NCBI RefSeq assembly: GCF_900103785.1
Contig: NZ_FNHE01000003.1
Span: forward strand, 372,001 to 436,000
DNA length: 64,000 nucleotides
Reading direction: 5' to 3'
From: Geodermatophilus siccatus
GTDB lineage: Bacteria; Actinomycetota; Actinomycetes; Mycobacteriales; Geodermatophilaceae
In this document: one piece after another, positions 1 to 64,000 of the stretch
Layout of the letters: every line of letters starts with the position of its first letter
Position numbering within the stretch: the stretch's first letter is position 1
Translations under genes and position numbers: made by a program
The notes under the pieces: model-generated
Told to the model about the DNA's origin: nothing
The model's input: the letters and a program-made list of their open reading frames with translations, nothing else
Databases searched by the model: none

Positions 1-370
1 GCACCAGGCAGAGCACGGCGGCATCGGCACCGCCGTCCGGCAGGGGCAGCGCCTCGGCGGTGCCGGCGACGACCGTGACCGGCACGGGCGCCGCCGCAGC
101 CGCACGGGTGGCCAGGCCCCGGAGGTGCGGTTCGGGCTCGACCGCGGTCACCCCGGTCACCGCGGCCGGGTAGCGCGTGAAGTTGCGGCCGTTGCCGCAG
201 CCGACCTCGACCACCGACCCGGACAGCGGCGCGAGCAGCTCGGTGCGCAGTGCGCCGAGGCCCTCGGCGTCCATCCCCTCGCTGATGCGGGCGTACAGGC
301 GGCTGAACACCGGGCGGGGACGGTCCGTCGGCAGGACGCGCTGGCGTGCGGGCACCTCCGGATGGTGCAC
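1..370 (-). CDS. Class I SAM-dependent methyltransferase, N-terminal part (runs off the window)
   Basis: The minus strand encodes the first ~120 residues of a class I methyltransferase. The SAM-binding motif I is visible as VVEVGCGNGRNFTRYP, followed by an acidic post-motif (VTGVTAVEPEPHL) and the segment AEALPLPDGGADAAVLCLV that normally follows it. This resembles Methyltransf_11/UbiE-type enzymes that act on small molecules; the substrate cannot be read. The chosen start is GTG at 370, with an alternative GTG at 355 and ATG at 274 in frame. The C-terminal half lies outside the window. The gene diverges from the MFS transporter that starts at 475, so the ~100 bp between them should hold both promoters. 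Confidence 0.75.
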   Translation of the reverse strand, partial: MHHPEVPARQRVLPTDRPRPVFSRLYARISEGMDAEGLGALRTELLAPLSGSVVEVGCGNGRNFTRYPAAVTGVTAVEPEPHLRGLATRAAAAAPVPVTVVAGTAEALPLPDGGADAAVLCLV

Positions 371-474
371 CGCCGTCGGCCGGCGCGGTGTTCGCGCGCC
401 CCCGGCCCCGCGCCGGCCGGCCCGGCCGGTCATGCTGGTCGGCCGGGCCACGGGGACCGGTCGAGGGGAGCGGT

Positions 475-1632
475 GTGGCACAGGGGACGACGGGATCGCG
501 GACGTCGCTGTGGCGGCTGCCGGCGGTGCGGGCGCTGGCCGGTGCGACGGTGCTGGGCTTCACCAGCTTCACCCTGACCCTGGCCTCGCTGCCCGCGTAC
601 GCGGTCGCGGGTGGCGCCGCCGCCGACACCGCCGGGCTGGTCACCGCGGTGTTCCTCGCGGTCACCGTCGCCGGGCAGTCGGTGGTGCCGGCGCTGACCG
701 CGCGGTTCGGCGCGGGCCCGGTGCTGGCCGCCGGGCTCGTCGCCCTCGGCGCCCCTTCGCCGCTCTACGCGGTGGACGACGGGCTGCTCTGGCTCTCGGC
801 GGTGTCCGCGGTGCGCGGCCTCGGCTTCGCGGTGCTCACCGTGCTCGGCGCGACGCTGGCCGCGCGGGTGGCCCCACTGGAGCGGCGCGGCGAGTCGATC
901 GGCCTCTACGGGCTGGCGATCGCGGTGCCCAACCTGGCCTTCGTCCCGGCCGGGGTGGCGCTCGTGCTCGGCGGGCACGCGGCCTGGATGGCGTGGCTGG
1001 CCGCCGCGCCGGTGCTCGCGCTGCCGCTGGTGCCCGGTGTCGTCCGTGGTGTGCGCGCCGAGCCGCGCACCGGGACGTCGTCCTCCCGCGCCGCGGTGCG
1101 GGCCGCGCTGCCGCCGTCGGCAGTGCTGCTCGTGGTCACCCTCGCCGGCGGCGGGCTGGTGACCTTCCTGCCGATCGAGCGGCCCGACGGCGTCCTCGCG
1201 ACGGCGACGCTGCTGGTCTTCGGCGTCACCGCGGCGGCCGGCCGCTGGCGGGCCGGCGTGCTCGCCGACCGGACGGGCACCCGGCTGCTGCTGCCGCTGG
1301 CCCTGCTCGCCTCGGCGGCCGGGCTCGTCGCCGTCGCGCTCGGGCTGGGCGCCGGCGCCGGCTGGGTCCTCGCCGGTGCCGCCGTCTTCGGCGCGGGCTA
1401 CGGAGCGGTGCAGAACCTGACGCTGCTGACCGCCTTCGCCCGCGCCGGCGAGGGCGGGGCCACCGCCGCCAGCGCGATGTGGAACGCCTCGTTCGACGCG
1501 GGGACCGCCGTCGGCGCGCTCGTGCTCGGCCTCGTCGCGGCGGGGGTCGGGCTGCCGTGGACCTACGTCCTCGTGGCCGGGGCGCTGCTGCTCACCCTCC
1601 CGCTGGCGCGGGTGGCGACCCGCCCGGCGTGA
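475..1632 (+). CDS. MFS transporter
   Basis: A 385-residue major facilitator with about 12 hydrophobic segments separated by short Arg-rich loops. After the second segment comes a typical MFS loop (TARFGAGPVLAAG), and the middle holds the charged loop AARVAPLERRGESIGLYG that is common in drug and sugar efflux pumps of this superfamily. The reading frame stays open further upstream, but GTG at 475 is preceded at 463-470 by an AGGGGAG-type ribosome site, and the first membrane helix follows about 20 residues later, so this start is preferred. The substrate is unknown. The gene ends next to a structured repeat (1663-1716) shared with the convergent gene. Confidence 0.85.
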   Translation: MAQGTTGSRTSLWRLPAVRALAGATVLGFTSFTLTLASLPAYAVAGGAAADTAGLVTAVFLAVTVAGQSVVPALTARFGAGPVLAAGLVALGAPSPLYAVDDGLLWLSAVSAVRGLGFAVLTVLGATLAARVAPLERRGESIGLYGLAIAVPNLAFVPAGVALVLGGHAAWMAWLAAAPVLALPLVPGVVRGVRAEPRTGTSSSRAAVRAALPPSAVLLVVTLAGGGLVTFLPIERPDGVLATATLLVFGVTAAAGRWRAGVLADRTGTRLLLPLALLASAAGLVAVALGLGAGAGWVLAGAAVFGAGYGAVQNLTLLTAFARAGEGGATAASAMWNASFDAGTAVGALVLGLVAAGVGLPWTYVLVAGALLLTLPLARVATRPA

Positions 1633-1662
1633 CCGGGCGGCCCCCCGCAGGGTCCCGCCGCC

Positions 1663-1716
1663 GGCCCCGTCCAGGGGCCCGCCCCGAGCCTGCGAGGGGT
1701 GGGGAGGACGGGGTCC
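1663..1716 (-). repeat. Structured intergenic repeat, family 1, copy A
   Basis: Arms GGCCCCGTCC (1663-1672) and GGACGGGGTCC (1706-1716) form a stem around a loop of exactly 33 nt (1673-1705) with the family core CCCGCC...GAGCC...GCGA...GGTGGG. CCCGCC and GGTGGG within the loop can also pair. The copy lies in a convergent intergenic gap, 26 bp past the stop of the minus-strand gene 1743-2099. The other copies are at 52990, 56955 and 63481. It probably acts as a terminator or mRNA 3'-end structure. Confidence 0.7.
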
Positions 1717-1742
1717 TTCTCTGGTGGGGGGCCGGGGGTCCT

Positions 1743-2099
1743 TCAGCCGGCGACGCGGGCGGCGGCCTCGCGCAGCGCGCGGAGGACGAGGACCTCCTCG
1801 GCCGACCGGCGCAGCCAGGTGCGCAGCCCGTCGGGGTCGCCGCGGTGCCTGTCCCGCAGCTGCCCGAGGTTCAGCTGCCGGGTGCTGGCCTGCGCGCGCT
1901 GGGCCGGGGGGAGCTGCCGGCCGTGGGCGCGCGCGATCGTGGTCAGGCCGGCGCCGACGAACACCAGGTCGCGGATCTCGGTGATGCCGGCGAGCAGCTC
2001 GTCCACCCCGGCGGCGTCGTCGGCGGAGAGGCGGCGGACCAGTTCGTCGGCGGTCTCCCGACCAGCGGCCTGTGGGTCTGGGGCAGTCACCCGCACCAT
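1743..2099 (-). CDS. Conserved hypothetical protein, 118 aa
   Basis: Not recognised. The product is a soluble, largely helical 118-residue protein with many Arg, Asp and Leu residues. It has no signal peptide, membrane segment or Cys residues. The segment TADELVRRLSADDAAGVDELLAGITEIRDL looks like an amphipathic helix pair. Codon use is typical for the window. ATG at 2099 is the chosen start. The gene stands alone on the minus strand, converging on the MFS transporter and separated from the ABC permease upstream by the hairpin repeat at 2142-2209. A real gene is likely but its function is unknown. Confidence 0.55.
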   Translation of the reverse strand: MVRVTAPDPQAAGRETADELVRRLSADDAAGVDELLAGITEIRDLVFVGAGLTTIARAHGRQLPPAQRAQASTRQLNLGQLRDRHRGDPDGLRTWLRRSAEEVLVLRALREAAARVAG

Positions 2100-2141
2100 T
2101 GTCGTCGTCCGTGCGCGGGGAGTCCCGGCGCCCCCCGGCGA

Positions 2142-2209
2142 TGATCATGGGGTCGTTGCCGACGGCGACGGCGTGCCCGACCGTGTCGCCTGCAACGCCC
2201 CCATGATCA
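2142..2209. repeat. Structured intergenic repeat, family 2, copy A
   Basis: Inverted repeat with arms TGATCATGGGGTCGTTGC (2142-2159) and 2192-2209, matching at 17 of 18 positions. The intervening sequence also holds shorter pairing segments. It lies 15 bp past the stop of the ABC permease (2225, minus strand). A related element with the shared core GATCATGGRGTCG is at 59673-59748, again downstream of an ABC permease. It is probably a terminator-like repeat. Confidence 0.65.
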
Positions 2210-2224
2210 ACGGGGGATCGGGCG

Positions 2225-3043
2225 TCACGCGTCGCGACGGGCGAACACGACCGCGGCGAGCGCCAGGACGACGGCGACCTCGGCGACGAACACCGCGAAG
2301 CCCACCCACGGGTCGAGCAGCAGCGGGTTGAACGACTCCGGCGTCGCGATCCGCGACCCGGCGTTGCCCGGCATCAGCTTGGTCGCCCACTCGCCCCAGG
2401 CGCCGGGCAGCACCATCACCAGGTTGCCGACGACGAACACCAGGCCCAGCACGACGGCCAGCGCCGCGGCGGTGTGCCGTACCAGCAGGCCGACGCCGGC
2501 GGCGAACAGCCCGAGCCCGGCCATGTACAGGCCGCTGCCGAGGATCGACCGCAGCACGCCGTCGTCGGTCAGCGCCAGGCCGATGCCCTCGCGGTCGAGG
2601 AACCAGTTGCCGCCGAGGTAGCCGGCCAGCGCGGTCAGGGTGCCGGCGGCGAACAGCGTCGAGGCGAGCACCGCGGCCTTGGCCGCCAGCACCGCGCCGC
2701 GCCGCGGGGTGGCCGCGAGCGTCGCGCGGATCATCCCGGTCCCGTACTCGCTGGTGACCACGAGCGCGCCCAGGACGACGGCGGTGACCTGCGCGAACAC
2801 CACCCCCCAGGTGACGAAGGCGCCCACCGGCTCGCCGACGTCCCCACGGGCCAGCGCCTCGGCGCTCAGCGCGCACACCAGCGTGGTCAGGCCGGCGCCC
2901 AGCCCGAGCATCGCGGCCAGCGACCAGGGCGTCGAGCGGACGGTCCAGAACTTGACCCACTCGGCCCGCAGCGTCGCCCCGGCGCCGGGCGCCGCCGGGG
3001 TCTCGGTCCGGGTCCAGGCGTGCGTGCCCACGGTCGCGGTCAT
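2225..3043 (-). CDS. ABC-2 type transporter permease
   Basis: A 272-residue membrane protein with a cytoplasmic N-terminus and about six hydrophobic segments. It is typical of ABC-2 permeases that pair with bacitracin/lantibiotic-type ATPases (for example FALSE-positive-free features such as the TSEYGTGMIRATLAATPRR loop after the second segment, which is characteristic of this group). The ATG start overlaps the stop codon of the upstream ATPase by 4 bp, so the two are translationally coupled and form one exporter. The substrate is unknown; the family exports peptides, lipids or antibiotics or confers resistance to them. The gene is followed by the family 2 hairpin. Confidence 0.85.
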   Translation of the reverse strand: MTATVGTHAWTRTETPAAPGAGATLRAEWVKFWTVRSTPWSLAAMLGLGAGLTTLVCALSAEALARGDVGEPVGAFVTWGVVFAQVTAVVLGALVVTSEYGTGMIRATLAATPRRGAVLAAKAAVLASTLFAAGTLTALAGYLGGNWFLDREGIGLALTDDGVLRSILGSGLYMAGLGLFAAGVGLLVRHTAAALAVVLGLVFVVGNLVMVLPGAWGEWATKLMPGNAGSRIATPESFNPLLLDPWVGFAVFVAEVAVVLALAAVVFARRDA

Positions 3044-3957
3044 CGGGAGGCTCCTGCGGGGGTGGCGGCGTACTCGACGCTGTCGCCGGTCAGGGTCATG
3101 AAGGCGTCCTCGAGCGAGGAGCGCACCAGGGTCAGCTCGTGCAGCAGCAGGCCGGAGCGGCCGACCAGCTCACCGACGGCGGCCGCCTCCAGGCCGCGCA
3201 CCCGCAGCTCCCCGCCGTGCGCGGCGACGTCCAGGCCCTCGCGGCGCAGCAGGGTGGCGACCTGGTCGTGCTGCGGGCTGCGGACCCGCACGTGGGAGGC
3301 GGCGTGCTGGGCGACGAACTCCGCCGTCGAGCAGTCGGCCAGCACCCGGCCGCGGCCGATGACGACGAGGTGGTCGGCGGTCAGGGCCATCTCGGACATC
3401 AGGTGGCTGGAGACGAACACCGTGCGGCCCTCGGCGGCGAGGTCGCGGGCGAGGGTGCGCACCCAGCGGATGCCCTCGGGGTCCAGGCCGTTGACCGGCT
3501 CGTCGAGGACGACGACCGGCGGGTCGCCGATCAGCGCGGCCGCGATGCCCAGCCGCTGGCCCATGCCGAGGGAGAACCGGCCGACCCGCTGGTCGGCGAC
3601 CGCGGTGAGCCCGACCAGGTCGAGCACCTCGTCGACGCGGGTCCGCGGGATGCCGTTGCTGGCCGCCAGCCAGCGCAGGTGGTCGCGTGCCGAGCGGCCC
3701 GGGTGCAGGGCGCGCGCCTCGAGCAGCGCGCCCACCTCGCGCAGCGGGGCGGGGTGGTCGGCGTAGCGGCGGCCGTTGACGGTGACGCTGCCCGAGGTCG
3801 GGCGGTCCAGGCCGAGGACCATCCGCATCGTCGTGGACTTCCCCGCGCCGTTGGGGCCGAGGAAGCCGGTCACCCGGCCGGGCTCGACGGTGAAGCCGAT
3901 CCCGTCGACGGCGGTGCGGGGGCCGTAGGTCTTGGTCAGGCGGTGTGCGGCGATCAC
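3040..3957 (-). CDS. ABC transporter ATP-binding protein
   Basis: A 305-residue ATPase. The Walker A motif GPNGAGKST is at residues 34-42, the signature SLGMGQRLGIA is in the middle, and Walker B VVVLDEPVNGLDPEG follows with an H-loop (SSHLMSE). The C-terminal ~85 residues form the extra domain seen in ATPases of bacitracin/lantibiotic-type exporters. It powers the permease encoded immediately downstream with a 4-bp overlap. The upstream neighbour on the same strand (4140-5288) is separated by a hairpin, so this pair is probably its own operon. Confidence 0.9.
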   Translation of the reverse strand: MIAAHRLTKTYGPRTAVDGIGFTVEPGRVTGFLGPNGAGKSTTMRMVLGLDRPTSGSVTVNGRRYADHPAPLREVGALLEARALHPGRSARDHLRWLAASNGIPRTRVDEVLDLVGLTAVADQRVGRFSLGMGQRLGIAAALIGDPPVVVLDEPVNGLDPEGIRWVRTLARDLAAEGRTVFVSSHLMSEMALTADHLVVIGRGRVLADCSTAEFVAQHAASHVRVRSPQHDQVATLLRREGLDVAAHGGELRVRGLEAAAVGELVGRSGLLLHELTLVRSSLEDAFMTLTGDSVEYAATPAGASR

Positions 3958-4068
3958 GGGGTCACCGGGCCGGGGGAGGTCGGGGAGGTCATGGCGTCGA
4001 GGCTCTCGGCCGCCGGCGCCCGCGGGTATCGGGGAACCCCCTGGACCGACCCTGACCGGTCCCTGATG

Positions 4069-4134
4069 CGGCGAGATCGCCGATCACGCACGCCTCCGAC
4101 CCCGGGACCGCGCGAGGTCGCCGATCTCGCCGGG
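4069..4134. terminator. Hairpin downstream of the flavoprotein gene (family 3)
   Basis: Left arm GCGGCGAGATCGCCGATC and right arm around 4112-4134 (GGTCGCCGATCTCGCCGG) are largely complementary, with a loop of about 25 nt. The hairpin starts 6 bp past the stop of the minus-strand gene 4140-5288 and separates it from the ABC exporter operon. There is no T tract. This is the third hairpin type in the window found directly behind a minus-strand stop codon. Confidence 0.55.
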
Positions 4135-4139
4135 GACCG

Positions 4140-5288
4140 CTACGCCGAGCGGGGCAGGGCCGCCTCGGGGCGCAGCAGCCGGCGCAGCGCCACCGCGGCC
4201 TCCCGTCCGGCCCGGTTGGCGCCCACCGTGCTCGCCGAGGGGCCGTAGCCGACCAGGTGCACCCGCGGCTCCCCGGCCACGTGCGTGCCCTCCATCCGGA
4301 TGCCGCCGCCGGGCCCGCGCAGCCCCAGCGGCGCCAGGTGGCCCAGCGCCGCGCGGAAACCGGTGGCCCACAGGACGGCGTCGGCGCGGACGAACCGGCC
4401 GTCGTCCCACGCCACGCCGTCGGGGGTGAACCGGTCGAACACCGGCAGCCGGGCGAGGACGCTGCGGGCGCGCGCCTCCCGCACCCAGGGCGTGACGACC
4501 AGCCCGGTCACGCCGACGACGCTGCCGGGGGAGCGGCCCTCGCGGACGGCGTCCTCGACCAGCGCGACCGCCGCCCGCCCCTCGTCGGGGCCGAACGGCG
4601 CCTCGCGCCAGACCGGTGGGCGCCGGGTCACCCAGGTGGTGTCGGCGACCTCGGCGATCTCCCCCAGCAGCTGCACCGCCGAGGCGCCGCCGCCCACCAC
4701 GACCACCGACTGCCCGGCGAACTCCGCGGCGCCCCGGTAGTCGACCGGGGTCAGCTGGCGGCCGCGGAAGAGCTCCTGCCCGGGGTAGCGCGGCACGAAC
4801 GGCCGGGTCCAGGTGCCGGTGGCGTTGACGACGGCGTCGGCGGTCCAGTCGCCGTCCGACGTCTCGACGCGGAAGCGGTCGTCCGGCCATGCCCTCCGGC
4901 CCGACTCCGCGCCGCGGTCCGCTCCTCGCGCGCAGAGCTCGCTGCGATGCTCCCTGCGGCTGTCGTCGGGCGCACGGCGGACGGCGCGCACCCGGACCGG
5001 CCGGTGCACCGGCAGGGCGAAGTGCCGCTCGTACTCGGCGAAGTAGGCGGGAACCGCGTCGGCGGCCGGCACGTCGTCCCCTGCCGGGGGGAACGGCAGG
5101 CCGGGCAGGTCGTGCACGTGGTGGGTGCGGGCCAGCGTCAGCGAGGGCCAGCGGTGCTGCCAGGCGCCCCCGGCGCGCTCCTCGGCGTCCAGGACGACGA
5201 GGTCGAGCCCCAGGCGGGCCAGGTGGTGCGCCGCGCTCAGCCCGGCCTGGCCGGCCCCGATGACGACGACCTCGACGTCCCTGCTCAC
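4140..5288 (-). CDS. FAD/NAD(P)-dependent flavoprotein monooxygenase-like
   Basis: A 382-residue two-dinucleotide-binding-domain flavoprotein. The FAD motif GAGQAGLSAA is at residues 11-20, and a second Rossmann motif (VVVVGGGASAVQL) lies near the middle. An ATG-type motif (VLWATGFR) is near the C-terminus. This is the layout of YczJ/CzcO-like putative flavin monooxygenases. GTG at 5288 is chosen because the gene starts 7 bp after the stop of 5296-5667, which makes an operon with that gene. Residues ~108-137 form an Arg/Ser/Glu-rich insert whose DNA resembles the intergenic repeat at 17761-17830, so a short repeat may have been inserted in frame. Its substrate is not predictable. Confidence 0.8.
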   Translation of the reverse strand: MSRDVEVVVIGAGQAGLSAAHHLARLGLDLVVLDAEERAGGAWQHRWPSLTLARTHHVHDLPGLPFPPAGDDVPAADAVPAYFAEYERHFALPVHRPVRVRAVRRAPDDSRREHRSELCARGADRGAESGRRAWPDDRFRVETSDGDWTADAVVNATGTWTRPFVPRYPGQELFRGRQLTPVDYRGAAEFAGQSVVVVGGGASAVQLLGEIAEVADTTWVTRRPPVWREAPFGPDEGRAAVALVEDAVREGRSPGSVVGVTGLVVTPWVREARARSVLARLPVFDRFTPDGVAWDDGRFVRADAVLWATGFRAALGHLAPLGLRGPGGGIRMEGTHVAGEPRVHLVGYGPSASTVGANRAGREAAVALRRLLRPEAALPRSA

Positions 5289-5295
5289 GCGAGGG

Positions 5296-5667
5296 TCAAC
5301 CGCGGCAGGCGCCCCCGGCTTCCGGCCGCAGCCGGTCCAGGTCGGCACCCGTGAGCGTCGCGGTGTCGTGCGGGTCGTACCCGAACCGGACGGTCACCGC
5401 GCCCGGCCGGGCCTCGACCAACCACGTGGGCCGCTCCGCCGTCCCGTCGGCCGGCCGGTACCACCACCGCTCGGCCAGCAGCGGCAGACCGCAGCGGCGG
5501 AGGAACGCCTCCGCGGCCGGCCGGTCGGGCAGGACGCGCAGAGCGGCGCCGAACAGCGCGCGAGCGACCACCACGTCGCCGTCGCCACGCCGCTCGGTGG
5601 AGAGCCAGCCCACCAGTTCACCGTCCTCGGCGCGGTGGACCGGCGTCCGCTGCTCGGTGCGGGTCAC
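5296..5667 (-). CDS. Conserved hypothetical protein, 123 aa
   Basis: Not recognised as a named family. The 123-residue soluble protein has an alpha/beta pattern: a beta-rich N-terminus (GELVGWLSTE), a helix with AAEAFLRRCGLPLLAERWWYRP, and strands such as AVTVRFGYDPHDTATL near the end. Strong codon bias and 7-bp spacing to the downstream flavoprotein gene support a real gene in a two-gene operon. ATG at 5667 is the start. Four 11-bp tandem repeats (5708-5751) lie 40-84 bp upstream, where regulatory sites would be expected. Confidence 0.65.
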   Translation of the reverse strand: MTRTEQRTPVHRAEDGELVGWLSTERRGDGDVVVARALFGAALRVLPDRPAAEAFLRRCGLPLLAERWWYRPADGTAERPTWLVEARPGAVTVRFGYDPHDTATLTGADLDRLRPEAGGACRG

Positions 5668-5707
5668 GTGTCGACCGTAGGGAGGCCCGCAACGCCGTTT
5701 CCCGCGT

Positions 5708-5751
5708 CTTGCGGGTCTCTTGCGGTTGTCCCGCGGGTGTCCTGCGGATGG
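5708..5751. promoter_or_regulatory. Four 11-bp tandem direct repeats upstream of 5296-5667
   Basis: Exactly four 11-bp units in register: CTTGCGGGTCT, CTTGCGGTTGT, CCCGCGGGTGT and CCTGCGGATGG. The consensus is CYTGCGGGTGT. They lie 40-84 bp upstream of the minus-strand ATG at 5667. One-helical-turn spacing suggests a protein binding array such as a SARP-type site. Promoter function is inferred. Confidence 0.4.
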
Positions 5752-6219
5752 GCCGCCAGAGTCCTCCGTGTCACCGGGACGACGAGCAGCGGGGCGTCAC
5801 CGGTGGGACCGGCCCCGGCCGGGGCCCGAGGACAGCCGGCGTCTCCATCGCACGGGGGGACGGAGCCGCCGGCGCACCGACCGGCGGCGTCGAGGGGGAC
5901 GACGCCGCCGGGCACGACGACCGGCACCGCCGTGGGGGACGGCGGCGCCGGCCGGAACGAGGGACGACCGGGGACGCCGCGGGGACGGCGCACCCGGTCG
6001 CACGACGACCGGCACGACCGCGGGGGACGGGAGGGCCGGTCGAGGGGAACGCACGGGGCCGGCCGCGGGGGACCGCGGCCGGCCCCGCCGCGTTGCCGGG
6101 ATCCCGGCCGACCCGGGACGCCCCGTGGCGGACGGTGCCCATCCCGGTGCGAAGCGTCCGGCGCAACGGCGCGTGCACTCCGTCCTGCACGGTTCCGCAA
6201 TACAGGTTACGTTCGTGTC
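5752..6219. other. Gene-free stretch with a perfect 14-bp hairpin
   Basis: No convincing gene is seen in about 470 bp between 5667 (minus) and 6220 (plus). The open frames are proline/arginine-rich shadows. The stretch holds imperfect repeats of ACGACGACCGGCACGACC type (5918-6030) and a perfect hairpin at 6055-6086, GGGGCCGGCCGCGG, loop GGGA, then the exact complement. The hairpin has no T tract. It stands 134 bp ahead of the TetR gene. Confidence 0.5.
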
Positions 6220-6843
6220 GTGACACAGTGTGACGAGACTGCGCGAGCGGTCTGCCCGACCCGCACGCGGACCGGGGGACGTCGACTCGACGCGTCGCGG
6301 GACGCCGCGATCGCCTCGGCCGTGATCGAGGTGCTCGGCCGGTCCGGCTACGCCGGCCTGACGATGGACGCCGTCGCGATGGTCGCCGGGGTCGGCAAGG
6401 CGACCATCTACCGGCGCTGGTCGAGCAAGGCCGAGCTGCTGCTCAGCGTGATGGACGTGGCGGGCGCGCCGGTGCTGCAGGTGCCCGACACGGGGAAGCT
6501 CCGCGAGGACCTGGTCACCGTCCTGACCGAGGTGGTGGAGCTCTTCAGCGGTCCCTCGGGGCGGGCGATCCGCAGCCTGCTCGGCGCCGTCATCGACGAC
6601 CCGGTGCTGCAGGAGGGCAGCCGCCGCCTGCCGCTGGCCAACTGGGACGCCGCCTGGGAGACCGTCGTCGCCCGCGCGGTCGAGCGCGGCGAGATCCCCG
6701 CCGGCGCCGGGCAGTCGCTCGCGGGGGAGGTCGGCCCGGCGGTGCTCGCGCTGCGCTGGCTGGTCACCGGGCGGCCGCTGGACCACACCGTGGTGACCGA
6801 CCTGGTCGACCGCGTCGTCCTGCCGCTGTTGCAGCGTCCGTAG
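6220..6843 (+). CDS. TetR/AcrR family transcriptional regulator
   Basis: A 207-residue regulator. The N-terminal helix-turn-helix (about residues 22-70) carries the family pattern AIASAVIEVLGRSGYAGLTM followed by VAGVGKATIYRRW. The C-terminal half is a ligand-binding domain of the TetR_C type (RSLLGAVIDDPVLQ). GTG at 6220 is the chosen start. The start codon itself lies within a short inverted repeat (GTGTC-GT-GACAC), a possible autoregulatory operator. The next gene downstream is the small membrane protein and K+ channel pair at 6915; whether it is the target is unknown. Confidence 0.85.
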   Translation: MTQCDETARAVCPTRTRTGGRRLDASRDAAIASAVIEVLGRSGYAGLTMDAVAMVAGVGKATIYRRWSSKAELLLSVMDVAGAPVLQVPDTGKLREDLVTVLTEVVELFSGPSGRAIRSLLGAVIDDPVLQEGSRRLPLANWDAAWETVVARAVERGEIPAGAGQSLAGEVGPAVLALRWLVTGRPLDHTVVTDLVDRVVLPLLQRP

Positions 6844-6914
6844 CGCTGCAGGGCCGCAGCAGCGATGCTGTGGGCCGATCCCCCGGGTGCCGGGGCGACG
6901 GGGTGGGAGGACGC

Positions 6915-7301
6915 GTGAACCTGGAGAAGGTCGTCTTCGGGTTCTTCGTCCTGCTCGCCGCCACGCTGAACTTCGGCTTCTTCCTCGGCGACATGCGCGA
7001 CCCCGACCTGCACAACCCCTACGAGCTCTTCGCCGCGGTCGTGGTCAACCTCATCGCCCTGGTGCTGAAGTTCGGCGACCGCACCCAGATCGGCGCCGTG
7101 CACCTGGCGACCAGCATCGTCGCGGTCCTCCAGCTCGTCGGGGCGGCCCTGATGTACGGCTACGCCGAGTACGTCTCGTCGGCCGGCATGACCGAGGGCT
7201 GGACGTCGAGCGTCGTGTCCCTGTCCGGGGGCGCGCTGCTGGCCAACCTGGTCTCCGTCGTCCTGCTGGTGATCGAGACCGTCTCCTTCCACCGCGGGTG
7301 A
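6915..7301 (+). CDS. Small four-helix membrane protein (DUF6394-like)
   Basis: A 128-residue integral membrane protein with four predicted helices: LEKVVFGFFVLLAATLNFGF, ELFAAVVVNLIALVLKFG, HLATSIVAVLQLVGAALMYG and the C-terminal LLANLVSVVLLVIETV. It resembles the DUF6394 family, which I recall as a frequent companion of two-RCK potassium channels. GTG at 6915 follows a GGGAGG ribosome site at 6905-6910. The gene ends 13 bp before the channel gene, so the two are very likely co-transcribed. A role as a channel subunit or modulator is inferred from position only. Confidence 0.75.
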   Translation: MNLEKVVFGFFVLLAATLNFGFFLGDMRDPDLHNPYELFAAVVVNLIALVLKFGDRTQIGAVHLATSIVAVLQLVGAALMYGYAEYVSSAGMTEGWTSSVVSLSGGALLANLVSVVLLVIETVSFHRG

Positions 7302-7314
7302 GCCGGAGGCCGCC

Positions 7315-9156
7315 GTGGGCAATCCCCTGCTGACGTTCTGGGCGCGCCGCAACCGGCGCGAGGAGGAGGAGCGGCGGGCCCGGCGCGCCCGGCTGCTGGC
7401 GTCCGCCGCGTCGGCCAACCGGGCCTCCGAGACCGTCTTCCTGGTCCTGCGGCGGATGCGGGCGCCCCTGATCGTGCTGATCGCGATCTTCTCGATCAGC
7501 GTGGTGGGCCTGACGGTGATCCCCGGCCAGGACGCCGAGGGCCGGCCGTGGGACATGGGCTTCTTCGACGCCATCTACGTCATGAGCTACACGGCGACGA
7601 CGATCGGCTTCGGTGAGATCCCGTACCCGTTCACCTACAACCAGCGGATGTGGCTCACCATCTCGATCTACCTCACGGTGGTCGGTTGGGCCTACGCGAT
7701 CGGCTCGCTGCTCGGCCTGCTGCAGGACCGGGCGTTCCGCTCGGCGCTCGCGCTCCAGCAGTTCACCCGCAAGGTGGCCCGGCTGTCCGAGCCGTTCGTG
7801 CTCATCGCCGGCTACGGCCGCGCCGGCGAGCTGCTCGGGCACTCGATGGACGCCCTGGGCCGCCGGGTCGTCGTCCTCGACCGCAACGCCGAGCGGATCG
7901 ACGGGCTGGAGCTCGAGTCCTACCACGGCGACGTCCCCGGGCTCGCCGCCGACGCCCGGGACCCCGGGCACCTCGGGGTCGCCGGCCTGGACCACCCCTG
8001 CTGCGAGGCCGTCGTCGCGCTCACCGACGACGACGAGGCCAACCTCGCCGTCGTCATGACCACCGCGCTGCTGCGTCCCGACGTCCCGGTCATCGCCCGG
8101 GCGACGACCGACGTCATGGCCGAGCGGATGCGGGTCTTCGGCTCGCCGAGCGTGGTCAACCCGTTCGACCTGTTCGGCGACCACGTGCAGCTCGCGCTGC
8201 GGGCGCCGGCGTCCTACCAGCTGCTGACCTGGCTGGAGAGCGGCCCCGGCGCCCCGCTGCCCCACCGGGCCTCACCGCCCCGCGGCGGCCGCTGGGTGGT
8301 CTGCGGCTACGGCCGGCTGGGCCGTGAGCTCACCGAGGACCTGCGCGCCGAGGGCATCGACGTGACCGTCATCGACCCGAGCCCGCACGACGACGTGGAC
8401 GACGTGGTCGTGGCCGGCGGCTACGAGTCCGGCGTGCTGGCCGCGGTGGGGCTCGAGGAGGCCGTGGGCTTCGTGGCCGGGACCGACAACGACATCACCA
8501 ACCTCTCCCTGGTGGAGACCGCCCGCCGGACCAACCCGACCCTGTTCCTCGCCGCCCGCCAGAACGTGCCGTCGAGCGCGCCGCTGTTCGCCGCGATGGA
8601 GCTCGACGCGCTGCTGGTCCCGACCGAGGAGATCGCGCACGAGGTCTACGCGCAGCTCTCCACCCCGCTGCTGTGGCGCTTCCTGCGTGACATGCCGGCG
8701 CTCGGGGACGAGTGGGCCGCGCAGTTGGTCGACCGGCTCACCGCCCTGTGCGGGCAGCACCTGCAGGCGCTGTGGAAGGTGCGGCTCACCGAGCGGGAGG
8801 CCCCGGCCCTCATGCCGTGGCTGGCCTCGGGGGAGGCCCGGCTCGGCGACCTCATGCGCAACCCGGAGGACCGCGACGAGTGCCTCCACGCCGTGCCGCT
8901 GCTCCTGCTCCGCAGGGACGACGCCACGCTGGCACCCGGACCCGATGCGCTGCTGGCCACCGGGGACGAGCTCCTGCTCGCCGGCTGGCCGGCCGCCCGG
9001 CGGGCGCTGGAGCGCACCCTGATCGTGGACGCCGTCCGTGAGTACGTGGTCAGCGGTCGCCGGGTGCCGTCGAGCTGGCTCTGGCGGAGGCTCGCCGGCA
9101 CCCCCACGGCGGACGAGGAGACCGGGGACCGGCCGCCCGCGCCCACGCCGTCCTGA
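7315..9156 (+). CDS. Potassium channel with two TrkA-N (RCK) domains
   Basis: A 613-residue ion channel. Residues 1-40 are a highly charged cytoplasmic segment, two membrane helices lie at ~50-70 and ~110-137, and the selectivity filter TTIGFG is at 95-100, a variant of the usual T-x-G-Y-G (Phe for Tyr). Two cytoplasmic nucleotide-binding RCK domains follow, with GYGRAG at 166-171 and GYGRLG near 293, so both gating-ring modules are in one chain. Start is GTG at 7315. It probably conducts K+ under control of bound nucleotides or ions. It forms an operon with the small membrane protein just upstream and converges on the serine hydrolase gene. Confidence 0.88.
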   Translation: MGNPLLTFWARRNRREEEERRARRARLLASAASANRASETVFLVLRRMRAPLIVLIAIFSISVVGLTVIPGQDAEGRPWDMGFFDAIYVMSYTATTIGFGEIPYPFTYNQRMWLTISIYLTVVGWAYAIGSLLGLLQDRAFRSALALQQFTRKVARLSEPFVLIAGYGRAGELLGHSMDALGRRVVVLDRNAERIDGLELESYHGDVPGLAADARDPGHLGVAGLDHPCCEAVVALTDDDEANLAVVMTTALLRPDVPVIARATTDVMAERMRVFGSPSVVNPFDLFGDHVQLALRAPASYQLLTWLESGPGAPLPHRASPPRGGRWVVCGYGRLGRELTEDLRAEGIDVTVIDPSPHDDVDDVVVAGGYESGVLAAVGLEEAVGFVAGTDNDITNLSLVETARRTNPTLFLAARQNVPSSAPLFAAMELDALLVPTEEIAHEVYAQLSTPLLWRFLRDMPALGDEWAAQLVDRLTALCGQHLQALWKVRLTEREAPALMPWLASGEARLGDLMRNPEDRDECLHAVPLLLLRRDDATLAPGPDALLATGDELLLAGWPAARRALERTLIVDAVREYVVSGRRVPSSWLWRRLAGTPTADEETGDRPPAPTPS

Positions 9157-9166
9157 CCCGGCGGGT

Positions 9167-10366
9167 CTAGGGGTCCAGCCGGAAGACGTCGTCGGGGCTG
9201 ATGACCTCGGTGATCGCGGTGCCGAACGCCGACGACGACTGGGCCACGTCCCCGCTGAGCGGCGGTGCATCCGAGTTGAGCAGCACCACCAGGCTGGTCT
9301 CCCGCTCCGGCAGGTGGAGGGTGAGGCTCTGGTACCCGGGCAGCGACCCGTTGTGCCCGATCCACCCCTGGACGACGAAGATGCCCAGCCCGTAGCCGAC
9401 CCCGGGCAGCGCACCCGGCGGTGCGGCGGTCTCCAGGCGCTGGGCCTGGGTCCCCGGCTCGAGCAGGGTGCCCCTGGCCACGGCCTCCGCCCACGTCTGC
9501 AGGTCGTCGAGGGTCGAGGTCATCGCCCCGGCCGCCCACCCCCAGGACGGGTTGAAGTCGGTGGCCACGACGACCTGGCCCTCGAAGGCGGTGTACCCCT
9601 CGGCGTGCGGCTCCGGGAAGGCGTTGTCGGTCGGGAGGACCGTGTCGTCGAGGGCGAGGGGCTCGAGCACCTCCTGCTCGAGGTACTCGTGCAGGGGCAG
9701 GCCGCTGACCTGCTCCACGACCAGTCCGAGCAGGATCGTGTTGGTGTTGCTGTACTCCCAGCCCTCACCCGGCGGGAAGTTCAGCGGGTGCGCGAAGGAG
9801 TACTCCAGCAGCTGCTGCGGGGTGAAGCTCCGGTACGGATCGCTGGCGAGGGCCTGGAAGAAGTCCTCGTCGGCGCTGTAGTTGAACAGGCCGCTCTGCA
9901 TCCGCGCGAGCTGCCGCAGCGTGATCCGGTCGCCCTCCGGCACCCCCGCCACGTACTCGCCGATCGGGTCGTCCAGGCCCACCGCGCCGTCGTCGACGAG
10001 CTGGAGCAGAGCAGTGACCGTGAAGGTCTTCGTCTCGCTGCCGATGCGGCTGTGGAAGTCCGTGCGCATGGGCTCCCCGGTCGCCGTGTCGGCGACCCCG
10101 AACGCCGCCTCGTACCGGCAGTCCGGACCCGACACCCCGACGATCACCCCCGGGACGCCCGTCCGCTCCAGCGTCGCGGTGACGACCGCGTCCAGCTGCG
10201 CGCTGACGCTGCTGTCACACCGGAGCTCGGCGCCGTCCGGGTGCGCCACCGGCGCCGCCCAGGCCGCGCCGCCCAGGGGGGCGAGGACCAGGACGCCGGA
10301 AGCGACCCCCGCGGTGAGCGTGCGGCGCCACCTCGGGTGGGGCGTGGGACGGGTTGCTGCGCCCAT
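9167..10366 (-). CDS. Secreted serine hydrolase, beta-lactamase/DD-peptidase fold
   Basis: A 399-residue secreted protein. The N-terminal signal peptide has RWRR, then a hydrophobic core, and ends near AAWAA (about residue 38). The three catalytic motifs of class C beta-lactamase-like enzymes are present: SETK at 110-113 (nucleophile Ser110, Lys113), YSN at 205-207 and HNG at 338-340. The HNG triad in place of KTG favours esterase or D-aminopeptidase-like activity, though class C-related DD-carboxypeptidases also use HxG. ATG at 10366 is chosen because a GGAGG site lies just upstream and the signal peptide follows; the frame is open further upstream without a better start. It stands alone and converges on the K+ channel gene. 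Confidence 0.87.
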   Translation of the reverse strand: MGAATRPTPHPRWRRTLTAGVASGVLVLAPLGGAAWAAPVAHPDGAELRCDSSVSAQLDAVVTATLERTGVPGVIVGVSGPDCRYEAAFGVADTATGEPMRTDFHSRIGSETKTFTVTALLQLVDDGAVGLDDPIGEYVAGVPEGDRITLRQLARMQSGLFNYSADEDFFQALASDPYRSFTPQQLLEYSFAHPLNFPPGEGWEYSNTNTILLGLVVEQVSGLPLHEYLEQEVLEPLALDDTVLPTDNAFPEPHAEGYTAFEGQVVVATDFNPSWGWAAGAMTSTLDDLQTWAEAVARGTLLEPGTQAQRLETAAPPGALPGVGYGLGIFVVQGWIGHNGSLPGYQSLTLHLPERETSLVVLLNSDAPPLSGDVAQSSSAFGTAITEVISPDDVFRLDP

Positions 10367-10676
10367 GGCGGCCTCCACCTCGTGATCGGCTGCCGGCGAG
10401 CCTGGGCGGGACGTCCGGGACGGGTCAAGGAGGCCCCACGATCCTGCACCCGTCCGCCCCGCGTGTCCCGACGTCCCGTGTGCCGCCGGGCCACGACGCG
10501 CTCCAGCCCGGGGCTGCCGGATCGCCTCCACCGCCACCTGCGCGACGGCGTGAACGCCTTACCCGGCGGCCCGGCTGGTGCTTCACTTCGTGTCAGCGGG
10601 GCCGACTCGGCGGGCGCGTCCCCGGCGCGGCTGCGGAGAGCGGTTCGAGGTCCAGTCGCACGGCGAGGAGCCGCAG
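10367..10676. other. Divergent intergenic region
   Basis: About 310 bp lie between the serine hydrolase (minus) and the small gene at 10677 (plus). It should hold both promoters. No repeat, RNA gene or credible reading frame is seen, and the codon pattern is lost. Confidence 0.5.
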
Positions 10677-10847
10677 ATGCACACGCTGACCGCACCGCTG
10701 CCACCCCGGACCGTCCTGGTGGCCGAGCCCTGCGTGGCCGGCGACATCGGCCCCGAACGCCGGGAGATCGAGTGCGAGCCGGTGGCCGACCCGGCCCCGG
10801 CCGCGCCGAGCCCCGAACCCGTCCCAGCGGCACCCGCCCCGGCGTGA
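10677..10847 (+). CDS. Small Pro/Ala/Glu-rich protein, 56 aa
   Basis: Not recognised. ATG at 10677 is preceded by a GAGGAG ribosome site at 10665-10670 with 6-bp spacing, and the stop overlaps the GTG of the next gene by 4 bp (GTGA). Both points support a real gene. The product has a compact N-terminal part (HTLTAPLPPRTVLVAEPC) with two Cys residues and a low-complexity Pro/Ala tail. There is no signal peptide or membrane helix. Translational coupling suggests it works with, or regulates synthesis of, the membrane protein that follows. Confidence 0.5.
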   Translation: MHTLTAPLPPRTVLVAEPCVAGDIGPERREIECEPVADPAPAAPSPEPVPAAPAPA

Positions 10848-11560
10848 CCCTGCCGGCCGATCCCGGCGCGGATCCGCCGGCGCTGGTCCCGGGGGAGCTG
10901 CGGGGCTACCGGCGCTTCCGCCTGGCCGAGGACGGGCTGCGCCCGCCGGTGCACGTCGGCGCCGGCCCCTGGAGCTGGCCGGTCGAGCACGCCCGCTGCA
11001 TGGTGGACGAGGGGCACCTGCCGCCGGCGCGGGGGTGCGGCTGCGGCCTCTACGGCTGGTACCACCCGAGCCACACCGGCCTGGGCACCGGCTGGGGGGA
11101 CGTGACCGCGGTGGTCGCCGCCCGCGGCCGGATCGTCCTGGGCGACACCGGCTTCCGCGCCGCCGCGGCCCGCGTCCTGGCCGTCAGCCTCCCTCGCCGC
11201 GCCCGCTTCTCCCGCCGGCGCCGCCGCCGCTGCGAGCGGCTGCTGGCCGACCGCTACCCCGGGGTGCCCGTCTACCGGTCGCGGCGGCGGATGCTGTGCC
11301 GGCACCCGCCCGAGGACCTGTCGGCCCTCGGCATCGCCGTCCGTCCCAGCCGGGCGCCGTGCTACGGCTGGACCGCGCTGGCCGTGTGGCTGGCCGGCGT
11401 CCTGGTGCTGTGCTCGGTCGCCGTGGTCCCGCGGCCGGTGCTCCTCGGGATCACCCCCGCCGGGTGGCTCGGGGCGCTCGCCTGCTTCGTCCTGTGGCAG
11501 GTGCTGCTGGGCTGGCTGGTGTCCCGGGCGTCCCCGCTGCCCGGTCAGGCGCCGCGGTAG
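10844..11560 (+). CDS. Hypothetical membrane protein, 238 aa
   Basis: Not recognised. GTG at 10844 overlaps the stop of the 56-aa gene by 4 bp. The first ~175 residues are soluble, with a Cys/Gly-rich stretch (ARGCGCGLYGWYHPSH) and a very basic patch (RRARFSRRRRRRCERL). Two membrane helices follow at the C-terminus (ALAVWLAGVLVLCSVAVV and LGALACFVLWQVLLGWLV). The Cys-containing WYHPSH region could bind a metal, but this is a guess. The last 16 bp overlap the 3' end of the convergent VOC gene. Confidence 0.65.
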   Translation: MTLPADPGADPPALVPGELRGYRRFRLAEDGLRPPVHVGAGPWSWPVEHARCMVDEGHLPPARGCGCGLYGWYHPSHTGLGTGWGDVTAVVAARGRIVLGDTGFRAAAARVLAVSLPRRARFSRRRRRRCERLLADRYPGVPVYRSRRRMLCRHPPEDLSALGIAVRPSRAPCYGWTALAVWLAGVLVLCSVAVVPRPVLLGITPAGWLGALACFVLWQVLLGWLVSRASPLPGQAPR

Positions 11561-11961
11561 GTGCCGACCGTCCAGAGGTTGCCGTCGGCGTCGCGGACCC
11601 CGAACTCGTGCGAGCCGTAGTCGGTGTCGTGCAGCTCCCGCAGCACCTCGACCCCGGCCAGGCCGCGGACGCGCTCCCAGGCGGCGTCGACGGTGGCCGG
11701 CTCGGCCGCGACGACGTAGACGCCCTGCGGTCCGAGGGCGCCCCAGTCGCCGGGCTTGCCGCGGGTGCCGAACATGACGCCCCCGCCGTCCGGCCAGCGC
11801 GCCTCGGCGTGCGCGACGGTGCCGTCCTCGTCGCGGTAGCAGGCGGTGACGGTGAAGCCGAGTCCCTCGGTGAGGAAGCGGACGCCGGCGTCGACGTCGG
11901 TGAAGCCGACGCTCGGCCAGACGGTGGGAGCAGGGGCGGTGGTCGTCGTCGCATCGGTCAT
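11545..11961 (-). CDS. VOC (glyoxalase/bleomycin-resistance fold) family protein
   Basis: A 138-residue single-domain VOC protein with the paired beta-alpha-beta modules. The first module begins WPSVGFTDVDAGVRFLTEGL, the middle carries the HAEARWPDGGGVMFG strand, and the end has HEFGVRDADGNLWTVGTY, which is the typical C-terminal metal-site strand. ATG at 11961 overlaps the stop of the AraC gene by 4 bp, so the two are an operon. The AraC protein is therefore the likely controller of this gene. The reaction is unknown; relatives act on small electrophiles or antibiotics. Confidence 0.8.
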   Translation of the reverse strand: MTDATTTTAPAPTVWPSVGFTDVDAGVRFLTEGLGFTVTACYRDEDGTVAHAEARWPDGGGVMFGTRGKPGDWGALGPQGVYVVAAEPATVDAAWERVRGLAGVEVLRELHDTDYGSHEFGVRDADGNLWTVGTYRGA

Positions 11962-12785
11962 GTGGGGGAGGGTGCCTGCTCGGCCCGGGCGCCGTCTTGG
12001 ACGAACGGGAGCTCCTCGCGCAGCCACGTGCCGACGCTGCACCCGGCCAGCGCCCGCCACTCCCGGGCCAGGTGCGGCTGGTCGGCGTAGCCGCAGCGGA
12101 CCGCGACCTCGGCCAGCGGCGGACGCCGCGGGTCGAGCAGCAGCCGGCGGGTGGCCTCGAACCGGGCGATCCGCGCCGCCTGCTTGGGCGGGACGCCGGT
12201 GGCCAGCCGGAACTGCTCGCTCAGGTGGCGCCGGCTCCAGCCGACGTGCGCGGCCAGGTCCTCGACCCGGCAGCGACCCGCGCTGCGGTGCAGCACGCGC
12301 CAGGCCTCGCGCACCTCGGGCGGCACGGGCGCGACGCCCCCGCAGAGCCGGTCGAGCAGCGCCGCGTCGAGCCGGGCGAACCGCTCGGTCCAGCCGGGTG
12401 CCGCGGCCAGGTCGTCGACGAGCCGGTCCGCCGCCCGGCCGAGGACGTCGGCCAGGTCGACGGTGCGCTCGGCGAGCTCGGCCGCCGGCAGCCCGAGGAG
12501 CGCACCGGCGGCCAGGGGGGTGAGGGCGTACTGGAGGCCGTCCTGCGGTCGGGTGGCGTCGATGAGGGCCGGCCGGGTGTGCAGGCCCCCGACCACGGCG
12601 TGCGCGGCCACGGCCGGGCCGGTGCCGCTGACCCGCAGCGGTGCGGCCAGCTCGACGACCAGCGCGAGGTGGCGCGAGGGCAGCCCGCGGTGCAGCCCCG
12701 TGGGCATGGCGGGGGAGCGGTAGGCGTGCGCCGCCGCCACGAACGGGCGCAGCGGCGCCGGGACGACGTGGCGCACGAGGGACAC
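11958..12785 (-). CDS. AraC family transcriptional regulator
   Basis: A 275-residue regulator with an N-terminal sensing half and a C-terminal double helix-turn-helix (about residues 165-265). The second recognition unit is seen as LAEVAVRCGYADQPHLAREWRALAGCSVGTW, a clear match to the AraC signature. The N-terminal half lacks a cupin signature and resembles the DUF6597 sensor of this subgroup. GTG at 12785 follows GGGAGG, giving good spacing. The stop overlaps the start of the VOC gene, so it probably controls its own operon. Confidence 0.85.
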   Translation of the reverse strand: MSLVRHVVPAPLRPFVAAAHAYRSPAMPTGLHRGLPSRHLALVVELAAPLRVSGTGPAVAAHAVVGGLHTRPALIDATRPQDGLQYALTPLAAGALLGLPAAELAERTVDLADVLGRAADRLVDDLAAAPGWTERFARLDAALLDRLCGGVAPVPPEVREAWRVLHRSAGRCRVEDLAAHVGWSRRHLSEQFRLATGVPPKQAARIARFEATRRLLLDPRRPPLAEVAVRCGYADQPHLAREWRALAGCSVGTWLREELPFVQDGARAEQAPSPT

Positions 12786-12834
12786 GGGTCGGACCTCCCC
12801 CCGCTCGCCGCCCGGTGGACTCCGGGCACCCGTT

Positions 12835-13473
12835 CTAGGCGTTGGACCAGTCGAACTCGTAGAGGATCCAGTTGGTGTCCTGGAAGGACAGGTCCAACCC
12901 CTCGGCCGTCGCCCGGTAACTGCCCACACCGCACTCGCCCTTGGTCCAGATGAAACCGTCGGGGAGCACGATGTGTGCCTCGTGCCGCTCGCCGGTGACC
13001 GGGTTCTTGAAGTAGTCGCCGGAGGCCTCCCCGACGCCTTCCACCCGGACGGTGGCCCGCAGGCCCTCGGCCTCGATCGTGATCGGGGCCTTGACCAGGC
13101 CGGTGACCTGGAACGTGGAGCCGAGGATCTCCCACGGCAGCCCGCCGTAGGCCCCGGTGTAGATGTTGGCGAGCTCGCCGATCTGCTCGTCGGTCGTCTC
13201 CGGTGTGACGACGAAGACGGCACGGCCGTTCCCGTCGTGGATGGCCTTCGGCCAGTCGAGGATGGCGACCGCGGTGACCCCGCTCAGGTCGACGTCGCCG
13301 GAACGGCCCTCGGTGATGACGTTGGCGACCATCGCCTTGCAGCTGTTGTCCGAGGAGGTGGGGAAGCCGCTGAAGTTGCAGGTACAGCCGGGGTTGCAGT
13401 TGCAGAACTCGTATCCGACGCCGCGCAGCCGGTAGCTGGTCCGGCTGGTGCTGTCCGGCACGGTGGCGGTCAT
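12835..13473 (-). CDS. DUF1326 domain-containing protein
   Basis: A 212-residue soluble protein with a Cys-rich N-terminal motif (YEFCNCNPGCTCNF) typical of DUF1326, likely a metal or cofactor site. The middle holds the segments VTAVAILDWPKAIHDGNG and TDEQIGELANIYTG that I associate with this family. It is the second gene of a pair with the DUF2182 membrane protein (12-bp gap), an arrangement I recall as common in actinomycetes and proteobacteria. The biochemical role of the pair is not established. Confidence 0.82.
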   Translation of the reverse strand: MTATVPDSTSRTSYRLRGVGYEFCNCNPGCTCNFSGFPTSSDNSCKAMVANVITEGRSGDVDLSGVTAVAILDWPKAIHDGNGRAVFVVTPETTDEQIGELANIYTGAYGGLPWEILGSTFQVTGLVKAPITIEAEGLRATVRVEGVGEASGDYFKNPVTGERHEAHIVLPDGFIWTKGECGVGSYRATAEGLDLSFQDTNWILYEFDWSNA

Positions 13474-13484
13474 GGCGGTGCCTC

Positions 13485-14231
13485 TCAGGCGGTGGTGAGG
13501 GTGGACAGGAGGTGCGGTGCGACGAGCAGGAGCAGTCCCGTCGCGGCGAGCAGGAGGGCCGCCGGCCGGACGACGCGCTTCCCGAACGGCAGGACCTTCT
13601 CCGCGAAGATCAGCCCGGCCACGCCCACCATCCACAGCGGCTCCATCACCCCGACCGCGACCAGGACGAGCATGAAGGCCCAGCAGCAGCCCACGCAGTA
13701 CGCGGCGTGACCGGCTCCCAGCCGCACCGCGGTGAGCGGGTTGCGCAGGTTCCCGCGAGCCCGCAGGAACATCCCCAGCGGCGTACGGCACCGGGACAGG
13801 CAGACGTCCTTGAGCGGGCTGAGCTGGTGCGCGGCGGCCACCAGCAGCGCCACCCCGGCGAAGCGGCCGACCCAGGCCTCGCCGTCCATGACGGCTGGTG
13901 AGACCACCCGCCACGCCAGGTACGCCGGCACCCCGAGGGAGGTCCACACCAGGAGGTAACCGGCGAGGAAGAACGGCGTCGGCGCCGCGGTGCGCGCGCT
14001 CGCCCGCGCGTACAGCCGTACGGCGGGCAGCACCGCCGGCAGCATCATCGCGGCCATCATCGCCAGCCAGGCGAGCAGGAAGCCGGCCAGCGCGGCGTCC
14101 ATGGCCATGTCCGACCGGAGCGTGAGCCACCAGCAGACGGCGGCGACCGCCAGCAGGACGGCGATGAGGAGCCGGTCCTGCGCCAGACGGCCGGTGCGGG
14201 CCGGGATCGGCGGTGCGGGGTTCGTGGTCAT
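13485..14231 (-). CDS. DUF2182 integral membrane protein, putative metal-binding
   Basis: A 248-residue protein with about six hydrophobic helices. The family marks are visible: a Met-rich second helix (AWLAMMAAMMLPAVLPAV), the loop AHQLSPLKDVCLSRCRTPLG and the helix GHAAYCVGCCWAFMLVL with closely spaced Cys residues. These suggest metal (copper?) coordination in the membrane, but this is inference. ATG at 14231 has a purine-rich ribosome site just ahead; GTG at 14237 is an alternative. It is the first gene of the pair with DUF1326. Confidence 0.82.
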   Translation of the reverse strand: MTTNPAPPIPARTGRLAQDRLLIAVLLAVAAVCWWLTLRSDMAMDAALAGFLLAWLAMMAAMMLPAVLPAVRLYARASARTAAPTPFFLAGYLLVWTSLGVPAYLAWRVVSPAVMDGEAWVGRFAGVALLVAAAHQLSPLKDVCLSRCRTPLGMFLRARGNLRNPLTAVRLGAGHAAYCVGCCWAFMLVLVAVGVMEPLWMVGVAGLIFAEKVLPFGKRVVRPAALLLAATGLLLLVAPHLLSTLTTA

Positions 14232-14419
14232 CACCACCCCTGGCTCGGGGATCGAACGCTAGCTCCGCCCCGGTAGCCCGGACAAGGCCAGTTCCCGCGG
14301 GGTCGTCGCCCAGCCCTCACCCACGAGGAGCGCGGAGTGCGTGACCACCGCACCTTCGGTGGGTGCGCCGGGGTGGGCCGTCCCGCTCGGGGCAACAGGC
14401 CAGGTGTGAAGTTGCCGGG

Positions 14420-14492
<73 letters not shown>

Positions 14493-14670
14493 GTGTCGTC
14501 CGGCTGCACCGGGTGACGGGGCAGAACGATACCAGCGCTCCCGGGCCCGTCGACGGCTGGTCCTGCAACGCAGCGGACGAGGTCGTTCCGGCATCGACGT
14601 GGACACTGGTTGGTCGGTGCAAGCCGTCGTCCCGGGGGAGACGACTGCCCAGGACGCGGAGGAGATGGTG

Positions 14671-15846
14671 ATGCGGAGGACGTCGGCGCTGGTCACGGCC
14701 ACGGCACTGGCCCTGCTGGCCGGCTGCCAGGGGACCCGTGACGGCGGGACGGCGGCGGCGCCGAACACCGCCGAGGTGCCCCCGGTCGCGGTCGAGGTCT
14801 CGCCGACCGACGGTGCGACCGACGTCTCGCCCACGATCCCGATGGAGATCTCCGTCACGGACGGCGAGCTCACCGACGTGGAGGTCGTCGACGCAGCCGG
14901 GGCCGAGGTCCCGGGGGCGGTGGCCGACTCGCCCGAGGACCCCGCCGTCGACGTCTGGACGCCGGAGACCCCGCTGGCCTACGGCACCACCTACACGCTG
15001 ACCGCCACCGCCGAGGGGGAGGGCGCGGAGCCCGCCGAGGCCGCGACCACCTTCACCACGGTCACCCCGCAGCGGCAGCTGACGCCGTCGATCGGCCCGC
15101 TGGACGGCCAGACGGTCGGCGTCGGCATGCCGATCCGCGTCTACTTCGACCAGCCGGTGATCGAGAAGGCCGCCGTCGAGCGCAACCTGACGGTGACCAG
15201 CTCGACCCCGACCGACGGCGTCTGGAACTGGTTCAGCGACACCGAGGTGCACTTCCGCCCGTCGCAGTACTGGCCGGCCGACACCGACGTCACCCTCGAC
15301 GCCGACCTCTACGGCGTCGACCTCGGCAACGGCGTGTGGGGCGAGACCGACCGCACGGTCTCCTTCTCCATCGGCGAGCGGCACGTGTCCATCGCCGACG
15401 CGAGCACCCACCAGATGGAGGTCTACGACGGCGACCAGCTGGTGCAGACCTGGCCGATGAGCGCCGGCAGCCCGGACAACCCCAGCTACAACGGCGCACA
15501 CGTGGTCACCGAGATGAACGCCGACCGGGTCATGGACTCCAGCACCTACGGCGTCCCGGTCGACAGCCCCGGCGGCTACCGCACGCCGGTGAAGTGGGCC
15601 GTCCGCATCTCCGACAGCGGCGAGTTCGTGCACGCGGCGCCCTGGTCGGTGGCCCAGCAGGGCCGGGAGAACGTCTCCCACGGCTGCATCAACCTCTCCA
15701 CCGACCGGGCCCGCTGGTTCTTCGAGTTCTCGCAGCCCGGGGACGTCGTGGAGATCCGCGGCTCCGACGCCGGCACGCTGCGCTCGCCCATCCACGACTG
15801 GACCATCCCCTGGGAGGAGTGGAAGGCCGGCAGCGCGCTCGACTGA
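14671..15846 (+). CDS. L,D-transpeptidase lipoprotein with Ig-like domains
   Basis: A 391-residue cell-wall enzyme. A lipoprotein signal (MRR, hydrophobic core, lipobox LLAGC with Cys19) anchors it outside the membrane. Two Ig-like domains (about 45-130 and 135-230) precede a YkuD catalytic domain (~235-360) with the active-site motif SHGCINL, nucleophile Cys339, and an upstream His in FVHAAPW. This is the mycobacterial LdtMt2 layout; such enzymes form 3-3 cross-links in peptidoglycan. ATG at 14671 is chosen because GGAGGAG ends 6 bp upstream and the signal peptide starts there. It is monocistronic. Confidence 0.93.
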   Translation: MRRTSALVTATALALLAGCQGTRDGGTAAAPNTAEVPPVAVEVSPTDGATDVSPTIPMEISVTDGELTDVEVVDAAGAEVPGAVADSPEDPAVDVWTPETPLAYGTTYTLTATAEGEGAEPAEAATTFTTVTPQRQLTPSIGPLDGQTVGVGMPIRVYFDQPVIEKAAVERNLTVTSSTPTDGVWNWFSDTEVHFRPSQYWPADTDVTLDADLYGVDLGNGVWGETDRTVSFSIGERHVSIADASTHQMEVYDGDQLVQTWPMSAGSPDNPSYNGAHVVTEMNADRVMDSSTYGVPVDSPGGYRTPVKWAVRISDSGEFVHAAPWSVAQQGRENVSHGCINLSTDRARWFFEFSQPGDVVEIRGSDAGTLRSPIHDWTIPWEEWKAGSALD

Positions 15847-15909
15847 GCCGTTTCCCACCCGGCTCGAAGGGGCATGATCGCCGCGTCCCCTGAGCGCGAG
15901 GAGAGTGCC

Positions 15910-16323
15910 GTGGACACCTGGGTGATCGTGCTGATCGTCGTGGTCGTGGTGGCGCTGCTGGCAGCGCTCGCCCTGACCATGGCCAAGCGCAACCGCATCA
16001 ACAGCGCCCGGAAGCGGGAGCAGGCCCGTGACCACCTGCGCGAGGCGGAGCTGCGCAGGGCACAGGCCGAGAAGGAGCAGGCGGCCGCCGAGGAGCAGGC
16101 GGCCCGTGCCCGGCGGGAGCGCGCCGAGGTCGAGGAGCGCACCCGGCTGGCCGAGCAGGAGGCCCGGGAACGGGCGGCCACCGCGCAGGAGCACGCGTCG
16201 GCGGCCGAGCAGCTGCGCGCCAAGGCCGAGAAGCTGGCACCCGACCTCGCCGACGGCCACGGCAACCGCACCAGCGGTCAGGCCGGTCCCGACCAGCCCG
16301 CCGGCGGCGCCACCCGCCGCTGA
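15910..16323 (+). CDS. Membrane-anchored coiled-coil protein
   Basis: A 137-residue protein with one N-terminal membrane helix (WVIVLIVVVVVALLAALAL) and then a long Ala/Glu/Arg-rich coiled coil (about residues 30-115) ending in a polar tail. GTG at 15910 follows GAGGAGAG. No enzymatic domain is visible. Proteins of this shape are often cell-envelope scaffolds, but no function can be assigned. It lies 63 bp after the L,D-transpeptidase and ends ahead of a terminator at 16329. Confidence 0.75.
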   Translation: MDTWVIVLIVVVVVALLAALALTMAKRNRINSARKREQARDHLREAELRRAQAEKEQAAAEEQAARARRERAEVEERTRLAEQEARERAATAQEHASAAEQLRAKAEKLAPDLADGHGNRTSGQAGPDQPAGGATRR

Positions 16324-16328
16324 GTTCC

Positions 16329-16361
16329 GGCCCCCCGGACGGTCTGACGTCCGAGGGGGCC
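16329..16361 (+). terminator. Hairpin terminator
   Basis: The stem GGCCCCCCGGACG (16329-16341) pairs with CGTCCGAGGGGGCC (16348-16361) with a single bulge. The loop is 6 nt. It begins 6 bp after the stop of the coiled-coil gene and before the next start at 16393. There is no T tract, as is usual at this GC content. Confidence 0.6.
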
Positions 16362-16392
16362 GACCGACGCCCTCCCGATCCGGAGGGGCGCC

Positions 16393-17472
16393 ATGACCGA
16401 CCTGCTCGCCATCGGCACGCGCAAGGGCCTGTGGCTGGCCCGCAGCGAGGACGACCGCCGCACCTGGACGCTGGGTGGGCCGCACCTGCTCGCCCAGGAG
16501 GTCGCGGCGGTCTCGATCGACACCCGCGGCCCGACCCCGCGCGTGCTCGCGGGCATCCAGTACGGCCACTGGGGTCCGACCGTGATGTGGTCCGACGACC
16601 TCGGCGCCAGCTGGCAGGAGACCGAGAGCGGCGCCATCCGCTTCCCCGAGGACACCGGTGCGGCGCTCGCCCGCGTCTGGCAGCTGCGCCCCGACAGCGC
16701 CGACCGGCCCGGCGTCGTGTGGGCCGGCTGCGAGCCGCACTCGCTGTGGCGCAGCACCGACGGCGGCCGCAGCTTCGACCTGGTCCGTCCGCTGTGGGAC
16801 CACCCCCACCGGCCGACCTGGCAACCGGGCGGCGGCGGCGGAGCGGTGCACACGGTGCTGCCCGACCCCGCCTCGGACCGGGTGACCGTCGCGATGAGCA
16901 CCGGCGGCGTCTACGTCAGCGAGGACGGCGGTGACGGCTGGGAGCCGCGCAACTCCGGCATCAGCGCCGTGTTCCTGCCCGAGCCCGCGCCCGAGTACGG
17001 CCAGTGCGTGCACAAGGTCGCCGTCGACGCGGCCGGTGTGGACCGCTTGTACGCCCAGAACCACTTCGGCGTCTTCCGCACCGACGACGCGGGGCGGTCC
17101 TGGACGTCCATCGCCGGCGGCCTGCCCGCCGACTTCGGCTTCCCGGTGGTCGCCTCGCCGTCCACCCCGGGCACCGCCTGGGTGGTGCCGCTGGTCGCCG
17201 ACGTGCAGCGCGTGCCCCCGGAGGGCCGGCTGCAGGTGCACCGCACCCGCGACGCGGGGGAGACCTGGACCGCCCTGACCACCGGCCTGCCCGACGCCTG
17301 CTGGGCGGCCGTCGTGCGCGACGCGGCCTGCGCCGACGAGGCCGACCCGACCGGGCTCTACCTCGGCACCCGCGACGGCTGCGTCTACGCCAGCGCCGAC
17401 GAGGGCGACACCTTCGCCCTGGTCGCCGACCACCTGCCCGACGTGCTCGTCGTCCGCGCCGCCCGGATCTGA
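16393..17472 (+). CDS. WD40/YVTN/BNR-repeat (sialidase-like beta-propeller) protein
   Basis: A 359-residue cytoplasmic protein made of BNR/sialidase-type repeats. Asp-box motifs recur: SDDLGASWQET, STDGGRSFDLV, SEDGGDGWEPR, TDDAGRSWTSI, TRDAGETWTAL and SADEGDTFALV. This gives a six- or seven-bladed propeller. No signal peptide is present, and the sialidase catalytic Arg triad cannot be confirmed by eye, so the usual label exo-alpha-sialidase is doubtful. The next gene, a ThiS/MoaD-like protein, starts 2 bp after the stop, a pairing I recall as recurrent in actinomycetes. Confidence 0.82.
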   Translation: MTDLLAIGTRKGLWLARSEDDRRTWTLGGPHLLAQEVAAVSIDTRGPTPRVLAGIQYGHWGPTVMWSDDLGASWQETESGAIRFPEDTGAALARVWQLRPDSADRPGVVWAGCEPHSLWRSTDGGRSFDLVRPLWDHPHRPTWQPGGGGGAVHTVLPDPASDRVTVAMSTGGVYVSEDGGDGWEPRNSGISAVFLPEPAPEYGQCVHKVAVDAAGVDRLYAQNHFGVFRTDDAGRSWTSIAGGLPADFGFPVVASPSTPGTAWVVPLVADVQRVPPEGRLQVHRTRDAGETWTALTTGLPDACWAAVVRDAACADEADPTGLYLGTRDGCVYASADEGDTFALVADHLPDVLVVRAARI

Positions 17473-17474
17473 CC

Positions 17475-17756
17475 GTGAGCGTCGAGGTGGTGCTGCCCGG
17501 CGTCCTGGCCGACCTGGCCGGCGGCACCAAGCACCTGCAGGTCGAGCCGGCCGGCGGCACGCTCGCCGACCTGCTGGACACGCTGGCCGCCGTCCACCCG
17601 GCGCTGGCCCGCCGGATCCGCGACGAGGCCGGCGCGGTGCGGCGCTTCGTCAACGTCTACGTGGACGGCGACGACGTCCGGTACGCCGGCGGGCTGGGCA
17701 CGCCGGTGCCCGACGGCGCGGTCGTCCAGGTGCTGCCGTCGGTGGCCGGTGGGTGA
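17475..17756 (+). CDS. ThiS/MoaD family (beta-grasp, ubiquitin-like) protein
   Basis: A 93-residue beta-grasp protein ending in VAGG, the C-terminal Gly-Gly that ThiS and MoaD use for adenylation and thiocarboxylate formation. Supporting features are the segment GGTLADLLDTLAAVHPAL and the strand FVNVYVDGDDVRYAGG, typical of the MoaD/ThiS fold. GTG at 17475 lies 2 bp past the BNR gene stop, so translation is coupled. No molybdopterin or thiazole genes are nearby, so the sulfur-carrier partner (a ThiF/MoeB-like E1) must be encoded elsewhere, or the protein does something else with its partner. Confidence 0.85.
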   Translation: MSVEVVLPGVLADLAGGTKHLQVEPAGGTLADLLDTLAAVHPALARRIRDEAGAVRRFVNVYVDGDDVRYAGGLGTPVPDGAVVQVLPSVAGG

Positions 17757-17760
17757 GCGG

Positions 17761-17830
17761 ACAGGGGCGGGAGCCCGACAGCGAGCGCCGGCGAGCGAGG
17801 AGCGGAGCGCCTCGCGGGAGCGAACGGGGT
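17761..17830. repeat. GCGAGCGAGGAGCGGAGCG-type intergenic repeat
   Basis: A purine-rich low-complexity stretch lies in the convergent gap between 17756 and 17838. It contains CAGCGAGC and GCGAGGAGCGGA. Both motifs recur in order, with similar spacing, in the in-frame insert of the flavoprotein gene (4878-4967, minus strand). Sequences of this kind are dispersed repeats in many actinomycete genomes. Confidence 0.45.
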
Positions 17831-17837
17831 CGCTGGG

Positions 17838-18083
17838 TCAGAGGACGGCGAGCTCGGCGCACTCCGCGCACAGCTGCGAGCTGTCGTAGTCCTCCGGCGG
17901 CCACACGGTCTCCTCGTCCACCGCGACGTAGGCACCGCACAGCGCCTTGCGGCTGCGGCCGGTCACCCGGCCGATCGTCGCGTGCGCCGGCCCGATCTGC
18001 CGCGGGACGAGGCCCTCCGCGCTGCCCACCGAGCCGACCATCACGACGGCGTGAGCGGTCCCGTAGGAGTAGGCGAGAGTCAT
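17838..18083 (-). CDS. Small CxxC protein, 81 aa
   Basis: Not recognised. The 81-residue soluble protein starts at ATG 18083. It contains a lone Cys (ALCGAYVAV) and a C-terminal CxxC ([11 protein letters not shown]). These three Cys could form part of a zinc ribbon. The acidic segment [17 protein letters not shown] separates them. The N-terminal half is hydrophobic but not membrane-like. The gene diverges from the chemoreceptor gene at 18243 with a ~160-bp gap and converges on the ThiS gene. Confidence 0.6.
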
Positions 18084-18242
18084 GGCCCCAGCGTCGCCAG
18101 CGGGGGCCGGGCCCGGCCAGCACCCGGGGAGCGCGTGTCCGGTGCACCCGCCCCAGGAGTCGCTGGCGTCACACGGGTACGGCTCCCGGACCGGGGACCG
18201 GTTCGGACTCAACAATCCCCGGCCGGGGACCGAAGAGGCGTC

Positions 18243-19580
18243 GTGACCACCACGCAGCCGCCCGCGCCGCACCCCGACGACGACGTCCGCAGCGGGTTCC
18301 GGGCGGCCGTCCCGCGGGGTGCCCAGCTCGACGCCCGCAGCTTCGCCGCCCGCCACCGCGTGACCACCGGGGTGCTCGCCGCCCACGTGCCCGCGCTGGT
18401 GCTCATCGGCCTGGTCCGCGACGTGGGCGGGTGGCTGCTGTGGGGGCAGCTCGCCGTGATCGTCGTCCTGACGGTGCTGGGCCTGGTGCTGCGCGGCCAG
18501 GGCGCCCGGGCCGCCGCCGTGAGCCTGGGCCTGATGGTCGGCGCCGACGTGCTGCTGCACGTCGGCGGTGGCCTCACCGACCTGCACATCTGGTTCTACG
18601 TGCTGCTGGCGCTGGTCGCGCTGTACCAGATGTGGACGCCGTTCCTGCTGGCCGTCGCCTTCGTCGCCGTGCACCACACCGTCGCCGGGATCTGGCTGCC
18701 GACCTCGGTGTCCACCACCCACCAGGCGCACGAGCACCCGATGGCCTTCGCCGCCCTGCACGCGGTGTTCCTGCTGATCGAGGCGACCTTCCTGACCTAC
18801 GGGTGGAGGTTCGCCGAGCAGTCCGAGGCCGGGCGGCGGGCGCAGCAGCGGCGGGCCGAGGAGCAGCAGGTCGCCCAGGCCCGGGCGGAGGTCGAGCTGG
18901 CCGAGGAGCGGGCGCACGCCGCCGACGCGGCCGCCCGGCAGGCGCAGGTGGCCGAGGAGCGCGCCCTGCGGCTCGGCGAGCGCATCTCCGGCCTCGTGGA
19001 CGCCGGGCGCCGGCTGGACGGCAACGTCGCCACGGCCACCGAGGTGATGGAGGGGCTGCGTTCGGCCATCGCCGAGATCGCCGCCGCGGCCAGCGGCGCG
19101 AGCACCACCGCGCGCGAGGCGAGCGCGCAGTCGCGCACCGGAGCAGCGACGGTCGACCGGCTGGCCGGGACCATGGCCGAGATCGACCAGATCGCCGGCA
19201 GCATCTCCGCGATCGCCGACCAGACCAACCTGCTGGCCCTCAACGCCACCATCGAGTCGGCCCGCGCCGGCGAGGCGGGCAAGGGCTTCGCCGTCGTCGC
19301 GGGGGAGGTCAAGGACCTCGCGCTGGAGACCGCCCAGGCGACCGAGCGGATCCGCGCCGTCGTCGACGCCGTCCGGCACGAGGTCGACACGGCCGGGACC
19401 GCGCTGGGCAGCGTCGAGGACATCATCCGCGGCGTCGTCGACGCGCAGAGCACCATCGCCGCCGCCGTCGAGGAGCAGAGCGCGGCCACCGCCCAGGCGC
19501 AGCAGGCCATCGCCGGCGCCTCGCACGAGGCCGCCTGCATGGCCGCCGACCTGCAGCGGATCGACGCCGACGAGCACTGA
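18243..19580 (+). CDS. Methyl-accepting chemotaxis protein
   Basis: A 445-residue transducer. Five or six membrane helices occupy residues ~40-195, without a periplasmic ligand domain or HAMP signature. A coiled-coil linker (~200-250) precedes the cytoplasmic signalling domain, in which the conserved hairpin tip reads [20 protein letters not shown]. The arms are short compared with classical MCPs. It may sense through its membrane domain or membrane state. GTG at 18243 is the start. No che or flagellar genes are in the window. Confidence 0.88.
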
Positions 19581-19683
19581 CCGCGCAGCCCCCCCGGGGC
19601 TCGGGCTGCCGGGGTGGGCCAGGATGGGCGGCGGGCGGCCCAGCGACGGGCCGTTCCCGAGTGCCACACGAGGGGGAGTGCCC

Positions 19684-20922
19684 GTGCTGTCCGATCGAGC
19701 CCGACCGGTCGTCGAGGCCACGCTTCCGGCGGTGGCCGACAACATCGGTGAGATCGCGCGCCGCTTCTACCAGCACATGTTCGCCGCCCGGCCGGAGCTG
19801 CTGGACGGGCTGTTCAACCGCGGCAACCAGGCCGAGGGCACCCAGCAGGTCGCGCTCGCCGGCTCGGTGGCCGCCTTCGCCAGCGCGCTGGTGAAGTCGC
19901 CGGAGCAGCTGCCCGAGCAGCTGCTGAACCGCATCGCGCACAAGCACGCCTCGCTGGGCCTGCACCCGGACCAGTACCGGATCGTGCACGAGCACCTGTT
20001 CTGGGCGATCGCCGACGTGCTCGGCGACGCGGTCACCCCCGAGGTCGCCGCCGCCTGGGACGAGGTCTACTGGCTGATGGCCTACGCCCTGATCAACCAG
20101 GAGCGGGGTCTGTACAGCGCCCGCGGGGTGCGCCCCGACACCGTGTGGCGGGACTGGCAGGTCGAGGAGAAGACCGCCGAGACCGACGACGTGGTCACCT
20201 TCCGGGTCCGGCGGGTCGACGACCGGCTGGTCAAGACCTCCCTGCCGGGCCAGTACGTGTCCGTCAAGGTGCGCATGCCCGACGGGGTGCACCAGCCGCG
20301 CCAGTACAGCCTGACCGCCGCCGACGACGGCGAGCACCGCCAGTTCTCCGTCAAGCGGGTCCGCGGCAACGGCAAGCCCGCCGGCGAGGTGTCCACCCAC
20401 CTGTGCGACACCGTGCAGGTCGGCGACGTCCTGACCCTCTCGCTGCCCTTCGGTGACGTGGTGCTCGACGACTGGCGGCCGGCGGTCTTCGCCAGCGCGG
20501 GCATCGGCGTCACCCCGATGGCCGGCATGCTCTCCCACCTGCGGCACGCCGGGTCCGGGCTGCCGATCACCCTGCTGCACGCGGACACCGACGAGGCGTC
20601 CTTCGCCCTGCGCCGCCAGGTGGTCGACGACGTCCGCGCGCTGCCGAACGCCACGCTGCACGTCTGGTACGAGTCCGGCGCCGACAGCGCGCTGCCGGTC
20701 GACGGCGTGCACGCCGGGACGATGGACGTCGGCGCGGTCGACCTCCCCGACGGCGCGGCCTACTACCTGTGCGGTCCGCTGCCGTTCATGCAGGCGGTGC
20801 GCAGCGCCCTGATCGAGCGGGGCATCCGGCCCCAGGACATCCAGTACGAGGTGTTCGGCCCGGACCTGTGGCAGGCCGACTTCCGCACGGAGCCTGCGCC
20901 CGGTAGCGGCGCGGAGGCCTGA
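19684..20922 (+). CDS. hmp: Flavohemoprotein, nitric oxide dioxygenase
   Basis: A 412-residue three-domain enzyme that oxidises nitric oxide to nitrate. The globin domain (1-~140) has the E-helix/F-helix region NRIAHKHASLGLHP, with the proximal His. The FAD domain carries RQYSL, and the NAD domain carries GIGVTPMAG and the C-terminal CGPLPFM plus VFGPDLW. All expected cofactor motifs are present at full family length. GTG at 19684 is used since AGGGGGAG lies just upstream, though GTG at 19678 is possible. The gene is monocistronic, about 100 bp after the chemoreceptor. No NsrR-type site was recognised. Confidence 0.93.
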   Translation: MLSDRARPVVEATLPAVADNIGEIARRFYQHMFAARPELLDGLFNRGNQAEGTQQVALAGSVAAFASALVKSPEQLPEQLLNRIAHKHASLGLHPDQYRIVHEHLFWAIADVLGDAVTPEVAAAWDEVYWLMAYALINQERGLYSARGVRPDTVWRDWQVEEKTAETDDVVTFRVRRVDDRLVKTSLPGQYVSVKVRMPDGVHQPRQYSLTAADDGEHRQFSVKRVRGNGKPAGEVSTHLCDTVQVGDVLTLSLPFGDVVLDDWRPAVFASAGIGVTPMAGMLSHLRHAGSGLPITLLHADTDEASFALRRQVVDDVRALPNATLHVWYESGADSALPVDGVHAGTMDVGAVDLPDGAAYYLCGPLPFMQAVRSALIERGIRPQDIQYEVFGPDLWQADFRTEPAPGSGAEA

Positions 20923-21432
20923 CGACCCGGCCCGCCGGTCAGTGGGACGCGGTGAGCTGACCGCTGTGCCGCCCGTGCCTATGCACCCGGAGGTGACGCG
21001 CCGGGCGCTCGTCGGCCGCGCCGGGGACGGATCGTGCGCCGTCCGTCACCCTCGAGCCGGTGACACGGCGAGGCGACCGCCGGCGGTCCGGTCCGGGTCG
21101 CCCCGGACCAGTGGCCCCGTGACACTCCTGATCAGCCGCCGGCGTTCCCCGGGGGACTCCGGCGGTGAGGCCTCGCCGCTCCAGGTGCGCGGGCGGCGAG
21201 GCCGCCCCAGCACCCACCTCGGCACGGACGCGCCGCGTCAGGGTGCCGGCCGCAGCGGCGCCCACCGGCTGCTGACGCTCCGCGGCCCCTCGCCCGCCCC
21301 GGGGCCTGGCGGCGTGTGCCGAGCGGTGGAACGTCACGCCCGGATGCGGTGACAGCGCCGCCGGGGCCCGGCATCCTGGTCGTCGCCGAGAACCGCGCCG
21401 GTCGGCGGCTGCGGAACGACGGGCAGGGCCTC
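20923..21432. other. Gene-free stretch with terminator-like hairpins
   Basis: About 510 bp lie between flavohemoprotein and the sensor kinase without a credible gene. A response regulator, which one would expect before such a kinase, is absent. A strong hairpin lies at 21169-21203 (arms GGCCTCGCCGC and GCGGCGAGGCC, 13-nt loop). A shorter one is near 21090-21115. These may terminate the hmp transcript. Confidence 0.55.
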
Positions 21433-22788
21433 ATGCGTACTCGGATCATCGGCGTCGCCGTGCTGGCCTCCGTGCTCGCCACCTGCCTGTTCGGTGGGCC
21501 GCTGGCGGTCGGGGTGCTGAAGTACCTGCTGCGCAAGGAGCGCGGCCACCTGGTGCGCGTGGCCAACGACGTGGCGATCACCGTGGCCGCGGACGTGTAC
21601 GACGGTGTCCCGATCGGCGCCGACGACACCGCCGACCTCGGTGAGGACGGTGAGCACCTCACCGCCGCGGTGTTCGACGACAGCGGGGCCCGGCTGGCGG
21701 GCACCGCGCCCGTCGGGGACACCGACGTCCTGGCGGCGGCGCTGGGCGGCGACATCCGGACCGGCGACGACAGCGAGGTGCTCCTCGCGGCCGTTCCGGT
21801 GACGCACGGCGACGAGGTGATCGGCGCGGTGGTGGTCTCCGAGCCCCGCAGCGACGTGTTCACCGAGGTCGCCCTCATCTGGGCCGCGATGGCCGTGCTC
21901 GCTGCCGCGGCGGTGACCGTCGCCTGGCTGGTCGGCCGCCGCCAGGCCCGGCGTCTGGCCCGCCCGCTCGAGGACCTGGAGGAGAGCGCCCGTCGGCTCG
22001 GGGACGGCGACTTCAGCGTCCGCACCCGGCGGGGCGGCATCCCCGAGATCGACTCCGTCGGGACCGCGCTCGACAGCACCGCTGCGCGGCTGGACGACCT
22101 GCTCGCCCGGGAGCGGGCCTTCTCCGCCGATGTCTCCCACCAGTTGCGAACGCCCCTGGCGGGGCTGCGGCTGCGGCTCGAGGCGGCGGCCGAGTGCGTC
22201 GACGCCGACTCGCGGCCGCTGATCGCTGCGAGCCTGGTCGACGCCGACCGGCTGGAGGCGATCATCGACGAGCTGCTGGCCCTGGCCCACGTCGACCAGG
22301 CCGCCCCGGCCGTCCCGGTGGACCTCGACGCCCTGCTCGGCGAGCTCTCGCCGGAGTGGGGCGCGCGGCTGGCGCTGCACGGCCGGGAGCTGGAGGTGCA
22401 GGTCGACCCCGGTGTACCGGACGCCCGGGCCTCGACCGCTGCGGTCAGCCAGGTGCTCGGCGTGCTCGTCGACAACGCCACCACCCACGGCCGGGGCACC
22501 GTCACCGTCACCGTGCGCGAGGCCTCCGGTGCCGTGGCGGTCGACGTCTCCGACGAGGGCCCGGGCGTGCAGGACCCGGAGGGCACCGTCTTCGCCCAGC
22601 GGGCCGACCGGCGTGACGGGCACGGCATCGGCCTGGCCCTGGCCCGCCGCCTCGCCGAGGCCGAGCAGGGCCGGCTGACGCTCTCCCGCACGACGCCCCC
22701 GGTGTTCACCCTGCTGCTGCCCGCCGCTGCTGACACGGCGGACGTGCAGGAGGTGGGTGTCGCGGTGGCGCGCTCCGCCGGTCGGTGA
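21433..22788 (+). CDS. Sensor histidine kinase (orphan)
   Basis: A 451-residue two-component kinase. A membrane helix near residues 5-30 and a second at ~150-175 flank a ~115-residue extracellular sensor. A HAMP domain (ARPLEDLEESARRLGDGDFS) leads to the H box FSADVSHQLRTPL with phospho-acceptor His236. The N box (LVDNATTHG), the G1 box (DEGPGV) and G2 (DGHGIGLALARR) form the ATP-binding domain. Unusually, no response regulator gene adjoins it on either side. ATG at 21433 is a moderate start with a weak ribosome site. Confidence 0.87.
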   Translation: MRTRIIGVAVLASVLATCLFGGPLAVGVLKYLLRKERGHLVRVANDVAITVAADVYDGVPIGADDTADLGEDGEHLTAAVFDDSGARLAGTAPVGDTDVLAAALGGDIRTGDDSEVLLAAVPVTHGDEVIGAVVVSEPRSDVFTEVALIWAAMAVLAAAAVTVAWLVGRRQARRLARPLEDLEESARRLGDGDFSVRTRRGGIPEIDSVGTALDSTAARLDDLLARERAFSADVSHQLRTPLAGLRLRLEAAAECVDADSRPLIAASLVDADRLEAIIDELLALAHVDQAAPAVPVDLDALLGELSPEWGARLALHGRELEVQVDPGVPDARASTAAVSQVLGVLVDNATTHGRGTVTVTVREASGAVAVDVSDEGPGVQDPEGTVFAQRADRRDGHGIGLALARRLAEAEQGRLTLSRTTPPVFTLLLPAAADTADVQEVGVAVARSAGR

Positions 22789-22882
22789 GCAACGGGTCAG
22801 CACCTGACCAGGGACGAGTTCCCCGGCCTCGCGTTGCCGGGGCCGCGGCAGCGCGTGCGTGGGGTGGATGCCGGTGCCGACC

Positions 22883-23440
22883 TCAGTGGTGCGCGTGCCC
22901 GTCCTGCTGTTCGCCGCGTGCGCCGGCCGCCTGCCGCTCGTCGGCCTCGTGCCCCTTCCCGTGCCCGCTGCCGTGGTGGGCGTGCACGACGGCGTGGCCC
23001 TTGCCGCGGCTGATCAGCCAGCGGTTGACCGGCAGGGTGACGACGAAGGCGACGGCGAGCGCGAACGCCAGCGAGCCCCAGAACAGCCAGCTGTCCAGGT
23101 GTGCGTCCATCGCGCCGGGCACCAGCAGCATGATCGCGTTGTCGACGATCTCCATGACGGTGATGGAGACGGTGTCGGCGGCCAGCGCGACCGGGATCGC
23201 GGCGCGCAGCGGCAGGCCTGAGCGCATGACCGGGCCGATGGTGAGCGAGTAGCCGAACAGGAACGCCAGGGCGACGGCGAGCACGATCGTCTGCACGTCG
23301 GACCAGCCGAGCGCGGTGCCGATGACCATGCCGAGCACCTCGCCGATGGCGCAGCCGGTGAGGCAGTGCAGGGTGGCCGAGATCGCCAGCCGGGTCAGCG
23401 CGGTGCCGGTGGGGTGCTGGGTTCGCATCGAGTGGGTCAT
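22883..23440 (-). CDS. DUF4396 membrane protein with His-rich tail
   Basis: A 185-residue protein with about four to five membrane helices (for example TIVLAVALAFLFGYSLTIGP) and conserved-looking HCLTGCAIGE and DTVSITVMEIVDNAIML segments, as in DUF4396. The C-terminal tail is His-rich (HAVVHAHHGSGHGKGHEA and DGHAHH), a likely metal-binding tail. It is the last gene of the minus-strand operon headed by the multicopper oxidase. Metal transport or buffering is suggested by the tail and by its neighbours, but the family has no settled function. Confidence 0.8.
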   Translation of the reverse strand: MTHSMRTQHPTGTALTRLAISATLHCLTGCAIGEVLGMVIGTALGWSDVQTIVLAVALAFLFGYSLTIGPVMRSGLPLRAAIPVALAADTVSITVMEIVDNAIMLLVPGAMDAHLDSWLFWGSLAFALAVAFVVTLPVNRWLISRGKGHAVVHAHHGSGHGKGHEADERQAAGARGEQQDGHAHH

Positions 23441-23491
23441 GGGTGCTCCTCGGTCGGTCGATCGGGGTTGAGGCGGGCGCGGGCGTCGTCG

Positions 23492-23510
23492 GGGGACAGC
23501 GGGTGTCCCC
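23492..23510. terminator. Short hairpin between DUF3159 and DUF4396 genes
   Basis: GGGGACA (23492-23498) and TGTCCCC (23504-23510) form a perfect 7-bp stem with a 5-nt loop. It lies 15 bp past the DUF3159 stop and may reduce read-through into the DUF4396 gene. Confidence 0.4.
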
Positions 23511-23525
23511 GGTCGCGGGAGGCGC

Positions 23526-24224
23526 TCAAGGCGCCGGGGTCGTGGCTCCCCCCGAGCGGCTGGCGCGGCGGACGGCGGCGAGGGTGAGCGCGACGGCGGC
23601 GAGGGTCAGCGGCCAGCCCAGCAGCAGCTTCCCCACGGCGAGCAGCCCGGGCAGGTCCTCCCGGTACAGGAACGCCTGCACGCCGGCGCGCACGGCGAAC
23701 ACCGCCGACCAGCCGAAGGTCGCCAGCAGGAAGAGCCGGCGCAGGCGTGGATCGTCGCGCCAGTCACGGTGCCGGTAGAGCCATCCGTAGAGGGTGCCGA
23801 CCAGCGGATAGCCGATCAGGGCGGAGCCGGCGAAGACGGCCCCGTAGGCGGCGTCGACGAGGATGCCGGGCAGGAAGAACCCGCGCGCCTCGCCCGAGGT
23901 GGCGGCGAACAGCACGGCGACGGTGAGGCCGGCCAGGCCGCCGAGGGCCTGCCGCAGTGGTTCCTCGCGCACCAGCCGCAGCGCGACGATGCCCAGGCCG
24001 GTGGCGGCGGCCGCGCCGATCGCCGCAGCCAGGGCGGTCGGCCGGGTGGTCTGCCCGCCGGCGACGGCGTTCACCGCGACGAAGAGCAGCGGGGGGAGAC
24101 CGCCGTCGACGAGGCCGCGGGCACCGCCGAGCGCGGGGGGCAGGCCGGTGGGCGGTGCCGCCGCGGACGGAGCGCGGGTGGGCGGTGTCGTCCGGGGGCG
24201 GGGGGCGGTGTCGGTGAGGCTCAT
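23526..24224 (-). CDS. DUF3159 family membrane protein
   Basis: A 232-residue integral membrane protein with a Pro/Thr-rich N-terminus (~35 residues) and about six helices. Family marks include GLVDGGLPPLLFVAVNAVAG near the start and RGFFLPGILVDAAYGAVF in the middle, typical of DUF3159. ATG at 24224 is preceded by a purine-rich site. It lies ~100 bp downstream of the DJ-1 gene in the same strand order. The function is unknown. I recall DUF3159 proteins as widespread in actinomycetes, usually not next to oxidases, so the linkage here may be local. Confidence 0.75.
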   Translation of the reverse strand: MSLTDTAPRPRTTPPTRAPSAAAPPTGLPPALGGARGLVDGGLPPLLFVAVNAVAGGQTTRPTALAAAIGAAAATGLGIVALRLVREEPLRQALGGLAGLTVAVLFAATSGEARGFFLPGILVDAAYGAVFAGSALIGYPLVGTLYGWLYRHRDWRDDPRLRRLFLLATFGWSAVFAVRAGVQAFLYREDLPGLLAVGKLLLGWPLTLAAVALTLAAVRRASRSGGATTPAP

Positions 24225-24322
24225 CGGTGCCTTCTCTCCAGCGGAGGGGGTGCTGGTGGTGGAACGCCCCCAGGGTCGGCGGCGGGCCTGTCGCGGTGCT
24301 GTCCACCCGCTTGCGCAGGGGG

Positions 24323-25033
24323 TCAGGCGCCGGCACGGGTCAGCCGCTCGGGCTTCGCGGTGATCACCGGTGCGAGCAGGCCGATCGCGGCCCGCATGGC
24401 GCGCGGTAGCCGCGGGATGTGGATCCAGTCGATGCCGCCGAACGGCGGCCGCGGGTCGTAGTCCAGCGCCAGCTGCACCCGGCGGGCGGTGGCCTCGTCG
24501 GTCAGCTCGGCGACCAGGTGCAGCGCCCAGTCGATGCCGGCCGACACCCCGGCGGACATGGTGATGTTGCCGTCCTCGATCCACCGCCGCCGGTGGTAGG
24601 TGGCCCCCAGCGGCTCGAGCACCCCGGCGAAGAACCAGTTGGTGGTGGCCTGACGGCCCCGCAGCAGGCCGACCGCGCCCAGGATGAGCGAACCGGTGCA
24701 CACCGACCCCACCACGTCGGCCGAGGCGGCGGCGGTGCGCACGTAGTCGCGGACGCCCGGGTCGCTCATCGCGCGGATGGTGCCGATCCGCCCGCCGGGG
24801 ACGACGAGCACGTCCGGGTGCGGCACCTCGGCGAAGGTCCGGTCGGCCACCAGCTGCAGCGGCAGGTCGGTGGACATCGGCTCGGTGTGCGCGCCGACGA
24901 CCACCGTGCGGTACTGCGGCGCGAAGCGCTGCAGCTCGGCGAGCACCTGCAGCGGGCCGACCAGGTCCAGGGCGGTCAACCCCGGGTACAGCACGACGGC
25001 GATGGTCGTGGCGCCGGTGTCGTCGGCGGTCAT
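24323..25033 (-). CDS. DJ-1/PfpI family protein (isonitrile hydratase-like), intact nucleophile
   Basis: A 236-residue class I glutamine amidotransferase-like protein of the GlxA/InhA group without the AraC domain. The nucleophile elbow is VGSVCTGSLILG with its Cys, preceded by the VLVVPGGRIG turn. The segment NWFFAGVLEPLGATYHRRRW and the SAGVSAGIDWAL region follow the group pattern. GGAGG stands 8-9 bp ahead of ATG 25033, chosen over the GTG at 25042 that would overlap the upstream stop by 4 bp. It is second in line after its diverged paralogue. The substrate is unknown. Confidence 0.83.
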   Translation of the reverse strand: MTADDTGATTIAVVLYPGLTALDLVGPLQVLAELQRFAPQYRTVVVGAHTEPMSTDLPLQLVADRTFAEVPHPDVLVVPGGRIGTIRAMSDPGVRDYVRTAAASADVVGSVCTGSLILGAVGLLRGRQATTNWFFAGVLEPLGATYHRRRWIEDGNITMSAGVSAGIDWALHLVAELTDEATARRVQLALDYDPRPPFGGIDWIHIPRLPRAMRAAIGLLAPVITAKPERLTRAGA

Positions 25034-25038
25034 GGCGC

Positions 25039-25734
25039 TCACCTCCGATCTGCCGGGTGGTCGGTGTGGGTGGTGCGCCGCCCGGGCTGGCGCAGCAGCG
25101 CGGCCAGCTCGGGATCGCCGCGGTCCGGGCCGAGGGGGCCGAACGGCGGCTCGGGGTCGTACTCCATGAACAGCTGAGCGAGCTGTGCGGCCGAGCGGCT
25201 CTTGAGCCGGGCGAGGAGGGCCAACATCGCGTCGATCCCGGCCGCGCCGCCGGCGGCGGTGAGGAACCGGCCGTCCTCCACCCAGCGCTCCCGCGCCCAG
25301 GTGACGCCGGACTCCTCCAGCTGCTCGGCGTGGGCCCAGTGGGCCGCGGCCCGGCGGCCGGTGAGCAGGCCGGCGGCGGCGAGGATCAGGGCGCCGTTGC
25401 CGGTGGCGCCGACCAGCCGCGCGGTCGCCGCGGCGGAGCGGACGTAGCCGACCAGCGCCTCGTCGGCCATCGCCGCCTGGGTGGCCGGACCACTGCCGGG
25501 CACGATCAGCGCGAACGGCGCCGGCACGTCGGCGAAGGTCGCGGTCGGGACGACCTGCAGCGCGGTGTCGGTGGGCAGGGGGTCGGTGCGTGCGCCGACG
25601 ACCACGGTCCGGTAGGCGGTGCCGGTCAGGTTGCGCAGCACGGTGAGCGGGCCGACCAGGTCCAGCGGCGTCACGCCCCGGTACACCGGGAAGGCGAGCA
25701 GCTGGGGCTCCCGGCGCCGGGGGCGGGCAGTCAT
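25039..25734 (-). CDS. DJ-1/PfpI family protein lacking the catalytic Cys
   Basis: A 231-residue paralogue of the next gene, with the same fold marks: LDLVGPLTVLRNL, FALIVPGSGPA and FMEYDPEPPFGP. At the nucleophile elbow it reads VGATGNGALILA, so the Cys is replaced by Gly. It is therefore probably not a hydrolase and may have a binding or structural role with its active partner. ATG at 25734 overlaps the stop of the multicopper oxidase by 4 bp (ATGA), so it is translationally coupled to it. Codon use is normal, with no sign of decay. Confidence 0.8.
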   Translation of the reverse strand: MTARPRRREPQLLAFPVYRGVTPLDLVGPLTVLRNLTGTAYRTVVVGARTDPLPTDTALQVVPTATFADVPAPFALIVPGSGPATQAAMADEALVGYVRSAAATARLVGATGNGALILAAAGLLTGRRAAAHWAHAEQLEESGVTWARERWVEDGRFLTAAGGAAGIDAMLALLARLKSRSAAQLAQLFMEYDPEPPFGPLGPDRGDPELAALLRQPGRRTTHTDHPADRR

Positions 25735-27671
25735 GACGTCGCTCCGGGGGCCACGGTGAAGGTGAACGCCATCCCGCTGTGGTGGTGCTCGCCGATGTGG
25801 CAGTGGGCGGCCCAGGTGCCGGGGTTCGTGACGTCCAGGAGCAGGTCGACGGTCTGCCCGGTGCGGATGAGCACGGTGTCCTTCCACACCAGGTTGTGCT
25901 CGGGCACGCCGTCGCGGGCCAGCACGAGGAAGCGACCGGCCCCGTGGATGTGGAGGGGGTGGTGCATGGGGTGGTCGGAGGCCATGTCGTTGACCACCCG
26001 GATCTTCACCCGGTCCCCGACGGTGAACCGCCAGTCCGGCGCACGGTCCTGCCCGGAGGTCCGGTCCAGCAGCCGCCAACGCAGGTTCGCGGAGGTCGTC
26101 CGACGGTTCATCTCGACCATCTCGTCCTCCCACTCGACACCGTCGGCGGTCGCCGAGCCGTGGTGGTGACTCGCATCGCGGGACATCGCCGGGGACACCT
26201 CCCCGTGGCCCATCGCGTGCCCGGCCTCGTGGCCCGTCGCGTGCTCGGCGTGGTGGTCCGTGTCCTGGCCTGCCGCGGGGCCGGCCGGTCCGGTGGCGAG
26301 CCGCGTCGTGCCGCACGTGGGGCAGTGACCGGGCGCATCGCTGACCACCTCGGGGTGCGTGGGGCCGGCGAAGACCGTGGCGCCGTCGACGGCGGGCGCG
26401 GTCGGGTCCGTCTCGGCGACGATGGCGAGGACCTCGTCCGGCGGCGCGGCCAGCCACGACTCCAGTTGCCGGCGTTCGGCGGCCAGCCCCGGGTCGGTGC
26501 GCAACACCCTGAACGCGTCGGTCAGCGGCGGGTCGGCGGGCTCGTCGGTGACGGCGATCTCCGCCAGGCGGTAGGTCCGCGCCGGGGTGCGGTGCTCCAC
26601 GGCGTACTGGCCGGGCCGGTCGAACAGCACATCGACCACGGCCCGCTCGGCGGGGGCCAGGACCACGTCCTCGACGAACTCCTCGCGCTCCATCCGGCCG
26701 CTGTCCCCGCCGACCAGCTTCACCCGCGCGCCGGGCACGGACACCCGGAAGGTGCGGCTGTTGGCGGTGTTCACCAGCCACGCCCGCACGACCTCGCCCG
26801 TGTGGGCGGTGACCTGCGGGTCGGTCTGGCCGCCGACCAGCATCACGTTGCCGTAGCGGCCCATCGCCGCGTAGTTGGTCTCGGTGCGGCTGAACGGAGC
26901 CAGCGCGCCGTCCTCCAGCAGCACGTCGTCGAGGGTGACGACGAGGTCGCGGTGCGCCGGCGGCCAGTAGTCCGGCTCGGCCGGATCGACCAGGATGGTG
27001 CCGTAGAGGCCCATCTCCTGGGTCAGGTCCTCACGCGTGTGGTCGTGGATCCAGTAGAGGCCGGGGTCGGGGAACTGCACGTGGTAGGTGAACCGGCCGC
27101 CGGGCGGGATGGGCTGCTGGGTCACCCCGGGCACCCCGTCCTGGGTGTTGTCCAGCCGGAGACCGTGCCAGTGCACCGTCGTGTCGATGTCGGTGTCGTT
27201 GCTGACGTGCACGACGACTGCCGAGCCCTGCCGCACCCGCAGGGTGGGGCCGGGGATCGAGCCGTTGTAGGCCAGCATCCGCACCGTGGTGTCCCCGATC
27301 TGCTTGGCGACCGGGGCCACGCGCAGCCGCAGCGTCTCGCCGTCGGCCAGGTCGAGGAGCTGCGGCCGGGTGGCCGGGGGCAGGTCGGTGGTGTCGGTGG
27401 AGGAGAAGGTGTCCACGGGACGTCCTCCTGGTCGGGTGGTGTCGGGCAGGGGGGCGCCGTCGGCAGCCGGGGCGGAGTGGTCCTCGACGGCGTAGCCGGT
27501 GGCGGTGACGGCCGCGCTGATGGCGGCGGGATCGACCGGGCCGGTCACCTGCACGGTCCGGGTGGCCAGGTCGGCGCGGAGGGTCTGCACGCCGGGGACG
27601 TCGCTGATCGAGGCGCTGATGGCCCGGACGTCCGTCCGCGCGGTCATCGCCGGCACGTGCATCGTGATCAT
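25731..27671 (-). CDS. Multicopper oxidase with N-terminal HMA-like and internal metal-binding segments
   Basis: A 646-residue protein. Residues 1-65 form an HMA-like domain, MHVPAMTARTDVRAISASI, but without the CxxC. A three-cupredoxin oxidase follows with all copper motifs: HWHG at 167-170, HDH at 209-211, HPMHHPLHIH at 567-576 and HCHIGEHHHSGM at 623-634. Between domains, residues 434-458 hold a degenerate heavy-metal-binding segment (THPEV...HCPTCG), followed by a His-rich stretch at 472-505. No export signal is evident, so it may act in the cytoplasm. ATG at 27671 has GGGAGA ahead. It heads the operon and diverges from the SARP gene. Confidence 0.88.
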   Translation of the reverse strand: MITMHVPAMTARTDVRAISASISDVPGVQTLRADLATRTVQVTGPVDPAAISAAVTATGYAVEDHSAPAADGAPLPDTTRPGGRPVDTFSSTDTTDLPPATRPQLLDLADGETLRLRVAPVAKQIGDTTVRMLAYNGSIPGPTLRVRQGSAVVVHVSNDTDIDTTVHWHGLRLDNTQDGVPGVTQQPIPPGGRFTYHVQFPDPGLYWIHDHTREDLTQEMGLYGTILVDPAEPDYWPPAHRDLVVTLDDVLLEDGALAPFSRTETNYAAMGRYGNVMLVGGQTDPQVTAHTGEVVRAWLVNTANSRTFRVSVPGARVKLVGGDSGRMEREEFVEDVVLAPAERAVVDVLFDRPGQYAVEHRTPARTYRLAEIAVTDEPADPPLTDAFRVLRTDPGLAAERRQLESWLAAPPDEVLAIVAETDPTAPAVDGATVFAGPTHPEVVSDAPGHCPTCGTTRLATGPAGPAAGQDTDHHAEHATGHEAGHAMGHGEVSPAMSRDASHHHGSATADGVEWEDEMVEMNRRTTSANLRWRLLDRTSGQDRAPDWRFTVGDRVKIRVVNDMASDHPMHHPLHIHGAGRFLVLARDGVPEHNLVWKDTVLIRTGQTVDLLLDVTNPGTWAAHCHIGEHHHSGMAFTFTVAPGATS

Positions 27672-27716
27672 GGCGTCTCCCAGGGGTGGGTCGCTGGTCC
27701 CACCGTGGCCGGGTGC

Positions 27717-27749
27717 GCTGTCCGTCCGCTGTCGGTGCGCTGACCGTGC
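27717..27749. promoter_or_regulatory. Three tandem 11-bp repeats, candidate SARP binding site
   Basis: Exactly in register: GCTGTCCGTCC (27717-27727), GCTGTCGGTGC (27728-27738) and GCTGACCGTGC (27739-27749). A fourth near-copy begins 2 bp inside the third (27748). SARP proteins bind heptamer direct repeats spaced by 11 or 22 bp. The array lies in the 168-bp divergent region, 46 bp ahead of the oxidase and 90 bp ahead of the regulator. Binding is inferred. Confidence 0.55.
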
Positions 27750-27839
27750 TGTCCCGTCGGTCGACTCGTTGTCCCGGCCTCGCGGGAGGGTCAGAATCGG
27801 CGCCTCGGCCACACGGACCCGGTCGGGGAGGGGCGGCGC

Positions 27840-30800
27840 ATGGAGATCCGCGTCCTCGGGCCGGTCGAGCTGGTCGTTGACGGGCAGGTTCGGCCCCTGC
27901 CCGGCGCGGGGGAGCGGGAGCTGCTGGCGCTGCTGGCGCTGTCCGCCGGGCGGGTGGTCGCCGTCCCGGCCCTGGTCGACGCCCTGTGGGGCGAGACGTT
28001 GCCGGCCAACCCCGCCAATGCGCTGCAGGTGCGGGTGTCCAAGCTGCGCCGCGCGCTGACCGCCGCCGGCGCGCCGGCCGAGCTGGTGGTCACCCGCCCG
28101 CCTGGCTACCTGCTCGACGTCGACCGCGACCGCGTCGACGCCCTGTCCTTCACCGACCGGCTGACCGCCGCCCGCGCCGCCGCCGATCCGGTCGCCGCGG
28201 TCGAGCGGTACCGGGAGACGCTGGCGCTGTGGCGCGGCCCCGCGCTGGCCGAGTTCGCCGGTGCGGCGTGGGCCGGGCCGGAGGCCGCCCGGCTGACGGA
28301 GCTGCTGCTGGCCGCCCGGGAGGAGCTGATCGACCTCGAGCTCGCCGCCGGCCGGCACACTGCGGTCCTCGGTGACCTGGAGGAGCTCACCGCAGCGCAT
28401 CCGCTGCGCGAGCGGCTGCACGCCCGCCTCATGCTCGCCCTCTACCGGGCCGGCCGGCAGGCAGACGCGCTCACCGCCTACCGGCGCGCCCGGACCGTGC
28501 TCGACGCCGAGCTGGGTCTGGAACCCAGCGCCGAGCTGCGTGAGCTGCAGGAGGCCATCCTGCAGCAACGGCCGGACCTGGCGGCCCCGGCCGTGACCTC
28601 CCCCGCCCCGGGGACGACCGCCCCGCAGCGCGCCCCGCTTCGCCTGCCGGCGCGGCTGACCTCGTTCCTCGGCCGCGAGACCGACCTGCGGCGGGTGGTC
28701 GACCTGCTGCTGACCGCCCGGCTGGTCACCGTCACCGGCCCGGGCGGCGTGGGGAAGACCAGCCTGGCGCTGGAGGCCGCTCGCGCCGCCGCGGACCGTC
28801 TCGGCGGCGTGGCGTTCGTCCGGCTGGCCGGGGTCACCGATCCCGAGCAGGTGCCCTCGGCCGTGCTCGCCGCGCTCGAGCTGCGTGACGCGGCGACGGC
28901 GACCGCCGAGGACCAACTGCTCGGCCATCTGCGCGACCGCGCCGTGCTGCTGGTCCTGGACAACTGCGAGCACCTCGCGGACGCCTCCGCGGTGCTGGCC
29001 GAGCGGTTGCTGGAGTCCTGCTCGCAGGTACGGCTGTTGGCCACCAGCCGCGAACCCCTGGCCGCCCGCGGTGAGGTGCAGTACGCCGTCGACCCGCTGC
29101 CGGTGCCCGCCGGCGAGCCAGGTGGGGACGTGGCGGCCAGCGCGGCGGTGCAGCTGTTCGTCGACCGGGCCCGCGCCGTCCTGCCCGGCTTCGCCGTTCG
29201 CGACCAGGCCGAGGCCGCCGCCGTCGCGGACATCTGCCGGCACCTGGACGGGATGCCGCTGGCTCTGGAGTTGGCCGCGGCGCGGGTGGCGGCGCTGCCG
29301 GTCGAGGAGCTCGCCCGGCGGATGGGTGACCGCTTCGCCCTGCTGACCACCGGCCCGCGGACCGCGGAGGCGCGGCAGCGGACCCTGCGGGCCACCGTCG
29401 ACTGGAGCTTCCAGCTGCTCAGCGACGCCGAACGGGTGCTGCTGCGGCGGTTGTCGGTGTTCCGCGGCAGCTGGACCCTGGACGCGATGCAGGCCGTCGC
29501 CGCCAGCGAGTCGCTGCGACCGTCGGCGCTGGTGGACCTGCTCGGCCGGCTGGTCGACCGGTCCCTGGTCGTCGTCGACCGCGCCGGGGTCGACCCGGTC
29601 ACCGGGCCGCGCTACCACCTGCTGGAGACCATCCGCCAGTACGCCGCCGAGCGCCTGGCCGAGTCCGGGGAAGCCGACCGGATCGCCCGGGCGCACGTCG
29701 ACCACCTCACCGCCCTGGCCGAACGCGCCGAGGCCGACCTGCGCGGCGACGGGCAGGCCCGTTGGCTGCCGCGGCTGGCCGCCGAGCGCGACGATCTCGA
29801 CGCCGCCCTGGCCTGGTGCACCGAGCACGCGACGGAACAGCCGGATGTCGGGCTGCGGCTCGTCGCACCGCTGGGCTGGTACTGGTACTTCGCCACGCGC
29901 CCCGACGGCGGCCCGCGGGTCGCCGCCATGCTGGACGCCGCCCCCGGCGGCTCACCGGCCGCGCGGGCGCGGGCGCTGCAGGCACTGGCGGTCGCCGCCC
30001 GGCCCGGCGCCTGCATCGTGCACCCCGACGCCGGCTGCGCCGCCGCCGCGGCGCAGAGCCGGGCGCTGTTCGCGGAGCTGGGGGACGACTTCCGCACCGC
30101 GCTGTCGGACACCCTGCTCGCCGTCGAGGGCATCAGCAGGGACGACCCGGCCGAGGCCTTCGCACTGCTCGAACGGGCCGACCGGCTGTTCACCCGGGCC
30201 GGCGACGCCTGGTGCGCGGCGCTGGCGGACTTCGTGCGCATGGAGCTGCACGCCGGCACCGGAGACCTGACCGCGGCCACCACCGTCGGGCACCGGGCAC
30301 TGGTGGCCTTCCGCGCCCTGGGCGACCAGTGGGGTGTGTCGGCCATCCAGTTCCACCTCGGGATGACCCTGCACCGCGCAGGCCGGCTGGGGGAGGCCCT
30401 GGAGATGTACGAGGGAGCGCTGGCCAGCGTCCGCGGCGTCGGCCCCGCGAACACCGTCCAGTACGCCCTCGCCGGCGCGGGTCACGTCACCCTGCTGCTC
30501 GGTGATCGCGACCGGGCCGCGCGGCTGTTCGCCGACTCCCACGCCGTCGCCCGCCAGCTCGGCGCCGAGGCGAACCCGCGGGCCGCGGTCGGCGAGGGCC
30601 TGCTGGCCCGCGACCGCGGCGACCTGGCCGCCGCGCGCGAGCGGTTCACTGCGGCACAGCAGCTGCTGGCCGGGCTGACCGAACCGGAGTGGACCGCCGC
30701 CGCCCTCGTCGGCCTGGGGCACGTCGCCGAGGACGACGACGACCTCGACAGCGCCGCGTTCTCCCACCGCCGGGCGTGGCGGTCCGCGCCCGGGTACGCC

Positions 30801-31061
30801 GCGGCGCTGGAGGGCCTGGCCTGCGTGGCGAGCGCCCGCGGCGATGCCGCCGACGCGGCGCGGCTGCTGGGCGCAGCGGCCACCTGGCGGCAGCGGCGGC
30901 ACCGGCCGGCCTCCCGCATCGAGCGGGCCGACGCCGAGCGCGCCGAGCGCCGCGCCCGAGCGGCCCTCGGCGACACCGGATTCCGGGCGGCGTACCGGGC
31001 CGGTGCGGCGAGGCCCGACGCCGTCCTCGACGAGTCCGACCGCGTGCCCGCGCGGCGCTGA
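27840..31061 (+). CDS. SARP/AfsR-type regulator with NB-ARC ATPase and TPR-like C-terminus
   Basis: A 1073-residue regulator. The winged-helix DNA-binding domain is at ~1-90 (LRRAL near its end), followed by the bacterial transcriptional activation domain (~95-240). An NB-ARC type ATPase follows, with Walker A GPGGVGKTS near residues 300-308, Walker B VLLVLDNCEHL at ~369-379 and the MALAL-like DGMPLALELAAAR. The C-terminal ~400 residues are helical repeats. ATG at 27840 has GGGGAGG ahead. It diverges from the oxidase operon, whose start region holds 11-bp repeats, so it is the likely local activator. Signal and target are inferred. Confidence 0.9.
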   Translation: MEIRVLGPVELVVDGQVRPLPGAGERELLALLALSAGRVVAVPALVDALWGETLPANPANALQVRVSKLRRALTAAGAPAELVVTRPPGYLLDVDRDRVDALSFTDRLTAARAAADPVAAVERYRETLALWRGPALAEFAGAAWAGPEAARLTELLLAAREELIDLELAAGRHTAVLGDLEELTAAHPLRERLHARLMLALYRAGRQADALTAYRRARTVLDAELGLEPSAELRELQEAILQQRPDLAAPAVTSPAPGTTAPQRAPLRLPARLTSFLGRETDLRRVVDLLLTARLVTVTGPGGVGKTSLALEAARAAADRLGGVAFVRLAGVTDPEQVPSAVLAALELRDAATATAEDQLLGHLRDRAVLLVLDNCEHLADASAVLAERLLESCSQVRLLATSREPLAARGEVQYAVDPLPVPAGEPGGDVAASAAVQLFVDRARAVLPGFAVRDQAEAAAVADICRHLDGMPLALELAAARVAALPVEELARRMGDRFALLTTGPRTAEARQRTLRATVDWSFQLLSDAERVLLRRLSVFRGSWTLDAMQAVAASESLRPSALVDLLGRLVDRSLVVVDRAGVDPVTGPRYHLLETIRQYAAERLAESGEADRIARAHVDHLTALAERAEADLRGDGQARWLPRLAAERDDLDAALAWCTEHATEQPDVGLRLVAPLGWYWYFATRPDGGPRVAAMLDAAPGGSPAARARALQALAVAARPGACIVHPDAGCAAAAAQSRALFAELGDDFRTALSDTLLAVEGISRDDPAEAFALLERADRLFTRAGDAWCAALADFVRMELHAGTGDLTAATTVGHRALVAFRALGDQWGVSAIQFHLGMTLHRAGRLGEALEMYEGALASVRGVGPANTVQYALAGAGHVTLLLGDRDRAARLFADSHAVARQLGAEANPRAAVGEGLLARDRGDLAAARERFTAAQQLLAGLTEPEWTAAALVGLGHVAEDDDDLDSAAFSHRRAWRSAPGYAAALEGLACVASARGDAADAARLLGAAATWRQRRHRPASRIERADAERAERRARAALGDTGFRAAYRAGAARPDAVLDESDRVPARR

Positions 31062-31170
31062 GCCAGGACCAGCGCCTGCGCCGGTGTCCCGCTGTCTCGC
31101 CACGCGCGGGCACGTTGCGGAGCCCGGCCGGACCCGCAGCCGGCCACGAGCGGCTCGTAGCCTCGATGCC

Positions 31171-31629
31171 GTGGGGACGGCGGTGCGGGGCTGGGCGGCG
31201 GTGCTGTTGCTGGCCGCGGTCTTCCTCGGCCACGGGCTGCAGTGCGGCCCCGGATCCGGTGGGGCCGCGCACGCCGGCCACGGTGTGGACACCGCAGTGG
31301 CGGCCGCGGTCACCGCCGCCGACACCCACCTGACGCCGTCCGCGGTGGGCCACGGCGGCGGCGCTGCGGCGCCGATCGCTCACGACGACGCCGCGCGAGC
31401 CGCGACCGCGGGCAGCGCACCCGGGCACTGGCACGGCCTGCCCGGTCACCTGTGGGCCGTCTGCCTGGCGGTGCTCGCCACCGGCCTGGCAGTCCTGCTC
31501 TCCCTCGCCGCGCGCCGCCTGCTGCGGCAGGCGCCACCGGCCGCGCTGCCGGCCTGGCTGCGCGGGCTGCCCCGCCCCGCCCCGGCCCGGCCTCCGGACC
31601 TGTTCTCCCTCTGCGTCCTGCGGACCTAG
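31171..31629 (+). CDS. Membrane protein, DUF6153-like
   Basis: A 152-residue protein with an N-terminal hydrophobic segment (GWAAVLLLAAVFLGHGLQC), a His/Ala/Gly-rich middle that could bind metal (HAGHGVDTAV, VGHGGGAAAPIAHDDA), and a second helix (WAVCLAVLATGLAVLLSLAA) with a basic tail. This pattern is like DUF6153 proteins, which I recall near DUF305 genes. GTG at 31171 is the start, though no strong ribosome site precedes it. It is 93 bp before the DUF305 lipoprotein and ~110 bp after the SARP gene, in the same direction, so the three may be one operon. Confidence 0.65.
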   Translation: MGTAVRGWAAVLLLAAVFLGHGLQCGPGSGGAAHAGHGVDTAVAAAVTAADTHLTPSAVGHGGGAAAPIAHDDAARAATAGSAPGHWHGLPGHLWAVCLAVLATGLAVLLSLAARRLLRQAPPAALPAWLRGLPRPAPARPPDLFSLCVLRT

Positions 31630-31722
31630 GCCGACCGCTGCACCGTCCCGCCCCAGCCCAGCTGCCGCGGCGGCGGTCCGCGCACGCCCTCACCCAGCAC
31701 TGACCGCAGGAGAACACCGACG

Positions 31723-32358
31723 ATGAACCGCACCACACGCCTCAGCGGCCTGACCGGCACCCTGCTCGCCGGCACCCTCGCCCTCGCCGGCTGCTCCGGC
31801 GACCCCGGTCACGAGGGCATGTCCCAGGGCTCGTCGACCAGCGCCTCCGCGAGTGCGTCCGGCGACGCCGCGGCTCGGTACGACGACGACCCCGACGTCG
31901 CCTTCGCGCAGGGCATGCTGCCGCACCACCAGCAGGCCGTGGAGATGGCGCAGCTGGCCGCTGACCGGGCCGCCGACTCGCGGGTGGAGGACCTGGCCGC
32001 CCGCATCGAGGCCGCCCAGGCCCCCGAGATCCAGACGCTGTCCGGGTGGCTGGAGGCATGGGGGGCCGAGGCCACCGGATCCACCGGCACGGACCACGGG
32101 AGCACGGATCACGGCGACATGGGCGGGACGATGTCCGACGAGGACATGGATGCGCTGACCAACGCCTCCGGCGCCGAGTTCGACCGGATGTTCCTCGAGA
32201 TGATGACCGCTCACCACTCCGGCGCAGTGCGGATGGCCGAGACCGAGATCGCCGACGGCGAGGACCCCGACGCGATCGCGATGGCCGAGGACATCCGCGA
32301 CACGCAGAACGCCGAGATCGCCGAGATGCAGGAGCTGCTGGCCGAGTTCGGCGGCTGA
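31723..32358 (+). CDS. DUF305 lipoprotein, probable extracytoplasmic metal-binding protein
   Basis: A 211-residue exported lipoprotein. The signal has lipobox ALAGC (Cys25). DUF305 folds as four-helix bundles with the repeated motif MLPHHQQAVEMAQLA (first half) and MMTAHHSGAVRMAETE (second half), both seen here. A Met/His/Asp-rich linker with several HG pairs separates them. Family members are often found with copper-resistance genes. ATG at 31723 has AGGAGA ahead. It ends just before a strong terminator. Confidence 0.88.
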   Translation: MNRTTRLSGLTGTLLAGTLALAGCSGDPGHEGMSQGSSTSASASASGDAAARYDDDPDVAFAQGMLPHHQQAVEMAQLAADRAADSRVEDLAARIEAAQAPEIQTLSGWLEAWGAEATGSTGTDHGSTDHGDMGGTMSDEDMDALTNASGAEFDRMFLEMMTAHHSGAVRMAETEIADGEDPDAIAMAEDIRDTQNAEIAEMQELLAEFGG

Positions 32359-32365
32359 ACGCCGA

Positions 32366-32406
32366 CCCGGCGGCGGGGCGTGCCTCGTGCCCGCCCCGCC
32401 GCCGGG
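32366..32406. terminator. Strong GC hairpin terminator, bidirectional
   Basis: CCCGGCGGCGGGGCG (32366-32380) pairs perfectly with CGCCCCGCCGCCGGG (32392-32406). The loop is 11 nt. It lies 7 bp after the DUF305 stop and between two convergent genes, so it can serve both. Confidence 0.75.
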
Positions 32407-32497
32407 GTCCCGGGGCGGTCCTCGGTGGTCGGGCGGATGGCCGACTCCGCCGGTGGCCTCGCCGTCCCCTGGGTCCGCGCGAGGGGAGCGGACGGAG

Positions 32498-33670
32498 CTA
32501 CGACGACGGCCGCAGCTGGGGAGCCAGGTACCGCGCAGCCAGCGCCGCCGCCCTGCGCGAGGTGGTGGACAGCAGCCTCTCCAGCGGCCCCTGGCCGAGG
32601 GTCAGCCGCCACCCGGTGGAGAGCACGACCATCACGGCGATGGACGCCAGCCACGGGGCACCGCCCTCGACGTCCCAGCCGAGCACGGTGGGCACGACGA
32701 CGTGGCCGGTGTAGGCGGTCAGCGCCATCGCGCCGACCGACACCAGCGGCAACGTGGCTGTCGGCAGTCGCTCGGCGAGCACCAGGCACGCGGTGATGGC
32801 GACCAGCGCGACACCGACCGAACCGACGATCTCGCAGGTCGTGCCGCTGTGCGGCGCCGCTCCACTGAGCCAGGCCAGGCTCCAGGTGCGGGCGTCGACG
32901 TCGCCGTCGACCCAGGCCTGCGTCGACGCCGCCTGCCCCCACCAGCGGGTGGTCGCCCAGCCGGCGCCGTAGCCGAGGACGGCCAGCGCCACGCCCGCGG
33001 TCAGCAGCCGTGCGCGCACCTGCGGCGATCCCAGGTCGGAGCGGCCCACGGCCATGCCGACCAGGATGAAGGTCCACCAGATCAGGGCCGGGTACGGGCC
33101 GTTGAGCACCAGCAGCACGACCGGGGACTCCTCGAGCCCCGCGGCCTGCGCCCGCACCGTCGACAGCAGCGCCGCCGGGGGCGTCAGGACCGCCAGCACG
33201 GCCGCCGCGAGCAGCAACCGGCGCGGCGACCAGCGCAGGAACGGCAGCGCGAGGACGAACAGCACCCCGTAGACGCCCAGGATCACGTCGATGTCGGTGC
33301 CGAGGGCCTCCAGCGCGACACCGATGCCGAAGACCCACGCCGCCCGCACGAGGACCCGGGTCCGGGCGCGGACCAGGTCCTCACCGGCCGGGGCGACGGT
33401 CCGGCCGGTCAGCAGTGCCAGCGACACCCCGGCGAGCACCGCGAAGAGGACCGAGGACCGGCCGTGGACCGCTCCCAGCCAGCTCGACGGCGAGGCGACC
33501 ACGTCGGCGGGCACCCCGCCGACGTGCGCGCCGAGCATGCCGAACACCGCCAGGGCCCGCGCCACGTCCAACCCGGTCACGCGGCCGGGCCGCTGGGCGC
33601 GTCGTGCCTCGGGAGCCCGGCCCGGGGGCGGCGCGGCGGTCGCGACGTCGGGCGGGCAGAGCAGGAGCAT
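32498..33670 (-). CDS. Multi-pass membrane protein of the DUF418/heparan-alpha-glucosaminide acetyltransferase-like group
   Basis: A 390-residue integral membrane protein with about ten helices. The N-terminal part after a Pro/Arg-rich tail reads RVTGLDVARALAVFGMLGAH, the typical opening of DUF418/DUF1624-type proteins. The C-terminus has helices such as LVSVGAMALTAYTGHVVVP, with the conserved AYTGH pattern. It is probably an acyl-group transferase on a membrane or wall substrate. ATG at 33670 is the start. It converges on the DUF305 gene and is not obviously part of the metal cluster. Confidence 0.75.
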   Translation of the reverse strand: MLLLCPPDVATAAPPPGRAPEARRAQRPGRVTGLDVARALAVFGMLGAHVGGVPADVVASPSSWLGAVHGRSSVLFAVLAGVSLALLTGRTVAPAGEDLVRARTRVLVRAAWVFGIGVALEALGTDIDVILGVYGVLFVLALPFLRWSPRRLLLAAAVLAVLTPPAALLSTVRAQAAGLEESPVVLLVLNGPYPALIWWTFILVGMAVGRSDLGSPQVRARLLTAGVALAVLGYGAGWATTRWWGQAASTQAWVDGDVDARTWSLAWLSGAAPHSGTTCEIVGSVGVALVAITACLVLAERLPTATLPLVSVGAMALTAYTGHVVVPTVLGWDVEGGAPWLASIAVMVVLSTGWRLTLGQGPLERLLSTTSRRAAALAARYLAPQLRPSS

Positions 33671-33982
33671 CGGGTGTTCCTCCGGTCAGGTCGAGGTGGC
33701 GGGCGGGTCGGGTGCCGCGTCCGGGGACGCGCGCTCCGGTCGCCCGGCATTCCTCGCAGCAGGAGGCCGTCGGGGGGCGGGTTCGTGCACCGCTTCACCG
33801 ACTTCTTGCCGCTCCCGGCCGATTCCTTGCCGCTCCCTGTCCGCCTCCTCACCTCGGACCCGAGGTGGCGCGCTGCGGGGTCAGCCCGACGGGTCGGCGA
33901 TCCCCGTCGCCAGCCCCGGTCCGCCTCCCGGCGAGGGGCCACACCGGGTGATCCCGATCCTCGGCTCACCCGGAGAAGAGGA
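33671..33982. other. Upstream region of 32498-33670 with a 12-bp direct repeat
   Basis: No gene is seen in this ~310 bp. CTTGCCGCTCCC occurs twice (33805-33816 and 33826-33837), with a 21-bp period. It should contain the promoter of the minus-strand membrane protein gene. The repeat may be a binding site, but it lies about 140 bp upstream of the start. Confidence 0.4.
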
Positions 33983-34014
33983 GAGGCCCTGGTCAGTCGC
34001 CTGGCCAGGGCCTC
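33983..34014. terminator. Hairpin copy matching the tRNA-His terminator
   Basis: GAGGCCCTGGTCAG (33983-33996) pairs with CTGGCCAGGGCCTC (34001-34014), with one G-U pair. It is nearly identical to the hairpin behind tRNA-His at 40257-40288. It follows the tRNA fragment at 34021 in the same order and orientation. Confidence 0.75.
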
Positions 34015-34020
34015 TCCCGG

Positions 34021-34050
34021 TGGGGTGGGTGACCGGGCTCGAACCCGCGA
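34021..34050 (-). other. tRNA-His 3'-end fragment (candidate attachment site)
   Basis: 30 bp match the T arm, acceptor 3' strand and CCA of tRNA-His (40294-40323) with two mismatches. The remaining 46 bases of a tRNA are absent. A terminator copy follows in the minus direction. This is what remains after site-specific insertion into a tRNA gene, but a decayed tRNA duplicate is an alternative. Confidence 0.6.
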
Positions 34051-34110
34051 GTGCGGCCGGTCCCGGGCCTGGTGGCCCGGCGAATGCGCGGGCTACGGGC
34101 CGTTCCGGAC

Positions 34111-34150
34111 GTCCTGAGCGGTCCTGAGCGGTCTCCAGCGGTCTCCAGCG
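34111..34150. repeat. Four 10-bp tandem repeats
   Basis: GTCCTGAGCG twice, then GTCTCCAGCG twice, without spacing. They start 60 bp inside the tRNA fragment. Arrays like this can be arm-type binding sites of tyrosine integrases or remnants of slippage. Confidence 0.5.
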
Positions 34151-34159
34151 GACGGTTGC

Positions 34160-34700
34160 CCCCCGATCTGCCCCCCCAGACCTCCCAGGTCCGCGCGGAC
34201 GCCGACGGGGGCCGGAGTGCGGGCCGCGCTCAGGCGCAGCAGCGAGGTCGGGACGACGCTGAGCGCGCCGGCCAGAGCCTCACCCAGGCCGAGGCCGCCG
34301 CCCACCCAGGAGGCGCCGCCCCAGGTGTCCGGTCCCGTCGCGGCGGCCAGGACGATCGCGGCGGCGAGCGCGGCGATGCGGGCAGCGGCGAACGCCCCGA
34401 TGGGGATGGCCAGCACCGCCTTCAGCCCCGACACGTACCTCTGCACCGACCCCAGCCGCGTGAAGCCGGCCTGGGCTGCCATCCGGGCGAAGACCGGGTT
34501 CGTCCCGCAGGAACGTGGTCGTCGACGTGGCCGACAGGCCGATCAGCAGGAAGTACGCCATCAGACCGGCCGCCCAGACGGTCAGCGGACGGCGGGTGCG
34601 GTGTACGGCCAGGCCGGGCAGGGACCGCAGCAGCCCGCTGCGGGAGGTCCGCCGATCCGGCCCGGCGAGCCGTGAACGCCCGGTGCTGACGCCGCCATGG
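34160..34700 (-). pseudogene. Broken ABC transporter permease
   Basis: The minus strand encodes the start of an ABC-2 type permease segment, GLLRSLPGLAVHRTRRPLTV then MAYFLLIGLSATSTTTFLRD. An extra base near 34501 shifts the frame; on the other side it continues NPVFARMAAQAGFTRLGSV and ends in hydrophobic helices (LAIPIGAFAAARIAALAA). Joined, these read as one conserved stretch. The following part is shortened, jumping to GGLGLGEALAGALSV. The upstream end also appears lost. No intact ATPase partner is nearby. This is a decayed gene inside the tRNA-bounded stretch. Confidence 0.7.
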
Positions 34701-35011
34701 TGATCCACGCCGCCAGGTGGCCACCGCCACAGCCGGCGAGGCCACGGTGTTGAGCAGTCCGACCACCCGGGGAGGCGAGGAACCCGCCGGCCGCCTGCAC
34801 GGTGGCGAGCAGCTCGAACACCTGATCCCCGCAGCCATACCGGAGTCAGGGCTGCGACCGCGCGCCGTTGAGCCGGGCGCGACCTGTTGCGGACGGTTTG
34901 CGATAGTGCGGGTCGAGTGCAGCGCTCTCTCCCCGGTCACATCACCCGCTGCACCGGGTGGGTCTCCCGCGTGCGGCATCGACTCGCGACGCCGACCGAG
35001 AGGACACCTGC
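34701..35011. other. Degraded stretch, no intact gene
   Basis: Short pieces with coding-like third positions appear on the minus strand in two frames (FELLATVQAAGGFLAS at ~34770-34820, then VVGLLNTVASPAVAVAT). They suggest another decayed gene with a frame change. No family could be named. Confidence 0.35.
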
Positions 35012-35317
35012 ATGGTCATCCGCGCCGCCGACGGCCGGCGGTCGGGCGCCGTGCCCGCCGAGCCGGGCGGCCCGTGCCTGGACGCGGGCGCGGCCCCTGA
35101 GTGCTCTCGGCGCGGCGATGCGGGGCAGCATGCGGCGCGGCAGGACCCGACTGCCCGACCGGCCTCGCACGGTTCGGCGCATCCGGCAGAGCGCTCCGGC
35201 AGGCGGCGGCATCCGATGGCCCTCACCCCGGTGCTCACCCGCCGTCCGCGGCTGCTGGTCACCGAGGAGTCGGCCTCGGCCCTGACGACCGCCGCCACGC
35301 GGCTGGTGCTGTCGTGA
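35012..35317 (+). CDS. Hypothetical protein or gene remnant, 101 aa
   Basis: Not recognised. ATG at 35012 opens a 101-residue frame whose stop overlaps the GTG of the MFS gene by 4 bp, as in coupled operons. Its first ~27 and last ~33 codons have strong G/C third positions, but the middle (about 35095-35210) does not, and another frame there looks more coding-like. The frame is probably a shifted remnant with two indels, or a chance overlap. The C-terminal part MALTPVLTRRPRLLVTEESA has no match that I recognise. Confidence 0.3.
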   Translation: MVIRAADGRRSGAVPAEPGGPCLDAGAAPECSRRGDAGQHAARQDPTARPASHGSAHPAERSGRRRHPMALTPVLTRRPRLLVTEESASALTTAATRLVLS

Positions 35318-36663
35318 GCTGGGCGCCGCTGGTGCTGTTCCGCAAGCTCCCGCTCGTCCCGCGACTGCTGCTGCTCTCCCAGCTGGCCTTCAACGTCGGC
35401 TTCTACCTGGTGGTGCCCTTCCTCGCCGTCCACCTCACCGAGGACCTCGCCCTCGCCGGCGGCGTCGTGGGCTTGGTGCTGGGCGTGCGGACCTTCAGCC
35501 AGCAGGGGCTGTTCTTCCTCGGCGGCGGGCTCGCCGACCGCTTCGGTGTCAAGCCGATGGTGCTGCTCGGGTGTTGCATCCGGATCACCGGCTTCCTCGT
35601 GCTCGCCGCGGCGACCGCCCTGCCCGGTGTTCTGCTCGGGGCGGTGCTCGTCGGCTTCGCCGCCGCGCTGTTCTCACCCGCGGTGGAGTCGGCGCTCGCC
35701 GACCAGGGGCGGCAGCTGGAGGCGGCCGGGGTGGCCACCCGCGCGGAGGTCTTCGGCCTCGACGCCATCGCCGGCAAGCTCGGCTCGGTGACCGGCCCCG
35801 TCCTGGGTGCGGTGCTGCTGGCCGTGCCCTTCGCCCTGACCTGCGTCGTCGCCGCCGGGGTCTTCGCCGTCGTCCTGGCCGCGCACGCCCGGTACCTGCC
35901 GCGCGACCTGCGCACCGAGGGCAGTGGCGAGGAACCGGTGCTGGCCGGCTGGCGGCAGGTGCTGCGCAACCGCACCTTCCTGGCCTTCACGGCCTGCTAC
36001 TGCACCTACCTGCTCAGCTACAACCAGCTCTACCTCGCCCTGCCCGTCGAGCTCACCCGGGCCACCGGCAGCCAGCAGGCGCTGGGCTGGTTGTTCGTGC
36101 TCGCTGCGGTGCTGGTCCTGCTCCTCCAGATGCGGGTGACCGGCAGGGCCCGCCGAGCCGGGGCGCGGCGGGCCCTGCCGGTCGGCTTCCTGCTCATGGC
36201 GGCGTCCTTCCTGCTCGTCGCGGTCTGCGCGCCGCTCGAGCCGCCGCCCGGGCCGTGGGCGCTGGCCCCGGCCGTCGGGATGGTGGTGCTGCTGTGCGCC
36301 GGCCAGATGGTCGCCGTCCCCGTGGCGCAGGACCTCGTGCCCCGGCTGGCCGGTGAGCGCCGGCTGGGGGCCCACTTCGGCTTCCTGGCCTCCGCCGGCG
36401 GCATGGCCGTCCTCGTGGGCAGCACCGGCGTCGGCGCACTGCTCGACCGCGCGCACGCACCGCACCCCGGAGCCGCAGTGCCCTGGGTCGTCCTCGCCGT
36501 TTTCCCGGCAGCGTCGGCGGCCGGGCTGTGGCTGCTCGCCCGGCGCGTCGACCGGCACCGGGGATCGGAGCAGGTCGCGCCCGTCCCGGCTGGCCCGCCC
36601 GGCGCCGGGACGCGCGCAACGGCACTGTCCACCGGCCAGGCACCCGGCCCCACGGGCCCCTGA
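35314..36663 (+). CDS. MFS transporter, efflux type
   Basis: A 449-residue major facilitator with 12 helices, a central loop near residues 190-205 (ARYLPRDLRTEGSGEEP), and a variant motif A GGGLADRFGVKPM after the second helix. The C-terminal ~40 residues are a Pro/Gly/Ala-rich tail. GTG at 35314 is the start. It lies directly upstream of an iron-box-controlled siderophore importer, so siderophore export or recycling is a reasonable guess, though no biosynthesis gene is present and the iron box is located after this gene. Confidence 0.82.
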   Translation: MSWAPLVLFRKLPLVPRLLLLSQLAFNVGFYLVVPFLAVHLTEDLALAGGVVGLVLGVRTFSQQGLFFLGGGLADRFGVKPMVLLGCCIRITGFLVLAAATALPGVLLGAVLVGFAAALFSPAVESALADQGRQLEAAGVATRAEVFGLDAIAGKLGSVTGPVLGAVLLAVPFALTCVVAAGVFAVVLAAHARYLPRDLRTEGSGEEPVLAGWRQVLRNRTFLAFTACYCTYLLSYNQLYLALPVELTRATGSQQALGWLFVLAAVLVLLLQMRVTGRARRAGARRALPVGFLLMAASFLLVAVCAPLEPPPGPWALAPAVGMVVLLCAGQMVAVPVAQDLVPRLAGERRLGAHFGFLASAGGMAVLVGSTGVGALLDRAHAPHPGAAVPWVVLAVFPAASAAGLWLLARRVDRHRGSEQVAPVPAGPPGAGTRATALSTGQAPGPTGP

Positions 36664-36743
36664 GGCCTCGTGGCGGGCGCCTGCCGCGACCCGGGATCGT
36701 CGGCCCGGGCCGGGGGCGGGACACGTCGCCGTGTGGTCGTCGG

Positions 36744-36762
36744 TTAGGTTAGGCAACGCTCA
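36744..36762 (+). promoter_or_regulatory. Iron box (DtxR/IdeR-type operator)
   Basis: TTAGGTTAGGCAACGCTCA agrees at 15 of 19 positions with the IdeR/DtxR consensus, with the left half-site perfect. It lies 93 bp upstream of the substrate-binding protein start (36855). It probably represses the operon when iron is plentiful. Confidence 0.8.
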
Positions 36763-36854
36763 TCTCGGGCCTCCGGTGCTCGGTGTGTCCTCCGGGATGC
36801 GGTCCGTCCGGTCGGCGCCGCGCAGCCGGACCAGTGACAGGGGAACCAACCAGG

Positions 36855-37904
36855 ATGAGAACGTCCATCCGTCGGGTCGGCCTGGCCGCCACCGCCGTCA
36901 TCTCCGCGTGCACCCTGACCGCGTGCGGCGCCTCCGAGCCGGTGGCGCAGGAGGCCGCGGCCGGCGGGGGTGAGGGCGTCACCGAGTACCCGCTCGTGGT
37001 GGACAGCTGCGGCCAGGAGCTGACCTTCGACGCCGTTCCGGAGCGGGTGGTCTCCCTCGATCAGGGGTCGACGGAGATCCTGCTGTCCCTCGGCCTCGGC
37101 GACCGGGTCGTGGGCACCGCCTCCTGGACCGACCCGGTTCTGCCCGAGCTGGCCGAGGCCAACGAGTCCGTGCCGCGGCTGGCGGACAACGCGCCCAGCT
37201 ACGAGGCCGTGCTGGGCGCGGACCCCGACCTCGTCACCGCGTCCTTCGGCCGGCACTTCACCACCGGCGGCGTGGCCGAGCGCGCCCGCTTCGACGAGAC
37301 CGGGATCGCCTCCTACCTCTCGCCGACCGACTGCGAGAACGGCGTGAGCATCAACGGCGGCGGCACGCGCACCGTGCCCCTGACGGTCGACCCGCTGTAC
37401 CAGGAGATCCGCGAGCTCGCCGCGATCTTCGACGTCCCCTCGCGGGGCGAGGCGCTCATCGCGAAGATGCAGGAGCGCTCCGACGCCGCGACCGCCCGGA
37501 TCGAGCGGAGCGACGTCACGATGGCGTTCTGGTTCGCCGACACGAAGAGCCCGTACGTGGCGGGCGGCCTCGGTTCGGCGAACCTGCTCGCCAGCACGGT
37601 GGGGGCGCGCAACGTGTTCGCGGACCTCGACGAGGACTGGTCGGCGGTCGGCTGGGAGTCCGTGGTCGAGCGGGACCCCGAGGTGCTCGTCCTCGGCGAC
37701 CTGCTGCGCGACCGGTTCCCCGGTGACCTGCTGGAGGACAAGAAGGCGTTCCTGGCGTCCGATCCGCTCACCAGCACGCTGCAGGCGGTGCGCGGCCAGC
37801 AGTACATCGCGCTGCACGGGGCGGAGATGAACCCGTCGATCCGCTTCGTCGACGGGTTGGAGAAGATCGCGGCCGGCCTGGAGCAGCTGCAGGGGGCGTC
37901 CTGA
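36855..37904 (+). CDS. Ferric-siderophore ABC transporter substrate-binding lipoprotein
   Basis: A 349-residue lipoprotein of the FepB/FecB class. The signal ends at lipobox LTAC (about residue 19-23). The TroA/FecB fold is seen in ERVVSLDQGSTEILLSLGLG and in the second lobe DPEVLVLGDLLRDRF, joined by the long helix that contains LIAKMQERSDAATARI. ATG at 36855 is the start; the frame is open further upstream but the signal peptide fixes it. It captures ferri-siderophore or heme outside the cell and hands it to the permease and ATPase encoded next. Iron repression is indicated by the box at 36744. Confidence 0.9.
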   Translation: MRTSIRRVGLAATAVISACTLTACGASEPVAQEAAAGGGEGVTEYPLVVDSCGQELTFDAVPERVVSLDQGSTEILLSLGLGDRVVGTASWTDPVLPELAEANESVPRLADNAPSYEAVLGADPDLVTASFGRHFTTGGVAERARFDETGIASYLSPTDCENGVSINGGGTRTVPLTVDPLYQEIRELAAIFDVPSRGEALIAKMQERSDAATARIERSDVTMAFWFADTKSPYVAGGLGSANLLASTVGARNVFADLDEDWSAVGWESVVERDPEVLVLGDLLRDRFPGDLLEDKKAFLASDPLTSTLQAVRGQQYIALHGAEMNPSIRFVDGLEKIAAGLEQLQGAS

Positions 37905-37924
37905 ACACTGGGCCCGCCGTCGCC

Positions 37925-38980
37925 GTGACGGCCGGGGCCGAGGGCGTGTCCTCGGCCCCGCGCCGTCGCAGGCTCCTGGGTCTGCTGCTCGTCACCGCGG
38001 GGGTCGCCGCGGTCGGGCTCTCGGTCGCGGCCGCGATCACGCTCGGGCCGGCGGACGTCTCGCTGGTGAACGTGCGCGACGTGCTGCTCAACCACCTCGG
38101 GCTGGCCGACATCCCGGTCCGTGCGGTGGAGGACGCCATCGTGTGGGAGGAGCGGCTGCCCCGGGCCCTCACGGCGGCCGCGATCGGTGTCGGCCTGGGG
38201 ATCTGCGGTGCGGTGCTGCAGTCCCTCCTGCTCAACCCGCTGGCCGACCCCTTCGTGCTGGGGATCTCCTCGGGTGCGTCCACCGGCGCCGTGGTGATCG
38301 GCGTGTTCGGTCTCGGAGGGTCCGCGCTGGGTCTGTCCGGAGGTGCCTTCGTCGGAGCGATCCTCGCGTTCGGCCTCGTGATCCTGCTGGCCCGCCTGTC
38401 GGGGGGAGGCACCGATCGGGTCATCCTCGCCGGCGTGGCCGGCACGCAGCTGTTCTCCGCGCTGACCTCCTTCGCGATCTTCGCGTTCGCCGACTCCGAC
38501 GAGACCCGCGGCGTGATGTTCTGGCTGCTGGGCTCGCTGGAGGGCGTCCGCTGGGACGACGTCGTCCTGTGCGCCGTGGTCGTGCTGGTGGGCACCGCGC
38601 TGTGCTTCGGCTACGCCCACGCGCTCGACGCCTTCTCCTTCGGCGACGAGGTCGCCGCCTCCCTCGGCATCGCGGTGGGCCGGGTGCGGATGCTGCTGCT
38701 CGTGCTGACCGCGGTCATCACCGCGACCCTGGTGAGCGTCGCCGGCGCCGTCGGCTTCGTCGGGTTGGTGCTCCCGCACGCCGCGCGGTTCCTCGTCGGT
38801 CCCCGGCACGCCCGCCTCGTCCCGGCCACCGCGCTCATCGGCGCGGTGTTCATGGTGTGGGTCGACGCCGTGTCGCGGGTCGCCTTCCAGCCGACCCCGC
38901 TCCCGGTCGGCGTGGGGACGGCGCTGGTGGGCGTGCCGGCCTTCGTGCTGATCCTGCTGCGGAAGAGGCGGGTGCCGTGA
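37925..38980 (+). CDS. FecCD-family iron-siderophore ABC permease
   Basis: A 351-residue permease with about ten helices. Family motifs are RLPRALTAAAIGVGLGICGAV, NPLADPFVLGISSGAS and VGLVLPHAARFLVGPRH near the C-terminus, all typical of the BtuC/FecCD fold that usually works as a homodimer. GTG at 37925 lies 20 bp past the binding protein gene. The stop overlaps the ATPase start by 4 bp. Confidence 0.92.
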   Translation: MTAGAEGVSSAPRRRRLLGLLLVTAGVAAVGLSVAAAITLGPADVSLVNVRDVLLNHLGLADIPVRAVEDAIVWEERLPRALTAAAIGVGLGICGAVLQSLLLNPLADPFVLGISSGASTGAVVIGVFGLGGSALGLSGGAFVGAILAFGLVILLARLSGGGTDRVILAGVAGTQLFSALTSFAIFAFADSDETRGVMFWLLGSLEGVRWDDVVLCAVVVLVGTALCFGYAHALDAFSFGDEVAASLGIAVGRVRMLLLVLTAVITATLVSVAGAVGFVGLVLPHAARFLVGPRHARLVPATALIGAVFMVWVDAVSRVAFQPTPLPVGVGTALVGVPAFVLILLRKRRVP

Positions 38981-39792
38981 CCCTCGAGGCGCGGCAGGTG
39001 GTGTGGCACCGCGGCGGGGCGCTGGTCGTCGACGCGGTGACCCTGCGCCCGACCCCGGGCGCCACGATCGGCCTGCTGGGCCCGAACGGCTCGGGGAAGT
39101 CCTCGCTGCTGCGGCTGCTGGGGGGCACCGGCAAGCCCGACTCCGGCGTGGTCACCCTCGACGGCGCCGAGCTCGGCGACCTGTCCCGGCGCGACGTGGC
39201 CCGCGCCGTCGCGGTCGTCAGCCAGCACGCCCACACCGACACCGACATCCGCGTCCGGGACGTCGTGCGGCTGGGCCGGATCCCCCACCGCGGGTTCCTC
39301 GGCGCGACCGGGACCCGTGACGAGGTCGCCGTCGCCGCAGCCCTCGAGCACACCGGACTCACCGACAAGGCCGACCGGCTCTGGCACACCCTCTCCGGCG
39401 GTGAGCGCCAGCGCGCCCACATCGCCCGGGCGCTCGCGCAGGAGCCCCGCGAGCTGCTGCTGGACGAGCCCACCAACCACCTCGACATCCGCCACCAGCT
39501 GGAACTGCTCTCACTGGTCACCCGGCTTCCCGTCACCAGCGTCGTCGCCCTGCACGACCTGAACCTCGCGGCCATGTTCTGCGACGAGGTCGTCGTCCTG
39601 GACCGGGGGAGAGCGGTGGCCGGTGGATCGCCGGGGGAGGTGCTCACCGCTGAGCTCATCGCCAGGGTGTACGGCGTCCGGGCACGAGTGCGTGCCGATG
39701 AGCGGGGGCGGCTCACCGTGCTGTTCGAACCCGGCCCCGTCGACGTGCCGGTCGGGCTGACGCCGGACGGCCCGCCCCCGGCCGCGACCTAG
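38977..39792 (+). CDS. Iron-siderophore ABC transporter ATPase
   Basis: A 271-residue ATPase of the FecE/FepC type. Walker A GPNGSGKSS is at 35-43, the signature is LSGGERQRAHIARAL, and Walker B is LLLDEPTNHLDI, with the H-loop in ALHDLNLA. GTG at 38977 overlaps the permease stop. It completes a standard three-gene importer. Confidence 0.92.
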   Translation: MTLEARQVVWHRGGALVVDAVTLRPTPGATIGLLGPNGSGKSSLLRLLGGTGKPDSGVVTLDGAELGDLSRRDVARAVAVVSQHAHTDTDIRVRDVVRLGRIPHRGFLGATGTRDEVAVAAALEHTGLTDKADRLWHTLSGGERQRAHIARALAQEPRELLLDEPTNHLDIRHQLELLSLVTRLPVTSVVALHDLNLAAMFCDEVVVLDRGRAVAGGSPGEVLTAELIARVYGVRARVRADERGRLTVLFEPGPVDVPVGLTPDGPPPAAT

Positions 39793-40090
39793 GCACGCGA
39801 CCGCCCGCCGCGGATCTGCACCCCGTCCGGGTCCTCACCCATCGGCTCGTGGGCCCGCCCTCCCCGGGCGGGACGACGTGATCCCGCCGCCGCGGCGGGT
39901 CGAGGAGTGCGGCGATCGCCGCCGAGTCGGTCCCGGTCGGCACGCCGGGTTCGGCGGCGGTGATGACCGGCTCGTCGAGGTCCTCGCCATGTCCAGTGCC
40001 GCCGACGGTGGCGTCGGGGCGGGCCGCGACCGCGTCCGTCCGCCCGCCGTACTGCCGCGGGCACTCGCCGATCAGCTGTCGCAGCAGGGA
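39789..40090 (-). pseudogene. Degraded coding remnant on the minus strand
   Basis: Two minus-strand frames show strong coding-type third positions in succession: SLLRQLIGECPRQYGGRTDA through EDLDEPVITAAEPGVPTG to DSAAIAALLD, then, after a frame change near 39850-39890, AHEPMGEDPDGVQIRGGRSRA and a stop at 39789. The frame change makes an intact product unlikely. I cannot name the family. The piece lies between the importer operon and tRNA-His, where an integrase or excisionase gene would be expected, but no recombinase motif is visible. Confidence 0.4.
39854..39899. terminator. Two adjacent hairpins after the importer operon
   Basis: CCCGCCC (39854-39860) pairs with GGGCGGG (39866-39872). CCCGCCGC (39883-39890) pairs with GCGGCGGG (39892-39899). 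They stand 60-110 bp after the ATPase stop. They may overlap the remnant read on the minus strand. Confidence 0.45.
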
Positions 40091-40256
40091 TCGCGGGACA
40101 CGGGGATGTGCTGCAAGCGGTCGGTCGGAAGGATCGGCCGCACGGTGCGCAGCCGGATCCGCTGGGCAGTCGCGCCCCTCGCTGCCCCCAGATCGCCCCC
40201 CAGCCGAGGGAGCAGCGGGGGCCCGACTGCTCCCGCGGACGGCGCCGGAACGAGTG

Positions 40257-40288
40257 GAGGCCCTGGTCAGGGAACTGACCAGGGCCTC
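40257..40288 (-). terminator. Terminator of tRNA-His
   Basis: GAGGCCCTGGTCAG (40257-40270) pairs perfectly with CTGACCAGGGCCTC (40275-40288) around the 4-nt loop GGAA. It lies directly behind the tRNA-His 3' end on the minus strand. Confidence 0.85.
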
Positions 40289-40293
40289 CCTCG

Positions 40294-40370
40294 TGGGGTG
40301 AGTGACGGGGCTCGAACCCGCGACACCCAGGATCACAACCTGGTGCTCTACCAGCTGAGCTACACCCACC
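40294..40370 (-). tRNA. tRNA-His (GUG)
   Basis: A full cloverleaf on the minus strand. The extra G at position -1 typical of tRNA-His is at 40370. The acceptor starts GTGGGTG, the D arm is AGCTCAGCTGGTAGAGC, the anticodon loop is TTGTGAT with anticodon GUG, and the T arm is GGGTTCGAGCCCC. CCA is encoded at 40294-40296. A fragment of the same gene is at 34021-34050. Confidence 0.95.
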
Positions 40371-40435
40371 ACGTCTCCCGGACGGCCGCTCGTCAGCGGG
40401 TCGCCCGGGAACGGGCACCACGATACCGGAGACCC

Positions 40436-41113
40436 TCAGGCGTCCGACGCGGCCGGGGGTGCCTGCCCGGGCGCGCCGGCGTCCTCGGCCGCGAACAGCT
40501 CGGCGAAGGACGCCGTGACCTCGGCGGCGGCCGCCTGCGCCTGGGACGTCGAGGGGCCCGGGACGTCGACGAACAGCGTCTGCCGGTAGTAGGCGAGCTC
40601 GCGCACCGACTCGATGATGTCGGCCAGCGCGCGGTGGGCCAGACCCTTCTGCGGCTGGGCGAAGTACACCCGCGGGAACCAGCGGCGGGCCAGCTCCTTG
40701 ACCGAGGAGACGTCGATCATCCGGTAGTGCAGGTGGTCGTCGAGCTGGGGCATGTCCCGGGCGAGGAAGCCGCGGTCGGTGCCGATCGAGTTGCCGCACA
40801 GCGGCGCCGTCCGCCGCTCGGGCACGAACCGCTTCACGTAGGCCAGCAGCTGCTGCTCGGCCTCGGCGACGGTGAGCGTGGAGGCCCGCACCGCCTCGGT
40901 GAGGCCGGACTTGGCGTGCATCTCGGTGACGACGTCGACCATGCCCTCCAGCGCGGTGTCGTCGGCGGAGATCACCAGGTCCAGGCCCGGGTCGAGGACG
41001 TTGAGCTCGGAGTCGGTGACCAGCACCGCGACCTCGATCAGCTTGTCCCGGGTGAGGTCCAGCCCGGTCATCTCGCAGTCGATCCAGACCAGGTGTCCCG
41101 CGCTGTCCGCCAC
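40436..41113 (-). CDS. orn: Oligoribonuclease (DEDDh 3'-5' exoribonuclease)
   Basis: A 225-residue RNase that degrades 2-5 nt RNAs, including pGpG from c-di-GMP. The exonuclease motifs are [12 protein letters not shown] (Exo I, Asp and Glu), [15 protein letters not shown] (Exo II) and [14 protein letters not shown] (Exo III, His and Asp). The C-terminal ~35 residues form an acidic, Ala/Pro-rich tail longer than in E. coli Orn. GTG at 41113 is used. It is a single gene next to tRNA-His. Confidence 0.94.
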
Positions 41114-41230
41114 GGGTTCCGACCCTACGTGCCACCCGTCCCGGTCGCCCGCACGCCCGGCCCCCACCGCACCCGCCACTCCGAGGCCGCTCGGGAGCCG
41201 GGAACGGGCCGTGCGCCTCGCTAGGCTCCG

Positions 41231-41270
41231 GCGCGACGGCCTCGAGCCCAGCGCGACGGCCTCGAGCCCA
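41231..41270. repeat. Perfect 20-bp tandem duplication
   Basis: GCGCGACGGCCTCGAGCCCA occurs twice head to tail. It ends 12 bp before the GTG at 41283 and so lies in the leader of the membrane protein gene. It could be a recent slippage event. Confidence 0.8.
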
Positions 41271-41282
41271 GGGAGACCCACC

Positions 41283-42494
41283 GTGCCCCACGCCGCCCCC
41301 GACGTCGACCGAGCGGCCCCGCCGGCCCCTGGCTCGGCGAGGACCGCCTTCCGCCACCCGGTCGCGACGCTCCGGTGGCTGTGGCCGGCCTACGTCACGC
41401 CGGGCCGCCCCGGCCGGCCGACGACCCAGCAGGAGCTGCGCTGGATCTACACGGCCTGGCTGGGCGCCTTCCTGCTGAAGATGGTCGGCTCGTCGTGGGA
41501 CGTCTCCTGGCACTTCAGGTGGCTGCGTGACGACCTCGCCCCGCCGCACCTGCTCAACTCCGCCGGCACCGTCGTGGTCGTCGCGCTGGTCCTCTTCTCC
41601 AGCTACACCGGCTACGGCGTCGACCGCCGCGCGCTGCGCCTGATGCAGGTGGGCACCGGGCTGTTCCTCGTGGCCGTCCCGGTCGACATCGTCAACCACC
41701 GGGTCAACGGGCTGGACATCACCAGCTGGAGCCCCAGCCACTCGCTGCTCTACCTCGGGACGGCGGTCATGCTGGCCGGCGCGCTGCGCGGCTGGTGGCT
41801 GTACGCCGCGCCCGACCGCGTGCGGGACGCCGTCGCGCTGGGGCTGTGGCTGTTCTTCGCGGAGAACGTGCTGTTCCCCAACCAGCACCAGGAGTACGGC
41901 GTCCTCTCGCTGCGCGCCTACGAGGCCGGGCGGACGACGGCCGAGCCGCAGCTGCTGGACTTCGCCGTCGCCCAGGCGCAGAGCCCGACGTCGTTCATGC
42001 TCCCGGTCCCGGCCTGGGTGCACCCGGCGTGGCTGTTGTGTGCCGGGCTGCTCACCCTCGTCGTCGCCCGTCGGGTCACCGGGCTGCGCTGGGCCGCCAC
42101 GACGATCGCGGCCGGCTATCTGGCCTACCGCGCGGTCGTGTGGCTGGGCCTGGTGGCGATCGGCTTCCCGCCCTCGGTGCTGCCGCTGGCACTGCTCGCC
42201 GGCGCGGTCGCCGTCGACCTCGCCGTCACCCGTCGGGTGCCCGGCGGGCTGGCCGGTCCGCTGGTCGCCGTGGTCACCTACGGTGCGGGTGCGGCCCTGG
42301 ACGTCGTCGGGCTCCTCCCGCCGTGGGACTGGCGGCCGGAGGTGGTCCTGGCCACCGCCCTGGCGGCCACCCTCCTGTGGACGCTGCTCGACGCGGTCGC
42401 CCGGAGCCGGTCGCTGGCCGCCTGGTGCGCGCCCCTCGAGGAGCACGGAGAGCCACCCGTCGTCCCGGTGCCGGGCGGCGCGCCGACCCGCTGA
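41283..42494 (+). CDS. Hypothetical multi-pass membrane protein, 403 aa
   Basis: Not recognised. About ten hydrophobic segments are present, for example [20 protein letters not shown] and [19 protein letters not shown]. His residues cluster near helix ends ([33 protein letters not shown]), which could bind a metal or heme. No known transporter signature was seen. GTG at 41283 is the start. It precedes the 608-residue single-span protein by ~100 bp in the same direction. Confidence 0.7.
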
Positions 42495-42601
42495 GCGTCC
42501 CGGACCGGCCCGTCACATGCCGTAGCGTCGGAGGCAGCCCCTCCCGGTGACCGCGCCGCGATGCCGCCCACCGCCCCTGCCCCCCGCCCCGGAGGACCGA
42601 C

Positions 42602-44428
42602 GTGCTGGCCCTGACCCCCCGGCCGCTGCAGACGGCGGGGGAGCGTGCGCTCTTCGCCGAACTGGCCCGCTGGGACACGGGCGGCGCGGTCCGGGGTGCG
42701 GTCGTCGCCTCCCTGCCGGTCCTCGACGGGCCGGTGGGCCGCCGGATCTCCGACGCGGTGCTCTTCGTGCCGGAGGGCCTGGCCGTGGTCCGCATCGCCG
42801 AGGTGGCCCGGCAGCGCGGCGTGGTCACCGCGCTGCCCGAGGGGGCGTGGACCGTCGGCCCCGAGCCCGGCCGCCCGGGCGAGGTGCTGCAGCTCTCCGG
42901 CGGCGGGTCCACCCCGCTGGACGGGCTGATGCGCGCCGGCATGGACACCGCAGTGCGGCTGCGCCGCGCCGGCCTGGAGCCCGGCCGGATCGCCCGGCTG
43001 ACCGTGCTGGTCGGCGACCTCTCCGGCCTGGTGCCCGCCGACGGCGACCTCGGCGAGGGCGACCAGGTCGCGCTGCTCGAGCCCCGCTCGCTGCTGCTGG
43101 GCATCGCCCGCTCGGCCCGCTACACCGGCGTCGCCAACCCGCGCCTGTGGACGACGGCCGACGTGCGCGCCGCCCTGGAGGCCCTCGAGCTCGACGGCCG
43201 GGTGCCCACCACCCAGGAGCTCAACGGCGAGGGCTTCCCGTACTCGCCCTACGTCCTGCGGACGCCCGAGCTGCTCGCCCCGGCCGCGATGGCCGCGGCG
43301 GTGGCGGGGGCGGAGGCCGGGGGAGCGGCCCCGGTGCCGGTGGCGCACCACCCCGCGCCGCACGCCGCCGCGCCCGAGCCGATGCGTCCGCTGGTCGACC
43401 CGGCGGCCGCCGCGGCCGTGGCCGCCGCCGCCATCCGCGCCGACGAGGAGGCCGCCCGCGCCGCAGCCCCTGCCTACGCACGCGCCCAGGACCTCGCCGT
43501 CGCTCCGGTGGCCCCGCCGTCGACCGCGGCACCGGACCTGGCCGCACCGTCGGCTCCCGTCGTCCGGGACACCCTGGTCGGGCCCACCGTCGGCGTCCGC
43601 GAGGAGGACACCGGCGGCCTCGGCGGGCTGTTCGCCGACGCCGAGCCCAGAACCGCTCAGCCGGTCGCCGCCGAGCCGGTCGCTGCCCCACCCGCCGCGC
43701 CGCCGGTCCCGGTGGAGCCCCCGGCCCGGCCGCCGGTCGCCTCCGGTACCCGCCCGGCCGGCGTCCCCCTCGTGGGACCGCGCCGGCGGCAGCGCTCACC
43801 GCGGCGGACCGCGCTGCTCGTCGCGGCCGCGCTGCTGCTCGTCGTCCTCCTCGGCGTGGGCGTCACCGCGGTCCTCGGCGGGGACGAGGCGGCGAACGCC
43901 GGTGCGTCGCCGTCCACCGCCGCGCAGGGCGGAGCGCTCGGCGAGGTCGCCGGCGGGCCGCAGCCCGGGCAGATCGAGACGGTCGACGGCCGTACCTTCG
44001 TCGCCCAGCGGGTGCAGACCGATCCCACCTGCGTCGGCAACGCCTACGGCACGGTGGCCGACTTCTTCGCCGCCACCGACTGCGCGGGCCTGGCGCGGGC
44101 GCTGTACTCCACCGACGTCGGCGGCCGGCCGGTCGTCGTCTCGGTCTCGGTGGCCGACATGGGGGAGGAGAGCGGCGCCCTGGCGCTGCGCGCGCTGACC
44201 GACCGGAACGGCAGCGGCAACGTCAGCGACCTGCTGCGCGAGGGCGTCCGCTACCCGGGGGGTCCCGCGCAGCTGTCCGGGGCCGAGTACGCCAGCGCCG
44301 TCTCGGGCAGCAGCGTGACGATCGTGGAGACCGCCTGGGCCGGACCCGGGTCGACGGGGTCGACCGCCGACCTCGACGTCGTCGCCTCGACCGCGCTGGT
44401 GCTGCCCATGCCCCAGTCCACCCCGTGA
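42602..44428 (+). CDS. Single-span membrane protein with cytoplasmic domain and extracellular C-terminal domain, 608 aa
   Basis: Not recognised. Residues 1-215 form a globular cytoplasmic domain (RALFAELARWDTGG, DAVLFVPEGLAVVRIAEV) that faintly resembles nuclease-related (NERD-like) proteins, but no catalytic motif can be confirmed. Residues ~225-395 are Ala/Pro-rich and disordered. One helix (TALLVAAALLLVVLLGVGVTAVL, ~405-427) crosses the membrane. An extracellular domain with two Cys follows (DPTCVGNAYG and AATDCAGLARALYSTD). GTG at 42602 is the start. Its role is unknown. Confidence 0.75.
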   Translation: MLALTPRPLQTAGERALFAELARWDTGGAVRGAVVASLPVLDGPVGRRISDAVLFVPEGLAVVRIAEVARQRGVVTALPEGAWTVGPEPGRPGEVLQLSGGGSTPLDGLMRAGMDTAVRLRRAGLEPGRIARLTVLVGDLSGLVPADGDLGEGDQVALLEPRSLLLGIARSARYTGVANPRLWTTADVRAALEALELDGRVPTTQELNGEGFPYSPYVLRTPELLAPAAMAAAVAGAEAGGAAPVPVAHHPAPHAAAPEPMRPLVDPAAAAAVAAAAIRADEEAARAAAPAYARAQDLAVAPVAPPSTAAPDLAAPSAPVVRDTLVGPTVGVREEDTGGLGGLFADAEPRTAQPVAAEPVAAPPAAPPVPVEPPARPPVASGTRPAGVPLVGPRRRQRSPRRTALLVAAALLLVVLLGVGVTAVLGGDEAANAGASPSTAAQGGALGEVAGGPQPGQIETVDGRTFVAQRVQTDPTCVGNAYGTVADFFAATDCAGLARALYSTDVGGRPVVVSVSVADMGEESGALALRALTDRNGSGNVSDLLREGVRYPGGPAQLSGAEYASAVSGSSVTIVETAWAGPGSTGSTADLDVVASTALVLPMPQSTP

Positions 44429-44439
44429 CCGGCGGTCGC

Positions 44440-44531
44440 CCCCCCGGGACGATCAGCTGAGCTGACCCTCCCGGCTCCTGGCCCACGCCCAGTGGTGAGC
44501 CAGGACCCCGGACGATCAGCTCACCTGATCA
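44440..44531. terminator. Convergent-gene gap with paired repeats
   Basis: GGACGATCAGCT occurs at about 44449 and 44511, each with an adjacent AGCTGA or CACCTGATCA partner. Between them CCTGGC and GCCAGG can pair. The region lies between two convergent stops (44428 and 44532) and probably ends both transcripts. Confidence 0.45.
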
Positions 44532-45137
44532 TCAGGGGACGTTCCAGGCGGTCGCGGCGGCCTCGGCCATCGCGGCGAGCAGCGCGGCCGTCCGGCGGCG
44601 CGGCAGCCGGCCGGCGCTGTGCGGGGTCGAGTTGACCAGCCCGAAGACGGCGTGCGCCCGGGCCCGGTTGGTCGCGGCGTCCGACGTCGGGTGCACCCGG
44701 CCCAGGACGTCGACCCACACCTCGACGTAGCGGCGCTGCAGCCGGCGCACCTGCGCGGCGTCGTCGTCGGCCAGCGAGCCGAGGTCGCGGTCGTGCACGG
44801 TGATCAGCGCGGGGTTGTCCAGCGCGAAGTCGACCTGGAAGGCGATCAGCGTGCGCAGCTGCGCCATCGGGTCGTCGCCGGCGGCGGCCACCCGTGCGGT
44901 GCCGCCCTCGAGCAGCCGCTCGCTGATCCGCAGCAGCATCTCGGCGAGCATCGCGTCCTTGCTGGCGAAGTGCCGGTAGATCGCCGGGCCGGTCACGCCG
45001 ACCGCCGCGCCCACGTCGTCCACCCCCACGGCCCGGGACCCGCGCTCGGCGAACAGCTGTGCGGCGGCCTGCAGGATCTGCTCGCGGCGCGACGGGCGGG
45101 TCGCGTCCGCGTGCAGCGCGGTGTTGGCGTCCGTCAC
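44532..45137 (-). CDS. TetR family regulator of the acyl-CoA carboxylase locus
   Basis: A 201-residue regulator. The helix-turn-helix is at ~18-65 (REQILQAAAQLFAERGSRAV, VGVTGPAIYRHFASK). The C-terminal domain has the usual acyl-type TetR pattern (MAQLRTLIAFQVDFALDNP). GTG at 45137 is the start. It diverges from the carboxylase beta-chain gene across 57 bp that hold an 11-bp perfect inverted repeat. It probably represses both directions and is relieved by an acyl-CoA or related metabolite, as in similar loci of other actinomycetes. Confidence 0.85.
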   Translation of the reverse strand: MTDANTALHADATRPSRREQILQAAAQLFAERGSRAVGVDDVGAAVGVTGPAIYRHFASKDAMLAEMLLRISERLLEGGTARVAAAGDDPMAQLRTLIAFQVDFALDNPALITVHDRDLGSLADDDAAQVRRLQRRYVEVWVDVLGRVHPTSDAATNRARAHAVFGLVNSTPHSAGRLPRRRTAALLAAMAEAAATAWNVP

Positions 45138-45144
45138 GGCGGCG

Positions 45145-45187
45145 ATGTTAACGGTCGTTGACCCCGTTCGTGAACCACCGTTAACAT
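45145..45187. promoter_or_regulatory. Operator for the divergent TetR/carboxylase promoters
   Basis: ATGTTAACGGT (45145-45155) and ACCGTTAACAT (45177-45187) are perfect inverted repeats with a 21-bp gap. The left arm belongs to a second, imperfect palindrome GTTAACG..CGTTGAC. The spacing fits two TetR dimers. The site covers the whole divergent promoter. Confidence 0.75.
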
Positions 45188-45194
45188 CCCGGCC

Positions 45195-46808
45195 GTGGAC
45201 GCCCCCGTGCTGGCCGGCAGGCCGACGACCGACGGCGCGGCCGCCGCGCGCAACGCCGAGGCGCACGCCGCGCTCGTCGCCGACCTCGCCGAGCAGCTGC
45301 GCCGGGTGGCGCTCGGCGGCGGGGAACGGGCCCGGAAGCGGCACACCGCGCGGGGCAAGCTGCTGCCGCGCGAGCGGGTCGACGCCCTGCTCGACCCGGG
45401 CAGCCCGTTCCTGGAGCTCTCGCCGCTGGCCGCACACGGCATGTACGGCGGCGAGGCGCCGGCCGCCGGGATCATCACCGGCATCGGCCGGGTCGCCGGC
45501 CGGGAGGTCGTCGTCGTCGCCAACGACGCCACCGTCAAGGGCGGCACCTACTACCCGATGACGGTGAAGAAGCACCTGCGGGCGCAGGAGGTGGCGCTGC
45601 ACAACCGGCTGCCCTGCGTCTACCTCGTCGACTCCGGCGGGGCCTTCCTGCCGATGCAGGACGAGGTCTTCCCCGACCGCGAGCACTTCGGCCGGATCTT
45701 CTACAACCAGGCCACCATGTCGGAGGCCGGCATCCCGCAGATCGCCGCCGTCCTCGGCTCCTGCACCGCCGGCGGGGCGTACGTGCCGGCGATGAGCGAC
45801 GAGGCGGTCATCGTCCGCGAGCAGGGCACGATCTTCCTGGGCGGTCCACCGCTGGTGAGGGCCGCGACCGGTGAGGTGGTCACCGCCGAGGAGCTCGGCG
45901 GGGGAGACCTGCACAGCCGGGTCAGCGGGGTCACCGACCACCTGGCCGAGGACGACGCGCACGCCCTCCAGCTGGTGCGCCAGATCGTCGGCACCCTCGG
46001 CCCGCGCACCCCGCGGCCGTGGGACGTCGAGCCGGCCGAGGAGCCGCTGCACCCGCCGGAGTCGGTCTACGACGTGGTCCCGCCCGACCCGCGCACGCCC
46101 TACGACGTCCGCGAGGTCATCGCCCGGCTGGTCGACGGCAGCCGGTTCGCCGAGTTCAAGCCGCTCTACGGGCAGACGCTGGTCACCGGGTTCGCCCGGC
46201 TCCACGGCCACCCGGTCGGCGTCGTGGCCAACAACGGCGTGCTGTTCGGCGAGTCCGCGCTCAAGGGCGCGCACTTCATCGAGTTGTGCGACCGGCGCAG
46301 CACCCCGCTGCTGTTCCTGCAGAACATCTCCGGGTTCATGGTCGGCCGCGACTACGAGGCCGGGGGCATCGCCAAGCACGGCGCCAAGATGGTCACCGCC
46401 GTCGCCTGCGCGCGGGTGCCCAAGCTGACCGTCGTCATCGGCGGCTCGTTCGGGGCCGGCAACTACTCGATGTGCGGCCGGGCCTACTCGCCCCGCTTCC
46501 TGTTCACCTGGCCCAACTCCCGCATCTCGGTCATGGGCGGGGAGCAGGCGGCCTCGGTGCTCGCCCAGGTGCGCCGCGACGGGCTCGAGGCCCGCGGCGA
46601 GGAGTGGCCGGCCGAGGACGAGGAGGCGTTCAAGAAGCCGATCCGCGACCAGTACGAGACCCAGGGCCACCCCTACTACGCCACCGCCCGGCTGTGGGAC
46701 GACGGCGTCATCGACCCCGCCCAGACCCGCACCGTGCTCGGCCTCGCGCTGTCCGCCTGCGCGAACGCCCCCTTGGAGGAGGTTGGCTATGGCGTCTTCC
46801 GGATGTAG
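45195..46808 (+). CDS. mccB: Acyl-CoA carboxylase, carboxyltransferase (beta) subunit, methylcrotonyl-CoA type
   Basis: A 537-residue carboxyltransferase. The N-terminal half has the acyl-CoA-binding oxyanion segment [16 protein letters not shown], and the C-terminal half has [20 protein letters not shown] and the second oxyanion region [16 protein letters not shown]. The [15 protein letters not shown] stretch is typical of methylcrotonyl-CoA or AccD1-type subunits in leucine breakdown. GTG at 45195 is the start. The biotin-carrying partner is at 47650 rather than adjacent. Ferritin (opposite strand) and a 61-aa gene separate them. Confidence 0.9.
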
Positions 46809-46812
46809 CCGC

Positions 46813-47337
46813 TCACGCCCCCGCGACCGGTGGCGCCGTGGGGTCGGCGGCCTCGGCCTTGACCTCGCGCAGGACGTAGTCCTCGATCGTCTCGAGGTCG
46901 TGGGTGGAGCGCTTCACGACGGTGAGCAGGTCGCTCATCTTGCTGACCTCCTCGATCTGCTCCTTGATGAACCACTGCATGAACTGGTCGGAGGCGAAGT
47001 CGTTCTCCCGCCGGGCGACGCCGATCAGCGCGTTGATCTGCTCGGTGACGCGCTTCTCCTGCTCCAGGGCCAGGGCGACGGGGGCGACGACGTCGGCGAA
47101 CTCGCTGACCGGGGCGGGGATGCCGGGGATGCGGACCGGCGCGTCGGAGTCGAGCAGGTACTTGACCATCATCATGGCGTGCTCGCGCTCCTCGAGCGCC
47201 TGGTCGAAGAAGAGCTGCGCCGTCCTCGGCATGGTCAGCTCGTCGAAGTAGACGGCGCACGCCACGTACTGCTGGTGCGCGGCGAACTCGTTGCCGATCT
47301 GCGTGTTCAGCAGCTCGACGAAGGCGGGGGCGGCCAT
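46813..47337 (-). CDS. Ferritin (non-heme iron storage)
   Basis: A 174-residue four-helix ferritin. Ferroxidase ligands appear in NEFAAHQQYVACAVYFDE and LEEREHAMMMVKYL (ExxH), with a third site in EQINALIGVARREND. The Met heme ligand of bacterioferritin is not evident, so it is of the ferritin (BfrB-like) type. ATG at 47337 is the start. The iron box at 47413-47431 lies 76 bp upstream; in mycobacteria IdeR activates ferritin genes from upstream sites. It is inserted between carboxylase genes and converges on mccB with a 4-bp gap. Confidence 0.92.
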   Translation of the reverse strand: MAAPAFVELLNTQIGNEFAAHQQYVACAVYFDELTMPRTAQLFFDQALEEREHAMMMVKYLLDSDAPVRIPGIPAPVSEFADVVAPVALALEQEKRVTEQINALIGVARRENDFASDQFMQWFIKEQIEEVSKMSDLLTVVKRSTHDLETIEDYVLREVKAEAADPTAPPVAGA

Positions 47338-47412
47338 CGGGTCTCCCGGACGTGTGCGGTGGCGGTCACCGCACGCTATCCGGTGACACGCCGGTGCCGG
47401 TGGACCACTGGG

Positions 47413-47431
47413 GAAGGCGAGGCTAACCTCA
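47413..47431. promoter_or_regulatory. Iron box (DtxR/IdeR-type) between ferritin and the 61-aa gene
   Basis: GAAGGCGAGGCTAACCTCA agrees at 14 of 19 positions with the consensus, including a perfect GGCTAACCT core half. It is 76 bp upstream of ferritin and ends 5 bp before the start of the small gene. The site would activate ferritin or repress the small gene, or both. Confidence 0.7.
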
Positions 47432-47435
47432 CCGC

Positions 47436-47621
47436 GTGGGGAAGTCCGCGCGCATGCCGAAGAAGAAGTGCTGCCAGGACAAGCCGCGCTGCAAGCGGTG
47501 CCCCCTGCGGGCTCTCGCCGAGGGGACGCTCCCGCCGGGCTACACGGTCAAGAAGCGCCGCCTGGTCAAGCTGGACAAGGCCGACAAGGTCCTCGCCAAG
47601 AGCACCCGCAAGGCGGCCTGA
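47436..47621 (+). CDS. Small Cys/Lys-rich protein, 61 aa
   Basis: The N-terminus reads KKKCCQDKPRCKRCPLRALA, with four Cys in a CC-x6-C-x2-C pattern that could bind zinc or iron. The rest is very basic (VKKRRLVKLDKADKVL). Similar small Lys/Cys-rich actinomycete proteins carry no assigned function to my knowledge. GTG at 47436 is the start, with ATG at 47454 as an alternative. It lies only 5 bp after the iron box, so iron should control it directly. It precedes the carboxylase alpha-chain gene by 28 bp and may be co-transcribed with it. Confidence 0.65.
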   Translation: MGKSARMPKKKCCQDKPRCKRCPLRALAEGTLPPGYTVKKRRLVKLDKADKVLAKSTRKAA

Positions 47622-47649
47622 CCACACCCCCGGCGGGGGGTGCTGAGCG

Positions 47650-49632
<1,983 letters not shown>

Positions 49633-49634
49633 CC

Positions 49635-50789
49635 GTGCTGGACTACCGGCTCGACGAGGAGACCGAGGCCCTGCGCAAGGTCGTGCGGGAGTTCGCGCAG
49701 GACGTGATCGCCCCGCAGATCGGGGAGTTCTACGAGCGCGACGAGTTCCCCACCGCGATCGTGCGGCAGATGGGTGAGCTGGGCCTGTTCGGCCTGCCCT
49801 TCCCCGAGGAGTACGGCGGTTCGGGTGGCACCTACTTCACCCTGTGCGTGGCGCTCGAGGAGCTCGCGCGGGTCGACTCGTCGGTGGCGATCACCCTCGA
49901 GGCCGGCGTCTCGCTGGGCGCGATGCCGATCTACCGGTTCGGGACCGAGGAGCAGAAGCAGCAGTGGCTGCCCCGGCTGTGCAACGGGGAGGCGCTGGCC
50001 GCGTTCGGGCTGACCGAGCCCGGCGGCGGCTCGGACGCCGGCGCCACCAGCACCACCGCGCGCCTGGAGGACGGCCACTGGGTGGTCAACGGGTCCAAGG
50101 CGTTCATCACCAACTCCGGCACCGACCTGACCGAGCTGGTCACCGTCACCGCGGTCACCGGCACCCGGCCCGACGGCGGCAAGGAGATCTCGGCGATCGC
50201 CATCCCGTCGGGGACGCCGGGCTTCAGCGTGGGCAAGCGGTACTCGAAGGTCGGCTGGAACGCCTCGGACACCCGCGAGCTGTCGTTCAGCGACTGCCGG
50301 GTGCCGGCGGAGAACCTGGTGGGGGAGCGCGGGCGCGGCTACGCGCAGTTCCTCTCCATCCTCGGCGAGGGCCGGATCGCGATCTCAGCGCTCGCCGTCG
50401 GGCTGGCGCAGGGCTGCGTCGACGAGTCGGTGAAGTACGCGGCGCAGCGGGAGGCGTTCGGGCAGCCGATCGGCCGCAACCAGGCGATCCAGTTCATGAT
50501 CGCCGACATGGAGGTGCGCGCCTCCACCGCACGGCTGGCCTACTACCGGGCGGCCGAGAAGATGCTGCGCGGCGAGCCGTACGCGCGGGAGGCCTCGATC
50601 GCCAAGCTGTACAGCTCCGAGGTGGCGATGGACAACGCCCGCTACGCCACCCAGGTGCACGGCGGCTACGGCTTCATGAACGAGTTCCCGGTGGGCCGCT
50701 TCTACCGCGACGCGAAGATCCTCGAGATCGGTGAGGGCACCAGCGAGGTGCAGCGGATGCTCATCGCCCGCGACCTCGGCGTCGGCTGA
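49635..50789 (+). CDS. Acyl-CoA dehydrogenase, isovaleryl-CoA or related short/branched-chain type
   Basis: A 384-residue flavoenzyme of full family length. Signatures are GLTEPGGGSDAG and GGYGFMNEFPVGRFYRDAK, followed by IGEGTSEVQRMLIARDLG with the C-terminal catalytic Glu region. GTG at 49635 lies 2 bp past mccA, with GGGGAGG ahead, so it is translationally coupled. Together with the carboxylase it fits leucine breakdown (isovaleryl-CoA to methylcrotonyl-CoA, then carboxylation). Exact chain specificity is inferred from the neighbours. Confidence 0.9.
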   Translation: MLDYRLDEETEALRKVVREFAQDVIAPQIGEFYERDEFPTAIVRQMGELGLFGLPFPEEYGGSGGTYFTLCVALEELARVDSSVAITLEAGVSLGAMPIYRFGTEEQKQQWLPRLCNGEALAAFGLTEPGGGSDAGATSTTARLEDGHWVVNGSKAFITNSGTDLTELVTVTAVTGTRPDGGKEISAIAIPSGTPGFSVGKRYSKVGWNASDTRELSFSDCRVPAENLVGERGRGYAQFLSILGEGRIAISALAVGLAQGCVDESVKYAAQREAFGQPIGRNQAIQFMIADMEVRASTARLAYYRAAEKMLRGEPYAREASIAKLYSSEVAMDNARYATQVHGGYGFMNEFPVGRFYRDAKILEIGEGTSEVQRMLIARDLGVG

Positions 50790-50928
50790 GGAAGGACCCG
50801 TCAGGGCCCGGGTCAGGCGTCCGCCCCCGCGCAGCGACGTGCGGTCCCGTGGCCGCTCCCGGGGCTATGGTGCGCGGGCACCCGAGCCCAGGGGCACCCG
50901 GTCACGACGGGGACGACGGAGAACGCGC

Positions 50929-51783
50929 ATGTGCACGGAGCACACGGGCAGGGTGGCGCAGCAGGCCCGCGAGGGGACCGGGGCCGGCTTCTCCCGGCGG
51001 ACGGCGCTGGTGGGCGGCGCGGCCGCGGCCGTGACCGCTGCGCTGACCGGCACCGCTCGGGCCGAGGACCGGACACCGCGAGCCCCGGGCTGGGGCCGTC
51101 GCGGCCTGTGCGACCTCACGCACCCGTTGACCACGAGCCTGCCGATGTTCGTGCCGACCGAGGCGCCGACGCGCCGCACCGTCGTGACGATCGAGCAGAA
51201 CGGCTACTACCAGCAGGAGTGGCGCCTCGTCGAGCACACCGGCACCCACGTCGACGCGCCGGGACACTTCACGGCGGGCGGTCGCCTCGCGCCCGAGCTG
51301 CGGATCGACGAGCTCGTCACGCCCGCCGTCGTCATCGACATCAGCTCGCGTGCGGCGGACGAGCCCGACACCGTCGTGACGATCGACGACGTCCGCGCGC
51401 ACGAGCGGCGGCACGGCCGCATCCCGGACGACGCCGCCGTGCTCATGAACTCCGGCTGGGGCAGCAGGTTCGGCGATCCGGAGGCCTACCGCGGCGCCGA
51501 CGCGACAGGGACGCTGCACTTCCCCGGCTTCGGTGCGGACACCTGCGAGTGGCTGCTGGAACGCCGCCGCATCCGCAGCCTCGGCGTCGACACGCTCAGC
51601 ATCGACCCGGGCGCGTCCACGACCTTCGACACCCACCTCCTGCTCACCGGCGCCGACCGCTACGGGCTGGAGAACCTCGCCCACCTCGACCGCGTCCCAC
51701 CCACGGGCGCGACGATCGTGGTCGGCCTCATCCCGTTCGAGGAGGGTTCGGGCGGTCCCGCCCGCGTCCTCGCCTCCTGGTGA
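50929..51783 (+). CDS. Tat-exported cyclase-family metal-dependent hydrolase
   Basis: A 284-residue protein of the cyclase/kynurenine formamidase family. The N-terminus carries a twin-arginine signal (SRRTALVGGAAAAVTAALTG, Arg23-Arg24) ending near ARA-ED. The metal-binding motif HTGTHVDAPGHF is at 103-114, and a further conserved segment is SLGVDTLSIDPG. It probably hydrolyses a cyclic amide or ester outside the cell with a divalent metal. ATG at 50929 has GGAGA ahead. It is a single gene between the leucine locus and glycerate kinase. The substrate is unknown. Confidence 0.85.
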   Translation: MCTEHTGRVAQQAREGTGAGFSRRTALVGGAAAAVTAALTGTARAEDRTPRAPGWGRRGLCDLTHPLTTSLPMFVPTEAPTRRTVVTIEQNGYYQQEWRLVEHTGTHVDAPGHFTAGGRLAPELRIDELVTPAVVIDISSRAADEPDTVVTIDDVRAHERRHGRIPDDAAVLMNSGWGSRFGDPEAYRGADATGTLHFPGFGADTCEWLLERRRIRSLGVDTLSIDPGASTTFDTHLLLTGADRYGLENLAHLDRVPPTGATIVVGLIPFEEGSGGPARVLASW

Positions 51784-51810
51784 ACCCGCCGGCGCGCCCC
51801 GGACGCCCCG

Positions 51811-52944
51811 TCAGGCCGGGGTCGGCAGGTGCTCGGCGGCGATGCGCTGCGCCAGGCGCTCCAGCAGCGGGCCGGCCTCGGCCATGCAGCGCGCGGGGTC
51901 CGGCTCGAGGTCGGTGAGCGCGGCAGCGGCGTCGATGCCGGCCTCCCGCAGCGCCGCGTCCTGCAGGTCGCGCCGCCCGCAGACGGCGACCACCGCGGGG
52001 ACGCCGGCCGCTCGAGCCCGGCGGGCGACGCCGACCGGCGCCTTGCCGCGCAGGCTCTGCTCGTCCAGCGACCCCTCACCCACCACGACCAGCTCGGCCC
52101 CGGCCACCAGCCGGTCGAAGCCGAGCAGGTCCAGCAGCAGGTCGATGCCGGGCCGCAGCTGCGCCCCGAGGACGGCGAGGGCCGCGAACCCCACCCCGCC
52201 CGCGGCGCCCGCGCCCGGCTCGTCGCGCAGGTCCCGGCCGGTGGCCTCGGCGACCGCGTCGGCCAGCCGGGCCAGGCAGCCGTCGAGGTGGACGACGTCG
52301 TCGCGGTCGGCGCCCTTCTGCGGGCCGTAGACCGCCGCGGCGCCCGAGGGGCCGGTCAGCGGGTTGTCCACGTCGCAGGCGACGACCACCTCGGCGCCCT
52401 GCAGCGCGGCGGTCACCCCGCTGACGTCCACCCGGGCCAGCCGCTCCAGCCCCGCGCCGCCGGGCCCGACCGGTGCGCCGTCCGCGTCGAGCAGCCGCGC
52501 GCCGAGGGCCTGCAGCAGTCCGGCGCCGCCGTCGGTCGTGGCGCTGCCGCCGATGCCGAGGACGACCCGGCGGGCACCGGCGGCCAGCGCCGCGGCGACG
52601 ACCTCGCCGGTGCCGCGGCTGGTGGCGGTGCGGGGCGCGAACCGGCCCCCGGGCAGTCGGCCGAGCCCCGAGACGTCGGCCATCTCGACGACGGCGACGT
52701 CGCCGAGCCGGGCGTAGGCGGTCTGCACCGGCTCGCCGGTCGGGCCGGTCGCGGTGACGGGCACCGCCTCGTAGCCCGCGGCCAGCGCGGCGGCGAGGGT
52801 GCCGTCACCGCCGTCGGCGACCGGCAGGCAGCTCACCTCGACGTCCGGCCGGCCGGCGGTGAGCCCGCGCGCGACCGCGGCGGCCACCTCGGGAGCGGTC
52901 AGCGATCCCTTGAACTTGTCCGGGGCGACGAGGACGCGAGGCAT
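51811..52944 (-). CDS. Glycerate 2-kinase (GarK/GlxK family)
   Basis: A 377-residue kinase with the family opening MPRVLVAPDKFKGSLTAPEV, the phosphate-binding region LPVADGGDGT, and GIGGSATTDGGAGLLQALGA. The C-terminal part has GSLDEQSLRGKAPVGVARRA. It phosphorylates D-glycerate, feeding glyoxylate-derived carbon into glycolysis. ATG at 52944 is the start. It is a single gene on the minus strand, downstream of the quinone oxidoreductase gene and separated from it by a family 1 hairpin. Confidence 0.92.
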   Translation of the reverse strand: MPRVLVAPDKFKGSLTAPEVAAAVARGLTAGRPDVEVSCLPVADGGDGTLAAALAAGYEAVPVTATGPTGEPVQTAYARLGDVAVVEMADVSGLGRLPGGRFAPRTATSRGTGEVVAAALAAGARRVVLGIGGSATTDGGAGLLQALGARLLDADGAPVGPGGAGLERLARVDVSGVTAALQGAEVVVACDVDNPLTGPSGAAAVYGPQKGADRDDVVHLDGCLARLADAVAEATGRDLRDEPGAGAAGGVGFAALAVLGAQLRPGIDLLLDLLGFDRLVAGAELVVVGEGSLDEQSLRGKAPVGVARRARAAGVPAVVAVCGRRDLQDAALREAGIDAAAALTDLEPDPARCMAEAGPLLERLAQRIAAEHLPTPA

Positions 52945-52989
52945 TGCCCGATCCTGTCAGCCGGCCTGGTCCCGGGTCCCGCGACGGGT

Positions 52990-53044
52990 GACCCTTCTGC
53001 AGGGTCCCGCCGCGAGCCCGCGAGCGGTGGGGGGCAGAAGGGTC
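52990..53044 (-). repeat. Structured intergenic repeat, family 1, copy B
   Basis: Arms GACCCTTCTGC (52990-53000) and GCAGAAGGGTC (53034-53044) are a perfect 11-bp stem. The loop is 33 nt with the core CCCGCC, GAGCC and GGTGGG. It starts 5 bp past the stop of the minus-strand oxidoreductase gene. Its stem differs from copy A but still pairs perfectly. Confidence 0.8.
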
Positions 53045-53049
53045 CTCTC

Positions 53050-54063
53050 TCAGGCCGTCACGTCGACCAGCACCTTGCCGACGGCGCCGTCCTCCACCGC
53101 GCGGTGCGCCTGCGCGGTCTCGGCCAGCGGGAAGACGTGCAGCGGCAGGCCGGCGTCCTCGCCGACCCGGACGGCGCCGTCGAGCACGGCGGCGTTGACG
53201 TCCTCGACGGCGATCGCCTTGGCGCGCTCGGGCTCGGTGTAGACGAGGACGAACTGCCAGCGCGCGTTGGGGACCATCTGCGCGCGGACGGGCACGGTCA
53301 CCTCCGCGCCGCCGTCGTCGGCGTACATCGCCACGGCCCCGTGCAGGCCGATGACCTGCGCGTCGACGGCGGCGTTGGTGGCGGCGGAGACCTCGACGAT
53401 CGCGTCCACGCCCTTCGGGGCGACCTTGCGCACCTCGGCGACGACGTCCTGCTCGCGGTAGTCGACGACGTGCGAGGCGCCGGCCGCGGCGGCCAGCTGT
53501 GCCTTGTGCGGGCTGCTGACCGTGGCGATCACCGTGGCGTCGGCCCAGCGGGCCAGCTGGATCGCGGCGTTGCCGACCGCGCCGGCCCCGCCCTGCACGA
53601 GGACGGTGTGGCCGGTCAGCGCCCCGGGGCCGAGCCGGTCGGGCAGCGACTCGGCCACGGTCAGGCAGCGGTGCGCGGTGAGGAACGGGATGCCCAGCGC
53701 CGCGCCCAGCTCGAACGCGGGCCCGGCGCCGAGCAGCACCACCTGCCGCGCGGGGACGACGGTGTACTCGGCCGCCGTCCCGTGCGGGCGCTGCCAGGCC
53801 GCCTCCCAGACCCACACCCGCTCGCCGACCAGCACCGGGTCGACGCCCTCCCCGACGGCGTCGACGGTGCCGGAGCCGTCCTGGTCGGGCACCTGGCCGT
53901 CGGGGCCGGGTGGGTTGGTGCGCCGGGACTTCCAGTCGGTCGGGTTGACCCCGGAGAAGGCCAGCCGGACCCGCACCTCACCCGGGCCGGGCTCGGGGGT
54001 GGGGCGCTCGACCAGCTGCAGGACGTCGGGGTCGCCGTTCTCGGTGTAGACGATGGCTCGCAC
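53050..54063 (-). CDS. NADPH:quinone oxidoreductase-like zinc-independent MDR protein
   Basis: A 337-residue medium-chain reductase. The catalytic domain begins VRAIVYTENGDPDVLQLVER and carries FSGVNPTDWKSRR, the Rossmann domain has VLVQGGAGAVGNAAIQLARW. No structural zinc Cys cluster is seen. The protein probably reduces quinones or enones with NADPH. GTG at 54063 is the start, since the open frame upstream is not coding-like. It is a single minus-strand gene between two hairpin-bounded units. Confidence 0.88.
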   Translation of the reverse strand: MRAIVYTENGDPDVLQLVERPTPEPGPGEVRVRLAFSGVNPTDWKSRRTNPPGPDGQVPDQDGSGTVDAVGEGVDPVLVGERVWVWEAAWQRPHGTAAEYTVVPARQVVLLGAGPAFELGAALGIPFLTAHRCLTVAESLPDRLGPGALTGHTVLVQGGAGAVGNAAIQLARWADATVIATVSSPHKAQLAAAAGASHVVDYREQDVVAEVRKVAPKGVDAIVEVSAATNAAVDAQVIGLHGAVAMYADDGGAEVTVPVRAQMVPNARWQFVLVYTEPERAKAIAVEDVNAAVLDGAVRVGEDAGLPLHVFPLAETAQAHRAVEDGAVGKVLVDVTA

Positions 54064-54284
54064 GCCCCCACCTTGCCCTCGCGGCGGGGGCCCCGCCTGG
54101 TGGGCGCCCGCCTCCGAGACGACGCGGTCACGGTCGGTCGAGGCACGCTGACGCCGCCGACCGCCCGTCCCGTGGCGCGCCGGGAGCCGCCCGGTCACCG
54201 ACCGTTGCCCCTACCTTCGCGCGCACGGGCGCCGTTCCCGGCGTCCGACGTCGTGGCCGCCATCCGGCCCGAACGGGGGACGTC

Positions 54285-54932
54285 ATGCCGGGTTCAAACG
54301 GCGAGCACCGCCTGCAGGAACTGCTCGGCACCGCGGTGCGGGCACGGGCCTTCTACGACCACCAGGTGCTCGACCACCTCAACGAGCGGATGCGGGACTT
54401 CGTGCGCCGGATGGAGATGGTCTTCATGGCGACGGCGGACGCGGCCGGCGAGGTCGACTGCTCCTTCCGTGCCGGACCGCCGGGGTTCGTCGGTGTCCTC
54501 GACGAGTGCACGCTCGCCCTCCCGGAGTACCGCGGCAACGGGGTCATGGGGAGCCTCGGCAACATCACGGAGAACGGGCACGTCGGCCTGCTCTTCGTCG
54601 ACTTCTGCGGGGACGGGGTCGGACTGCACGTGAACGGTCGGGCGTCGGTGGTCCCGAACGAGCTGATGGCCGCCCGACCGGAGCTCCCCGCGTCCGTGGC
54701 CGAGGGAGTGCGGCAGTCAGGAGGACGGGCGGCCGCCAGGTGGGTGCTCGTCGAGGTGCAGGAGGCCTACATCCACTGCGCCAAGCACATCCCGCGGATG
54801 GCCGCGGTCCCCCAGCAGGTGCGGGCATGGGGGACCGACGACGCAGCGCGCAAGCGGGGTGACTACTTCCGGGCCAAGCACGAGCCTCGGCCCTGGGCCG
54901 AGCCGGCGGGATCGGCGGCTCGGCCCGACTGA
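54285..54932 (+). CDS. Pyridoxamine 5'-phosphate oxidase-like flavin-binding protein
   Basis: A 215-residue split-barrel protein of the PPOX superfamily. The FMN-binding region is seen in RRMEMVFMATADAAGEVDCSF, the substrate loop in PEYRGNGVMGSLGNITENG and the barrel strands in VGLLFVDFCGDGVGLHVNGRA. The C-terminus has YIHCAKHIPRM, as in a subgroup that binds FMN or F420. In F420-producing actinomycetes such proteins are often F420 reductases, but the cofactor cannot be decided here. ATG at 54285 is the start. Confidence 0.83.
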   Translation: MPGSNGEHRLQELLGTAVRARAFYDHQVLDHLNERMRDFVRRMEMVFMATADAAGEVDCSFRAGPPGFVGVLDECTLALPEYRGNGVMGSLGNITENGHVGLLFVDFCGDGVGLHVNGRASVVPNELMAARPELPASVAEGVRQSGGRAAARWVLVEVQEAYIHCAKHIPRMAAVPQQVRAWGTDDAARKRGDYFRAKHEPRPWAEPAGSAARPD

Positions 54933-54991
54933 CGCCGTGCTCGGCGCGGCGGACCGTCCGCCGGCGGGGCACGGCCACGGCCGGCCGGTCG

Positions 54992-55387
54992 TCAGGCCAG
55001 GTTGAGCTGCCAGGACACGCCGAAGCGGTCGTTCACCCAGCCGAACCGGCGGCTGAAGCCGTGGTCGCCGAGCTCCATCAGGACCGCGCCGCCCTCGGCG
55101 AGACCCGAGAACAGCCGCTCGAGCTCGTCCTCCGACGCCGTCTCGACCCAGATGGAGAAGGACGGCGTGAAGGTGAAGTCGTGGACCGGCGGGCTGTCGA
55201 AGCAGCGGAACACCTGCCCGGCGATCGAGAACGTGGCGCCCTGCACCGTGCCCTCGGCGCCGGGACCGTCCGCCCCCCACCGGTCGAGCTCGAGCACGCG
55301 TGCGTCGTCGAACAGCGACGTGTAGAGGTCGAGTGCCGGCCCTGCGTCGCCCTGGAACATGAGGAACGGGATCACCTGCTTCGGCAT
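54992..55387 (-). CDS. VOC family protein (PhnB-like)
   Basis: A 131-residue VOC protein of the PhnB / 3-demethylubiquinone methyltransferase-like subgroup. Features are MPKQVIPFLMFQGDAGPALD at the start, SFSIWVETASEDELERLFSG in the middle and the C-terminal strand DRFGVSWQLNLA. ATG at 55387 is the start. The reaction is unknown. It is followed on the same strand, upstream, by a lipoprotein gene (55423), 35 bp away. Confidence 0.82.
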   Translation of the reverse strand: MPKQVIPFLMFQGDAGPALDLYTSLFDDARVLELDRWGADGPGAEGTVQGATFSIAGQVFRCFDSPPVHDFTFTPSFSIWVETASEDELERLFSGLAEGGAVLMELGDHGFSRRFGWVNDRFGVSWQLNLA

Positions 55388-55422
55388 GGCGGTCACCGTA
55401 GGGGGAGCTGCTGACGGAACGC

Positions 55423-56019
55423 TCAGCCCAGTCGGTCGGCGACCGCCGCCAGGTGGTCGTCCACCACCCGGCCGAGGTCGGGCTCGGAGCCCGTGGCGAC
55501 GACGAGCACGACCACCTCGGCCGAGCGCACCAGGCGGGTCTCGTCGACCGCCGGGTCCGGTCCGGGGACCTCGGTGCGGATGGTGATGCCGGTCCACCCC
55601 GATCCCGTCCAGCCGTCCACCGACCGGGCGGTCCGGACAGCCGGGTCGGGGTCCGCGGACGGCGGGGCCGACGTGCAGTCCGGCGCCTCCGTCCCCGCCT
55701 GCTCGAGGATCGCCTCCGCGACCATCGGAGCCGACGCGGCCCAGGCGTAGGCGTACAGGGTCATCCCCTCGGCGGCGGAACCGGCGGCCACCGGCTCCCC
55801 GAGGGCGGGGTCCAGGCGGGGAGCCCGGGTACCCGGCGCCGTCGTGCAGAGCTGCCACGGCGGCGGGGGCGGGTCGGCCGGCCGCAGACCGGGGACCGGC
55901 ACCGACAGCGCGGCCTCGAGGTCGGGCGGCCCGCCGGGCGAGGCGGTCCCCTCCACGGTGGCCGTGCAGGCGACCAGCCCGAGGGCGACCGCGGTCACGA
56001 CCCACCTCCCCGTCCGCAC
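55423..56019 (-). CDS. Hypothetical lipoprotein, 198 aa
   Basis: Not recognised. The N-terminus RTGRWVVTAVALGLVAC is a lipoprotein signal with lipobox LVAC at residue ~18. The rest is an exported domain with two Cys (LCTTAPG and PDCTSAPP) and the segment LVRSAEVVVLVVATGSEPDL. It resembles the sensor-like lipoproteins of actinomycetes (PknH sensor-like fold possible). GTG at 56019 is the start, though GTG at 55998 has a better ribosome site but gives too short a signal. It is divergent from the TupA-like gene. Confidence 0.7.
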   Translation of the reverse strand: MRTGRWVVTAVALGLVACTATVEGTASPGGPPDLEAALSVPVPGLRPADPPPPPWQLCTTAPGTRAPRLDPALGEPVAAGSAAEGMTLYAYAWAASAPMVAEAILEQAGTEAPDCTSAPPSADPDPAVRTARSVDGWTGSGWTGITIRTEVPGPDPAVDETRLVRSAEVVVLVVATGSEPDLGRVVDDHLAAVADRLG

Positions 56020-56104
56020 CTCCGTCGGATACCCCGTGTCCGGGGAGCACGCGGACCCCCGGCGTGCGGTTGCCGGTCGCCGTCCCGGCTGTTGGGGTTG
56101 GCAA

Positions 56105-56950
56105 GTGCTCGTCCCGCGCTCCGGCGCCCTGCCCGCGCCGGTGCGCCGGACCCTGCTCTACCGCCAGGCGACCGGGCACCTGCCGCCGCTGCTGCGGCCG
56201 CGCACCTTCACCGAGAAGCTGAACTGGCGGATCACCTTCGACCGGCGGGAGCTGCTCGCGCCCACCTGCGACAAGCTGGCGATGAAGGAGCACGCCCGCA
56301 CGGTCGCGCCGGGCCTGGTGCGCGTCCCGGAGACCCTCTGGTCCGGTACCGACGTCGGCGAGCTGGCCGACGTCGACCTGCCCGGCCACTGGGTGCTCAA
56401 GCCCAACCACTCCTGCATCCGCCGGCTGTTCGGCCGCGGTCCGGGCGACGTCGACGAGCTGCGCCGGCGCACCGCGGGCTGGGTGGGGGAGCGGTACTGG
56501 CGGAAGAGCGAGGAGTGGGCCTACCGGCGGGCGCGGCCGTGCCTGCTGGTCGAGGAGTTCATCGGCGTCCCGGGCGTGGTGCCGGCCGACCTCAAGGTGC
56601 TCGTCGTCGGCGGGGAGCCCCGGCTGGTGGAACTGCACACCGGCCGGGACGACGACCACGGCACCCGGCTCTACACCCCGGGGTGGGCGCCGCTGCCCTG
56701 GACGATCGGCTACCGGCCCGGCCCGGACGCCGACCCGCCCGAGCGCCTCGACGACCTGCTCAAGGCCGCCACGGCGCTCGCCGACGGCTTCGACATGCTG
56801 CGCGTCGACTGCTACGAGGTCGACGGGGAGCTGTGGTTCGGCGAGCTCACCCCGTACCCGGGCGCCGGGCTGTCCCCGCTCGAGCCCGACCTCGACGCGT
56901 GGCTCGGCGCGGCCTGGACGCTGCCACCACTCTGGCACACCCGCGGCTGA
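56105..56950 (+). CDS. TupA-like ATP-grasp protein
   Basis: A 281-residue ATP-grasp enzyme of the TupA group. The pattern is FTEKLNWRITFDRRELLAPT, DKLAMKEHA, then WVLKPNHSC, a central VEEFIGVPGVVPADLKVLVV, and the C-terminal FDMLRVDCYEVDGELWFGEL with metal-binding Asp and Glu. Family members make amide bonds in wall or capsule polymers such as teichuronopeptide. GTG at 56105 is the start. It is monocistronic, with no glycosyltransferase neighbours, and its substrate is unknown. Confidence 0.85.
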   Translation: MLVPRSGALPAPVRRTLLYRQATGHLPPLLRPRTFTEKLNWRITFDRRELLAPTCDKLAMKEHARTVAPGLVRVPETLWSGTDVGELADVDLPGHWVLKPNHSCIRRLFGRGPGDVDELRRRTAGWVGERYWRKSEEWAYRRARPCLLVEEFIGVPGVVPADLKVLVVGGEPRLVELHTGRDDDHGTRLYTPGWAPLPWTIGYRPGPDADPPERLDDLLKAATALADGFDMLRVDCYEVDGELWFGELTPYPGAGLSPLEPDLDAWLGAAWTLPPLWHTRG

Positions 56951-56954
56951 CCCC

Positions 56955-57010
56955 GGCCTCCTTCCAGGGACCCGCCCTGTGCCTGCGAGGGGTGTGGAGG
57001 AAGGGGGGCC
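56955..57010 (-). repeat. Structured intergenic repeat, family 1, copy C
   Basis: Arms GGCCTCCTTCC (56955-56965) and GGAAGGGGGGCC (56999-57010) pair with one bulge and one G-U. The loop is 33 nt (56966-56998) with the family core. It lies between the convergent TupA-like and fbiC stops, 4 bp past the fbiC stop. Confidence 0.75.
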
Positions 57011-57014
57011 TCTC

Positions 57015-59618
57015 TCAGACGGGGGCGATCGACAGGTCCAGCGCGCGGCGGCCCTCCTCGGACCGGGCGGTGGTGATGCGCTCGGCCGAGGGGGTGCCGT
57101 ACTCAGTGGTCCGCTGCCGGGCCGGGCGGCCGATCGCGGCGGCCACCGCCTCCAGCTCGGCGATGGTCTTCAGCGAGCCGTTGGTGCTGCCGGCCATCCG
57201 GCTGATCGTCTCCTCCATCAGCGTGCCGCCGAGGTCGTTGGCCCCGCCCTGCAGCACCGCCCGCGTGCCGGCGTCGCCGAGCTTGACCCAGGAGGTCTGG
57301 ATGTTCGGGATGCGCCCGTGCAGCAGCAGCCGGGCGACGGCGTGCACCGCGCGGTTCTCCCGCACCGTCGGCCCGGGCCGGGCGACACCGGCGAGGTAGA
57401 TCGGCGAGCTGTGGTGCACGAAGGGCAGCAGCACGAACTCGGTGAAGCCGCCGGTCTCGTCCTGCACCCGCGCCAGCGTGCGCAGGTGCGCCACCCAGTG
57501 GGCGGGGGTGTCGACGTGGCCGTACATCATCGTCGACGTCGTCGGGATGCCCACCCGGTGCGCGGTGGTGATGATCTCCAGCCAGGTCGCCGTGGGCAGC
57601 TTGCCCTTGGTCAGCACCCAGCGGACGTCGTCGTCGAGGATCTCCGCCGCCGTCCCCGGGACCGAGTCCAGACCCGCCTCCTTCGCGGCGACCAGGAAGT
57701 CGCGGAAGGACAGCCCGGTGCGGGCCGCGCCGTTCACGATCTCCATGGGCGAGAAGGCGTGCAGGTGGATGCCGGGGGCGCGGCGCTTCACCTCGCGGGC
57801 GAGGTCGAGGTAGGCGGTGCCGGGCAGGTCGGGGTGGATGCCGCCCTGCATGCAGATCTCGGTGGCCCCGGCGGCCCACGCCCGGTCCACGCGCGTCCCG
57901 ACCTCCTCCAGGGACAGCGTGTAGGCGTCGGCGTCGGTGCGCCGCTGGGCGAAGGCGCAGAACCGGCAGCCGGTGTAGCAGACGTTGGTGAAGTTGATGT
58001 TCCGGTTCACGACGTAGGTGACGTCGTCGCCGACGGTGTCCCGGCGGACGGCGTCGGCCAGCGCGCACAGCGCGTCGAGGTCCGGGCCGTCCGCGCCGAG
58101 CAGCGCCAGGTACCCGGCGTCGGTCAGCCCCGCCGGGTCGGTCTCGGCGGACCGCAGGGCGGCGTGCACCGCCGGGTCGCCGGTGGCGAGCGCGGTCGAG
58201 TGCCCGTCGCGGGCGCTCTCGGTGCGCGAGCGCAGCTCGGCCCAGTCGCCGTAGACGGCGTCGAAGTCGCTGCGCCGGTCGCCGGTGCGCCCGGTGGTGT
58301 CGACCTCGACGTGCAGGTCGGTGCGTCCGGACGACGTCCACGCCTCGTCCGGCTCCTGCCACGGCAGCCCGGCCGGCACGCGGCCCTCGACCGCCAGCCC
58401 GTCGGGGCCGGCCAGCGCGGCGACGTGCGGGCGCACCCGCGGGTCCAGCCACGGCTCGGGGGAGAGCACGTACGGCGGCTGGGCGGCCAGCCGCTCCCGC
58501 AGCTCGAACCCGGCCTCGGCGCTGAGCGCGGCCAGCTTGTCGGTGTTGGGCCACGGGCGCTCGGGGTTGACGTGGTCGGGCGTCAGCGGGGAGACGCCGC
58601 CCCAGTCGTCGACCCCCGCGCGCAGCAGCAGGCCCAGCTCGGTGGAGTCGCTCAGGTTCGGCGGCGCCTGCACGCGCGCCCTGGGCCCGAGCAGCATTCG
58701 GGTGACGGCGACCGCGGCCACGTACTCCTGCAGCTCCAGGTCGCACGAGCCGGCCATCGCCGTCCGCGGCTTGGCCCGGAAGTTCTGCACGATGACCTCC
58801 TGCACGTGCCCGTGCCGCCGTGCTGCGGCCCGGATCGCGCCGACGGCGTCCACCCGCTCGGCGTAGCTCTCCCCGATGCCGAGCAGCACGCCGGTGGTGA
58901 ACGGGACGGCGGAGCGCCCGGCGTCCTCGAGCACGCGCAGCCGCACCCGCGGCTCCTTGTCGGGAGAGCCGAAGTGCGGGCCGCCGGGGGTCGACCACAG
59001 CCGGGTCGCGGTGGTCTCGAGCATCATCCCCATCGAGGCGGACACGGGCTTGAGCCGCTGGATCTCCTCCCAGCTCAGCACCCCGGGGTTGAGGTGCGGC
59101 AGCAGCCCGGTCTCCTCCAGCACCCGGATCGCCATCGCGCGCAGGTAGCCCAGCGTGGAGTCGAAGCCGTGCGCCTCGAGCCACTCGGCCGCGACCGGCC
59201 ACCGGTCCTCGGGCCGGTCGCCGAGGGTGAACAGCGCCTCCTTGCAGCCCAGCGCCGCGCCGGCCCGGGCGATGTCGAGCACCTCGTCGGGGGAGAGGTA
59301 CGGCGCCCTCCCCTCCCGGCGCAGCTGGCCGGGGGTGGTCACGAAGGTGCAGTAGTGGCAGCGGTCGCGGCACAGGTGGGTGAGCGGGATGAACACCTTG
59401 CGGCTGTAGGTGACCACACCCGGGCGCCCGGCCGAGGCGAGCCCCGCGTCGCGGACCCGGCCGGCCGCGGTGAGCAGCCGGTCCAGCGGCTCCCCCTCGC
59501 CCAGGCCGCGGGCGTGCAGCAGCGTCTCGGCCTCGACGGCGTCGAGGGTCACCCCGCGCTCGGCACGGGCCAGGGCACGGCGGACGGCGGACTCCGAGGG
59601 GTTCAGCGGCTCGCTCAT
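57015..59618 (-). CDS. fbiC: 7,8-didemethyl-8-hydroxy-5-deazariboflavin (FO) synthase
   Basis: An 867-residue fusion of two radical SAM enzymes (CofG and CofH). The N-terminal half has CRDRCHYC at 83-90, and the C-terminal half has CYTGCRFC near 545-552. Both bind a 4Fe-4S cluster and SAM. The enzyme joins tyrosine and a ribityl-uracil to give FO, the chromophore of F420. Length and order match FbiC of mycobacteria. ATG at 59618 is the start. No other F420 genes are in the window. The stop is followed 4 bp later by a family 1 hairpin. Confidence 0.96.
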
Positions 59619-59672
59619 CGGTCCCGACGCTAGTTGACCGACCCCCTCGCCCCCCACCGCCGGCCGCGCTCC

Positions 59673-59748
59673 CCGACGATCATGGAGTCGCGGTGGCGAC
59701 ACGCCCGCCCCACCCGGCGTGCCGCCACCCGGACCCCGTGATCGTCGG
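59673..59748. repeat. Structured intergenic repeat, family 2, copy B
   Basis: Left arm 59673-59703 (starts CCGACGATCATGGAGTCG) and right arm 59717-59748 (ends GTGATCGTCGG) match along about 31 positions with few mismatches. The loop is ~13 nt. It lies 70 bp past the stop of the ABC permease at 59818 and ahead of fbiC (54 bp upstream of its start). It shares GATCATGGRGTCG with copy A at 2142-2209. Confidence 0.65.
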
Positions 59749-59817
59749 TGCGACGGGACGGGCGCCGTGGGTCGGGGAAGCGTGCGGGGTGGGCACCGCG
59801 GGCCCGGGGGTCCTCGG

Positions 59818-60675
59818 TCAGAGGTCGCGGCGGGAGAAGGCGAGTGCGGCCAGCCCCCACACCATCGCCACCCACACGACCGTCCACGCCAGGTACGCCG
59901 CGGTGAGGGAGGCCTCGCTGAGGAAGGGGAAGCCCTCCAGCTCCACGCCGAACTGGGCGAGCGCGGAGGGGTCCTGGAGCGAGTGCATGGCACCGCGCCA
60001 CAGCCCGTCGGTGGGCAGCAGGATGCGCGACACCGTGCCGACCCGGGCGACGCCGTCGTTGCCGAGCGCCTGGCCGATGCCGCCGACGACGCCGGCGATC
60101 CAGGTCGCGCCGAACAGCCCGACGGCCACCACGCCGGACGCCATGGGCGACACGACGGTCGACAGCAGCAGGCCCAGCGTCAGCAGCACCGTGGTCTGCC
60201 CGGCCAGCAGGGCCAGCGCACCGACGACGTCCGGCGGCCAGTAGCCGACGGTCAGCTGGACGACGAGGCACTGCGCCAGGCCGGCCAGGACGACGAAGCC
60301 GCTGCCGAAGACCACCAGCCCCAGCCACTTGCCGAGCAGCACCGTGGAGCGGCGCACCGGCCGGGCGAGCATCGTGAGGGAGATACCGCTCTCCACCTCG
60401 CCGGACAGCGTGGGGCCGGCGAGGAACGCCGTCCCCAGGGCCGCGATCAGGCTCATCCCGAACATGACGAGGTTGAGCAGCTGCGAGGCCACCAGCCGGG
60501 CCTGGCCGCTGGTCAGCGTCCCGAAGTCGGTCTCGACGCCGGCCAGCCGCGAGAAGCCCCAGGCGGACAGCCCCAGCAGCGCGGCGGTGAGCGCGGCCAG
60601 CGCCCACAGCACCCGCCGCCGGGAGGCCTCCCGCAGGGTGAGCCCGGCGACGGTGAGCACCGTCCGCGCGCTCAC
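59818..60675 (-). CDS. ABC transporter permease
   Basis: A 285-residue ABC-2 type permease with about six helices. Typical features are the long first loop, [20 protein letters not shown], then [21 protein letters not shown], as in NosY-like permeases. GTG at 60675 overlaps the ATPase stop by 4 bp. It is the last gene of the operon sigma, anti-sigma, ATPase, permease. The transported substrate is unknown. Confidence 0.87.
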
Positions 60676-61673
60676 GACCGGTCCCCGGAGCCGGCGCGCA
60701 GGATGCCGAGCAGGCGTTCCTCCAGGCTGATCCGCGCCGGCTCCACCGCGTGCACCCGCACGCCGAGGGCGACCAGGTCGGCCACCAGGTCCGGCACGGT
60801 CGTCCCGTCGTCCTCGGCCGGCAGCCCGACGGTGAACCACTCGCCCTCGCGCTCGACCGGCCCGGCCGCGACCAGCCGCGCCTGCCCGTCGGGACCGACC
60901 GAGCCCAGGTGCAGCCGCACCTCGCGGCGGCCCAGCAGCTCGGCCAGCGTGCCGGAGGCGGCGACGGTGCCGCGGTCGAGGACGACCACCCGGTCGCACA
61001 CCCGCTCCACCTCGCCGATGAGGTGGGAGTTCAGCAGCACCGCCACGCCGCGCTGCCGGAGCGAGAGCACCACGTCGCGCACGTCGGCCCGGCCCAGCGG
61101 GTCGAGAGCGCTGGTCGGCTCGTCGAGCACCACCAGCTCGGGGCGGGCCACCAGCGCGACGGCCAGGCCCAGCCGCTGCTGCATGCCCTTGGAGAAGCCC
61201 CCGACCCGGTCCCCGGCGCGGGTGGCCAGCCCGACCAGCTCCAGGCAGCCGTGCCGCTCGTCCTCCGGGACGTGGGCACCGGCCAGCCGGACGTGCAGCT
61301 CGAGCACCTCGGCCGCGGTCAGCCAGGGCTGGTAGCGGAACAGCTCGGGCAGGTAGCCCACCCCAGCGCGGGCGGCCGGGTCGCTGCCGGGCCGGCCCAG
61401 CACCATCACCTCACCGGCGTCGGGCCGGACCAGCCCCAGCAGCATCTTGATGACCGTGGTCTTGCCCGCACCGTTCGGCCCGAGCAGACCCACCACCTCA
61501 CCGCGGCCCACCGACAGCGAGACGCCGTCCACCGCAGTGCGCCGTCCGTACCGCTTGCGCAGGCCGTCGCACCACAGCGCCGGGGACGGCGGCAGGTCGC
61601 GGACCAGCTGCGCCGCGGCCCGGACGGCGGGGTCGCCGGGGCCGGCGACCGCGGGTGCGTCGGCCGTGCTCAC
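60672..61673 (-). CDS. ABC transporter ATP-binding protein
   Basis: A 333-residue ATPase. Walker A GPNGAGKTT is at 65-73, the signature is GGFSKGMQQRLGLA, and Walker B is LVVLDEPTSALDPLG, with an H-loop in LLNSHLIGEV. An N-terminal extension of ~35 residues precedes the domain, and a C-terminal ~85-residue regulatory tail follows. GTG at 61673 overlaps the anti-sigma stop by 4 bp, so all four genes are made together. Confidence 0.9.
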   Translation of the reverse strand: MSTADAPAVAGPGDPAVRAAAQLVRDLPPSPALWCDGLRKRYGRRTAVDGVSLSVGRGEVVGLLGPNGAGKTTVIKMLLGLVRPDAGEVMVLGRPGSDPAARAGVGYLPELFRYQPWLTAAEVLELHVRLAGAHVPEDERHGCLELVGLATRAGDRVGGFSKGMQQRLGLAVALVARPELVVLDEPTSALDPLGRADVRDVVLSLRQRGVAVLLNSHLIGEVERVCDRVVVLDRGTVAASGTLAELLGRREVRLHLGSVGPDGQARLVAAGPVEREGEWFTVGLPAEDDGTTVPDLVADLVALGVRVHAVEPARISLEERLLGILRAGSGDRS

Positions 61674-62749
61674 CCCAGGTCCCCGGCGACCCCGAGCACC
61701 TCGTCGGCACCGAGCGCGCCGCCGACCAGGGTGACGACGCCGTCGTCGACCCAGACCACGGCAGCCAGGGCCTGGTCGCGGGACTCGAGCACGGTGGCGG
61801 GCAGCCCGTCGACCTCCGACTGCGAGGTCTCCACCAGGTCGCTCGGCACCGGGATGGGCAGGGTCGAGCCGTCGGCGGTGAAGGTCCGCAGCTGGGCCGC
61901 CACGTCGTCGGGCAGGCCGGGCAGCGAGAGCAGGAAGTCGCGGACGGTCTCGAACGGGACACCGGACGAGGACGCCGAGGGCGCCACCGCGCGGCCGACC
62001 ACCAGCGTGGGCATCCCGGAGGCCTGCGACCAGACCGCCGCCACCCCCGGACCGGCGGTGAGCCGCACCCGGCTGCCGTCGAGACCCGGCGGCACGGGCG
62101 GCAGGGGCTCCCCGGTCGCCGCCGCGGCCTCGGCGGCCTCGGCGGCGGAGAAGGTGAAGACGCCGCTCAGCTCGCCGACCACCTGGTACGTCGGCTCGCC
62201 CTCCACGCCCTCGGGCAGGGCGGACACCTCGGGGACGTCCAGCCCGCTCTCGGCGCGGGCGGTCGCGGCGTCGGGCACCGCGTGCGGACCGTCGTCCCCG
62301 GTGAGCTCGACGTCGCCGTAGGCGGTCAGGTCCGGCAGCGCCACGAGGTCGGCGGTGCTGACCTCGAGCGGCGCGACCTGCTCGGTGCGGAAGATGGGCA
62401 GCCAGTCGTTCGCCGCGGCGACACCGGCGCCGGAGAGGACGACGACGGAGGCGAGCACGGCCGCGGCCGGGCGGTGCAGCCACCCGCCGCGCCTGCGGGC
62501 CGGCGCGGGTGCGGGCGTCGCGGCCCGGGCGGGCAGCGCCGACGACAGCCGCTGCCACGCGGCCGCGGGGTCGGGGTGCACGGCGTCGTCGGAGCGCAGC
62601 GCGGCGCCCACGGCCGCGGCGTCCGCCCGCACGGCGGCCAGGCCGGCGAGGCAGACGGGGCAGTCGGCGACGTGCTGCCGGTCGGCGTCGGAGACCCCGG
62701 CCGGCTCGTCGACCAGGCGGCGCAGCACGCCCTCAGTCGGATGACGCAT
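61670..62749 (-). CDS. Zinc-finger anti-sigma factor with extracytoplasmic domain
   Basis: A 359-residue membrane protein. The cytoplasmic N-terminus has the ZAS motif HVADCPVC (His-x3-Cys-x2-Cys), near residues 26-33. A single membrane helix at ~93-113 (AAAVLASVVVLSGAGVAAA) leads to a ~245-residue extracellular domain. It should hold the adjacent sigma factor inactive until an envelope signal arrives. ATG at 62749 overlaps the sigma gene by 17 bp. The large outside domain suggests direct sensing. Confidence 0.87.
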   Translation of the reverse strand: MRHPTEGVLRRLVDEPAGVSDADRQHVADCPVCLAGLAAVRADAAAVGAALRSDDAVHPDPAAAWQRLSSALPARAATPAPAPARRRGGWLHRPAAAVLASVVVLSGAGVAAANDWLPIFRTEQVAPLEVSTADLVALPDLTAYGDVELTGDDGPHAVPDAATARAESGLDVPEVSALPEGVEGEPTYQVVGELSGVFTFSAAEAAEAAAATGEPLPPVPPGLDGSRVRLTAGPGVAAVWSQASGMPTLVVGRAVAPSASSSGVPFETVRDFLLSLPGLPDDVAAQLRTFTADGSTLPIPVPSDLVETSQSEVDGLPATVLESRDQALAAVVWVDDGVVTLVGGALGADEVLGVAGDLG

Positions 62750-63353
62750 GGTGGTCCAGCTCCTTCCGCAGCGCGGACTCGGCGCGCCGCACGGTCGTGC
62801 CGACGCTCCCGGGGGACAGGTCGAGGGCCGCCGCGACGTCGGCGTAGCCCATGCCGCTGTGCCGCAGCACGAGGGCCACGGCCTGCTTGCGGGGCAGCCG
62901 GGCGAGCGCGGCCCGCACCCGGCGGCGTTCCTCGAGGGTCACGACGGCGTCGGCCACGTCGGGCGCGACGACGTCGTCCGCCGCGGCGGCGGTCTCCTCG
63001 CGGGACGCGCGGCGGCGTCCCGAGCGGAGCAGGTTCAGCGCGGTGTGGGCCGCGGCGACCGAGAGCCAGCCGCGGGCCTCGCCGGCCGGTACGGACGAGC
63101 GGGCGAAGGACAGGAACACGTCCTGGGCGACGTCCTCGGCGGAGTCCCGCGACCCGAGCACCCGGGCGGCCACGCCGACGACCCGCGGGTACTCCGCGCG
63201 GAACACCTCGCCGAGGTCGGCGCGCACGGGCCCGGAGGCCGCTCGGGGTACCGCTCCGCCGTCGGTCCCCCCGACCCGGCCCGTCGCACCCCGGTGGGCC
63301 GCGCCCGGGAGCGCCAGGACGGCCTCGGGTCGCGCGGATCGAACGAGCTCCAT
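62733..63353 (-). CDS. ECF-type RNA polymerase sigma factor
   Basis: A 206-residue extracytoplasmic-function sigma factor. Region 2 is at ~55-120 (FRAEYPRVVGVAARVLGSRD, SAEDVAQDVFLSFARS), and region 4 at ~150-198 (RVRAALARLPRKQAVALVLR, MGYADVAAALDLSPGSVGTT). The N-terminal ~45 residues are an extra, Arg/Gly-rich segment. ATG at 63353 is chosen; the open frame continues upstream through non-coding repeats. It controls its own operon in the usual arrangement, probably with the anti-sigma and ABC pair as targets. Confidence 0.9.
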   Translation of the reverse strand: MELVRSARPEAVLALPGAAHRGATGRVGGTDGGAVPRAASGPVRADLGEVFRAEYPRVVGVAARVLGSRDSAEDVAQDVFLSFARSSVPAGEARGWLSVAAAHTALNLLRSGRRRASREETAAAADDVVAPDVADAVVTLEERRRVRAALARLPRKQAVALVLRHSGMGYADVAAALDLSPGSVGTTVRRAESALRKELDHHASSD

Positions 63354-63412
63354 GTCCCTACAGCACCGCCCGGAGCCCAGATGTGACACCCGTCGAGGAT
63401 GCCTGCCCATGG

Positions 63413-63480
63413 CCCCCTGCAGAGTCCCGCCGCGAGCCCGGTGACGTACGGGAACGGGGCCACCCTCCAAGGGACCCGCC
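63413..63480. repeat. Degenerate family 1 fragment
   Basis: CTGCAGAGTCCCGCCGCGAGCCCG repeats the loop core of family 1 (as in copy B), without its right arm. It may be the decayed remainder of a second copy next to copy D. Confidence 0.35.
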
Positions 63481-63534
63481 GGCCCCGTCCCGGGTCCCGC
63501 CCTGAGCCGGCGAAGGGTGGGGAGGACGGGGTCC
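63481..63534 (-). repeat. Structured intergenic repeat, family 1, copy D
   Basis: Arms GGCCCCGTCC (63481-63490) and GGACGGGGTCC (63524-63534), loop exactly 33 nt. The stem equals that of copy A. It lies 33 bp past the stop of the flavin reductase (minus). Confidence 0.75.
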
Positions 63535-63567
63535 TTCTCCGGGGCGTGGGGGAAGGGTGGTCCTCGC

Positions 63568-64000
63568 TCAGGCCCGTCCGGCGGGCTGCCCGGTCGCGTC
63601 GACGTAGCGGCCCCGCAGCCGCACCAGCGGAGCGCCGCCCGGGGCCAGCACGGGGACGCCGGTGACCTCCAGCAGCGCCAGCACGTGGTCGCCGGCCTCG
63701 ACCAGCCGCTCCAGCCGGCAGTCCAGTGCCGCCAGACCGCCCTCGAGCAGGATCGCCCCGCTCCCCTCGGCGCGCCGCCAGGGCACCGACTCGAGCAGGT
63801 GGCGGGCGCTGGGCCGCCCGGCCGAGGAGAACCGGCTGGCCACGATGGCGTGCTCGGCGGCCAGCACGGTCAGCCCGCAGCTGCCCACCTCCTCGAGCAC
63901 CTCGGCCGGGTAGCCGCCCGCGGAGAGGCCGACGGCGACCAGCGGCGGCTGCGCCGACACGCTCATCACCGAGGAGACCGTGGTGCCGACGTCGTCGATG
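63568..64000 (-). CDS. Flavin reductase family protein, C-terminal part (N-terminus outside the window)
   Basis: The window ends inside a flavin-reductase-like (DIM6/NTAB) gene on the minus strand. Readable sequence starts DDVGTTVSSVMSVSAQPPLV, the typical start of the FMN-binding split barrel, and continues through AVGLSAGGYPAEVLEEVGSC, AEHAIVASRFSSAG and the C-terminal LLEVTGVPVLAPGG. Relatives reduce flavin for a partner monooxygenase. The first ~35-45 residues are missing. GTG or ATG at 63966-63969 is internal, not the start. Confidence 0.78.
   Translation of the reverse strand, partial: IDDVGTTVSSVMSVSAQPPLVAVGLSAGGYPAEVLEEVGSCGLTVLAAEHAIVASRFSSAGRPSARHLLESVPWRRAEGSGAILLEGGLAALDCRLERLVEAGDHVLALLEVTGVPVLAPGGAPLVRLRGRYVDATGQPAGRA

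Follow-up and report, generated by a model that had tools for sequence, protein, structure and literature searches.

How iron is returned from non-haem ferritins in actinobacteria without Bfd is, to our knowledge, not settled. Blocking the release of ferritin iron starves Pseudomonas of iron (PMC7762939, PMC13366587). A separate family of ferritin partners would therefore matter for iron physiology generally, and a small gene tied genetically to both a ferritin gene and an iron switch makes the question testable. We describe such a gene from a 64-kb stretch of Geodermatophilus siccatus DNA (the window), where a frame for a 61-aa protein rich in Cys and Lys diverges from a ferritin gene (Table 1).

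Table 1 Features of the ferritin/small-gene locus in the window
Feature	Position	Strand	Remarks
Ferritin gene	46813..47337	-	Divergent, upstream of the small gene; BfrB-like non-haem ferritin, 174 aa, acidic
IdeR/DtxR-type iron box	47413..47431	.	GAAGGCGAGGCTAACCTCA; predicted; 14/19 to the consensus; place conserved in relatives; ends 4 nt before GTG
-10 element	47424..47429	+	TAACCT; predicted; 6 nt before GTG, inside the iron box; points to a leaderless mRNA
Small gene	47436..47621	+	Small basic protein, 61 aa; GTG start, TGA stop; CC-x5-C-x2-CP motif, then predicted helix and beta-hairpin
Cysteine motif	47469..47501	+	Codons of residues 12-22, C12-C13-x5-C19-x2-C22; from sequence and alignment
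Flanking genes of the pair			Carboxyl transferase and biotin carboxylase, on the far sides

The frame is, with near certainty, a real gene. The sequence-only reading of this DNA had proposed it and had staked it on conservation of the frame in relatives; a genome search returned homologues in 22 of 61 related genomes, in which the frame is conserved. A second weak match in one genome (G006; L024, E 0.0086) was left out of the family and of all counts. Judged by pairwise dN/dS of 0.06-0.30 against 14 relatives, the frame is under purifying selection. Three Klenkia loci (L077, L083, L084) have ATG at the position of the GTG, supporting 47436 as the start. High-GC DNA is rich in long open frames, and the frame might in principle be an antisense or shadow frame of another feature, but the dN/dS values, the conserved start position and promoter spacing, and homologues with other flanks in several bacterial families make this a negligible prospect. 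We rejected it on the homologues in related genomes and the dN/dS.

Four cysteines are invariant in the family to which the protein belongs, an actinobacterial one that our searches indicate to be undescribed. Pfam returned 0 families for it (P0001) at E<=10, no NCBIfam or PHROGs model matched it, a phmmer search of the PDB gave chance matches only (best E 0.4) and profile searches of the PDB gave none. Distant members of the family likewise yielded nothing over cut-off in Pfam and NCBIfam scans. A phage origin was rejected, as neither 50,697 phage records nor PHROGs contained a match. In titles and abstract openings of the open-access literature no description of such a gene was found, which does not prove its absence. 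Scanning genome contigs gave 106 relatives; the best 80 of the 106 are the 80 loci of all counts below, the 26 weakest being left out, and they come from Geodermatophilus, Modestobacter, Klenkia, Nocardioides, Aeromicrobium, Kineococcus, Ornithinimicrobium and some MAGs. With a wider profile, members turned up in 76 of the 394 genomes sampled from the class and in 7 of 198 from the phylum; the phylum sample takes in G000 and further genomes of the class.

The motif had first been given as CC-x6-C-x2-C. Its four cysteines are correct and its spacing is not: the gap is x5, and C-x6-C is obtained only when counting from the first Cys. The main alignment has 81 rows, and all four are present in every one of them, with P8, K9, R21, P23, G30, P33, G35, V38, R41 and L43 invariant as well. 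In the wider set, K9, C12, C13, C19, C22 and P23 are kept in 21 of 21 rows, one of which has a typing error. The invariance of the cysteines is partly selected, because one of the two search patterns behind the best 80 of 106 loci contained CC and the wider rows were chosen with CC-x4-12-CxxC; in the wider set that pattern left only the Pro and the uniform x5 spacing unselected. The metal binding suggested earlier is consistent with the four cysteines in every row of the main alignment, and we consider it probable that they hold a metal, possibly zinc, or a cluster.

Two known iron-sulphur motifs resemble this arrangement. A vicinal Cys pair followed by CxxC occurs in the C-terminal motif of FhuF (PF11575), where C-C-x10-C-x2-C provides the [2Fe-2S] ligands (PMC8068687). 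FhuF also shares low-iron expression, which is predicted for the small gene, and an FhuF-domain protein is the upstream neighbour of the small gene in one locus (L102). The small protein, however, stands alone, is about 60 aa long and has x5 rather than x10, and FhuF_C membership was rejected, the matches in the genome falling at C13, C9 and C34 and none at the small gene. The [4Fe-4S] loop of endonuclease III and MutY (PF10576) has the motif C-x6-C-x2-C-x5-C, which agrees in its C-x6-C-x2-C spacing when the first Cys is counted and in its KPRC..CP[LV] wording; it differs in its fourth Cys five residues on, in place of which the small protein has an extra vicinal Cys. EndIII_4Fe-2S membership was rejected as well, with 18 places in the genome at E<=10 and none at the small gene.

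Around the motif the protein is strongly basic. P23 directly follows C22, basic stretches flank the motif on both sides in the translation, the segment GYTVKKRRLVK lies after the short predicted helix, and net charge ranges from +11 to +22 across the 81 alignment rows. The fold model, which is only fair (pLDDT 76.5, pTM 0.52), has a helix at 23-29 and a hairpin at 36-45, and a Foldseek search of it against the PDB gave no match (best E 3.2). These properties bear on the regulator or RNA-binding protein that the sequence-only reading had suggested, which is possible and which we rank second to a ferritin partner. Zinc or an Fe-S centre on the four cysteines would shape a basic helix and a beta-hairpin 'wing', binding DNA or RNA in iron shortage and tuning, for example, ferritin or iron-sparing genes, in the manner of the basic iron-starvation proteins FbpA/B/C of Bacillus or of FeoC. 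We put it at well below an even chance. The strong positive charge with K9, R21 and R41 in 81 of 81 rows agrees with it, as does the fact that in many loci lacking an adjacent ferritin the gene is still there and has a box of its own. The modelled helix and hairpin, together with weak TrmB (E 0.03) and HTH_56 (E 0.27) matches of one distant member over the same part, make a nucleic-acid-binding role possible, but these matches are far below curated cut-offs and there is no fold match. Furthermore, a regulator acting in trans need not stay by ferritin through flips and moves. FbpA, FbpB and FbpC are Fur-regulated small basic proteins of iron starvation, and the small protein resembles them in size, in charge and, by prediction, in being made in iron starvation; they are not known to have a Cys4 motif or a ferritin linkage.

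The iron box carries the link to iron. A box near the gene had been proposed, and it is there with 14 of 19 matches; the proposed distance of 5 bp is not, as the box ends 4 nt before the GTG. Boxes of 19 bp were scored against the IdeR/DtxR consensus TTAGGTTAGSCTAACCTAA over the 64-kb window and the best 80 of 106 loci. Only three 19-mers in the window reach at least 13/19, and ten 64-kb first-order Markov sequences gave a mean of 0.4 at this level and none at 14 or above. Of the best 80 of 106 loci, 65 have a box of at least 13/19 within 120 nt upstream of the small gene, compared with 2 of 9415 background windows taken from these loci; at 14/19 or better the figures are 42 of the 80 and 0 in the background, and within 250 nt a box of at least 13/19 was found in 66 of the 80 against 2 of 4327 background windows. 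Of the 49 loci numbered L086 and above, most of which are Nocardioidaceae, 35 have a box of at least 13/19. The link to iron proposed at the outset thus holds in these statistics, and we regard the association of the small gene with the predicted box as very probable. The genome encodes an IdeR close to those of known structure (L208, 364-1128, minus strand), with E 1e-76 to the DtxR-family repressor 7b1v and 5.5e-75 to IdeR 1fx7.

The best iron signal of the window lies elsewhere, at 36744-36762 (TTAGGTTAGGCAACGCTCA, 15/19). It is just before a gene for a lipoprotein-like siderophore-binding protein, behind which come frames for a FecCD-like permease and an ATPase (functions read from translations), and it serves as a sanity check for the box scan.

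In 69 of the best 80 of 106 loci a box of at least 12/19 is combined with a TANNNT hexamer that precedes an in-frame ATG or GTG by 5-9 nt, the TANNNT scan being one with no background rate. The box centre is at -14 from the start in 32 of these 69 and at -23 to -34 in 37. Since the hexamer is part of the box in the -14 group, conservation of the two is inseparable there; in the other 37 loci they are separate. The predicted IdeR box thus covers the predicted core promoter of what appears to be a leaderless mRNA, which is the geometry of a repressor site and predicts expression in low iron. We read this arrangement as a leaderless promoter whose core is occupied by IdeR, so that iron represses the gene. 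A simple promoter and terminator scan found nothing, which is unsurprising for this organism.

The box varies across the family. Five ferritin-adjacent loci (L098, L120, L122, L130, L132) have no clear box (9-10/19), and none was found at four Mycobacteriaceae-like loci (L153, L155, L157, L201; best 9-11/19). Some distant members have one just before the start, namely L189 (f48) at 16/19, L185 (f54) at 15/19 and L182 (one f34 genome) at 15/19. An imperfect palindrome of the approximate form GAAGG-N9-CCTTC is conserved across the start region of seven other f34 members (L186-L188, L192-L194, L197); it scores only 11-12/19 as an IdeR box and is possibly a diverged iron box.

The second partner is ferritin. 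The closest solved relatives of the ferritin in the window are chains named BfrB (E 8.5e-45), and it contains 14 K+R against 29 D+E. Conservation beside ferritin genes had been named as a check, and it was found: a ferritin homologue adjoins the small gene in 60 of the best 80 of 106 loci, 50 of them divergent and 10 co-directional, with the small gene first and ferritin after a gap of 17-55 nt. This latter order is like that of bfd and bfr in E. coli. The carboxylase flanks of the window are absent from 32 of the 60 ferritin-adjacent loci. Besides the carboxylase block, the pair is flanked in Aeromicrobium by a subtilisin-inhibitor-like gene, frequently with a PEP-mutase-like gene as well, and in Nocardioides by methylmalonyl-CoA mutase and a DAO-type oxidoreductase. 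In two loci (L126, L128) the Nocardioides order of mutase, ferritin and oxidoreductase is kept and the small gene is inverted relative to these. One genome has the pair twice (L061, L065).

Co-occurrence was assessed by Fisher test, with shared descent ignored except in the count by genus. The 37 sampled Geodermatophilaceae genomes contained both genes (19) or neither (18), and never one alone. In the class sample (n=394) both genes were present in 66 genomes, the small gene alone in 10, ferritin alone in 46 and neither in 272, so that ferritin was found in 66 of 76 genomes with the small gene versus 46 of 318 without; by genus the figures are 17 of 20 versus 26 of 118. The small gene is present in 29 Nocardioidaceae-like (f41) genomes. 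A close ferritin occurs in 22 of these, adjacent by coordinates in every case, while five have only a distant ferritin elsewhere and two (G085, G406) have no ferritin match at all. Conversely, in two further genomes (G367, G375) the close ferritin is present and the small gene is not. The two genes are not adjacent in the distant families f34 and f54, nor in those f8 genomes that were compared by coordinates; wider family members in G201, G215 and G369 have a box and a ferritin that is not adjacent. Taken over these samples, a ferritin link of the small gene is highly probable.

The loci apart from ferritin could indicate that the small gene does an iron-related job of its own and shares with ferritin only the IdeR box and the neighbourhood. 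Such hitch-hiking agrees with the 20 of the best 80 of 106 loci that have no adjacent ferritin, the 10 of 76 small-gene genomes with no ferritin match, the non-adjacent arrangement in G201, G215 and G369, a Nocardioides plasmid copy beside a diiron monooxygenase cluster and a copy beside an FhuF-domain protein. Nevertheless, adjacency is kept in both orientations and several gene neighbourhoods, the pair occurs twice in one genome, and co-occurrence in the 37 Geodermatophilaceae genomes is perfect; we consider hitch-hiking improbable.

A ferritin partner made in iron shortage is the most economical account, and both the ferritin pairing, which is conserved, and the repressor-like placement of the box fit it at least as well as they fit a regulator or RNA-binding protein. 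The most familiar partner of this kind is Bfd (PF04324), which is thought to mobilise the bacterioferritin core and is expressed separately though adjacent in many genomes (PMC7762939). Like Bfd, the small protein has four Cys, a gene beside a ferritin-family gene and a predicted iron-repressed promoter; it differs in having no PF04324 match and another Cys spacing, in its partner, which is a non-haem BfrB-like ferritin, and in its predicted regulator, which is IdeR and not Fur. We rejected membership of the Bfd family for the 61-aa protein on its CC-x5-C-x2-C pattern and the lack of a PF04324 match. The Bfd pattern is C-x-C-xn-C-x2-C. No free-standing Bfd was found in the genome, the sole PF04324 match (C18) falling inside an 841-aa ORF.

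By this analogy we propose, tentatively and at somewhat less than even odds, that the small metalloprotein works like Bfd and releases ferritin iron in starvation. It would be a cytosolic ferritin partner of these actinobacteria. In iron-replete cells, where ferritin stores iron, IdeR-Fe2+ would sit on the box over the core promoter and silence the gene; when iron is scarce IdeR would leave and the leaderless mRNA would be made. The basic small protein may then dock on the acidic ferritin shell. Its vicinal Cys pair and CxxC would hold a redox-active cluster of the Fe-S type, for which FhuF makes [2Fe-2S] the most likely form, and this cluster would pass electrons to the ferric core and so release Fe2+. 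Ferritin adjacency and co-occurrence, the box, the encoded IdeR, the four Cys, the opposite charges, the lack of a free-standing Bfd, the precedents of Bfd and FhuF and the one-family upstream genes of L092 and L102, the latter with an FhuF domain, count in its favour. Counted against it are the 20 of the best 80 of 106 loci without adjacent ferritin, the unpaired genomes (G085, G406, G367, G375), the box-less ferritin loci and Mycobacteriaceae-like members, the x5 as against the x10 of FhuF, the lack of an FhuF_C match, the only fair fold model with its lack of a PDB match, the possibility of zinc, and the partly selected invariance of the cysteines. No second iron box was found in the 17-55 nt gaps of the 10 co-directional loci, so ferritin may be co-transcribed there from the IdeR promoter, which is awkward for a switch between storage and release. 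The general form of the proposal is a little more tentative still: the family of about 60 residues with CC-x5-C-x2-CP may be an iron-release partner of BfrB-type ferritins, evolutionarily separate from Bfd, with a mini-FhuF-like Fe-S centre and turned on when IdeR repression is lifted.

Ferritin linkage and the opposite charges of the basic protein and the acidic ferritin would also suit a zinc- or iron-binding partner that binds the shell and alters ferritin assembly, turnover or loading without redox chemistry, or an iron chaperone feeding ferritin. Where the small gene precedes ferritin by 17-55 nt on the same strand, as it does in 10 loci, the two are possibly co-expressed. A box centre at -14 or at -23 to -34 predicts expression in low iron, however, the opposite of what a loading chaperone needs, and we think a structural or chaperone role unlikely.

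A few loci apart from ferritin have distinctive surroundings. In L092 and L102, which have no ferritin, genes of one family lie just upstream of the small gene; that of L102 (3065-3790) encodes a protein with an FhuF 2Fe-2S C-terminal domain. Plasmid pNOCA01 of Nocardioides sp. JS614 carries a homologue at L216 4001-4117, where no gene is listed. It has a soluble methane/alkene monooxygenase cluster, FAD reductase included, on one side and a DUF1097 gene on the other, so that one copy of the small gene accompanies another diiron enzyme. The Aeromicrobium-type members of L103 and L105 have a long Lys-rich tail, no adjacent ferritin and no clear box (11/19), as if the ferritin link and the iron control had been lost together.

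Follow-up and report, generated by a model that had tools for sequence, protein, structure and literature searches.

The window, the 64,000-nt stretch of the Geodermatophilus siccatus genome analysed here, carries four copies of a hairpin repeat that recurs at hundreds of places in this genome and is confined to the family Geodermatophilaceae. Its outer stems differ between copies and stay paired, and the copies lie behind stop codons in a fixed orientation. This covarying, stop-linked repeat family is real and apparently previously undescribed. We tentatively read it as a REP-like dispersed repeat, specific to its family and kept behind stops, which would form a hairpin in the mRNA that marks the end of the coding region and would not be an efficient terminator.

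Four window copies of a two-stem element

All four hairpins named in the original prediction are present where it placed them and fold as it claimed (MFE -28 to -39 kcal/mol, + strand). The core pattern matches 4 times in the window, compared to 0.1 expected in shuffles, and a covariance model on the four copies gives E values of 1e-17 to 1e-10. The 33-nt loop that the copies were said to share is not a single loop. It consists, in order, of a 5-nt spacer (AGGGT), an inner stem of 8 bp (CCCGCCnn/nnGGTGGG) that encloses the 10-nt loop GAGCNNGCGA, and a second spacer of 2 nt. A variable outer stem, 8-9 bp long with a terminal GG/CC and a bulged T, closes the hairpin. The three outer stems had been read correctly, but the first and fourth copies have the same one, so the window holds three stems and not four.

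As predicted, every copy is on the + strand (as are all features given below for the window), 4-33 nt beyond a minus-strand stop. The copy edges lie 26, 5, 4 and 33 nt from the stops at 1743, 53050, 57015 and 63568, and the larger distances of the first and fourth copies arise because each of them sits within the loop of an older, now broken copy. The first (1663..1719; stem GGCCCCGTCC/GGACGGGGTCC; covariance model R1 84.5 bits, E 1.3e-17; also seen in the fold) sits between the left half (GGCCCCCCGCAGGGTCCCGCCGCC, 1639..1662) and the right half (TGGTGGGGGGCCGGGGGTCC, 1722..1741) of its host, the latter ending one base before the stop (TCA 1743-1745). Both halves were read from the sequence, and the nesting was seen by comparison with a simple ortholog elsewhere. 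The fourth (63481..63537; again GGCCCCGTCC/GGACGGGGTCC; 81.8 bits, E 5.6e-17) is nested as well, its host being an older element that belongs to another subtype. A conserved 5′ tail (GGTGACGTACGGGAACGG) and the left half of this host (GGCCACCCTCCAAGGGACCCGCC) occupy 63440..63480, and its right half, likewise read from the sequence (CGGGGCGTGGGGGAAGGGTGGTCC, 63540..63563), ends 4 nt short of the stop codon (TCA 63568-63570). A left half that belongs to an even older element (GGCCCCCTGCAGAGTCCCGCCGCGAGCCC, 63411..63439) gives a weak covariance-model match at 63411-63464 (18.2 bits). The tail consensus, GGTGACGTGCTGGAACGGCC, occurs at 35 places at ≤1 mismatch, 5′ of the hairpin in a subset of copies. 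It often comes directly after an older copy's left half (e.g., C14:467222 and C20:683262).

The second copy (52990..53044; stem GACCCTTCTGC/GCAGAAGGGTC; 61.9 bits, E 2.7e-12) lies 5 nt from the stop of an ADH-family gene, beside a half-copy of an older element (GGCCTGGTCCCGGGTCCCGCGACGGGT, 52963..52989, from sequence reading). The third (56955..57010; stem GGCCTCCTTCC/GGAAGGGGGGCC; 54.7 bits, E 1.4e-10) is full and partly decayed, and stands where two genes converge, with the stop of an FO-synthase-like gene 4 nt away. At the orthologous site, the element is present in G013, and other hairpins are found in G025 and G003.

Hundreds of copies in one bacterial family

The genome contains 234 copies at ≤2 mismatches (125 forward and 109 reverse), with none in a reversed-pattern control. 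Covariance model R1 identifies 99 in contig C20 (697 kb), which extrapolates to roughly 700 per genome. Further copies, which a genome search was expected to reveal, are thus abundant, and the finding is larger than first noted.

The Geodermatophilaceae are desert soil bacteria. The repeat is carried by all 25 of 25 same-genus genomes and by most other genera of the family; in other families of the order, the covariance model found no copies and the pattern gave one stray match in total. The genome-collection matches listed belong to Geodermatophilus, Blastococcus, Modestobacter, Trujillonella, other Geodermatophilaceae and one record labelled unverified Bacillus. A search of the window with Rfam at the gathering score matched only two tRNAs and no family for the repeat, and no description of it was found in our partial coverage of the literature on Geodermatophilaceae genomes and on repeats. 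For annotation, the repeat accounts for hundreds of unexplained intergenic hairpins per genome across the family and calls for caution with terminator calls.

Placement behind stop codons of the genome

We tiled 2.05 Mb of the genome and surveyed 165 copies, with genes defined by a simple codon-usage script and not by a standard gene caller. The copies are not scattered at random inside genes: 154/165 are intergenic. They keep one orientation to the stop codon: in 128/154, the forward strand is aimed at the stop of a gene on the opposite strand (77 in tandem and 51 in convergent settings). Of these 128, 91 are ≤8 nt from the stop and 24 are 13-36 nt away, the second group including many nested copies. 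The script's motif edge falls inside the foot of the stem; by direct reading, the GGACC foot begins ~4-6 nt past the stop. The sequence in between is usually purine-rich and SD-like (GAAGGA/GGAGGA). Such a stretch follows 79/110 stops with a copy compared to 100/905 without, and it belongs to the element. Stops with a copy also more often have a C before them.

Among stops with ≥60 nt of room, 55/372 convergent and 86/642 tandem ones bear a copy (about 13-15%), so occupancy is similar whichever way the next gene points, and the restriction to convergent gaps that would be expected of simple terminators is not seen. Two other accounts of the placement were rejected. CTGA is not a mere insertion target, since ~1185 other intergenic CTGA sites, which are as common, are scarcely used. 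Nor does the element bring its own stop codon, as copies distant from stops have no conserved TCA.

Matched arms and strand bias

The stems covary strongly, as had been claimed, and do so at one orthologous site as well. Alignment A1 has 97.5% of its cells paired, compared to 87.5% when shuffled and 51-62% when slid, and double changes occur at 9/18 pairs, counts that come from related copies and hence not from independent events. With the register fixed on one pair, several outer positions lie above every shuffle (e.g., 74/83 against a shuffled mean of 37.7). The ilvB-ilvN junction offers better evidence of covariation than counts over related copies. Eight species have a hairpin at this orthologous site, most with different, matched arms (CCCCCTCTC/GAGAGGGGG, CCCCCGTTC/GAACGGGGG, CCCCCCTTC/GAAGGGGGG and CCCCGCTTC/GAAGCGGGG are examples); the arms are fully paired over nine positions in six species, over eight in one and more weakly in one. 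Most of the eight hairpins have the loop TCGCTCCGCTC, which is also found at other loci, so that common descent at this site is likely and not certain. In G005, the same junction (L378) holds three elements in a row within a 262-nt intercistronic gap, the first two near-identical, an array that looks like local tandem growth.

Covariation, fixed orientation to the stop and non-random placement together make a constraint on the hairpin well supported. The arms may have changed by compensatory mutation, by palindrome correction or by replacement from another copy, and palindrome correction during replication could hold arms matched without selection.

The forward strand, opposite to the mRNA, folds better in 143/165 copies (mean -35.1 vs -31.1 kcal/mol). 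Wobble pairs in the outer stem, read on that strand, are 44 G.U against 19 A.C (p 0.002, among copies that are not independent), and a conserved inner pair is G.U there (GU 25, GC 8, AU 6) and usually an A.C mismatch on the sense strand. The fold and wobble bias point to the opposite strand as RNA, or to single-stranded DNA. They are hard to reconcile with an RNA role on the sense strand alone and leave room for a DNA-level or opposing-strand one. Where the original prediction moved from covariation to RNA-level function, the constraint on the hairpin therefore holds up; the RNA level is not proven, one pairing test favouring the strand opposite to the mRNA.

Turnover of copies between species

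At the second window site, the genome has the block 52961-53049, absent in G025, between two copies of TCAG (left 52957..52960; right 53050-53053, which contains the stop codon). Three relatives (G025, G009 and G003) show the empty site CCTGTCAGGCCG, reading CTGACAGG without the element. Of the target-site duplication that would be expected of a MITE, this TCAG is the one clean case; nested insertions lose the loop instead. Other sites differ between species in having a simple copy or one nested in a loop, differing hairpins in place, or short stubs. Present or absent between species, nested and replaced in place, the copies are mobile or fast-evolving.

When 110 aligned gene ends were compared with G025, 11 were occupied in both genomes, 9 in the own genome only, 15 in G025 only and 75 in neither, a correlation (odds ratio 6.1, p 7.5e-4) that indicates sites partly conserved and partly turned over. 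The copy between rpsB and tsf (L032:19590-19655, C20:39610) has 57-59 nt identical to copies at other loci in G004, G005 and G017, which suggests that its subtype (inner stem CTC/GAG) may have been recently active.

Mobilisation by a RAYT/IS200 enzyme was rejected, as no Y1 (IS200/IS605-type) transposase gene (PF01797) was found in any of 28 family genomes (the own genome and 27 relatives), with control genomes positive. The repeat would spread or be renewed by some other route, and the absence of a RAYT enzyme makes the spread of "orphan" REPs a testable question.

Could the repeat be selfish or neutral DNA, with a hairpin serving its own propagation (by way of single-stranded DNA, or of template switching where forks stall) and a place behind stops that is merely the least harmful? 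The insertion polymorphism with its TCAG duplication, the loop nesting, wholesale replacement and deletion stubs, and the wobble pairs biased to a single strand would all follow. However, the narrow 4-6 nt lock to the stop, the avoidance of the ~1185 other CTGA sites and the occupancy correlated between species speak against this account, and we consider it possible but rather doubtful.

Copies inside gene clusters and ahead of tRNA-Trp

Sense-oriented copies stand between ilvB and ilvN, ilvN and ilvC, rpsB and tsf, tkt and tal, and nusG and rplK, with the next start codon ~30-42 nt on. The protein identities were tested, and co-transcription was inferred from established gene order. Their presence inside co-directional gene clusters speaks against efficient sense-strand termination.

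A near-perfect copy lies 4 nt before a tRNA-Trp gene and on the same strand (L061:14656-14720, C20:614656-614720, minus strand), downstream of a promoter-like TACACT (CGTACACT) and in the orientation opposite to that of the cluster copies. A similar copy stands in this leader in five other species whose sequence could be read and is missing from several others, which points to a relatively recent insertion. Only one exact tRNA-Trp site was found in the own genome, so this is apparently its only gene for that tRNA. If the promoter reading is right, this copy argues against efficient forward-strand termination. The terminator role first proposed for the hairpin is weakened by both sets of copies.

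An intrinsic terminator of opposing or antisense transcripts, in which the GC hairpin and TCCTTCYTCA on the forward strand end at the neighbour's stop and act at the gene border, would nevertheless explain why the T-rich side always faces the stop, and it agrees with the better folding of the forward strand, its excess of G.U over A.C and the conserved inner G.U pair. The T tract is weak, however, copies are equally frequent at tandem and convergent ends, and the tRNA-Trp copy has this same orientation; we regard this alternative as unlikely.

Like Rho-independent terminators, the repeat is a GC hairpin at gene 3′ ends; unlike them, it has a sequence-conserved core and no proper sense-strand U tract, and it occurs inside co-directional clusters. 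On the sense strand, no U tract follows the hairpin: GGCC follows, with no shared T-rich flank, and GTTCCAGC is seen in a minority. Intrinsic terminators without a U tract are common in high-GC actinobacteria. None of the tRNA gene ends inspected, too few for a general 3′-end test, carries a copy, and other perfect hairpins are found there. An ordinary sense-strand terminator of the upstream gene lacking a U tract, which the strong hairpin directly past the stop and the different palindromes of other species at one convergent gene end would suit, is improbable given the copies within clusters and the other hairpins used at tRNA gene ends.

Likeness to REP repeats and a possible mRNA role

REP repeats are the nearest known kind. 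Those of the GTAG and CGTC superfamilies are likewise short intergenic palindromes that number in the hundreds per genome, lie mainly downstream of genes, have covarying stems and G.T pairs, and are restricted to a family or genus (PMC3733652); the 234 pattern matches and 154/165 intergenic copies found here show the same high-copy, extragenic character. The present element differs in its body of 57 nt, which has two stems and an internal loop of 5/2 nt, compared to 20-40 bp in REPs, and in having no terminal GTAG. Flank logos show no unpaired GTAG or CGTC tag beside the stem; a minority of copies have the tail GGTGACGTGCTGGAAC, in which GACG, reading CGTC on the complementary strand, lies ~10 nt away from the stem. 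The text of that REP survey names no Geodermatophilus or Blastococcus (PMC3733652). RAYT-mobilised REPs and BIMEs (PMC2817692) are similarly mobile-looking, high in copy number and species-specific in abundance; here, there is no Y1_Tnp gene, and copies nest in loops instead of forming regular alternating arrays. Since tag and RAYT enzyme are both missing, we do not file the repeat as a REP member.

In E. coli, REPs under 16 nt from a stop are described as lowering translation, with ribosome stalling proposed (summarised in PMC12306157). These resemble the present repeat in being hairpins a few nucleotides behind a stop, but, according to that paper, only about 11% of E. coli REPs lie within 15 nt of one; stop proximity, a minority feature there, is the rule here, where any such effect would hold by analogy.

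For the proposed role as a hairpin in mRNA, transcription of the copies and every further step are inferred. The mRNA of the upstream gene would carry a strong GC hairpin with its base starting ~4-6 nt after the stop, a structural mark that would block 3′ exonucleases and movement past the stop, and so could affect the stability of the mRNA, make ribosomes pause or uncouple the gene from the next one. We count in its favour the copy number, family restriction, covariation, ilvB-ilvN site and stop lock, together with the similar tandem and convergent rates, the cluster-internal copies and the E. coli REP precedent. Against it, we count the sense-strand A.C mismatch, the better folding of the opposite strand and possible palindrome correction. 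3′-end protection or protein binding, also proposed originally, may be possible. We think it unlikely, though worth stating, that this is a new mobile hairpin without a Y1 transposase that targets stops and its own loops and renews both arms, and whose shared loop and individual stems on hundreds of mRNAs are recognised by a host protein or the terminating ribosome. A repeat so dense, fixed to stops and matched in its arms amounts to a natural experiment on how hairpins behind stops bear on translation, mRNA decay and gene coupling.

Other repeats at gene ends

Other palindromes occur at gene ends of the genus, of a CGAGATCGGCGATCTCG type and a GTCGTGCTCTGCCCAC...GTGGGCAGAGCACGAC type, at the orthologs of 56955-57010 in G025 and G003 (L281, L285) and at the ADH site in L261. 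They are probably further repeat families. In G017 (C313, L251), directly repeated GGCTCACCCCCGCGGGCGCGGGGAGCAC-like units with differing spacers, probably a CRISPR array, follow the ADH stop; they lie between the genes for ADH and glycerate kinase, which are ~16 kb apart there.
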